Positions 1 to 25,394 of a stretch of DNA of 25,394 nucleotides are shown one piece after another. The stretch is from a virus: positions 1-25,394 of IMG/VR virus record IMGVR_UViG_3300030102_002476, one strand, 5' to 3'. The stretch's first letter is position 1. The number at the start of each line of letters is the position of its first letter. The translations under genes and the position numbers were made by a program. The notes beneath the pieces were generated by a model. That model was not told where the DNA came from. It saw nothing but the letters and a program-made list of their open reading frames with translations, and made no database searches.

Positions 1-840
1 TTTACCCTCTACCTTTCCTTGTGTTACTGTAAACGTTCCATCTGTCGTTGTACTATTATCATATACATCTACATGAAACTCATCGTAAACTACACTGCCT
101 AAATTAGATGCTGTAAGGTTATTACCACTACCACTTGAGTCTGTGCCAGTAGACGCATTTCCTTTCCACCATAAATAAAGACGTGGCCCTGGTGCAGGTA
201 AACCTGGATGGTCTTTGTCTACATTAATCTTAGAAGCTAAGACTGCAATTTCAGGTTGTGTCCAAGCTGTGTTTTTGTAAATTTTAATATCCATCATGTA
301 TCCATCAAAAGTTCTTGAACCATTAGATGCATTGTTACCAATGAATAAAGTGCTAGAAGAATCATCTGAAGCCGTGCCTACAGGAGTGCTATCTTTTGTT
401 AATGCTACCGCCACTCCGTTTACATAAATAATAGCGTCATTACTTGTTGAGTCAGAATCATAAAATACAGCGATATGACTCCAATGATTTATTGGTATGA
501 CTGCATTTGTTCGCCATTGTCCGTGCGTTGTGCTAAAATTATGGAAAAAATTTAATTCAAGAAATCCGTTTGATTCATTTCTAGTGTCGATTCTCCAAAT
601 ACTTTTGTCAGCAATTCGTGCAAAGTCACCTTCTCCATCTGATTTAGGATATATCCAAGCTGAAAGCAAGCCACCATTTCCAGTCCACATATTGTCAAAA
701 TCGTTATCATTCGACAATGACGAAGATGTAGTAGCGTTAAAATTACCATAAATAGGGTCAAGATTTACATTAACGTTTGCTGCTCCAAGATTTCCTTCTA
801 TTATTCCGCCCGTGCCGTTTATTTCTATTGTACCTGCCAT
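1..840 (-). CDS. LamG-domain (concanavalin-like) structural protein, cut by window edge
   Basis: The reading frame is open for all 280 codons from the ATG at 840 to the left edge, so the C-terminus is missing. The start overlaps the stop of the upstream fibre gene as TAATG, which fixes it. Residues about 50-200 look like a laminin-G/concanavalin-A-like sandwich: a GGLLSAWIYP strand, the WSHIAVFYD strand, IIYVNGVAVA, LFIGNNA and FDGYMMDIKIY, in the usual order. Such domains bind glycans or cell surfaces and are common in virion fibres and appendages. Its place after the repeat-rich fibre gene suggests a receptor-binding or decorating role outside the virion. The fold call is from pattern recognition; ligand and exact virion position are unknown. 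Confidence 0.8.
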   Translation of the reverse strand, partial: MAGTIEINGTGGIIEGNLGAANVNVNLDPIYGNFNATTSSSLSNDNDFDNMWTGNGGLLSAWIYPKSDGEGDFARIADKSIWRIDTRNESNGFLELNFFHNFSTTHGQWRTNAVIPINHWSHIAVFYDSDSTSNDAIIYVNGVAVALTKDSTPVGTASDDSSSTLFIGNNASNGSRTFDGYMMDIKIYKNTAWTQPEIAVLASKINVDKDHPGLPAPGPRLYLWWKGNASTGTDSSGSGNNLTASNLGSVVYDEFHVDVYDNSTTTDGTFTVTQGKVEGK

Positions 841-2696
841 TATGCCACCGTTATTGTTCCTAGATTCCTTATACCACCGTTCATCTTAACAGTTGTTCCA
901 TCATTTATCTTGTAAGTTCCTGAGTTTGTAACAAGACCATTATGAATTATTTTATTGGTGTCGTGATTTGCATCAGGCATAAATGTTCCGTTAGAGGTTA
1001 TTCTTGTTAGGCCGTGAATAGTTAACGTGTCACCATTGTCTTTACTTTCAAACACACCCTGAGTTATATCTAAATTATTTAGAATGTTGGTTGCATTACC
1101 TGAAGTATCGTCAAATTTAACTTCATAATTAGATGCGTTCATATCTATTTCTAAATCATACAAATCGTTTACCTGTATAATTGTATGTGCATCTTTGTTT
1201 GGAGTGTTAAAGTCAATCTTTAGTTTACCTTTATTATGAGTATAAGTTCCAGAATTAATTAAGCCATAACCGCCAGAAGTCTCATCAGTAATAGTAGTAG
1301 TTCCGCTTGTTGCATTGTAGGTTCCTCCACTGTTAATTGTAAGACTTCCAAAAGAATATGCTCCTGTGCTATCTGTTATGCCCAACGTTCCAGATACATC
1401 TACATCGCCTGCAATATCCCAAATTATATCATTATTGTAATTACTTAACTGACCTGCCGTTATAGTTAAATCACCATTAATGTCTAAAGTTGTAGTGCTT
1501 GATTTTCTTGGTTGAATAAACTTACCACTTGCATTTATTGTAATGTTGTTAAACGTTTTGTCACCAAAATAAAAATGCCCATAGCTACTACCTCCAAAAG
1601 TATTAGTGCCGTCAAACAATATAGTTCCACTATTATGTGTAAACGTTGCATTGCTGTCGATGTTTAAAGCTAAATTAGAAGAGCTACTTGCATTTCCTTT
1701 AATAGTAGTAGTTCCGCTTGTTGCAAGATATGTTCCTCCACTGTTGATTGTAAGACTTCCAAAAGTCATTGGTTTGTCACTACCATTTGATATTAACTGA
1801 CCTGTAACGTCTACATCTCCATTTACAGTAAATACTCTTGAACCTGTGCTAAAATTAGAATTAGCTCCTACTGTTAAATCACCAGTAATTGTGCAATTAC
1901 CATTCAAGGTATCTGTATGAGTATCTGTTCCTGCTCCTCTGCTTGTTGTAATATTGTGCATATTACCAGAAGCAAAAGTAAAGTTATGTGCTCTATTAGA
2001 ACCATTTAATCCTATAAGATTTAAGGTGCTAGTGTTTGTATCAAAGTTGGCACTTGTAGATGGAATAAAATTAGCACCGCCTGCTGTGTGATAATTGATT
2101 GTAGAAGTATCTAAGTTAAACGTTCCTGAACCTGTAACATCACCTGCTTCTGTACTTGTAGAACCTAAATTTACAGTAGAACCGTTAAGTGTAAGTGTTC
2201 CATTGTTTGTCAAAGCTCCTGCTACTGTAAGACCATCGTTACCTGCATCGTATGTTGCGTTAGCAACAATAATTAATGTACCGTCAAAGGTAGCTGCTCC
2301 TACTTGATTTACATCTGCACCAGAAGCGTTAAGTTTAACGTTTTGAAAATTACCGCTTGAACCTGTAAAGTCTGCTGCCGTTTCGCCAGCAAAAGTAAAT
2401 TCTAAATCTAAATTGCCTGAAACAATACCATCATTTTTTACAGCAAAATGTTCTGTACCGCCTGAAGCATCTCCTTCACTTTGAATTATTAGTTTATTTC
2501 CACCCCCGACAAGTGTTCCATTTGTTTGTATAGTAAGTGAACCTATAGTCCTACTTGTGTCTAATACACAATTATTGATACTTGATGTATCTGGTATTAC
2601 AATGTGTGCGCCAGTTGTTGGTACTGAACCTGTGCTCCAATTAGCTCCAGTTGCCCAATCAGTAGAACTTGAACCATTCCAAGTTGTACTCGACAT
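840..2696 (-). CDS. Repeat-rich beta-helix-like fibre/adhesin protein
   Basis: This 618-residue protein has no cysteine-rich or enzymatic motif. It is almost entirely short Gly/Ser/Thr/Asn-rich strands, with recurring units such as GSLTINSGGTY-x-ATSGTTTI, LTVAGALTNNGTLTLNG and DLTITAG. This periodic pattern is typical of right-handed beta-helix or autotransporter-like stalks in tail fibres, spikes and capsid fibres. The N-terminus (TWNGSSSTDWATGANWSTGSVP) resembles the opening seen in many marine virus fibre proteins. Two repeats are nearly identical at DNA level (1291-1354 and 1702-1765). It lies downstream of the capsid genes and directly upstream of the LamG gene, with TAATG coupling. A virion fibre is the best inference; attachment to head or tail cannot be told. 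Confidence 0.75.
   Translation of the reverse strand: MSSTTWNGSSSTDWATGANWSTGSVPTTGAHIVIPDTSSINNCVLDTSRTIGSLTIQTNGTLVGGGNKLIIQSEGDASGGTEHFAVKNDGIVSGNLDLEFTFAGETAADFTGSSGNFQNVKLNASGADVNQVGAATFDGTLIIVANATYDAGNDGLTVAGALTNNGTLTLNGSTVNLGSTSTEAGDVTGSGTFNLDTSTINYHTAGGANFIPSTSANFDTNTSTLNLIGLNGSNRAHNFTFASGNMHNITTSRGAGTDTHTDTLNGNCTITGDLTVGANSNFSTGSRVFTVNGDVDVTGQLISNGSDKPMTFGSLTINSGGTYLATSGTTTIKGNASSSSNLALNIDSNATFTHNSGTILFDGTNTFGGSSYGHFYFGDKTFNNITINASGKFIQPRKSSTTTLDINGDLTITAGQLSNYNNDIIWDIAGDVDVSGTLGITDSTGAYSFGSLTINSGGTYNATSGTTTITDETSGGYGLINSGTYTHNKGKLKIDFNTPNKDAHTIIQVNDLYDLEIDMNASNYEVKFDDTSGNATNILNNLDITQGVFESKDNGDTLTIHGLTRITSNGTFMPDANHDTNKIIHNGLVTNSGTYKINDGTTVKMNGGIRNLGTITVA
1291..1354 (-). repeat. Internal repeat of fibre gene, copy 1
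   Basis: This 64-nt stretch matches 1702-1765 at about 59 of 64 positions by eye. It encodes the unit GSLTINSGGTY-x-ATSGTTTI, so it is an in-frame duplication inside the fibre gene. Confidence 0.8.
1702..1765 (-). repeat. Internal repeat of fibre gene, copy 2
   Basis: Second copy of the 64-nt repeat at 1291-1354. The few differences cluster in the codons around the TY-x-ATS part. Near-identity at DNA level suggests recent duplication or gene conversion. Confidence 0.8.
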
Positions 2697-2699
2697 TCA

Positions 2700-3083
2700 C
2701 TAAACTTGCTCCGCATAGACAATAACAGTCAAATCTGCGCCATTGCCTGTTGCCCTTACACATAGATGTCTTAATGGAGTTGTAGAAATAGCCTTCAATG
2801 CGTTACTGCTAGTTCCAACAGATATGTCATCACCAACTTGTGTCCAATCAGAACCACCTTCGGAACCTGGAGAATCTTTTAGACTTCCATAAACCTTAGC
2901 TACTCCTGCTACTGAACCATCGCTGTTGAATATCTGTATTGAATATCGATTGTACAATGCACAATCAAACTTATCTAAAACAGTAGTTTCAGAACCACCG
3001 ACGGCAGTCTCGGTGTTTGCATATAACTGTGCATTTCGAGAGCCGTCTAGTCTTAGATTTGTCCTGACAACTGTTGATGCCAT
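2700..3083 (-). CDS. Small structural protein, probably head-associated
   Basis: This 127-residue protein starts at an ATG overlapping the previous stop (TAATG). It is rich in Ser, Thr, Ala and Val with alternating hydrophobic residues, as in a beta-sandwich, and ends in a strand-like LTVIVYAEQV. I do not recognise a named family. Being two genes after the major capsid protein and before the fibre, it could be a capsid decoration or fibre-anchoring protein; this is positional inference only. Confidence 0.7.
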   Translation of the reverse strand: MASTVVRTNLRLDGSRNAQLYANTETAVGGSETTVLDKFDCALYNRYSIQIFNSDGSVAGVAKVYGSLKDSPGSEGGSDWTQVGDDISVGTSSNALKAISTTPLRHLCVRATGNGADLTVIVYAEQV

Positions 3084-3391
3084 TAGTCAGCCTTCCCTTT
3101 CTTGGCCTTAGATTTCTTAAGACCTTTGGCTAACTTATCTACTTTTTCTTGGACTTTGGACTTATTAGGTTTGCGGTTAGACTTAGGCCGTCTGACCCCA
3201 GTCTTAACCCCTGCGCCAACATCTTTTTTGTTGACTCCACCTGTGACTTTGAAACCGTTGGAAGCCTTAAGTTCCTCAATGAGCCTTTTACTTTCGACAT
3301 CATGGGTTTCTCCAGCATCCCAGCGGAGTACAGTCCCACGAGGAGTCCGCCTGTAAAGAGGCCTGTCTGTAATGTTAGTAATTTTGACCAT
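3083..3391 (-). CDS. Small basic protein with beta N-terminal domain
   Basis: This is a 102-residue protein with two parts. Residues 1-50 (MVKITNITDRPLYRRTP, then VLRWDAGETHDVES) look like the small beta domain of phage head-region proteins that open with MVKVTN-x-T and a GE/AGE turn. Residues 55-102 are a lysine-rich tail with about 20 Lys/Arg, ending KSKAKKGKAD, likely disordered and able to touch DNA or the acidic capsid interior. The ATG at 3391 has a strong Shine-Dalgarno (AGGAGG) nine bases upstream, which supports this start. Another frame overlaps most of this gene (3139-3414) and is discussed separately. Confidence 0.75.
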   Translation of the reverse strand: MVKITNITDRPLYRRTPRGTVLRWDAGETHDVESKRLIEELKASNGFKVTGGVNKKDVGAGVKTGVRRPKSNRKPNKSKVQEKVDKLAKGLKKSKAKKGKAD

Positions 3392-3414
3392 TTAATTAGT
3401 CCTCCTACTAACAT
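3139..3414 (-). CDS. Possible overlapping gene with membrane segment
   Basis: A 91-codon frame begins with an ATG that overlaps the capsid gene stop as TAATG, the same coupling used by sure genes here. It overlaps the basic-protein gene by 84 codons in another frame. The product would have a hydrophobic stretch (LFTGGLLVGLYSAGML, about residues 19-34) and a basic tail ending SPKSKKK. It lacks a visible SD, whereas the overlapped gene has a strong one. It may be a chance open frame or a true dual-coding gene. Confidence 0.25.
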   Translation of the reverse strand: MLVGGLIKWSKLLTLQTGLFTGGLLVGLYSAGMLEKPMMSKVKGSLRNLRLPTVSKSQVESTKKMLAQGLRLGSDGLSLTANLISPKSKKK

Positions 3415-4523
3415 TAAGCGTTCAAGTCTCTTACGCTACCACTTGTGTTAAATCTGTAACAAACTAATTCACCAGCAGTTACAAAAGCAAATTCTTTGCT
3501 TAGTTTTTGTAGTACTGCCAAGTTAGTGTTGTCAACATAGGTTGTTGGTGCTGCTACACGAATTGCCAAGTTTGACATATCTAAGAGGTGAATCCTAGAG
3601 GTTGTGTCTTTAGCAACGTGTTGTGATAGGAAAATTGGTATTCCATCGTATGCACCGACTCGTGAATCAAAATTTAATCCTGCTTCTCCAACTACTCCGT
3701 TTGCATTTGCACCACCAGATGCAGACAAATCTGCTCTGAATGTGTTGTTAGTTGTAGATAGCATTAATGCTTTTAAATCTTGATATGTGTCATATCCAGT
3801 TAACAAAATTAAATCGCTGTAGTTTACACCGTTTTCTAATGCTCCTTGAATAATTGTATCTAACATTGCTAGTGTTAATGCTCTGTCACTTCCACTGTTG
3901 TGTGAAACAGTTGCATCTGCCCAGCTTGCTGCTGAACGGTCAATGTCGTACATGTCAATATCTGCTCTAGCTGACAATGTTGCGTTAGCTGCTGCGTCGC
4001 TCATTGTTACACGGTCTAAAGACTCTAGATTGTTTCCTGCAACAGTTTCAGAACTTGCCAATAACATTTGGTCCATAAAGAAAGTGTGTGCTTCAGCAGC
4101 TTCAGTTCTTAAGAAATTTAAAATTCCTTTGATACCGTCATCTGCTTCAGAAAGCAATTCAGCTCTAGTTGTAACTTCCCAAGGACTTACAACTTCTTTT
4201 AGAGTTGCAGTTACTTCACTGATATCTGGTTTGTCAGTATCAGGGAAAGCTGCTCCTTCTGCTAGACCTGCGGTTGTTGCGTGACGACCTGTCAACACTC
4301 TCCAACCTGATTGGGTCCATGCTTCTTTCTTGAGAAGTTTAAATACTTCTGATTTGGTGTTTAGCTGATTAAATACGGCTGCACCATACATGGTGTTGAA
4401 AGCCCCTGCTGGGTCAGACAATTCAAATGTATCATCTGCTTTCTGAATACCGTATCTTTTAGCTATACCAAGCGTGCCACCGTAGTATGCTTGCACATAC
4501 TCTTCAAAACTCATTCCTGCCAT
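3414..4523 (-). CDS. HK97-fold major capsid protein
   Basis: The 369-residue product has the size and make-up of an HK97-type capsid subunit. A helical N-arm (MSFEEYVQAYYGG) is followed by a long helical and beta body with the E-loop-like segment EVTATLKEVVSPWEVTTRAEL. The spine-helix-like segment GILNFLRTEAAEAHTFFMDQMLL follows, and then the typical C-terminal half: SDLILLTGYDTYQDLKAL, the YDGIPIFLSQHV strand-turn, and LDMSNLAIRVAAPTTYVD. It directly follows the scaffold-like gene (2-nt gap) in the protease-scaffold-capsid order common in tailed viruses. An SD-like GGAGTG precedes the ATG. Capsid is certain by context; membership of a particular capsid family is not claimed. Confidence 0.93.
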   Translation of the reverse strand: MAGMSFEEYVQAYYGGTLGIAKRYGIQKADDTFELSDPAGAFNTMYGAAVFNQLNTKSEVFKLLKKEAWTQSGWRVLTGRHATTAGLAEGAAFPDTDKPDISEVTATLKEVVSPWEVTTRAELLSEADDGIKGILNFLRTEAAEAHTFFMDQMLLASSETVAGNNLESLDRVTMSDAAANATLSARADIDMYDIDRSAASWADATVSHNSGSDRALTLAMLDTIIQGALENGVNYSDLILLTGYDTYQDLKALMLSTTNNTFRADLSASGGANANGVVGEAGLNFDSRVGAYDGIPIFLSQHVAKDTTSRIHLLDMSNLAIRVAAPTTYVDNTNLAVLQKLSKEFAFVTAGELVCYRFNTSGSVRDLNA

Positions 4524-4525
4524 AT

Positions 4526-5143
4526 TTAGTTCACTCCAGCTCTTTCTTCCATGCGTTGCACTTCCTCAATTGATTTAGAAAATTCTGACCAATTGATTGA
4601 TACAGGTTTTTCTCTTACAACTCTGCGTGTTGCAGGTGTTGCTTTGCTACCTGTATATACAGACATACCAGACTTTTCCAAAGTTTTCAATGCTTCTTTG
4701 ACAGACATGGATACTTCTTCTTCATCTTCGCCATAATGTTCTGGCTTAGATATTTCTTCTTTATCTTCGCCATAATGTCCTGGTTTAGATACTTCCATAT
4801 CCATTTCTTTTTCTTCGTCATAGTGCATATTCTTTTCTTCGCCATAATGTCCTGGCTTAGATACTTCTTCCATATCCATGTCTTTTTCTTCGTCTTCTTC
4901 TTCCTCATGCTCTTCTTTTGTAAGATGTGCTAGAGTCTGTTTTAACAAAGATGTTAACTCAGATATGTCTTTTCGGGTATATCCCTTGCCCTCTTCTTCT
5001 AAAAGTTCTTCTTCCTCGACATCCTCTTCTTCAGCTTTTTCTGTATCGTTTACTGGAGGGAGGACTTCTTCGGTTTCGTCTTCCTTGACTACGTAGTCAA
5101 GCTCAAGGGTCTTTTGCTGACCGCAAGTACAGAAATCACTCAT
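4526..5143 (-). CDS. Acidic scaffold-like protein with SKPxHYGE repeats
   Basis: This 205-residue protein is extremely acidic (Glu/Asp-rich over residues 20-145) and sits immediately upstream of the major capsid gene, the usual place of a scaffold. Residues 55-80 form a probable helix. Three copies of SKP-x-HYGE occur at residues 95-102, 119-126 and 132-139, joined by Glu/Lys/Met-rich linkers. The C-terminus (residues 165-205) is basic then amphipathic, suitable for binding the capsid shell. The N-terminus reads MSDFCTC, a Cys-x-Cys pair that resembles MSDCVC near the N-terminus of the prohead protease. A TATA-like box lies 24.5 nt upstream. Scaffold is inferred from place and composition; an acidic internal head protein is the alternative. 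Confidence 0.7.
   Translation of the reverse strand: MSDFCTCGQQKTLELDYVVKEDETEEVLPPVNDTEKAEEEDVEEEELLEEEGKGYTRKDISELTSLLKQTLAHLTKEEHEEEEDEEKDMDMEEVSKPGHYGEEKNMHYDEEKEMDMEVSKPGHYGEDKEEISKPEHYGEDEEEVSMSVKEALKTLEKSGMSVYTGSKATPATRRVVREKPVSINWSEFSKSIEEVQRMEERAGVN
4713..4868 (-). repeat. Tandem SKPxHYGE-coding repeats in scaffold gene
   Basis: Three near-identical units read on the plus strand as cgccataatg followed by a [tc]ctgg[ct]ttagata-like run; they encode the three SKP-x-HYGE motifs and flanking acidic codons. Slippage here could change scaffold length between relatives. Confidence 0.65.
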
Positions 5144-5164
5144 GGCCTATCACTTATAATGTCC

Positions 5165-5170
5165 TTTATA
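5165..5170 (-). promoter_or_regulatory. Possible TATA box for scaffold/capsid genes
   Basis: TATAAA on the minus strand, centred 24.5 nt before the scaffold ATG at 5143, inside the 69-nt gap after the gene ending at 5213. The distance is close to that of the leaderless promoters seen elsewhere in the window, and the scaffold lacks a clear SD. A dedicated promoter for scaffold and capsid would make sense for high expression. Confidence 0.4.
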
Positions 5171-5212
5171 ACTGTTTTGCCTCTATAGCCCTTATGTAGA
5201 ATACTAGTTATA

Positions 5213-5593
5213 TTACCTAGGTTTTGTGTCTTCATCAAGCCACCACTCTAACTCGTCTATGCCTACTTCAATTCCTGTTTTAGCTTCACGACTCAAACAA
5301 ATAATATCAGGCAAATTTCCTGTTCTACGTAATGATGAATGTACTAATCCACTTTGCTCAAAGATTCTTAAAGTCTGTAATATTTTTTTAGCTCCGTAAC
5401 CGTGCTTAATATTAGTCAAACTTTGAGCTAATTTTTTTAATTTAAGGTAATTTCTTTTTGTAATACAATATTTGTAAGTATAGTGTTTAACATAAGAAGT
5501 ACTGTATTGTTTTAATTGCCGTATTTCTTTTCTTGTAGCATTTCTTCTTTTAACAACAGAGTTGGTTGTTCCCTGATGTTGATTAAAACTCAT
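5213..5593 (-). CDS. Type A-tagged winged-helix-like protein
   Basis: I place the start at the ATG giving MSFNQHQGTTN (126 residues), not at an ATG eight codons upstream, because this N-terminus matches those of the genes at 6490 and 7883. Residues 1-16 are the type A tag. Residues 17-60 are very basic and aromatic (tyrosine, lysine). Residues 60-126 resemble a winged helix: a helix KLKKLAQSL, then GYGAKKILQTLRIFEQSGLV as helix-turn-recognition helix, and an RRTGNLPDIICL wing, ending in an acidic tail. This suggests DNA binding. The start overlaps the stop of the preceding gene by 11 nt. If the tag directs packaging, this would be a DNA-binding protein carried in the virion. Confidence 0.7.
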   Translation of the reverse strand: MSFNQHQGTTNSVVKRRNATRKEIRQLKQYSTSYVKHYTYKYCITKRNYLKLKKLAQSLTNIKHGYGAKKILQTLRIFEQSGLVHSSLRRTGNLPDIICLSREAKTGIEVGIDELEWWLDEDTKPR

Positions 5594-6071
5594 ACTTAGG
5601 TTTTTTACAACTATCACACATGCTAACTTTGTTGTAATTTGTTTTTAATACATCAGATACATTCTTAGAACTCCACATCTTACAAGACCAATATCTTGCT
5701 TTATGCTTAGGGCCTGGATTGTCACAGTTGTGTCTTGCTCTAAACTGTCTACGTTTGTCTGGGTCATCACGTTTTATATCCATGTTAGGGTCGCCAAACT
5801 TAACTTGTACAACGTTACCTTTAGGATTCTTAACGTAAACTCCAAACTTCTTTTTTTCTCCTGATAATCTAAAAGGATTGTTTAATTCTACTTTCTTACC
5901 TTGATACTCTGCTTTTACAATACGTTCGTCTTTATGGTCTTCTATTAATATAAATGTTGCATACTCCATAGCTCCATCATGCGGTTCATAATCACCTTCC
6001 ATAAGTGCAGGACCGTCTTTTAACTGCATCCAGTGATAACCTTTTGGTGCTTTAAGTTTTTTAGTTTTCAA
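5583..6071 (-). CDS. Conserved marine-virus protein with C-terminal type B tag
   Basis: This 162-residue protein opens MKTKKLKAPKGYHWMQLKDG. The middle part (residues about 85-135) contains GVYVKNPKGNVVQVKFGDPN, MDIKRDDPDKRRQFRARHNC and PKHKARYWSCKMW. I have seen this set of motifs in many uncultured marine phage proteins of unknown function; the two conserved cysteines (RHNCD and YWSCK) could bind metal. Residues 145-158 read NYNKVSMCDSCKKP, which aligns without gaps to the N-terminal type B tag of its neighbours (NYN-x-AELC-x-x-CK-x-P). So here the tag is at the C-terminus. Function unknown; its place in the tagged cluster suggests a virion-associated role. Confidence 0.8.
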   Translation of the reverse strand: MKTKKLKAPKGYHWMQLKDGPALMEGDYEPHDGAMEYATFILIEDHKDERIVKAEYQGKKVELNNPFRLSGEKKKFGVYVKNPKGNVVQVKFGDPNMDIKRDDPDKRRQFRARHNCDNPGPKHKARYWSCKMWSSKNVSDVLKTNYNKVSMCDSCKKPKYEF

Positions 6072-6490
6072 TTGTTAAACTCTCCACCTTGTTGATAACG
6101 AGGATTGCGCATTGCTTGTTCTGCTAAACGCATTCCTTTTCTTCCTATTGAAGTTAATTTACCTTTGAAATTATATGTAGTAGCCACTTTAGGTTGATTC
6201 CAACTACTTCTAAATGGATTTGGATGTGTGCCATTCATTCCGTCTACTTTGTAATTGCGGTTTCTCCAATCACCATAAGAAACTTTTTTACCGTTTCTAT
6301 CTAACATTTCAACATACCAAGAATCTTGTCCAGACCTTACTTGTACTCCTGTTCTTGGATTTTGCCCATACCTAGAAGAAATAGTCATTGTATCTCCATT
6401 TGGCCTTTTACCAATCCACCAAACGTTTTGCATAGATACACGTTTTGCAATTGGATTGTTAGTAGTTCCTATTTGTTGATTAAAACTCAT
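6068..6490 (-). CDS. Type A-tagged protein, paralogue of the 6719-7069 product
   Basis: The 140-residue product begins with the type A tag MSFNQQIGTTNNPIAKR. The body (residues 22-140) is beta-rich: VWWIGKRPNGDTMTISSRYG, then NPRTG, QDSWYVEML, and near the end FKGKLTSIGRKGMRLAEQAM. The same order of motifs occurs in the neighbour at 6719-7069 (ARWGVNPQRG, QDTYLMHYV, VQGKVTAIGKK), so the two bodies are paralogous although their N-terminal tags differ. Start overlaps the preceding stop as ATGA. The body family is not recognised. It looks like a small adaptor or effector fold. Confidence 0.8.
   Translation of the reverse strand: MSFNQQIGTTNNPIAKRVSMQNVWWIGKRPNGDTMTISSRYGQNPRTGVQVRSGQDSWYVEMLDRNGKKVSYGDWRNRNYKVDGMNGTHPNPFRSSWNQPKVATTYNFKGKLTSIGRKGMRLAEQAMRNPRYQQGGEFNN
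6449..6490 (-). repeat. Type A tag DNA repeat (copy at 6490)
   Basis: The first 42 nt of the gene match 7842-7883 at about 36 of 42 positions; the first 18 nt from the ATG differ at one position. The last 15 nt of the plus-strand form (ttgattaaaactcat) are also identical at the 5593 gene. Confidence 0.75.
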
Positions 6491-6729
6491 GCTCTCTCGT
6501 AATATTTAAATCTGTTAGCAAACCTTCTTTTGACTGTCAATGCTTCGTTTCTACTAAGTTTAAACTCTCTCATTAGCCCACTAACTATGTTTTTCCAAGG
6601 GGTTCGGTCTCGTCTTCGTTCTGTTTCCATCCATTCAAAAAATAACGGCATCATTCTTTCTAACTCTCTTCTATTTTTATTAACAGGCATTTTACAATCT
6701 TTACATAGTTCTGCTTTGTTATAGTTCAT
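6487..6729 (-). CDS. Type B-tagged small basic helical protein
   Basis: The ATG at 6729 is chosen over one two codons upstream because it gives MNYNKAELCKDCKMPVNK, matching the neighbours. Eighty residues. After the tag (1-18) the body is helical and strongly basic: RRELERMMPLFFEWMETERR, then a possible helix-turn-helix (IVSGLMREFKLSRNEALTVK) and RRFANRFKYYERA. DNA or RNA binding is plausible. The start overlaps the previous stop by 11 nt and the stop overlaps the next start as ATGA. No family recognised. Confidence 0.75.
   Translation of the reverse strand: MNYNKAELCKDCKMPVNKNRRELERMMPLFFEWMETERRRDRTPWKNIVSGLMREFKLSRNEALTVKRRFANRFKYYERA
6681..6729 (-). repeat. Type B tag DNA repeat, copy 1
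   Basis: The first 49 nt of the gene. By eye it matches 7021-7069 at 45 of 49 positions and 7362-7410 at 44 of 49. Identity drops abruptly beyond the tag, so only the tag-coding DNA is shared. Confidence 0.85.
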
Positions 6730-7069
6730 TAACATACCCCTTATCTGCTAATTCTAAATATTTCTTTCCAATAGCTGTTACTTTTCCTTGTACTATATTG
6801 TATCTACGTATAAGGGCAGTGTTATTTAGTCTATTATTACGAAGCGTATCTGACCTAAACGTAGTAATATGTTTATACGGATTTACATAATGCATTAAGT
6901 AAGTGTCTTGATTTTTTTTGTAATTTAAACCTCTTTGTGGATTTACTCCCCATCTTGCAACTATGTGTATTTCTCTTCCTTCTTTATCTTTCCCTTTCCA
7001 AAATATTACTGGTGCTTTATTAACAGGCTTTTTGCAAGCTTTACATAGTTCTGCTTCGTTATAGTTCAT
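6719..7069 (-). CDS. Type B-tagged protein, paralogue of the 6068-6490 product
   Basis: This 116-residue protein begins with the type B tag MNYNEAELCKACKKPVNK. The body starts with VIFWKGKDKEGREIHIVARW and shares with the 6068-6490 product the motifs GVNPQRG / GQNPRTG, QDTYLMHYV / QDSWYVEML and VQGKVTAIGKK / FKGKLTSIGRK, spaced alike. It is shorter by a loop. Same body, different tag: this is the clearest evidence in the cluster that tags and bodies are exchangeable modules. ATGA overlap with the preceding gene. Function unknown. Confidence 0.8.
   Translation of the reverse strand: MNYNEAELCKACKKPVNKAPVIFWKGKDKEGREIHIVARWGVNPQRGLNYKKNQDTYLMHYVNPYKHITTFRSDTLRNNRLNNTALIRRYNIVQGKVTAIGKKYLELADKGYVNEL
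7021..7069 (-). repeat. Type B tag DNA repeat, copy 2
   Basis: Second of three tag-coding 49-nt blocks (others 6681-6729 and 7362-7410), about 90 percent identical, located exactly at the start of an otherwise unrelated gene. Confidence 0.85.
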
Positions 7070-7410
7070 ATGTTCAAAACCCTCATATTGTTTAATCTTC
7101 TGAGTTCTGCGCCTTGTCTAAGTAAATCTACCCAACCTGCTCTTGTCATGGCTTGGCTTACTATTTTTCCAGGGTCTTCATCTAAATATCTTTTTCCGTT
7201 TGCAAATAATTCATATACATCTACATGACGTGAAGCTACCCTAGGTATTTCTTTATATTTCATTCTTGACAATAACATGTCTGCTACTTTTCGCCATTGT
7301 CCTACGTATTGTCTACGTTGAGTTTTATAATCAAATTTTGGTTTTGGAACATTAAATTTCTCAACAGGCATTTTGCAATCTTTACACAGTTCTGCTTCGT
7401 TGTAGTTCAT
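7066..7410 (-). CDS. Type B-tagged helical protein
   Basis: The 114-residue product begins MNYNEAELCKDCKMPVEK, the type B tag. The body (residues 20-114) is predicted helical and basic: QRRQYVGQWRKVADMLLSRM, then VYELFANGKRYLDEDPGKIV and SQAMTRAGWVDLLRQGAELR, ending RRLNNMRVLNI. No motif I recognise. The start shares one base with the stop of the upstream gene (TAATG), and the 3' end overlaps the next tagged gene as ATGA, so it is translationally coupled on both sides. Confidence 0.78.
   Translation of the reverse strand: MNYNEAELCKDCKMPVEKFNVPKPKFDYKTQRRQYVGQWRKVADMLLSRMKYKEIPRVASRHVDVYELFANGKRYLDEDPGKIVSQAMTRAGWVDLLRQGAELRRLNNMRVLNI
7362..7410 (-). repeat. Type B tag DNA repeat, copy 3
   Basis: Third 49-nt tag-coding block; see 6681-6729 and 7021-7069. 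Differences are mostly single changes at synonymous positions. Confidence 0.85.
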
Positions 7411-7883
7411 TAGTATTCACTCGGAAATAATATTGTAGTTCTTGAATGGCCTCTTTCTGTAATTATCCAAATCTTACCTTCTACCGTATTGTACACTGCT
7501 AATATACGACTACCTTCTTCTACAGATGCATCATTCAATTTACTATCTTCTCTTCCAGACATACCCCAATCTCCACGTTTGTATTGAGCCATTGCTCTTT
7601 GTACGTCTCTTTTAAATTTATTAGCACGATTTTTTCCTGCTGGCGTGTTGCCCCAATATTCTGGATTCATTTTGTCAGCAACGCCTCTTGTCATTATTAC
7701 TCTACCCAATCTTGGCCATCGTCTTTTTTCTACAGGCTCATCATCTTTTTCTTTCTTAGGAACACAGTTAGGTACTTCTCTACCGTCTTGTATTTTAGTT
7801 CCTACCATTTCGTAGTTTTCCCAACATGGGTCGTCTTTAGTTAACGGATTGTTAGTAACTCCTATGTGTTGATTAAAACTCAT
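7410..7883 (-). CDS. Type A-tagged protein of the RGVADxM...GDWG...IWIITE family
   Basis: The 157-residue product starts with type A tag MSFNQHIGVTNNPLTK, followed by a Lys/Glu-rich linker with two cysteines. From about residue 55 it matches a family I know from bacterial plasmids and phages: a VIMTRGVADKM opening, a helix ending YKRGDWGMSGREDSKLNDAS, then RILAVYN, GKIWIITERGHSRTTILFP and SEY at the very end. Such proteins normally stand alone and start near RGVAD; databases often carry misleading names for them, and their role is unknown. Here the family is fused to the viral tag, as expected for a captured cargo. ATGA overlap with the preceding gene. Confidence 0.82.
   Translation of the reverse strand: MSFNQHIGVTNNPLTKDDPCWENYEMVGTKIQDGREVPNCVPKKEKDDEPVEKRRWPRLGRVIMTRGVADKMNPEYWGNTPAGKNRANKFKRDVQRAMAQYKRGDWGMSGREDSKLNDASVEEGSRILAVYNTVEGKIWIITERGHSRTTILFPSEY
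7842..7883 (-). repeat. Type A tag DNA repeat (copy at 7883)
   Basis: The first 42 nt of the gene, about 36 of 42 identical with 6449-6490. The bodies that follow are unrelated. Confidence 0.75.
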
Positions 7884-8296
7884 CGTCTCCTCTTTGTTTT
7901 TTTGTCTAACATATCTAATTGAACGCCTACATTTAACATAGTGTAGAACGGTGATTTTTGTGCTAAATCATTTATTAATTTAGACATAGCTTTTAATTTT
8001 TCCATGTTTCTATCTTGTTGTTTAGCTATTTTTCTTAACTCATTACGTGTTACTCCATCTAAACCCATAGTTACATTGCCTACTCTTGTAGACAATAATG
8101 TAAGCATACTAGCACTTTCACTTGCTTCACCTGCTGCAATTTTAAATTCTTGGTCTGCAACCGCTAATGCTTTGTCAGCTTTTTCCATTGCTTTGATTGA
8201 GTCTTTGACTAACTTTAATGGATTTTGAAGTAATCCTTTTTCTAGCTCTTCACCCTCGAAAGGATTGTGTATTTTGTTTGTTTGATTGTGGCTCAT
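7880..8296 (-). CDS. Helical protein with divergent type A tag
   Basis: The 138-residue product begins MSHNQTNKIHNPFEGEE, which keeps S-x-NQ and the later NP of the type A tag but is diverged. The rest is almost wholly helical with heptad-like hydrophobic spacing: VKDSIKAMEKADKALAVADQ, then EFKIAAGEASESASMLTLLS, and LRKIAKQQDRNMEKLKAMSK, ending in a basic KKTKRRR. It follows the prohead protease by three nucleotides. A coiled-coil internal head protein or a scaffold-like adaptor is plausible. No family recognised. Confidence 0.75.
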   Translation of the reverse strand: MSHNQTNKIHNPFEGEELEKGLLQNPLKLVKDSIKAMEKADKALAVADQEFKIAAGEASESASMLTLLSTRVGNVTMGLDGVTRNELRKIAKQQDRNMEKLKAMSKLINDLAQKSPFYTMLNVGVQLDMLDKKTKRRR

Positions 8297-8299
8297 TTA

Positions 8300-9286
8300 T
8301 TACCTTCTTGGATTTGCCATTGTATAGGTCGCATCCATTAACCTGTCTAAATCATCTGCTTTTTTTACAATTTTACTTCCTTCAACCATTAACTCTAAAG
8401 TTTCTCGCAAACATTGCTCTACAAACTCTTGTAATTTTTTTGCGTCTGAATCTAATGGTTGTGGATATACTTTGTTAAATCTACTTAATGCTTGTTGATT
8501 GTAATCTCTTAATTTCATTAATCTTGCTGTAAACATACCTTTCAAATCGCTAGCTATTGCTTGAGATACTGAACCATTATCTTGAATAAATCTTGCATAT
8601 CTCATACGCTCTCTTGGGTCTACTGGCCTCTTTTTTACAGTCTTGCAAGACCCACATTTTTTTACTGGCTTATTACATTTTGCACATTTCTTTATATGCG
8701 AAATGTCTTCTAACTTGTTTTCTGACACGTTTTTACCTATGTTTTCTTCTTCTTTTGCCATTGACACAGATTGTACTGTTGCCTCTGGATTGGCTGGAGA
8801 ATCTCCTACCCAGCTAACACTCCATAGTCCTAGCTTATCTATTTTTGTAAAACAAGCTTCGTTAGGTGGACACACTTTGTTTTGATTCAAAGCTTCTCCC
8901 CTAATACTACTTGCTCCACGTGAACCATACTGTTGTATTTCTTTCCAGACTTTATCATGCATGTCTAGTTTATTGTGAATACCTACTTTCAATAATACTT
9001 TACCATCTTTAATCTTGTAAGCTAATGGTTGTCCAATTGGTATTTCATCATGTTTGTATGAGTAAATGCCATGCTTCATGTAAAAATCCATTGCTTCCTT
9101 TATGGTCTCTGTAGGAATCATGTCGCCTTGTTTGTCAACGATAGGAGCAGAAATGTATGTATCCATTACTCTATCATTGTACCAGTTGCGAGAAGTAGAC
9201 CATTCGGTGTTCAAATTCTTGCATACACAATCACTCATCAAATCCGCAGATAAATCATCCTTTAAAACTGTTTGGCTATTGTTCAT
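8300..9286 (-). CDS. XkdF-like prohead serine protease with zinc-type CxxC pair
   Basis: In 328 residues this looks like the XkdF/S78-type prohead protease fused to an extra C-terminal domain. Residues 40-175 carry the fold: MDTYISAPIVDKQGDMIP, the His motif YSYKHDEIPIG (His79), LLKVGIHNKLD, the Ser motif GSRGASSIRGEA (Ser126/127) and LWSVSWVGDSPANP. Residues 201-214 hold CAKCNKPVKKCGSC, a possible zinc knuckle whose first half matches the type B tag (C-x-x-C-x-x-PV-x-K). Residues 220-328 are helical and may bind the shell or scaffold. A second possible start at 9238 would give MSDCVC, resembling the scaffold N-terminus. It should mature the head and could trim tags. Confidence 0.85.
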   Translation of the reverse strand: MNNSQTVLKDDLSADLMSDCVCKNLNTEWSTSRNWYNDRVMDTYISAPIVDKQGDMIPTETIKEAMDFYMKHGIYSYKHDEIPIGQPLAYKIKDGKVLLKVGIHNKLDMHDKVWKEIQQYGSRGASSIRGEALNQNKVCPPNEACFTKIDKLGLWSVSWVGDSPANPEATVQSVSMAKEEENIGKNVSENKLEDISHIKKCAKCNKPVKKCGSCKTVKKRPVDPRERMRYARFIQDNGSVSQAIASDLKGMFTARLMKLRDYNQQALSRFNKVYPQPLDSDAKKLQEFVEQCLRETLELMVEGSKIVKKADDLDRLMDATYTMANPRR

Positions 9287-9312
9287 AGTATCGTAGAAAT
9301 AGTATTAAACTA

Positions 9313-9849
9313 TTATCTTAATCTCCTTACTTCATAAACGTTTTCTAATCTAGCTCTTTTGTAAAGTCTTGATTTAGTAATAGGCACTCCTTCTGGCGGT
9401 GTATTGTTATCCCATACTTTGTTTCCTTTAACAACTAAGTAATGACTAGTAGTTTGTATCAGATACCATTTCTTTCCACGCTGTCCATACGTTGCTTTAG
9501 TCCATTGTCTAAATGTGTTGCAACCGTGAAGACCATCATAATTCATACTGTATCCGTATTTACGTAATGCATCACGCATTTCATGATTGTACATTCCTTT
9601 AATTTCGTTTACTTTACGTTTTGGTTTTCTAACAAATGATGCTGTACGTGAATCAAATCCACCAGTTGATTTGTTTTTGTTAACTACTCTAAGTAAATCT
9701 TTCTCAATAATGTCGTACCTTTTACCAGTAAGAACAGTCAATGCAGTAGGTCCACACCAAGACGTTCCGTTAGGATTCTTATGCGCCCTACCTTTCTTGT
9801 TTCTAACAGGCTTTGGTTTAGCTGTAAAGCTATCTAATGTTGTTTGCAT
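9313..9849 (-). CDS. C39/papain-like cysteine peptidase
   Basis: The 178-residue protein has the order of a papain-like (C39-type) peptidase. Cys32 lies in GTSWCGPTALTVLTG, His136 in TTSHYLVVKGNKV, and an Asp/Asn at 147-148 in VWDNNTP. These form a plausible Cys-His-Asp/Asn triad. The N-terminus MQTTLDSF fits the PCNA-binding (PIP) pattern Q-x-x-L-x-x-F. A good SD (GGAGG) lies four bases before the ATG. It sits just before the prohead protease, so it may be a second virion-maturation or lysis peptidase, or a delivered effector. Catalysis is inferred from motifs only. Confidence 0.75.
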   Translation of the reverse strand: MQTTLDSFTAKPKPVRNKKGRAHKNPNGTSWCGPTALTVLTGKRYDIIEKDLLRVVNKNKSTGGFDSRTASFVRKPKRKVNEIKGMYNHEMRDALRKYGYSMNYDGLHGCNTFRQWTKATYGQRGKKWYLIQTTSHYLVVKGNKVWDNNTPPEGVPITKSRLYKRARLENVYEVRRLR

Positions 9850-9974
9850 TCTTCCTCCGCTAATGCTTGGTCTTCTTCGTCACATCTTTTGCATATCCAA
9901 ACTAAATCTTGTTCAATTGCCCACTGTGGAGTTTTACCTCTAGTAGTCAATCCACACCAATGACATTCAATCAT
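9834..9974 (-). CDS. Mini zinc-ribbon protein (46 aa)
   Basis: The ATG overlaps the previous stop (TAATG) and the 3' end overlaps the peptidase start by 16 nt, carrying that gene's SD within it. The product has CHWC at residues 4-7 and CKRC at 28-31, the two knuckles of a zinc ribbon, with an acidic tail (CDEEDQALAEEE). Role unknown. Confidence 0.7.
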   Translation of the reverse strand: MIECHWCGLTTRGKTPQWAIEQDLVWICKRCDEEDQALAEEECKQH

Positions 9975-10147
9975 TAGTGAGTCTCCAAGATTTCTGTTTC
10001 ATGACATTTCATACAAGATGCCCATCTGTGAATCTTGTTGTTTTTGTCAACCATACTAGTTGTATAGTATCCTTTCTTTCCGCAATTCGGACAAATTGAA
10101 AATTTGTCTTTCTTTGGCCACCAGTTTCCTGCACCGACTAAACTCAT
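9974..10147 (-). CDS. Mini zinc-ribbon protein (57 aa)
   Basis: The start at 10147 (MSLVGAGNWWPKK) is preferred because an SD (GAGGT) lies six bases before it. A longer frame from 10270 would add 41 residues that overlap the zinc-ribbon gene at 10222-10389. CPNC and CMKC are spaced by about 25 residues with beta-type sequence between (GYYTTSMVDKNN), a typical zinc ribbon. Might bind nucleic acid or a protein partner; function unknown. Confidence 0.72.
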   Translation of the reverse strand: MSLVGAGNWWPKKDKFSICPNCGKKGYYTTSMVDKNNKIHRWASCMKCHETEILETH

Positions 10148-10221
10148 TTTTTTACCTCGTTTTTTTGCATTTGTCTCTACCTTGTTTTTACCCCAAGGCA
10201 AAATAACATAGGGGGCTGGGG

Positions 10222-10389
10222 TTATATAGCCTCTGTCGGGTATTTTCCCTTTACGAGCATGAGTTTGCACCGTTTACACGTTAAAGTGTTAATATTATTA
10301 CTAATTTTATTGTACTCTTGTTCTGTACAACGATGTCCGCAAAGAGTGTGTAAATTTCTTGTTGGACATTTTAAATGACGTTGCCTCAT
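10222..10389 (-). CDS. Mini zinc-finger protein (55 aa)
   Basis: The ATG overlaps the stop of the gp10-like gene as TAATG. The product has Cys8, Cys17, His19 and Cys21 (KCPT...LCGHRC), then CKRC at 38-41, enough for a zinc site. The end TEAI-stop is coded by the ctatataa element that elsewhere acts as a promoter. Function unknown. Confidence 0.65.
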   Translation of the reverse strand: MRQRHLKCPTRNLHTLCGHRCTEQEYNKISNNINTLTCKRCKLMLVKGKYPTEAI

Positions 10390-10769
10390 TATTCTGTACG
10401 TCGTTTGTAAAAGTCTTCTAATCTTTTAGACTGAGTGTCAAAAGCTGGCCGCATGTATGGTCTTGGTCCTGTTGGAGTTGCACGTTTAGGGTCGTTTTGA
10501 GTTTTAGGATTTCCACCAATAGGTTCTCCAAACTCTATTTTAGATGCATAATCTGCATTTGCAAATATTATCTTACGAAATTTTTCTGACAAATCGTGTT
10601 TAATGCTTTGTTTTAAAACACCTGTAGCCACAGGAACTAAACGTAACGCTTCTAAAAGTATTGCATCTGCGGTATCATTCATTGCTAAGTCTAATTGGTC
10701 GGGTATAGTATTTTTAGTTGATTTAATTTTAGCAGTTAATTCTGTTAAACCTTTAACAACTATTGCCAT
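10389..10769 (-). CDS. HK97 gp10-like head-tail completion protein
   Basis: The 126-residue product fits the HK97 gp10 family, small proteins at the head-tail joint or tail terminator of siphoviruses. Signature parts are LVPVATGVLKQSIKHDL in the middle, NADYASKIEFG, and a C-terminal GPRPYMRPAFD followed by a helix. Length (about 110-150 residues is usual) and location after portal and MuF agree. The start at 10769 follows the zinc-ribbon gene stop directly. Acts during virion assembly to join the completed head and tail. Confidence 0.85.
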   Translation of the reverse strand: MAIVVKGLTELTAKIKSTKNTIPDQLDLAMNDTADAILLEALRLVPVATGVLKQSIKHDLSEKFRKIIFANADYASKIEFGEPIGGNPKTQNDPKRATPTGPRPYMRPAFDTQSKRLEDFYKRRTE

Positions 10770-11005
10770 TATTTATATCCTAACACAGTTTCAGGGTCAT
10801 CGTCACCATACTTTTCTTTCCACTTTTGTCTTATATATTTTTTACTCTGTTCATAAACTTTCATACGTCTGGCACGATTAGCTTGCCTACGTGCTTCTCT
10901 GTCTCCATTTTTCCAAGCCATTTCTTCGTTACATTCTTGACAAATTCCATTACTCAAGATATGTACACGTAATGCCCCAGCTCTACACTTTTTACAACTA
11001 CTCAT
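10769..11005 (-). CDS. Zinc-ribbon plus basic helix protein (78 aa)
   Basis: I chose the ATG at 11005 (MSSCKKCRAG) because GGAG stands four bases before it; an upstream ATG at 11047 would add 14 residues. Residues 4-7 CKKC and 23-26 CQEC form a zinc ribbon. The rest is a highly basic helix (EARRQANRARRMKVYEQSKK), then a DDPETVLGYK tail. It looks like a nucleic-acid-binding protein; its place within the head-assembly genes may mean a packaging or DNA-contact role. Confidence 0.72.
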   Translation of the reverse strand: MSSCKKCRAGALRVHILSNGICQECNEEMAWKNGDREARRQANRARRMKVYEQSKKYIRQKWKEKYGDDDPETVLGYK

Positions 11006-11087
11006 TTTTCTCCTTTTTACCATTTCCGTGATGGCCGTACTTAGCATTGCAGATGTTTATTTTTATATGTTTTGGCATTCTGCTCAT
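10998..11087 (-). CDS. Possible 29-aa peptide gene
   Basis: An ATG overlapping the MuF stop as ATGA begins a 29-codon frame (MSRMPKHIKINICNAKYGHH, then basic). It fills the gap between MuF and the next zinc-ribbon gene and ends eight bases inside it. Only coupling supports it; it could simply be a leader. Confidence 0.35.
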   Translation of the reverse strand: MSRMPKHIKINICNAKYGHHGNGKKEKNE

Positions 11088-11725
11088 ACTTGTCTTACTA
11101 GAACTGTTCTTTGATTAGGATGCATCATTGCATGACCTTGCAATGTAAATTGAGGGCCAAAGAATTCTTTTCCTACTTCTATTTGCAATTCTACTAATTC
11201 TGATAGTGGGAGTCCTTTTTTAGGTATTCGCCTTGCAAGCTCTTTGTGAGCTGCACAAGTTCTGTTTCCTCTAGCTACAGATAAAGTAAATCTATATTCT
11301 TCTCCAGTTTCAGCCATTCTTTGTTGATACACTCTTAATCGAGCTTCATTAGATACATGAATTAACTCAGTTCTTGCTATTCGTGTAGCTCTACCTATGG
11401 ATAAGTTTATTTTGCGTTGCATTAACACTATAATTCTGTCAACCATAGAATCTAAATTAGTGTCTTCAATGTACGCTTCTGCTAATACTTTATCCAACTC
11501 AGTACCTAAATCCCCAGTAAATTGTTGATAAAAAGAGTCTGTACGTAAAATTCCGTCATGTAATTGACGTAATAAATTAGAGGCATCATAATCTAAATCA
11601 ATGCCAACAGCGCCAGTAGACTTTTTAAATTGACGATTTTCTACCTTATATGTGTACTTAAAAGCTCTAATGATGTATCTACCTAACTCATTTTTTAAGA
11701 TTTTAGGCAATCTTACCATGAGCAT
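11084..11725 (-). CDS. MuF-like head morphogenesis protein
   Basis: Counted from the first ATG this is 213 residues. The C-terminal half carries the Mu gpF signature: RATRIARTELIHVSNEARLR, the variable LSVARGNRTCAAHKELARR segment and a closing HPNQRTVLVRQV. Such proteins bind portal and enter procapsids as minor head proteins. The coding frame clearly continues upstream of this ATG: 37 further codons back to an ATT at 11836 read as a charged helix (RKTVKDELRRLKRATDWEDL) typical of MuF N-termini. The ATT has a GAGGGG-like SD eight bases before it. The true start may therefore be a rare ATT, or portal and MuF may be joined by frameshifting. Confidence 0.8.
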   Translation of the reverse strand: MLMVRLPKILKNELGRYIIRAFKYTYKVENRQFKKSTGAVGIDLDYDASNLLRQLHDGILRTDSFYQQFTGDLGTELDKVLAEAYIEDTNLDSMVDRIIVLMQRKINLSIGRATRIARTELIHVSNEARLRVYQQRMAETGEEYRFTLSVARGNRTCAAHKELARRIPKKGLPLSELVELQIEVGKEFFGPQFTLQGHAMMHPNQRTVLVRQV

Positions 11726-11787
11726 ATTCTTTCTGGCTCTGAGGTCTTCCCAGTCTGTTGCTCTTTTTAAACGACGAAGTTCATCCT

Positions 11788-13269
11788 TTACGGTTTTACG
11801 GATGGCGGTTCTGAGGGCTGAAATGTATCTGTCAATTCTTGCTGCCCCTCGTCCTCCTGAAACTCGTCTTGTTCTGCCCTTTCTCGTTCTAACTCCTCCT
11901 TAATTCCATCATCAGGTAATATCAATTCTGCATTTTCATCCATGTCAATGTCAATGCCAAGTTCTTGGAAACCACGTATTATCTCTAGCTTTTGTGTTAA
12001 ATTAGCTAGTTCCATTTGCTCGTTGTCTTCATTAATAGGGGTAAACTTAACTTCCCAATCAGTTACATTCATTAATTTTAATAGTGGTTTGAAAAATCCT
12101 TCTTCTATTACAGCTTGTGTTTCCATGATAGTTCTGTCCATCATAGTTATTTGTTCACCTTCTGCATTTAATCCACCAATACCAGCAGTGTCACCCATAG
12201 CTAATGGCATAACTCCGTATGAAGAATTAATGTCATTATTGATTTTTTCTATGTATGGAAGCATTCCTGTCTCTGTTTGGTCTGGCATAACAGTAACAAA
12301 ATTAGCTCCAGACTTACCTTCTCCAGAAGATATGATAGGAATAAAGTTAGGATTGCGTGCTGTTTCCTCAGCAATATATTCTCCTAATCTTGTTAATGAA
12401 TCTTCATTGTGGCCTGGAATATCTAAGAATCCTTTTGGTGGTCGCTCTAGTAAATAGACTTTATTTTGATATGCTTCTACTGCCAATGCAGTTTCTATTT
12501 TCTTTGCCAAAGCTAGAATTGGTGGATTACCATACAATCTAGCATAAGAAGAATACTTGTTAAAGTGTATAACTTCATCTCTTGCAAAATAAATATCACC
12601 TTCACTATCTTTGAAAGTATATGCAATTAGAGCTGTCTCAGCGTCGTTACACCTAGAGTTATCGCAATGTTTTGACGTTCCAGTGCCGTTTCTACATAAA
12701 GGACAGAACCTATCAACATCTTGAAATCTACCAAATCGGTCTGTATTATAACGCATATTTTTAGTATCTTCAATCCAAAGTTCTTTTACTCTCTTACCTA
12801 CAACCTTTCCACTTTCACTTACTACTCTTTCATACAATATAGAAACCCAAACATCATCAAATATTTCTAATTGTCTTACCATTGCTTTAATAATTTCAGA
12901 GCCATTTATGTCTGCTGAACCTCTCGATGGGTCTGTTAATAGGGCAATTATAGCATTCTTTTGGTCTTCAGACTTCTTATCATCATCATCTACAGGTTGC
13001 ACTTCCCAACCTTTTGCAACTACTTGAGCTGCTATTTTTTGTATTACAGTGCGGAGATGGGAATAATTATCAGCAAGATATTCAATATAATGTTGGTCAA
13101 ATGGAGGTTCAATTAGCTGATTGCCTTGCTGATATGACGACGCAGCAGCCGCATCATAGACTGGTGTACGGGCCTCTTTGAGCAGCGTATCTGTGTTACT
13201 ATCAAGATATTTCTGCAATCCTGACTTAGTTTTTTTTGGTCTGTTAAAAAATCTATCCAATATTCCCAT
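11788..13269 (-). CDS. Portal protein with zinc-knuckle insertion
   Basis: The start at 13269 (MGILDRFF, 493 residues) overlaps the terminase stop as TGATG; an upstream ATG inside the terminase gene is unlikely. The order of the protein is portal-like: an N-terminal RPKKTKSG-type lead, a helical clip region, the stem-like VEAYQNKVYLLERPPKGFLD, then SSYGVMPLAMG and GGLNAEGEQITMMDRTI as in SPP1/HK97-type portals, and an acidic C-terminus. Residues 189-207 hold CPLC, Cys202 and Cys207, a zinc knuckle rare in phage portals. It forms the ring at one capsid vertex through which DNA is packed; it follows TerL and precedes MuF as usual. Confidence 0.9.
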   Translation of the reverse strand: MGILDRFFNRPKKTKSGLQKYLDSNTDTLLKEARTPVYDAAAASSYQQGNQLIEPPFDQHYIEYLADNYSHLRTVIQKIAAQVVAKGWEVQPVDDDDKKSEDQKNAIIALLTDPSRGSADINGSEIIKAMVRQLEIFDDVWVSILYERVVSESGKVVGKRVKELWIEDTKNMRYNTDRFGRFQDVDRFCPLCRNGTGTSKHCDNSRCNDAETALIAYTFKDSEGDIYFARDEVIHFNKYSSYARLYGNPPILALAKKIETALAVEAYQNKVYLLERPPKGFLDIPGHNEDSLTRLGEYIAEETARNPNFIPIISSGEGKSGANFVTVMPDQTETGMLPYIEKINNDINSSYGVMPLAMGDTAGIGGLNAEGEQITMMDRTIMETQAVIEEGFFKPLLKLMNVTDWEVKFTPINEDNEQMELANLTQKLEIIRGFQELGIDIDMDENAELILPDDGIKEELERERAEQDEFQEDEGQQELTDTFQPSEPPSVKP

Positions 13270-14741
13270 CACAACCAAGTCCAGTTGGTCATATTTAACT
13301 TTTTGCGTTCTCTTTCTTCTATCGCTAATTCGCACATCCAAAGGGAGATTACTGTATCTGCAACGTGTCCTTCTAGTTTTCCTTTGCCATCCCACATTAA
13401 TTGAGTCAATCCTTTTACTAAGTCACGAGTTCCTGGCCTAGTATTATCTTTTGCAGTGTCACTAAATGGTATTTCGTATAATCCTTTTTCCATTGCTACA
13501 GCAATCCCAGGAATGCCAATCTGTGCGTGGTTACGTTCATTTCCTGTATGATGTGTAGCTATTGGTAACTTCTCAACATCTCTAGCAGCATGTGCAACAA
13601 GTCTTTGAAATCCATTACTTTCTATCATTATCTTTTCAGGATTGTAGATGCTGGCTATTTTTGATATGTTACTAATCTGTTCGTTTAACCAGCTTGCACC
13701 TTCTCCTTGTATCTTACCACTCCACTGATGTAATACTTTACGCTGCTGAGTTTTAGGATTATAGGCCAAAACACAGTATGCAGTTTCGTCATGTTGTGTG
13801 TCAAAACCTACTGCTAAGTCCACTCCCATGACCGTAACCCACCCTTTTATTGGTCCAGAAAACATTTCAAGACCGTTATTTAGGCATGGTTCGATAACAC
13901 TCCAAGGTATAACTGCACTGTCTGGGTCAATAGGATTTAACATATATTCAGACTCAAACGCCCTTGTTCCCATTGCTAATCTTTCTTCTTCTAATCTATC
14001 TATTGTCCAGTATTCTGGCCAACGTGGAGTTCCATCTTTTTTAAGTGCAGGATTCCAAATACAATTCCAATATGGATTTTCTTTAACGTATGCAGTAATG
14101 TCATCTGGTCTTTTTTGTGTACCTATTAACATAATACGAGCTTTAGGTAAACGCATTGGTAGAACAACACGATTCATAAAGTTGATTATTTTATCATCTT
14201 TTATTCTAGGAAATTCTTCTAGAACGTCATCTAAAATTATAAGGTGAACGTGCGGCCCTTCCATTGCACCAGCCATAACTGCACCTCTTACTCTTGAACC
14301 GTTAGCAAAGCCTTTCTGTGTCATGTTCCATCTAACATCGTTTTTCAATACATTTTCTTTTGATGGAATCAAAGGAGCTACACGCCAGCTTCTTCTACAC
14401 AATTCTTCGAATTGAGTCAACTTATCTACTACCTGAGTAAATGTATTTCCAATGTATAAAGCCCTAAAATTAGGGTTACTATACATCTGCCATAGCAAAT
14501 AAGTCAGGCTAAATGATGTTTTTAAGTGTCCACGAGCGCATATTATTGCTACTCTTTCGTTTTCTGCAATCGTATCATGCCAGTTTTTATGCATGTCAGC
14601 AAGCGGATGAAACTCATCTGGCTCATGTGACATATACTCCATCATGGCTTCATTAGCAAACTCTAAGAATGGAATCTTACCAGGATTTAGATGTTTAGCA
14701 AAAGAAGTAATGAAACTTTTGTGGTCTGTTGCATCAGTCAT
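13269..14741 (-). CDS. terL: Terminase large subunit (packaging ATPase and nuclease)
   Basis: From the ATG at 14741 (MTDATDHKSF) there are 490 residues; a longer frame from 14783 lies inside the TerS gene. The N-terminal ATPase has a Walker A variant ARGHLKTS (69-76), Walker B LIILDD (167-172) followed by VLEE, and the coupling motif LIGTQKR (205-211). The C-terminal RNase H-like nuclease has Asp308 (MGVDLAVG), Glu374 (IMIESNGF) and Asp462 (GHVADTV). It motors DNA into the procapsid and cuts the concatemer. Complete and apparently intact. Overlaps TerS by eight bases. Confidence 0.95.
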   Translation of the reverse strand: MTDATDHKSFITSFAKHLNPGKIPFLEFANEAMMEYMSHEPDEFHPLADMHKNWHDTIAENERVAIICARGHLKTSFSLTYLLWQMYSNPNFRALYIGNTFTQVVDKLTQFEELCRRSWRVAPLIPSKENVLKNDVRWNMTQKGFANGSRVRGAVMAGAMEGPHVHLIILDDVLEEFPRIKDDKIINFMNRVVLPMRLPKARIMLIGTQKRPDDITAYVKENPYWNCIWNPALKKDGTPRWPEYWTIDRLEEERLAMGTRAFESEYMLNPIDPDSAVIPWSVIEPCLNNGLEMFSGPIKGWVTVMGVDLAVGFDTQHDETAYCVLAYNPKTQQRKVLHQWSGKIQGEGASWLNEQISNISKIASIYNPEKIMIESNGFQRLVAHAARDVEKLPIATHHTGNERNHAQIGIPGIAVAMEKGLYEIPFSDTAKDNTRPGTRDLVKGLTQLMWDGKGKLEGHVADTVISLWMCELAIEERERKKLNMTNWTWL

Positions 14742-15240
14742 CGTTTTGTAAATTCCTAACCATATCTGTATAATGTTGAGCAAAAGCTGCTTGTTTCTGT
14801 TTTTCTATACCTGCTTTGTCCATTGCATCAGATACTAATTCAGCAACCTCATCAATCAAAACGTTCCTAGCTTCTACTGCTCCTTCTAATTCTATAAGTT
14901 TAGTTGTCCAAGCATAAGCCTCTGATGGTCTTATGTCCATACCCTCGTTTAATTGAGTAGCAAATAACTCTTGTAATTTAGTTCCTAATTTGATTGCTCT
15001 AGCTATTGAAGTAGTAGCCTTACGTTCTGTAACGTTCCGTACTTCCTTTAGAACTTTCTCTTTTCTTTCATCCCATTTACCTTCTTTAGCCCATGCGTGT
15101 ACGGTTGATTTTGATAGTTTATAATCTTCTCCTGCATACCTTTCATTCATTGTTTTAGCAATGTCACCATAACTCCATGCTTGGCTGTAAAGTACAAAGG
15201 CTTCTTCTTTATCTTGTACTGTATATTTTCTGGTTGTCAT
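14734..15240 (-). CDS. terS: Terminase small subunit
   Basis: The ATG at 15240 (MTTRKYTVQDKEEAF, 168 residues) overlaps the stop of the zinc-ribbon gene before it as ATGA. Residues 5-55 form a helix-turn-helix with a SYGDIAKTMNERYAG helix and the recognition-like SKSTVHAWAKEGKWDERK motif, typical of small terminase subunits that recognise the packaging site. A helical centre and an acidic C-terminal helix (ELVSDAMDKAG) would support oligomerisation and TerL contact. Directly upstream of terL. Confidence 0.88.
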   Translation of the reverse strand: MTTRKYTVQDKEEAFVLYSQAWSYGDIAKTMNERYAGEDYKLSKSTVHAWAKEGKWDERKEKVLKEVRNVTERKATTSIARAIKLGTKLQELFATQLNEGMDIRPSEAYAWTTKLIELEGAVEARNVLIDEVAELVSDAMDKAGIEKQKQAAFAQHYTDMVRNLQNDD

Positions 15241-15368
15241 TTGAATGCAACATCCTCCATACATTGCAAACAATAATGTTTTCCTGAAGATTCATTAACC
15301 CATGAACCTCTTTTACCACATAAATTACAAGTTATAGCTAGCCATATGTGATTGTTAGAATTAGTCAT
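15237..15368 (-). CDS. Mini zinc-ribbon protein (43 aa)
   Basis: Both ends overlap neighbours as ATGA, a strong sign of a real coupled gene. The product has TCNLCGKRG (Cys14, Cys17) and HYCLQCMED (Cys33, Cys36), a minimal zinc ribbon with a Ser/Gly-rich loop between. The first residues (MTNSNNHIWL) are hydrophobic. Immediately before terS; function unknown. Confidence 0.72.
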   Translation of the reverse strand: MTNSNNHIWLAITCNLCGKRGSWVNESSGKHYCLQCMEDVAFK

Positions 15369-15538
15369 ATTAGATTTTCACCTCCTGTAGGTATTTGCAA
15401 TAACAGCAAAATAAACATCAATAGTACTATTATCTTAGCAATAATAGAAATCCAATACAAATGGCGTTCTATGCGCTTTAAAGGGCCTGTATTAGCAATG
15501 CTAACGTGAGTCAGCTTTGTTGTGCTTTTTGATGACAT
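15365..15538 (-). CDS. Single-span membrane protein (57 aa)
   Basis: Residues about 28-50 (WISIIAKIIVLLMFILLLLQ) form one clear transmembrane segment, preceded by basic KRIERH, so the N-terminus is probably inside. An SD-like AGGAGGTG lies at its own 3' end, before the next gene. It overlaps the preceding gene by 38 nt in another frame and the following one as ATGA. A small membrane protein in this place could be holin-like, but nothing more supports that. Confidence 0.6.
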   Translation of the reverse strand: MSSKSTTKLTHVSIANTGPLKRIERHLYWISIIAKIIVLLMFILLLLQIPTGGENLI

Positions 15539-15668
15539 TCCTCAAATGCTCCGATATAGGTTTCTTTTCTTTACTAGCTTCTGAACAGAAAGTATTCCAC
15601 TCTTTTTCAAAGCTATTAGAAATAGCAAAAATATAATGCGGTGGTTTGTTGCTCTTTGAGTATGGCAT
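15501..15668 (-). CDS. Small protein (55 aa) from a predicted leaderless transcript
   Basis: The ATG at 15668 stands 26.5 nt from the centre of a TATATA box and has no SD, fitting a leaderless mRNA. The sequence MPYSKSNKPPHYIFAISNSF is followed by EKEWNTFCSEASKEKKPISE and a helical HLRNVIKKHNK. The C-terminal half could be a small ribbon-helix-helix-like DNA-binding unit, but this is weak. First gene of the unit that leads into terS and terL. Confidence 0.6.
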   Translation of the reverse strand: MPYSKSNKPPHYIFAISNSFEKEWNTFCSEASKEKKPISEHLRNVIKKHNKADSR

Positions 15669-15689
15669 AGCCTAGATATTGGAAGGGAG

Positions 15690-15709
15690 GCTATATAGTT
15701 TAATCTTAA
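15690..15709 (-). repeat. 20-nt exact repeat over promoter
   Basis: The 20 nt gctatatagtttaatcttaa occur here in a gap and again at 17365-17384 inside a zinc-ribbon gene, in the same orientation. Confidence 0.8.
15692..15697 (-). promoter_or_regulatory. TATA-like box, terminase operon promoter
   Basis: TATATA in a 52-nt gap, on the minus strand within actatatagcc, centred 26.5 nt before the ATG at 15668. This spacing predicts transcription starting at the ATG itself. It would drive the small genes, terS, terL, portal and beyond. Confidence 0.55.
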
Positions 15710-15720
15710 TAATTAAGTAT

Positions 15721-15909
15721 TTACATACGACGGAGATAACCTATAAGGTCATTAACATCCATCCTAGCTGCATCATAATGTTTAAGTTTTAGTGAATTTT
15801 GAATTGCTTTAAGTCTTGCAATAGCAAAATTTCTTACACGTTCACGAGCTGAATTTTTATCTAAAGGTCCTTTACTTAATTCATCTGCATCTAAACTTGA
15901 GTAACCCAT
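15721..15909 (-). CDS. Small helical protein (62 aa), unknown
   Basis: The ATG lies one base after the stop of the previous gene, with a GGTAGA-like SD. The product is mostly helix: LSKGPLDKNSARERVRNFAI, then ARLKAIQNSLKLKHYDAARM and DVNDLIGYLRRM. The end looks like a helix of a tetratricopeptide-like or coiled protein. No family recognised. It is followed by a promoter, so it closes a transcription unit. Confidence 0.65.
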   Translation of the reverse strand: MGYSSLDADELSKGPLDKNSARERVRNFAIARLKAIQNSLKLKHYDAARMDVNDLIGYLRRM

Positions 15910-15910
15910 C

Positions 15911-16177
15911 TTATCTACCTTGTTGAATAGCTCTTCTTTTAATGTTAGATAATTGTGTGTGTATTGTTTTTAGAGCCAACCATACTTTGTTAGCAGTGTC
16001 AATATCGCTTTTTGAACCACCATATCTTTTTAGGTTTTGAATATATTCTCTAACTCCTAATTGTTCTTTAGCGTTAGCATCTAATGCTACTTCCAATTGT
16101 TTAACACTCATTGCATAAGGATTCTTTTGTTTAAACAATTCTTCTCTTTCACTTTTCTCTAATGTGACAAAGCCCAT
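15911..16177 (-). CDS. Small helical protein (88 aa), unknown
   Basis: The ATG is 26.5 nt from the centre of a TATAAATA box and has no clear SD, so a leaderless mRNA is predicted and the start is well supported. The protein is helical and charged: FVTLEKSEREELFKQKNPYA, MSVKQLEVALDANAKEQLGV, a GGSKSDIDTANKVWLALK middle and basic end NIKRRAIQQGR. No family recognised. Lies directly after the inverted-repeat region, so it could be regulated by whatever binds there. Confidence 0.65.
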   Translation of the reverse strand: MGFVTLEKSEREELFKQKNPYAMSVKQLEVALDANAKEQLGVREYIQNLKRYGGSKSDIDTANKVWLALKTIHTQLSNIKRRAIQQGR

Positions 16178-16199
16178 TGTACTTCTTATTATAATCTAT

Positions 16200-16207
16200 T
16201 ATTTATA
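16200..16207 (-). promoter_or_regulatory. TATA-like box (TATAAATA)
   Basis: TATAAATA on the minus strand, centred 26.5 nt before the ATG at 16177, the same distance as the box at 15692. It sits at the edge of the large inverted repeat, whose left arm begins 11 nt further upstream. Confidence 0.55.
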
Positions 16208-16218
16208 CTTTATGTAAG

Positions 16219-16373
16219 ACACACACACCTCCATTTCCACTGGAGATTTTATTGTAAAGTATAAAACAAAATATAATGGAAATCATAATAAGCCGCCGAA
16301 TCTTTTTCTTTTTTTAGAAAAAAAGCGACAGACAGATTAGTCAAAGTTCCAGTGGAAGCAAAGGTGTGTGTGT
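16219..16373. repeat. Large inverted repeat with CA/GT runs and TTCCAsTGGAA palindromes
   Basis: Arms 16219-16244 and 16348-16373 are inverted copies: 22 of 26 positions match. Each arm has a run of five or six AC units, CCT, a 4-nt unmatched block and ttccactgga. In the right arm the last part is a perfect 5-1-5 palindrome (ttccagtggaa). The 103-nt centre is AT-rich with a GC island (gccgccgaatc) and an oligo-T/oligo-A hairpin. No gene fits here. Candidates are an origin of replication, a packaging-initiation site near terS, or a control region; the sequence alone cannot decide. Confidence 0.7.
16308..16325 (-). terminator. Oligo-T tract hairpin, possible archaeal terminator
   Basis: C, seven T, AG, seven A, G: a near-perfect 8-bp hairpin with a two-base loop. 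On the minus strand it gives a run of seven T after the gene ending at 16376, as in archaeal intrinsic termination. It lies between that gene and the next promoter (16200-16207). Confidence 0.4.
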
Positions 16374-16375
16374 GT

Positions 16376-16516
16376 TTAGTTATCTAGTAAACTAGCTAGT
16401 ATTTCTATGTAAGCATTTACTTTACCTTCGTAGTATCCTTTTTCAAAAGATGTTTCTGCTTTTCTAATCAGTAGATTGTTTTCTTCTATTTTATCTGTTA
16501 GGTATTCTTTATTCAT
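16376..16516 (-). CDS. Small helical protein (46 aa), unknown
   Basis: A complete 46-codon frame lies alone between two non-coding stretches. The sequence MNKEYLTDKIEENNLLIRKA continues with ETSFEKGYYEGKVNAYIEIL, two amphipathic helices with strong Glu/Lys content. The codon use (many acidic and Ile/Leu codons) looks like its neighbours. No clear SD. The GKVNAYIEIL-type ending suggests a helical hairpin. Function unknown. Confidence 0.5.
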   Translation of the reverse strand: MNKEYLTDKIEENNLLIRKAETSFEKGYYEGKVNAYIEILASLLDN

Positions 16517-16525
16517 ACTTTTAGG

Positions 16526-16620
16526 GGATAGATGCTTAGACTCACGGTCAGCAAAGATGAGTGATTTTGGAAGCCGTGTATGTTAGAGACAAATCAAACA
16601 AAAGTTGTAAACATCTATCC
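16526..16620. other. Inverted repeat closing a 95-nt non-coding stretch
   Basis: Perfect 9-bp arms (ggatagatg at 16526-16534 and catctatcc at 16612-16620) enclose 77 nt without an open frame. A small internal hairpin gac-tcacg-gtc is also present. It might be a structured RNA or leader. I tested it by eye for tRNA features and found no T-loop or anticodon arm. Confidence 0.4.
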
Positions 16621-16628
16621 TATCCTAG

Positions 16629-16805
16629 TTAATGCATAAGATTGCCTACGATTGGAGCGTGAATGTCTTGTTCTAAACATTCAGGACAATCAACCATAGG
16701 TCTACCTTGTTTCTTATCAGAATGTACAAAGTCTTTAGTTGTTAATTTTCTATGCATTTCTTTCCAGTTGTGTCCGCATATAAAACAACTAAAAGACCAT
16801 TTCAT
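16629..16805 (-). CDS. Mini zinc-ribbon protein (58 aa)
   Basis: The ATG at 16805 (MKWSFSCFICGHNW) overlaps the previous stop as ATGA and is preferred to one four codons upstream. CFIC at residues 7-10 and CPEC near residue 44 form a zinc ribbon; a GHNWKEMHRK segment and KQGRPMVDCPEC lie between. The end (IHAPIVGNLMH) carries two histidines. It closes the small-gene unit before the non-coding stretch. Function unknown. Confidence 0.72.
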   Translation of the reverse strand: MKWSFSCFICGHNWKEMHRKLTTKDFVHSDKKQGRPMVDCPECLEQDIHAPIVGNLMH

Positions 16806-17137
16806 GATATAGACCAATCCTTGAAATCAGATTGTCTAACCTGTCTTTCCTCCTGTACCTTCTTAGAAGGTTTGTATTGTTTGTAATCGTTTTGTACTTT
16901 ACGACGTGTACGTTGTACTGTTTCATCACAAGGAGCATAATGTAACAAATCATACAAATCAGATAAGAACTTATCTTCATCGCATAATCTACCTTTTTTG
17001 CTTGTAGCTTTGTAAAACTCTGCCAAAACCAAATAGTACAAGTAAGTCGTACTGTCTCTGCAAACTATATTGTTTTTAAGATGACGTGCAACAACGTCTT
17101 GTGTTTTATCTAATTGTTTAAACGAATCAGTTTTCAT
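16802..17137 (-). CDS. Phage-type helical protein, possible winged/HTH regulator
   Basis: This 111-residue protein has a layout I have seen in small phage proteins of unknown role: an N-terminal TQDVVARHLKNNIVCRDSTT helix region, a central hydrophobic YLYYLVLAEFYKATSKKG, a FLSDLYDLLHYAPCDETVQR segment with the helix-turn-helix-like T-x-QRTRRKVQND, then PSKKVQEERQVRQSDFKDWS. The conserved TVQRTRRKVQ stretch is basic and could contact DNA. It overlaps the upstream gene by 11 nt. A transcription regulator is the best guess, not proven. Confidence 0.7.
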   Translation of the reverse strand: MKTDSFKQLDKTQDVVARHLKNNIVCRDSTTYLYYLVLAEFYKATSKKGRLCDEDKFLSDLYDLLHYAPCDETVQRTRRKVQNDYKQYKPSKKVQEERQVRQSDFKDWSIS

Positions 17138-17327
17138 CTGTTATGTCTCCTTGTATATCCTCTATCATCTGTTTACATAAAACACTTACCATTCCTAGTC
17201 CAGTAGTAAAAGCTTCTAGTTCTTTATCTTCGTACTCCATAACATTCTTATCTACAAAAGATTGTATGTGTATCATTACTTCGTTTAAAACAACAATCCA
17301 CATATCTTTTACTTTAGACCTATTCAT
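17127..17327 (-). CDS. Small helical protein (66 aa), unknown
   Basis: I chose the ATG at 17327 because GGAGAGG stands six bases before it; an in-frame GTG at 17342 would add five residues. The product, MNRSKVKDMWIVVLNEVMIH and onward, is helical with a hydrophobic centre (FTTGLGMVSVLCKQMIEDI) and an acidic end. It overlaps the zinc-ribbon gene before it by eight nt and the next gene by 11 nt. No family recognised. Confidence 0.65.
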   Translation of the reverse strand: MNRSKVKDMWIVVLNEVMIHIQSFVDKNVMEYEDKELEAFTTGLGMVSVLCKQMIEDIQGDITDEN

Positions 17328-17436
17328 GATAAACCTCTCCACATCTTAAGCAACACATTTCTAAGCTATATAGTTTAATCTTAAGTTCAGCTCCGCAAGC
17401 AGGGCAAGCTTCTTCATCATATTCTGTTATACTCAT
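17320..17436 (-). CDS. Mini zinc-ribbon protein (38 aa)
   Basis: The start overlaps the previous stop as ATGA. CPAC at residues 11-14 and CLRC at 29-32 with a short strand (ELKIKLYSLEM) between give a compact zinc ribbon. Its 3' end contains the SD of the following gene. The LKIKLYS codons hold the 20-nt sequence repeated at the promoter 15690. Confidence 0.68.
   Translation of the reverse strand: MSITEYDEEACPACGAELKIKLYSLEMCCLRCGEVYHE
17365..17384 (-). repeat. 20-nt exact repeat, coding copy
   Basis: Second copy of the 20 nt at 15690-15709, here inside the zinc-ribbon gene at 17320-17436. Confidence 0.8.
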
Positions 17437-17651
17437 CCTTCTCTAGCCTCACAATAGTTATTCCAGTCTTCTTCCATGTCTCTATATTTTTCTTCCATTT
17501 TTTTTACCTCTTTTATTTTTTGATTAATTATATCCCACATATGTATTATGTTGTCATTAAGTTCTCCCATCTCATCCCACATTCTACCTTCTTCTTCCTT
17601 GTAAAATGTTTCGTCAGACTCGTCTGAGTACCAATCGTTATCACTAGCCAT
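17433..17651 (-). CDS. Acidic coiled-coil-like protein (72 aa)
   Basis: The ATG at 17651 (MASDNDWYSDESDE) overlaps the previous stop as TAATG and has a strong SD GGAGG four bases away. The N-terminus is very acidic with aromatic residues, and residues 25-65 form a coiled coil (MWDEMGELNDNIIHMWDIIN, IKEVKKMEEKYRDMEED). DNA-mimic or assembly-helper roles are possible but unproven. ATGA overlap with the next zinc-ribbon gene. Confidence 0.68.
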   Translation of the reverse strand: MASDNDWYSDESDETFYKEEEGRMWDEMGELNDNIIHMWDIINQKIKEVKKMEEKYRDMEEDWNNYCEAREG

Positions 17652-17887
17652 TAGTCCTCCAATGTAATTACTGAGCCTTGAAAGCAAGTCTTAGGGTCTA
17701 CAACACCGTGCTGTCTTTTAACTTTACAGTGTTTGCATATCCATCCACCTTCGAATGGAAACTTACCTACTTTACTATGAAGGTTATCGCCACAGTCTTT
17801 GCAAGTTTCTATAATTGCAGGACCAGCACCAACATGTCTCCACAGTTTACCGTGTTTAGTGTATTTGTTTGGTATTGTTTTAACCAT
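17651..17887 (-). CDS. Zinc-ribbon protein (78 aa)
   Basis: CKDCGDNLHSKVG (Cys29, Cys32) and GGWICKHCKVK (Cys51, Cys54 by count) form a zinc ribbon; a His at residue 35 might join. The N-terminus (MVKTIPNKYTKHGKLWRHVG) is basic, and the end (ECK-free VITLED) is short. Starts directly after the stop of the tiny membrane gene. Function unknown; family typical of archaeal and phage small proteins. Confidence 0.72.
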   Translation of the reverse strand: MVKTIPNKYTKHGKLWRHVGAGPAIIETCKDCGDNLHSKVGKFPFEGGWICKHCKVKRQHGVVDPKTCFQGSVITLED

Positions 17888-17989
17888 TTACAACCTCTTC
17901 TTTATCTGTTCACGATAAGTATTTACGCCTAACCAAAATCCTGCAATAAAAAATACTACAATTAAAAAGAGAGCTAACAAACTATTCAT
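17888..17989 (-). CDS. Tiny single-span membrane protein (33 aa)
   Basis: MNSLLALFLIVVFFIAGFWL is one transmembrane segment followed by GVNTYREQIKKRL, a basic cytoplasmic-type tail. Start overlaps the previous stop by eight nt and the stop abuts the next ATG. Being coupled on both sides makes it credible despite its size. Role unknown. Confidence 0.6.
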   Translation of the reverse strand: MNSLLALFLIVVFFIAGFWLGVNTYREQIKKRL

Positions 17990-18083
17990 TGCAACATTCC
18001 TTGCAGTAACCGCCATTCATTTCTACTTCTACTGTAGACAATATCATTCCGCATGCTTTGCATCTCCACAGGCCGTTAGTCAT
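17982..18083 (-). CDS. Mini zinc-ribbon protein (33 aa)
   Basis: CKAC at residues 8-11 and CKEC at 27-30 are the two knuckles of a very small zinc ribbon, with one strand pair (MILSTVEVEMNGGY) between. Start and stop overlap the neighbours by eight nt each. Confidence 0.68.
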   Translation of the reverse strand: MTNGLWRCKACGMILSTVEVEMNGGYCKECCNE

Positions 18084-18234
18084 AATGCTCCATCTTGTAT
18101 TTTAACATTGTATCTTTAGCACTAAGATAACTAAATACACGTTGAAGTTTATTCCATGCTTCGTCACTATCTTCAGCATTCTCTAAACTATCTGTTAAAG
18201 ATATAATATCTTCTACTATTGTGTCAACATTCAT
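18076..18234 (-). CDS. Acidic helical protein (52 aa), unknown
   Basis: The start overlaps the previous stop as ATGA. The product is MNVDTIVEDIISLTDSLENA followed by EDSDEAWNKLQRVFSYLSAK and a short basic end. Two amphipathic helices are likely. Overlaps the next gene by eight nt. No family recognised. Confidence 0.62.
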   Translation of the reverse strand: MNVDTIVEDIISLTDSLENAEDSDEAWNKLQRVFSYLSAKDTMLKYKMEHYD

Positions 18235-18464
18235 TTATCCATCCTTGTCATTGCTATTGCTTCTCTAGCATCAGCCGTAACTTCTAACAGCTTAGCCTTA
18301 GCAGACATTCTTAATTTCTTCCACGCATCATTTTTCGCAGATATATCAGCAAGCTCTTTACCTTCTAAGGTTGCTGTCTCACTTACACTTGCCCTAATGG
18401 ACTCGTATTGTTTGTGGCCTGGGATTGTAATCCCTAAGTTGATTGTGTACGTTTCTGTTTGCAT
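18231..18464 (-). CDS. Conserved small phage protein (77 aa) with NLG-x-YES motif
   Basis: The N-terminal half TYTINLGITIPGHKQYESIR, ASVSETATLEG fits a small phage family that opens with a beta strand ending in NLG and a YES-(I/V)-(R/K) motif, often found near recombination or replication genes; its role is unknown to me. The C-terminal half is a helix (KNDAWKKLRMSAKAKLLEVT). The ATG lies 38.5 nt from a TATATA box and has an AGGTGAT SD. First gene after that promoter. Confidence 0.7.
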   Translation of the reverse strand: MQTETYTINLGITIPGHKQYESIRASVSETATLEGKELADISAKNDAWKKLRMSAKAKLLEVTADAREAIAMTRMDK

Positions 18465-18492
18465 TGTCTCATCACCTTGAACTTCTTACCGT

Positions 18493-18508
18493 ATAAGGCT
18501 ATATAACC
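18493..18508 (-). repeat. 16-nt promoter repeat, copy 1
   Basis: Identical 16-mer at 19240-19255; both copies lie at almost equal distance before a start codon that has an SD. Confidence 0.8.
18500..18505 (-). promoter_or_regulatory. TATA-like box (leadered promoter)
   Basis: TATATA within the 16-nt sequence ataaggctatataacc (18493-18508), which also stands at 19240-19255. Centred 38.5 nt before the ATG at 18464, leaving room for a 12-nt leader with an SD. Confidence 0.6.
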
Positions 18509-18514
18509 CTTGTG

Positions 18515-18664
18515 TTACTGTTCTACTCTCATAGTAGAGTGGCACTTAGGGCAAAGTATCAGAACTATAGCTGATTCTCCACAGCATTTAGTCTTAGTCT
18601 TTACTATCTCGTGTACTTTTTTGTTTAGTATTCTGTTGTTCTTTGTCTTTTTTGTCTCTATCAT
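18515..18664 (-). CDS. Mini zinc-ribbon protein (49 aa)
   Basis: A GAGG SD stands before the ATG at 18664. The product is basic (MIETKKTKNNRILNKKVHEI) and then carries CC at 27-28 and CPKC at 38-41. It overlaps the gene at 18594-18731 by 71 nt in another frame. It ends close before the promoter at 18500. Zinc-binding by four cysteines is plausible. Confidence 0.5.
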   Translation of the reverse strand: MIETKKTKNNRILNKKVHEIVKTKTKCCGESAIVLILCPKCHSTMRVEQ

Positions 18665-18731
18665 TTATGTCCTCTTTTAATTTTTTAATCCATGTTTCCC
18701 ATTTTTCTATAACCTTATCAAACTCTGTCAT
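18594..18731 (-). CDS. Charged small protein (45 aa)
   Basis: The ATG overlaps the previous stop as TGATG. The sequence MTEFDKVIEKWETWIKKLKE is a helix, followed by a very basic, likely disordered tail. Its 3' half overlaps the zinc-ribbon gene at 18515-18664, so one of the two could be chance. Confidence 0.45.
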   Translation of the reverse strand: MTEFDKVIEKWETWIKKLKEDINDRDKKDKEQQNTKQKSTRDSKD

Positions 18732-18835
18732 CAATATTTCCCCTTACATATTATACACGTATTCATTTTATGAAACGGCCTTGACGGTGCATTTGGATGT
18801 GCAAAACATGCACACAACTTTCCTTCTCTATTCAT
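18731..18835 (-). CDS. Mini cysteine-rich protein (34 aa)
   Basis: Start overlaps the previous stop as ATGA. Cysteines at 8, 10, 27 and 30 (LCACFAH, TCIICKGKY) with histidines at 13 and 22 form a likely zinc-binding unit. Too small for any family call. Confidence 0.55.
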   Translation of the reverse strand: MNREGKLCACFAHPNAPSRPFHKMNTCIICKGKY

Positions 18836-18993
18836 CTTTCTTTCTCCGCACAGGCATTGCATAACCAATATGCAAACGACCCGTTCTTATGTTGTTTTTC
18901 TAAATGAACCATGCCATGACCATGATGTTTCTGATGCTCATAGCAAAACTGACGTAATCCTATGTTATCACAATTGTCGCATTTATAATCCAT
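18832..18993 (-). CDS. Mini zinc-ribbon protein (53 aa)
   Basis: The ATG at 18993 (MDYKCDNCDNIG) follows the previous stop by one base; an in-frame ATG at 19041 would add 16 residues lying in the upstream gene. CDNC, Cys17, several histidines (YEHQKHHGHGMVH) and CNAC near the end could bind one or two zinc ions. Histidine richness is unusual among the set. Confidence 0.68.
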   Translation of the reverse strand: MDYKCDNCDNIGLRQFCYEHQKHHGHGMVHLEKQHKNGSFAYWLCNACAEKER

Positions 18994-18994
18994 A

Positions 18995-19210
18995 TTACCA
19001 CTTCTCTCCAACACATATACATTCGTGGTCAGGATAATCACATGCCGTACAATAACTTGTCAATGACCATTCACCTTCAATAAGGTCTATACCAGATTCC
19101 TGAGCCATAAAAATCCCATACTCAGCAGCACAGTTTTTAGTACAAAAATATACATATTTATCTTTACTTGGTTTTTTTGAGCAATTATAACATTTTGGTT
19201 TTCGGGTCAA
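18995..19210 (-). CDS. Zinc-binding protein (71 aa), TTG start
   Basis: The start is TTG, supported by a strong SD (AGGAG) six bases away and a TATATA box 39.5 nt upstream. Two cysteine groups occur: CYNC...CTKNC (residues 7-27) and CTACDYPDHECIC (about 54-66), so two zinc sites are possible. The first resembles small MYND or TRASH-type zinc units (FCTKNCAAEYG). First gene of the small-gene unit after the tail genes. Confidence 0.7.
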   Translation of the reverse strand: MTRKPKCYNCSKKPSKDKYVYFCTKNCAAEYGIFMAQESGIDLIEGEWSLTSYCTACDYPDHECICVGEKW

Positions 19211-19239
19211 ATTTGTCTCCTAGCAAACCAAGCCAGAAG

Positions 19240-19255
19240 ATAAGGCTATATAACC
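19240..19255 (-). repeat. 16-nt promoter repeat, copy 2
   Basis: Same 16-mer as 18493-18508. Confidence 0.8.
19247..19252 (-). promoter_or_regulatory. TATA-like box (leadered promoter)
   Basis: TATATA within ataaggctatataacc, in the 49-nt gap after the tail hub gene, 39.5 nt before the TTG start at 19210. Transcription would begin near 19223, just ahead of the SD. Confidence 0.6.
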
Positions 19256-19259
19256 TTGC

Positions 19260-20348
19260 CTATGATTTTAGTAAGTCTATGTATTCTGCCATACTAAGAG
19301 CTGGTTCTCCTAGAGTTAACAGTGTAGTTATCTCTTCTGAAATTGTAGTTTCGTATCTTACAACAGGTAAAATCTCATCACGTTTTAACGAAGGCATACG
19401 CACTCTAACTAAATCACCTAAAGCAATCCACTCACCATCAGCCATTTCTACTGTGTATGTAATTGTAGGGTCACTAAATCGACGTACTTCATCTAAAGCT
19501 AACTCTTCTAGTTTATCTTTTCGGTCAGTATCAAAAGTAAATACTTTGCCATGAGGTCCGTATTGTTTAATTTTGCTAGCGTCTGAGACAGTGGAAAATA
19601 CTGATTCATCATTGCTGCTTACAAACCTTGCTGAGTTACACATACGAGTTGTATCTATTTGAGCTTGAACTCCTTCACCTACTAAATTCATATGTTCAGG
19701 AGAAAGTGTAATAACTGAACGGTCACGAATGTGAGCATAGTCAGCTAAGTAAAAGTCCATTAAACCACGCTCATGTATTGCATAACGCCAAGGAACATAA
19801 GTCAAAGCTTCGTGATATATGTCATCAAAAGGTTTTACCATATAAGTAAAACATCTATCAATAAAATCTTTACGAGTCATGTGTCCAGTTAATTTGGGTG
19901 CAAGGTCAGAAGTTACCATTAGACCAGAACCTTCTAACAATTGTGAAGTATCAACAGACTTGTAGTTTGCAGCATCTGCTGCTAAGTAATACAAATCATG
20001 ACCAACAACATCTTCTTCTGTGTATCTAACAATTTCAGAATTAGCTAGTTGTGATATAAAATCTACAGCAGTTACCGAACTTACTGAAACCGAAGGTCGG
20101 ACTTGTTGTATAATTCCTTCAAATGTTAAATTATGAGCTTGCCCCCCTCTACCTATTTCTACTCTAACGATACCACCTAATCTACATCGTTCTAATGATT
20201 CTAGCCCTGCTATCGAAAAAGATATAGAACGAGCTTTGTTTGCTTCAGCAGTATATTTTATAGTAAGCCAATCTACAAACTCTCGGCCATCTATTGTAGC
20301 TTCAATTTCTAAATTGTTACCTAATTGGTTATTAAGAATAAGTGGCAT
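19260..20348 (-). CDS. Tail hub / Gp37-like baseplate protein
   Basis: The 362-residue product resembles gp27/gpD-type tail hubs and the Siphovirus Gp37-like tail proteins. It opens with a beta strand region (EATIDGREFVDWLTIKYTAE), then SISFSIAGLESLERCRLGG, VRVEIGRGGQ and a typical FEGIIQQVRPSVSVSSVTAV strand pair. The middle has LLEGSGLMVTSDLAPKLTGH; the end has GEWIALGDLVRVRMPSLK, a usual hub feature. It sits after the distal-tail-like gene and closes the tail module. It should form the ring at the tail tip on which adhesion proteins sit. Confidence 0.75.
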   Translation of the reverse strand: MPLILNNQLGNNLEIEATIDGREFVDWLTIKYTAEANKARSISFSIAGLESLERCRLGGIVRVEIGRGGQAHNLTFEGIIQQVRPSVSVSSVTAVDFISQLANSEIVRYTEEDVVGHDLYYLAADAANYKSVDTSQLLEGSGLMVTSDLAPKLTGHMTRKDFIDRCFTYMVKPFDDIYHEALTYVPWRYAIHERGLMDFYLADYAHIRDRSVITLSPEHMNLVGEGVQAQIDTTRMCNSARFVSSNDESVFSTVSDASKIKQYGPHGKVFTFDTDRKDKLEELALDEVRRFSDPTITYTVEMADGEWIALGDLVRVRMPSLKRDEILPVVRYETTISEEITTLLTLGEPALSMAEYIDLLKS

Positions 20349-23227
20349 TATGCTACCTGTAACTCTTCACCTATTATTGAAAACTCTATTGTTGCTAAGT
20401 ATTGTGTAGCTGAAGACGGGTCTTGACTTAGACTTCCACTCTCTGCTCTAAGTCGGTATGATTTAAATGCAGCAGAAGGCGTATCTATCTTATCACTGTC
20501 TAAGAAAACAAAATCATACACATCTCCTTCTATTAAATTATTAATATTAGACAAACCTGTTTGACTTAAAATACGTAAATTTAATGACAGCTTAGGATTT
20601 CCTACTTTTGTACGAACTACTCCAATAGGATATTTACGCTCACCTAACGGCATCTGAGCTGAGATACCTCCACTTCGACTTATAGAAGAACTTAATATTG
20701 CAATGTCTGAACTATCTACCAAAGAATCTAAATCTAATGTTTTAGGAACTACTGCTCTAAAAGATTGAGAAACTTCTAAACTCTCGTTAAAAGGAAAGAA
20801 CTCGTTACCTGAATTGTCAAATATTTCGTCGTTGTCACAAACTCTGCTGTGTATTGTTACCGTATCATCATTGCCTGCATTGTTGTAAACTGCAAAAGAA
20901 ATAGCTGGAACATCTGAAGCATCTAATACAATTTCACCAGTAGCCGAACTAGAATCAGATATAGATGTAGAAACATATGATTTTTCGTGTGATGTTAATA
21001 ATGAAGAATCTGATTCAATAACTAATCTATTGTTAGTTGCACCTACGCCTGAACCAGAGCTAGCTGAGAATTCTTTAATTTTAAAAAACTTAGGCGAAGC
21101 ATAACTACCGTTTGTACCATTACCATCTTTTACTTTTACAATGTCTCCAACAAAAAATCCGAAATCTTGCCAGTCTTTAGAGCCTGCTTGTATGTATTTT
21201 CCAGAAGCATTAAACGTAACACCACTATCTAATATTCTTGCAAAACCTCCCCATGCATAAAGATTTTCCATATTTAAGTCTCCCGTTTTTGCAACTAATC
21301 TTATACTTGGATTAATAACAGTCCTGTTTGTATCGTCTGCATTAAACTTTCTTAGTATATATCTCGTAAAAAATGTTCCTGCATCTTCAGAAGCAATAGC
21401 CGTACCAACAACTATTTCTATTGTTTTATATTTATAATAAGAAGTTCCGACATTAGCTTCTGCGGTTTCACTACTTTTTGCAGCCGAATCAGTTAATCTT
21501 GTAGGGTCACAAAATAACTTTTCTGTAACATATTTATAATGGTCAAACTCAGGTTGGTTATCTAATACTGGAACTCCGCCAGAGGTAAAAGAAGCCAAAC
21601 CATAAATCTGTACAGAAGTGTCTGAAAAGTCGTCGGTTTTATCTACAGCTTGAAAAGAAACTGCACTGCTGTGATTATCAAAGGCTGAATTGTCATTGTT
21701 AATTGCACCAGAAGTACATATCGTTGTAGATAAAGTAGGAACATATCTAAACCAATATTGTGATATTTCACGGTTACTTGCATTTGATTTACTTCTAGAA
21801 AGACTTGCTGTCATTACTGTAGTTCTATCTAAATACTTTGCTTGTGTAACTTTTTCTCTTGACAAAGATAAGTTTGCCACAGGTAAAGGTTCGTTTGTTG
21901 TAGTGTTTGCTGTAGCTGTTGGAGTCTTATCACTAGCCCAACCGTCTTGGTCTACAACTTGTACCTTAACTTGAAATGTAGCTACTTTGTGAAATTTATG
22001 TTTAATAGTATATGCACTTGCTGATGCAGTTTCTAATTTATAAGAACTATAGTCTGAATCTAAATCACTTGTACCAGAGTCCCAATTAACTCTAAACTCT
22101 TTGACTTTTCCACTATACAAACCATTAGAAGGAGTAATAGTAAGCGTAACTTCTTGACCAATGTCTGGTGAATAATCATCTAATGCAGCAGCAGCTTCAG
22201 GTCTTTTTATGTAAACTACATTACTTTGTCCAGAATTTGCATCTACAGATAACCCATCTTCAGCAAACATTCCAATGTAATAATTAGTGCCATCAGCACT
22301 TAACAACGACCCAGCTACCTCATTTGTATTAACTACAGTAAGTCCCGTATCAGTAAAAGCCGTAGTTTGACCGCTTTGATTATAAACTACATCTGCCGCA
22401 GTTTTCCAAGCAATATGGAATTTACCATCAGTAATAAACGCATCATCTGAAGGTGGAGTAATGTTAATAAGACCATCAATGCCGTTAGTATCTGGGTTTA
22501 CAGTAATCCTAGGAATAGGTGGTTTACAAGTGAATCTTATCTTAATTTCTGGTTGTGCACTAGAGGTACTAGATTTAGGCCCGTGTATTACAAAATCTTG
22601 TGCTGTATTGTTAGTTCTTATGTATAATAAAAGTTTATCGCCAAAAGTTAATTTTTTAGATTTTATTAAAGTATCTAATATAAAATCTTGTAATGTATCA
22701 GCTCCAGCTTGTGTCATGTTTGCTGTTGCCAAAGTGTTTTCGTAAATTTTTGTAGAAGCATCAAAAGCAGGATTCCAATCTGTGCTAGCTGTATTACCAT
22801 TCGGAGAATCCCATGTAACTAAATTTTCTGAAAAGTCTTCTAGTAATTCAAACACTTGTACATTTATTGTAGCCGAACCTGAATTGGTTCTTGCCAACCG
22901 CAAAGTAGCTCCCTCTAGTTTTAATCCATCTGAAGGTATTCTAGTAAGTCTAGGAAATGTACCGCTTCCTGAGATATTTAATGCACGGTCAATCAGCTCT
23001 TCTTCCGAAGGTATAACAAAACGCATTAATATAACAGATTCATTATTGCCACTACCTGTATCTGCTCTTATTAATAATCCACCATCGCTTGAATCTCCAG
23101 CACCGCCACTGCTTGAATCGTGAAGGTCTCGTTGGTCAAATTCAACATAAGACATTGCATCTGGCCCTTTTGTAGTTGTGTTTAATGTTTGTAAATCAAT
23201 CCCAACTGTGGTAATTTCAGTAGCCAT
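20348..23227 (-). CDS. Multidomain tail protein with DNRLRE-, PKD- and distal-tail-like parts
   Basis: At 959 residues this is the largest gene. Residues 55-230 look like a DNRLRE beta domain (LEGATLRLARTNSGSATINV, VTWDSPNGN, GDKLLLYIRTNNTAQDFVIH). Residues 235-335 resemble a fibronectin-III-like unit, and 335-450 a PKD-like unit (YTIKHKFHKVATFQVKVQVV, DQDGWAS). A central region of 450-800 has further strand-rich sequence. The last 120 residues (VGNPKLSLNLRILSQTGLSN, IEGDVYDFVFLD, YLATIEFSIIGEELQ) resemble a distal tail protein barrel. Combined, it could be a tail-tip protein that anchors and displays host-binding domains. TAATG overlaps at both ends. Confidence 0.72.
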   Translation of the reverse strand: MATEITTVGIDLQTLNTTTKGPDAMSYVEFDQRDLHDSSSGGAGDSSDGGLLIRADTGSGNNESVILMRFVIPSEEELIDRALNISGSGTFPRLTRIPSDGLKLEGATLRLARTNSGSATINVQVFELLEDFSENLVTWDSPNGNTASTDWNPAFDASTKIYENTLATANMTQAGADTLQDFILDTLIKSKKLTFGDKLLLYIRTNNTAQDFVIHGPKSSTSSAQPEIKIRFTCKPPIPRITVNPDTNGIDGLINITPPSDDAFITDGKFHIAWKTAADVVYNQSGQTTAFTDTGLTVVNTNEVAGSLLSADGTNYYIGMFAEDGLSVDANSGQSNVVYIKRPEAAAALDDYSPDIGQEVTLTITPSNGLYSGKVKEFRVNWDSGTSDLDSDYSSYKLETASASAYTIKHKFHKVATFQVKVQVVDQDGWASDKTPTATANTTTNEPLPVANLSLSREKVTQAKYLDRTTVMTASLSRSKSNASNREISQYWFRYVPTLSTTICTSGAINNDNSAFDNHSSAVSFQAVDKTDDFSDTSVQIYGLASFTSGGVPVLDNQPEFDHYKYVTEKLFCDPTRLTDSAAKSSETAEANVGTSYYKYKTIEIVVGTAIASEDAGTFFTRYILRKFNADDTNRTVINPSIRLVAKTGDLNMENLYAWGGFARILDSGVTFNASGKYIQAGSKDWQDFGFFVGDIVKVKDGNGTNGSYASPKFFKIKEFSASSGSGVGATNNRLVIESDSSLLTSHEKSYVSTSISDSSSATGEIVLDASDVPAISFAVYNNAGNDDTVTIHSRVCDNDEIFDNSGNEFFPFNESLEVSQSFRAVVPKTLDLDSLVDSSDIAILSSSISRSGGISAQMPLGERKYPIGVVRTKVGNPKLSLNLRILSQTGLSNINNLIEGDVYDFVFLDSDKIDTPSAAFKSYRLRAESGSLSQDPSSATQYLATIEFSIIGEELQVA

Positions 23228-23871
23228 TACCTTACACCACCATATAATTCAAGTGCCATACCAACAGGACTAGCCTTCATTACATTACTTACTACGCCAG
23301 CTTTCGCCCCTAAATTATCTAACCCGTCAACTACTTGACCAATTACGTCTCTTATTGTTTCAAAAATAACTTCGACAGCTTCTAATGATTTATTCAATAT
23401 ATCAAATTTCATTTGTAAAGCTACTAATGCTGCAACTAAAGCTATTACACCTAATATTACTAGCGTAATTGGGTTGGCTAATAAAGCAGTATTTAAGCCT
23501 ACTGTTGCTTTTGTAGTAGTGCTTGTAGCAGCAGCTTGAGCCAATAAAGATTGTGTGTGTGCAACTTCAGTAGCAATTGCAAAAGAATTTAGTACATTAT
23601 AAAGCTCATAAGGTATTAACATAAGTTGCATAACTGTTTCGGCTTTTCTAAATGCTTCAGATTGTTCATACGTAACGTACCCTAAAGTTTCTAAACCTCC
23701 AACTGCACCACTGACTGAGTATGTTAAATCTTGAGTTAAATTTGTAAAACGCATCATTCCAGTTTCATTATATTGTGCATCTTGCAATTGACCTAATCGC
23801 TCAGTTAATTTTTCTACTGATTGTTCTGAATCTTCCATAACAACTTTAAATTTGTTATCTTGTGCTGACAA
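23227..23871 (-). CDS. Very short tape measure protein
   Basis: Placed between the chaperone-position gene and the tail-tip protein, with tape-measure traits: an opening like ELEVVLSAQDNKFKVVMEDS, a central alanine-rich helix region, and one hydrophobic span ITLVILGVIALVAALVALQM. Only 214 residues from a TTG start, 224 if it begins at an ATA at 23901. The frame is open upstream to that ATA, which overlaps the preceding stop as ATAG and has GGTGA before it; no ATG, GTG or other TTG occurs between. At about 0.15 nm per residue it would measure a tail of only some 30-35 nm. Confidence 0.72.
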   Translation of the reverse strand: MSAQDNKFKVVMEDSEQSVEKLTERLGQLQDAQYNETGMMRFTNLTQDLTYSVSGAVGGLETLGYVTYEQSEAFRKAETVMQLMLIPYELYNVLNSFAIATEVAHTQSLLAQAAATSTTTKATVGLNTALLANPITLVILGVIALVAALVALQMKFDILNKSLEAVEVIFETIRDVIGQVVDGLDNLGAKAGVVSNVMKASPVGMALELYGGVR

Positions 23872-23897
23872 TACTACTTCTAACTCATTGACTACTG

Positions 23898-24491
23898 CTA
23901 TTGTTTCACCATCCTTGCCATTTGTGTATTCATTTCTTGCATACGTTCATCATAAATCTTTTTAGCAACTTCAGCTTTTTCAGTAGTTAACATGTTAACA
24001 TATGACATAAGCGTATCTCTATCAAAATCATCTAGTGCATCTAACAATACTTGCGTATCTTCATAAGTTACACTAGGTTTTTCAATCATACATTCTAACA
24101 TTGCAACGTAAATTGGCAATGCTTTTCGATGTGATTGATGCAAAAGACTCCATTCTTCTTTACTTAAATCTTCGCCTTTGTTACTTTTATTGGCTAGTTT
24201 AGTTAACTTAACACGGTCTTTAACCATTTCCATTTTAAGGCTTGCAAATCGTTCATCGATACTTATCCATTCATCCTCAGATAAACGACGTAAAACAATC
24301 TTTGGAGCTGTTCTTTCAAGCTTGTACAAACCAATTGTATGTTTTATTTTCTGCCACCACGTCATAGATTTATGCGGCATAAGCTTTTTAAGTGAGGGCA
24401 AAAGAATTTCTTTTTTAGACCAATATTCTTTACGTACAGACGATATGTCTACTAAGGGTGCGTCTTCTATTTGACCTCTAACGCTTACCAT
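23898..24491 (-). CDS. Tail assembly chaperone-position protein
   Basis: The 197-residue product lies between tail tube and tape measure, where tail assembly chaperones are normally coded. It is largely helical and basic in the first half (KKEILLPSLKKLMPHKSMTW), with a helix-rich second half (DTQVLLDALDDFDRDTLMSY). No slippery heptamer for a lambda G/GT-type frameshift was seen, though the next gene is in the -1 frame relative to it. Its stop is shared with the suspected ATA start of the tape measure. Family assignment is positional. Confidence 0.6.
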   Translation of the reverse strand: MVSVRGQIEDAPLVDISSVRKEYWSKKEILLPSLKKLMPHKSMTWWQKIKHTIGLYKLERTAPKIVLRRLSEDEWISIDERFASLKMEMVKDRVKLTKLANKSNKGEDLSKEEWSLLHQSHRKALPIYVAMLECMIEKPSVTYEDTQVLLDALDDFDRDTLMSYVNMLTTEKAEVAKKIYDERMQEMNTQMARMVKQ

Positions 24492-24497
24492 TTATAC

Positions 24498-25394
24498 CTA
24501 TAAATTTGTCATGTCCCAATCAGCAGAAATTGCATATTTACTAAAATTATGCATATCTCCGTTGCCTCGGAACTTAATTGTCATGGTTTCTTCTATCTCT
24601 CCTGCTGCTGACATAGGCCTTGAAAAAGCAGTTATTGTACCATTTGTAAGAGCTAAAGAACCATTTGTTCCTAAATCTATTCTCATTAATGGAATAACGC
24701 CATTGTTTGTATTACCTCTGTATATGTCATAAAATGTCTCATCTTCAGCAGTCATAGCAATATCTAAAGTAATATCTGCATTACCTCTTGCTATCTTACT
24801 GTTTTGCAACCATTTAAAAGTGCTATCTGCACCTTGTACTCGACCAGGTATAGAAACATTGTTGTTACCTACTTTTAACGAAAATCGTTTTAAATTAGTA
24901 ATAGAAGTTAAAGCTGTTGTAGTAGAGTTTACATTAGGAATATATCTTTGAGTGCCTGTTTGATAGACTCCCTTTAAAAGGTTTACGGACAAAGAGGTTT
25001 CGCCTGTAGCTGAAACTGCCCAATTACTTTTGTTATCAATAATTCCATCTAACTCGCCAACGGTATCTGCTGCGCCATTTGTTAAATCTACAATACCTGC
25101 AACAGGAATTGAAGCCTCAGTAGTAATAGCTGAATTTAAAACATTGTCACTTCCATACAATAACATATACCTTTCACCTACCTCTACATAAGAACCAGAA
25201 GGCCCAGTTATCTGGAAGGTGTTTTCTGTTGCTGTAGTGTATCCTATCGAGATGTCTGTGGGTAGTAACGGGTCAGTAGTTGGTGCAGATGGGAAAGAAA
25301 CATCAGAATAATTTTCTGTCAAAAAACCACCAGTAACATTCATGTCTGTATCGTCTACAGAAAAAAATCCTGTACATGCACAGTCCAATGTAGC
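24498..25394 (-). CDS. Tail tube-like major tail protein, 5' end outside window
   Basis: The frame is open to the right edge; the first possible start inside is a TTG at 25388 with no SD room, so the gene probably begins beyond the window. At least 298 codons are present. It is rich in Thr, Asn and Ser beta strands; the end has RGNADITLDIAMTAEDETFY, IPLMRIDLG and GEIEETMTIKFRGNGDMH, which fits the layered barrel and closing strand of siphovirus tail tube proteins. Its neighbours (chaperone position, tape measure) agree. Tail tube is likely; exact family uncertain. Confidence 0.68.
   Translation of the reverse strand, partial: ATLDCACTGFFSVDDTDMNVTGGFLTENYSDVSFPSAPTTDPLLPTDISIGYTTATENTFQITGPSGSYVEVGERYMLLYGSDNVLNSAITTEASIPVAGIVDLTNGAADTVGELDGIIDNKSNWAVSATGETSLSVNLLKGVYQTGTQRYIPNVNSTTTALTSITNLKRFSLKVGNNNVSIPGRVQGADSTFKWLQNSKIARGNADITLDIAMTAEDETFYDIYRGNTNNGVIPLMRIDLGTNGSLALTNGTITAFSRPMSAAGEIEETMTIKFRGNGDMHNFSKYAISADWDMTNL

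Follow-up and report, generated by a model that had tools for sequence, protein, structure and literature searches.

A cysteine motif common to the prohead protease and small head-cluster proteins as a candidate targeting tag in probable archaeal head-tail viruses

The diverse internal proteins of phage T4 have only the capsid targeting sequence (CTS) in common (PMC3012670). The T4 maturation protease gp21 cuts after L/I-X-E and its own propeptides have been suggested to act like the CTS, while the targeting and autocleavage of this protease have been called a major gap (PMC9026906). Head-packaged proteins are also found in phage P1, where DarB has an N-terminal targeting signal of at most 30 residues and the Dar proteins have no common N-terminal consensus (PMC9024508). 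Among the head ejection proteins of SPN3US and phiKZ, the diverged paralogs gp53 and gp54 have an identical 15-residue start with protease sites; propeptides in this system are often longer than 100 residues, no Cys tag has been described and the protease cuts after a glutamyl residue (PMC5694885). The polyvalent proteins of phages and plasmids are multidomain polypeptides delivered with the genome (PMC5512222). Virion-packaged proteins with a shared address were found in the literature, in which subscription journals were thinly covered, only for T4, P1 and the giant phages, and none were found for archaeal head-tail viruses.

The locus described here resembles that of T4 in several respects. 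Short conserved N-terminal tags are followed by highly diverse small proteins, as with the CTS and IPI-III and Alt, the tag ends in a hydrophobic-x-charged motif (L/I-X-E in T4, [VIL]-x-K here), the genes are located in the head cluster and the protease itself carries the tag, as suggested for the CTS-like propeptide of gp21 (PMC9026906, PMC3012670). It differs from T4 in belonging to a probable archaeal virus known from sequences alone, in having several tag types at once, one of them built round CxxC, in the additional C-terminal position of the tag and its tandem occurrence in the protease, and in the exchange of cargo with the protease tail. Unlike the starts of the Dar proteins, the tags are clearly shared. 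The protease-plus-modules ORFs of tagless relatives are similar to polyvalent proteins, but a serine prohead protease heads the chain, and in the clade with the tagged protease tail (the tail clade) the chain is divided among tagged genes. It is fairly probable that the motif is a prohead-targeting tag common to the maturation protease and variable small basic cargo, similar to the T4 CTS. The sequences provide a natural experiment, with the same domains fused to the protease without tags or free with tags; if the proposal is true, the tags list candidate delivered proteins of uncultured marine viruses and represent a transferable short packaging signal with a testable cleavage rule.

The window analysed, 25,394 bases long, is an entire IMG/VR record. 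A series of head genes on its minus strand codes for the small and large terminases, a portal, a MuF-like protein, a neck protein, a C39-like peptidase and the prohead protease, followed by eight small genes, an acidic scaffold and the capsid protein (Table 1). The capsid protein shares ~32% identity with those of the haloarchaeal viruses HVTV-1/HCTV and 26% with that of a Methanofastidiosa virus, the sole matches among 50,697 phage records, and this likeness to archaeal viruses suggests that an archaeal host is likely. No relatives by terminase and capsid were found in the 84,980 prokaryote genomes scanned. The source group is one of uncultured marine viruses, probably archaeal head-tail viruses. 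The interval between the protease and capsid genes holds 6-9 genes (2.2-3.8 kb) in the tail clade, and in other relatives mostly the scaffold alone (~0.5-0.6 kb) or just 2-3 bases, the scaffold being fused to the protease in the latter. The C39-like peptidase (9313-9849) starts with MQTTLDSFTAKPKPVRNKKG, resembling a PCNA-interacting (PIP) box, and similar starts occur in relatives L082, L087 and L096. A Cys insert, FCPLCRNGTGTSKHCDNSRC, is present in the portal (11788-13395), and a two-CxxC version of it occurs in some tagless relatives with a fused protease-scaffold and is rare in the remainder; its presence in tagless relatives rules it out as a tag-specific feature.

The phrog_80 head maturation protease profile was matched by 11 of 33 aligned members (best 5e-4), the window protein itself not among them, while Pfam S78 matched weakly, at 0.06 in 3 members. 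His79 (H79) and S126-S127 are invariant among the aligned relatives, H79 and the serine of GASSIRGE align with HVTV-1 gp119, annotated as a prohead protease, and the gene is located upstream of the scaffold and capsid genes. In the AF2 model of the whole protein (mean pLDDT 68, moderate only), the predicted beta-rich protease domain (pLDDT mostly ~70-80) is joined by a low-confidence linker (residues 178-220), in which the tag sits, to a helical hairpin with helices at residues 224-273 and 280-324 (pLDDT ~73-91), the tail being mostly below pLDDT 50. A Foldseek search of the PDB with this model gave no match with E below 0.001, and the matches were dominated by the hairpin. In two relatives (L001 633-1724 and L002 6786-7877), the tandem tag is preceded in the linker by an insert of ~34 residues that includes DAPEDADVKRGKRGGYYYYE.

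Residues 201-214 of the protease (8645-8686, minus strand) read CAKCNKPVKKCGSC, and their match to the type B tag pattern, claimed in the preliminary description of this DNA, was verified. Among the 37 coding-strand ORFs of the window, C-x-x-C-x-x-P[VI]-x-K has four matches, in three type B tags and the protease, against 0.001 on average in 5000 residue shuffles; the non-tag relatives (383,238 aa) contain one matching protein. The single CxxC ascribed to the protease segment turned out to be two in tandem, with four cysteines in a CxxC-x6-CxxC arrangement, and the argument that one CxxC cannot hold zinc alone thus fits only the single-unit tags of the small genes. The tandem is clear in relatives, as in CGSCSKPVKK-CGSCNKPVGK, with CGSCSKPVKKCGSCNKPVGK and CGECKKPIAKCDKCNKPVEK as further readings of the tail. 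The four cysteines fall within 14 residues and are invariant in all ten tail-bearing lineages, so that every tail has the CxxC-loop-CxxC form of a compact Cys4 knuckle. No Pfam zinc family was matched by the window protease, and zinc_ribbon_16 was matched at 0.05 in one member. The invariant cysteines would be in keeping with a self-contained zinc knuckle that stabilises the linker or binds DNA, the likeness to tag B being convergence, as would the similar 14-mers CSRCLKPVNKCGNC and CGLCQKPIDKCGCC, carried by unrelated small proteins on two other viral contigs (L172 4724-5086 and L173 695-868). This is quite unlikely, however, as it leaves unexplained the strict co-occurrence with B tags, the common PVxK junction and the exchange of cargo exactly behind the motif described below. 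Some other protease tails have one CxxC (CVQCGGDVEKK, L055-L069) in a different context, and no tagged genes were found there.

Table 1. Features of the protease-to-capsid region and the second tagged locus in the window
Feature	Coordinates	Strand	Evidence or remarks
Capsid protein N-arm GIAKRYGIQK, two conserved I-x-K sites	4440..4469	-	71 homologs
Acidic scaffold, pI 4.4, N-terminus MSDFCTC	4526..5143	-	CxC in 57/57 homologs
Type A tagged gene, MSFNQHQGTTNSVVK	5213..5593	-	
Free-standing PKGYHW..KARYWSCKMW module	5583..6071	-	C-terminal Cys tag MCDSCKKPKYEF (5586-5621)
Type A tagged gene, MSFNQQIGTTNNPIAK	6068..6490	-	
Type B tagged gene, tag MNYNKAELCKDCKMPVNK	6487..6729	-	tag at 6676-6729
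Type B tagged gene, tag MNYNEAELCKACKKPVNK	6719..7069	-	tag at 7016-7069; cargo homologous to that of A-tagged 6068-6490
Type B tagged gene, tag MNYNEAELCKDCKMPVEK	7066..7410	-	tag at 7357-7410
Type A tagged gene, MSFNQHIGVTNNPLTK	7410..7883	-	PCWENYEMVG..VPNCVP module, in relatives fused behind protease
Type C tagged gene, MSHNQTNKIHNPFEGEELEKG	7880..8296	-	
Prohead (head maturation) serine protease with tandem tag and C-terminal cargo domain, 328 aa	8300..9286	-	phrog_80, HVTV-1 gp119 alignment, gene order
Exchangeable cargo domain of protease (YARFIQDNGSVSQAIASDL...), predicted two-helix hairpin	8303..8629	-	AF2; same domain behind tag C elsewhere
Tag unit 2, residues 211-219, CGSCKTVKK	8630..8656	-	relatives CGSCNKPVGK, CGTCNKPVSK; cargo switches abruptly right behind unit
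Tag unit 1, residues 201-210, CAKCNKPVKK	8657..8686	-	both Cys invariant in 10/10 lineages
Protease domain, residues 26-178, end = conserved (V)xMAK	8753..9211	-	conserved in ~90 relatives; beta-rich in AF2
Type D tagged gene, MGYSSLDADELSK	15721..15909	-	second locus, upstream of terminase genes; same cargo behind tag A in L006, L096
Type E tagged gene, MGFVTLEKSEREELFK	15911..16177	-	second locus

Five tag families are distinguished: tag A (MSFNQHIGxTNNPLxK), tag B (MNYNxAELCKDCKMPVxK), tag C (...FEGEELEKG), tag D (MGYSSLDxxELxK) and tag E (MGFVTLEKSEREELFK). As with the T4-type CTS, a short conserved tag is followed by non-homologous cargo. All of the families and both protease units end, with few exceptions, in [VIL]-x-K, the middle residue of which varies, and the PVxK half of tag B thus has the look of a general junction between tag and cargo. 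The other half, CxxC-x-[KM]-P, is limited to tag B, the C-terminal tag and the protease, while tags A, C, D and E contain no cysteine. CxxC is the sole part common to the N-terminal, C-terminal and internal tags, with exactly one copy per chain in the type B cargo tags and two in the protease. Its cysteines are invariant in all 25 B tags, and a minimal B tag with a TGA/ATG overlap start (MKLCKDC..PVxK) has lost MNYNxAE and kept the Cys core.

Co-occurrence of the protease CxxC segment with type B tags across genomes had been set beforehand as a test, and it was observed throughout. Among 90 distinct protease homologs in IMG/VR, B-tagged genes accompany the tandem tail in 10/10 lineages, whereas neither B nor A tags are found with any of the 80 tailless homologs. 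Nine of the tail lineages were scored directly, while the tenth (L082) has just 242 bases downstream, which hold a B-tag start; 24 of the tailless homologs have at least 3 kb downstream. Scans of IMG/VR gave 15 stretches with the tandem pattern among all 2.9 million contigs, 12 in the tail clade and three elsewhere, and 12 with the B-tag pattern, all in the tail clade. Outside the clade, most of the tag A matches (L091-L093, L097-L104, L107) seem to be unrelated or chance hits. The tail-bearing proteases form one clade (support 100/100), which rules out independent origins of the tail in the ten lineages. A single event is thus indicated, and the co-occurrence alone may reflect shared ancestry and is no proof of a functional link.

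Within the tail clade, at least five unrelated domains are found behind the protease tandem tag, namely YARFIQ..SQAIASDL (window and L001-L003, related in L082), ESLRNDRTLRRMLERL (L005, L008, L087), RDPELYKMFRQLETL (L004, related in L084), MNNGQIxNRMxRLL (L007) and MFQGLGVLSRMT (L009). Four of these are also found as the cargo of independent genes, in L005-L007 with tag C, in L003 with tag B, in L094 with tag D and in L003, L006, L095 and L096 again with tag D. The domain of the window protease recurs behind tag C in L005-L007, and PVSK-KRDPELYKMF follows the protease in L004 and tag B in L003. To judge from these placements, cargo is exchanged among the protease and tags of several types, the cysteine-free ones included. 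Swapping is common and takes place at the ends of tags, and tag A is nearly identical at the DNA level, as are the first codons of tag B, which is what would be expected if the conserved starts and linkers were recombination footholds for cargo swaps with no address function. Tag B and the protease tail, however, retain the same residues, with Cys, P and K invariant, despite different codons, the B tags within one genome differ by 62 synonymous versus 39 non-synonymous codon differences, and the motif also occurs at a C-terminus and inside a chain, positions to which conservation of gene starts is irrelevant; a role in shuffling only is therefore unlikely. The C-terminal and internal copies likewise rule out a mere translation effect at gene starts for tag B, and recent copying of DNA between the B tags and the protease was not seen, the codons being different.

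Many of the tagless relatives have a single long chain, with an ORF of up to 768 aa, in which the protease domain is followed by cargo modules. The PKGYHWMQ...RARHNCDNPGPKHKARYWSCKMW module stands as a gene of its own in the tail clade (window 5583-6071), whereas relatives have it within the protease chain, the two forms being 71-81% identical. The MC[DN]SCKKPK end of this module is found in 5/5 free copies and 0/36 fused copies, the clearest sign that the Cys tag may stand in for the covalent linkage. Several modules are fused behind the protease in L115 (7145-9439) and similar chains, most without a named family and one with a weak DUF5824 match.

The targeting-tag explanation would accommodate both arrangements. 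In the tagless relatives, cargo would enter the prohead by fusion to the protease. In the tail clade this fusion would have been broken up, on the presumption that the change ran from fused to free, and the tag would do the work instead, bringing both cargo and protease into the prohead. CxxC-x-K/M-P would be the docking half, placed at the N-terminus of the B genes, at the C-terminus of 5583-6071 and in tandem in the protease linker, and [P/x]-[VIL]-x-K the tag/cargo junction of all types, where the protease probably cuts and frees the cargo. The protease itself would retain a tandem tag together with a single cargo domain open to exchange. The preliminary description had proposed a route shared by protease and cargo, and the shared tag, the co-occurrence and the domain exchange fit this proposal. 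Its further suggestion, that the tags dock on the scaffold through the CxC of the correctly quoted MSDFCTC terminus, was not supported: this CxC is present in all 57 scaffold homologs whatever their tags, including all of the tagless ones, and scaffold docking is therefore not favoured and the CxC is ruled out as a tag-specific partner.

A more specific version of the targeting-tag explanation, compatible with it, is docking through zinc half-sites, in which a single-CxxC tag completes a Cys4 site with another tag or with a CxxC unit of the protease and zinc replaces the peptide bond between cargo and protease in the relatives. The Rad50 zinc hook has a single CxxC half-site, as do the cargo tags. 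The protease tail differs in having two CxxC in 10/10 lineages rather than the one per chain of the Rad50 type, and the analogy is therefore closer for cargo tags with a single CxxC than for the protease. No coiled-coil apex is seen at the tag. Zinc arrangements compatible with the sequences may lie inside the protease tail, between single-CxxC tags or between tags and the protease tail. The presence of one CxxC in the cargo tags and two in the protease, the restriction of the part common to N-terminal, C-terminal and internal tags to CxxC and the absence of the Cys tag where the module is covalently fused are all consistent with half-site docking. The four protease cysteines could, however, bind zinc in cis without a partner, and tags A, C, D and E carry exchangeable cargo while being cysteine-free, so that Cys is not needed for all cargo. 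Half-site docking is put forward only tentatively.

The [VIL]-x-K motif may be the cleavage site of the protease, by analogy with the cutting of T4 gp21 after L/I-X-E. It is found at the cargo-homology boundary in 40 of 52 listed cases, which are non-independent, compared with 28% of random cargo positions. Eight of the 12 misses are segments at residue 50 or beyond inside the cargo, two are alignments starting at residue 1 and the last two are alignments starting inside tag A, before its own SVEK. Enrichment of [VIL]-x-K was not seen in the scaffold, although a T4-like protease would be expected to cut there repeatedly, and this speaks against a simple copy of the T4 system. In the capsid N-arm, 88% of Lys residues across the 71 homologs have V/I/L at position -2, with a conserved GIxKRYGIxK. 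It is doubtful, though conceivable, that in an archaeal virus zinc-shared CxxC docking on a tandem-CxxC protease replaced a protease-cargo polyprotein and that cutting at [VIL]-x-K then gave a plug-in system of virion delivery.

The tagged proteins are basic, with a pI above 8.5 in 96%. The computed values would also suit packaging by charge, in which the acidic scaffold (pI 4.4) retains the basic cargo (pI 9-10.7) and no tag is needed. This is very unlikely, given that the tags are conserved while the cargo is not, and that 67% of untagged small ORFs are also above pI 8.5, so that charge alone would not select the cargo. Pfam and PHROG searches gave no usable match for most of the cargo, and AF2 modelled the free-standing KARYWSCKMW module at pLDDT 44. 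A role of the cargo in countering host defences, as for IPI in T4, would be only an analogy. The second locus (15721-16177) carries the MG[YF]xxL tags D and E, and its cargo exchanges with the protease tail and the tag A genes of relatives.

Follow-up and report, generated by a model that had tools for sequence, protein, structure and literature searches.

The element at positions 16219–16375 of the DNA analysed here (the window, a linear virus record of IMG/VR with 25,394 bases) very probably serves a tailed virus of Marine Group III (MGIII) archaea as its replication origin, at which the Orc1/Cdc6 protein of the host would bind and from which the host would replicate the viral genome. Judged by their sequence, its two arms are outward-facing archaeal origin recognition boxes (ORBs), the predicted sites of the initiator Orc1/Cdc6. 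The element as a whole apparently shares its design with the host's likely chromosomal origin, and the host machinery could then copy the virus. The original prediction for this DNA had proposed an origin or a packaging site; the first half of this proposal is well supported, with arms that are archaeal ORBs and an element that matches a probable host chromosomal origin, whereas the second half is not.

The element sits in a 451-base gap between open reading frames (16178–16628), in a window whose large genes are all encoded on the minus strand. Its parts, together with a neighbouring promoter-like box, are the following:

16200–16207, minus strand: TATA-box-like TATAAATA (box region 16196–16212), read from the sequence
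16219–16245, minus strand: core-side (‘right’) ORB, CTCCAGTGGAAATGGAGGTGTGTGTGT, a match to the archaeal ORB consensus with its G-string end facing outward
16246–16285, no strand: AT-rich stretch from the ORB to the core, a candidate duplex-unwinding element (85% AT, against 64% in the whole window)
16286–16302, minus strand: conserved core, GATTCGGCGGCTTATTA, the ‘GC island’ of the original prediction, near-invariant in virus and host copies
16303–16326, no strand: A-tract/T-tract hairpin (T7/A7) in the variable left half, read from the sequence
16347–16375, plus strand: second (‘left’) ORB, TTCCAGTGGAAGCAAAGGTGTGTGTGTGT, with its G-string facing outward

As originally described, the arms of the inverted repeat (16219–16244 and 16348–16373) match at 22 of 26 positions and are separated by 103 nt; in a repeat search they extend over 34 nt, at 79%. 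The window was also shuffled 40 times with its dinucleotides preserved, and the top 26-nt inverted pairs then had 18–20 matches and never 22. The TTCCAsTGGAA motif, the AC/GT runs, the GC island (GCCGCCG, 16292–16298), the AT-rich part and the A7/T7 hairpin are likewise all present in the sequence. Folded as single-stranded DNA, the element scores far better than its shuffles (z -7.0). The arms, however, do not co-vary: their mean identity at the five variable positions is 2.57, compared with 2.83 after shuffling, and 999 of 1000 shuffles were equal or higher. Given strong folding without co-variation, the pairing of the arms seems to follow incidentally from the inversion of two protein sites, and the missing co-variation is what would be expected for two separate binding sites. 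The promoter that had been placed next to the repeat is weakly borne out: shuffled sequences contain more sigma-70-like sites, although an archaeal TATA-like box is visible. This TATAAATA box lies ~23 bp upstream of the ATG of an 88-aa open reading frame (15911–16177) and would presumably fit a leaderless archaeal promoter, with transcription starting right beside the origin.

The common archaeal ORB, given in the consulted part of the Ori-Finder 2 paper as TCCA[CG]T[TG]GAAA[TC][GA]AAGGGGT (PMC4164010), fits the viral arms except that GGGGT is replaced by GGTGT and a few linker bases differ; the right ORB of the window, CTCCAGTGGAAATGGAGGTGTGTGTGT, departs from it at one linker base and in this same G-string. 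The element thus carries two ORBs of the published consensus, and their GGTGT deviation also occurs in MGIII chromosomes. When one genome per species was scanned with the pattern TCCAGTGGAARYRRAGGKGT (84,980 bacterial and archaeal species), at least 119 stretches matched, with archaeal titles in 78 of the 80 among the matches listed. The 80 listed loci hold 91 sites, 89 of which have the GGGGT end, and two GGTGT sites were found among them, one in the MGIII genome CG-Epi1 (L101) and one in a Verrucomicrobia contig. An earlier genome scan with the full GGTGTGTG end gave no match, whereas the version relaxed to K succeeded.

Conservation in related genomes, which had been suggested as a check, was found: the arms are kept in about 70 contigs in IMG/VR, from a single group of tailed viruses in which the element occurs as one copy per genome. 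Copies were sought with two patterns, one being a single arm and the other the core plus an arm, and the core with the right ORB was located in 69 loci in addition to the window. On the core strand, the left part of the layout reads GACACACACC-TTTR-TTCCACTGGAA, followed by a T-rich or variable stretch; the right part consists of the GRTnCGRCGGSTTATTA core, the AT-rich stretch and TTCCAGTGGAA-ATGA-AGGTGTSTGTC. Across the 37 different pairs of arms, neither CCAGTGGAA nor GGTGT varies, save for a C to G change in two left arms. The position of the core is fixed relative to the right ORB, at 51–56 bp, and its distance from the left ORB ranges from 42 to 138 bp (64 loci entered, with those lacking both arms in the patterns uncounted). 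The AT-rich stretch averages 83% AT across 21 viral copies, and the T7/A7 hairpin of the left half is itself not conserved.

Exact-match scans of 2.9 million IMG/VR contigs, which miss variants, found the strict viral ORB in 71 stretches. Exactly one outward-facing inverted pair was present in 60 of these, and the remaining 11 have one exact site, in the inspected cases because the second ORB is degenerate or the contig ends there. The generic GGGGT-type ORB occurred in two viral stretches, both times as a single site and once apparently inside a reading frame, and among the loci read, exact GGTGT-type ORBs in viral contigs are found only in this element. Ten long contigs (27–36 kb) and the window each contain a single ORB pair and a single core. 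No near match was found in a phage collection, and a distant search returned short, chance-like matches only. Two contigs show variants. One contig has a third ORB-like site (CTCCAGTGGAAGAAGGGGTATG; L057:2004) about 80 bp outside the pair, and a 55-kb viral contig (L031:3942–4232) has an outward ORB-like pair about 250 bp apart, with a shorter linker, a GGTGTGTGTGTCCCC end and no MGIII core; the latter may stem from another archaeal virus, one whose host has an origin of a different type.

The window encodes a terminase large subunit (TerL, phrog_38), a portal (phrog_18178/phrog_12), an SU10-type major capsid protein (MCP) and a LamG-domain protein. Compared with two contigs in which the origin lies elsewhere, its TerL is 48–51% and its MCP 52–62% identical, and these contigs therefore belong to one virus group. 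Within this group, the element occupies three genomic positions, in both orientations. By manual reading, about 38 of 70 copies lie in the head module between HK97-gp10-like and DUF5824-like genes, eight of 70, including that of the window, lie upstream of the terS region, and about 20 of 70 lie, in either orientation, beside a gene for a 350–400-aa protein, in most copies a homologue of window 19260–20348; four of 70 are unassigned.

No initiator gene, the usual companion of such an origin, which we treat as non-defining, adjoins the viral element, and no Cdc6_C domain was detected in any of 36 viral records. In a 33.4-kb contig of the group (L294 and L295), a Pfam search of 26 of the 32 open reading frames of at least 110 aa found no polymerase, primase, helicase, MCM, PCNA or Orc domain; the domains identified were portal, Mu-F, capsid, LamG, DNA methylase, PAPS-reductase and mechanosensitive-channel. 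The 26 do not include four scanned reading frames that belong to L290. In this relative, TerL is flanked by an N6/N4 DNA methylase and a protein with a PAPS-reductase domain (L295:1791–5036). The cumulative skew that had been proposed as a further check did not mark the element in the virus and tracks the coding strand: GC, AT and MK disparities show no turning point there (window, and ten relatives for GC skew). Viral skew gives the origin no support. A missing turning point would presumably not exclude it either, since the coding strand dominates the skew and late rounds of replication may yield concatemers.

A counterpart of the element is chromosomal. In CG-Epi1, an intergenic site has an ORB, the core CAATTCGACGGATTATT, a T-rich stretch and a second ORB, that is, the viral plan. 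Among the 21 species genomes of its order, seven have a close orthologue (at least 60% identity) of the neighbouring MBL-fold gene, and in all seven the ORB–core–ORB arrangement lies upstream of this gene, at a syntenic intergenic site. The core-to-ORB spacing is 51 bp in six of these genomes and 55 bp in one, compared with 51–56 bp in the virus. The viral element thus shares the GGTGT-ended ORB, the core CGRCGG.TTATT and the 51–56 bp spacing of an MGIII-type origin.

The lineage specificity of this arrangement was assessed in the 339 genomes of the class. The GGTGT-type pattern CCANNGGAANNRRNGGTGTNTG matched eight sites in six genomes, all in the MGIII order and all at the origin locus, whereas its reversed control matched once. 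A sequence-only model, R1, was built from seven host copies and 21 viral ones, whose own scores therefore follow by construction. It reached E ≤ 3e-12 only in the seven MGIII genomes used in its training. Weaker matches in three more genomes of the order comprise a clear core (G058), a divergent core (G060) and ORBs without a core (G057). At E ≤ 0.01, the model matched in 162 of the 339 genomes, where most listed matches start past the core and cover the AT stretch and ORB, and it had no match at this threshold in 11 of the 21 genomes of the order. Two loci outside the MGIII order (L269 and L288) have CCCGTTG..TATG.TCGCGAG.AGTTAAT beside their ORBs, possibly a different core type; with only two of 23 loci showing it, we do not claim that a GC core is general to the other origins of the class.

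In three host contig stretches, AT disparity turns within 1.6 kb of the locus, and GC disparity peaks elsewhere in two of them. The AT disparity minimum lies +0.1 (G056), -1.6 (G051) and -0.1 kb (G036) from it, the MK minimum +0.3, -1.6 and +5.7 kb, and the GC disparity maximum +4.1, -1.6 and +6.8 kb, respectively, the last at a contig edge. In CG-Epi1, the cdc6 match lies on a different contig from the locus. From synteny, ORBs and AT disparity, the MGIII locus is probably a chromosomal origin.

Several other readings of the element have to be weighed against a host-type origin. A packaging (pac or cos) site recognised by TerS near its own gene, the second half of the original prediction, would suit the eight copies of the window's clade, where the element lies ~1 kb upstream of a terS-like gene. 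In the window this distance is confirmed (~0.95 kb to the open reading frame 14734–15273), while the identity of the gene depends on a sub-threshold Terminase_5 match. In most relatives, however, the element is far from terS, between two head-module genes or beside the gene for the 350–400-aa protein, and its orientation to the genes can flip; contigs continue across it and end elsewhere, so that a fixed place at terS or the genome ends is not seen, and its arms are those of a chromosomal ORB present at the MGIII locus. We therefore regard packaging as very unlikely indeed. A structured RNA or DNA hairpin, such as an attenuator or a cruciform, has the folding score in its favour, and yet there are no Rfam matches in the window, the arms lack co-variation and the orientation relative to the adjoining genes flips; we give it next to no credence.

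Terminal inverted repeats and the three positions and two orientations among related genomes could also point to a miniature inverted-repeat mobile element carried by the viruses. Against this stand the single copy in each long contig and in the window and the one syntenic site in seven of seven MGIII genomes, and no target-site duplication was seen in the flanks inspected, a non-systematic survey; such an element is extremely improbable. Finally, the ORB pair might be a decoy, itself no origin, which titrates Orc1/Cdc6 and so shuts down host replication. Its ORB specificity is that of the host and no other replication genes were seen in the 33-kb contig, but titration should call for many ORBs, with core, set spacing and AT-rich stretch all dispensable, and here one pair per genome comes with a kept core spacing and an AT-rich stretch. 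We consider this very unlikely.

A replication origin of host type is thus our preferred reading. In established archaeal biology, ORBs are the binding sites of Orc1/Cdc6, which brings MCM to an AT-rich region, as set out in the consulted sections of PMC4010727. By analogy, MGIII Orc1/Cdc6 would bind the two outward-facing ORBs of the virus, the AT-rich stretch between them would melt, and the host MCM helicase would be loaded; the origin would then fire and the host replisome copy the viral genome. The GC core, as part of the host origin code, probably positions a second factor or the point of melting or loading. With no recognisable viral initiator and a shared ORB variant, core and spacing, recruitment of the host Orc1 and replisome is the economical reading; which of host and virus captured the origin from the other is likewise inferred.

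The assignment to this host would follow from the origin, together with distant relatives of the head genes that occur elsewhere in the class: since a provirus search by TerL matched none of the 21 MGIII genomes, the host link rests on the origin. The same search matched five of the 339 class genomes, one of which (G371) has a TerL relative at E 4.8e-54. On its 106-kb contig, distant relatives of TerL, portal and MCP show 25–31% identity (G371:C2:91581–92837; L310, L318); they may belong to a provirus, or to a larger archaeal virus that was binned with the genome. The part of it that was read holds no viral-type ORB pair.

Compared with the probable MGIII chromosomal origin (L230–L236), the virus has the same ORB–core–ORB order, GGTGT end, core CGRCGG.TTATT and spacing (51–55 bp in the host). 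In the host, however, the other ORB is close to the core, whereas the viral half is expanded to 42–138 bp, and the AT stretch is T-rich on one strand, whereas that of the virus is mixed. Extra conserved motifs inside archaeal origins may have a precedent in the uncharacterised motifs (UCM) of the Sulfolobus and Aeropyrum origins, which we offer as a lead. Other archaeal chromosomal origins (Sulfolobus oriC1, Pyrococcus oriC and haloarchaeal oriC1), as far as the consulted sections of PMC4010727 describe them, likewise have ORBs that flank an AT-rich unwinding region, with the G-string at the ORB end and Orc1/Cdc6 as initiator. Unlike them, the present element lies on a virus, has only two ORBs in ~157 bp, carries GGTGTGTG in place of GGGGT and a fixed GC core, and has no adjacent orc1/cdc6.

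ORBs have also been predicted in an archaeal virus genome, that of the pleolipovirus HHPV4; this is a different virus type with a haloarchaeal host, its ORBs lie near the RY-disparity minimum, and the consulted text does not describe a host-matched core (PMC5867852). Thermococcales viruses resemble the present group in lacking Orc1/Cdc6, but according to the available portion of PMC12934983 they have no classical ORBs and many encode their own MCM. The magroviruses of Marine Group II carry PolB (PMC5628999, as far as its consulted part goes), whereas no replication enzyme was found in the 33-kb contig described here.

Taken together, the sequences point to known parts in a new variant and setting, an archaeal-type viral origin that matches MGIII chromosomes and whose lineage-specific core appears, as far as the searched literature shows, not to have been described before. 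To our knowledge, Marine Group III is an archaeal lineage without cultures. No paper naming MGIII viruses was found in the literature searched (listings and the starts of abstracts), and if our reading is true, a marine tailed-virus family would be linked to these archaea and a chromosomal origin with an undescribed core motif proposed for their lineage. We lean towards a picture in which viruses of ~35 kb carry a complete host-type origin, including the lineage-specific core, are copied wholly by host Orc1 and MCM, and shift this origin from site to site in their genomes as an independent module, whose ORB and core signature reveals the host. Mimicry of the host origin would then be a replication strategy without viral initiators, and the GGTGT-type ORB, confined to MGIII in the 339 class genomes, would offer a cis-element test for assigning viruses to their hosts.
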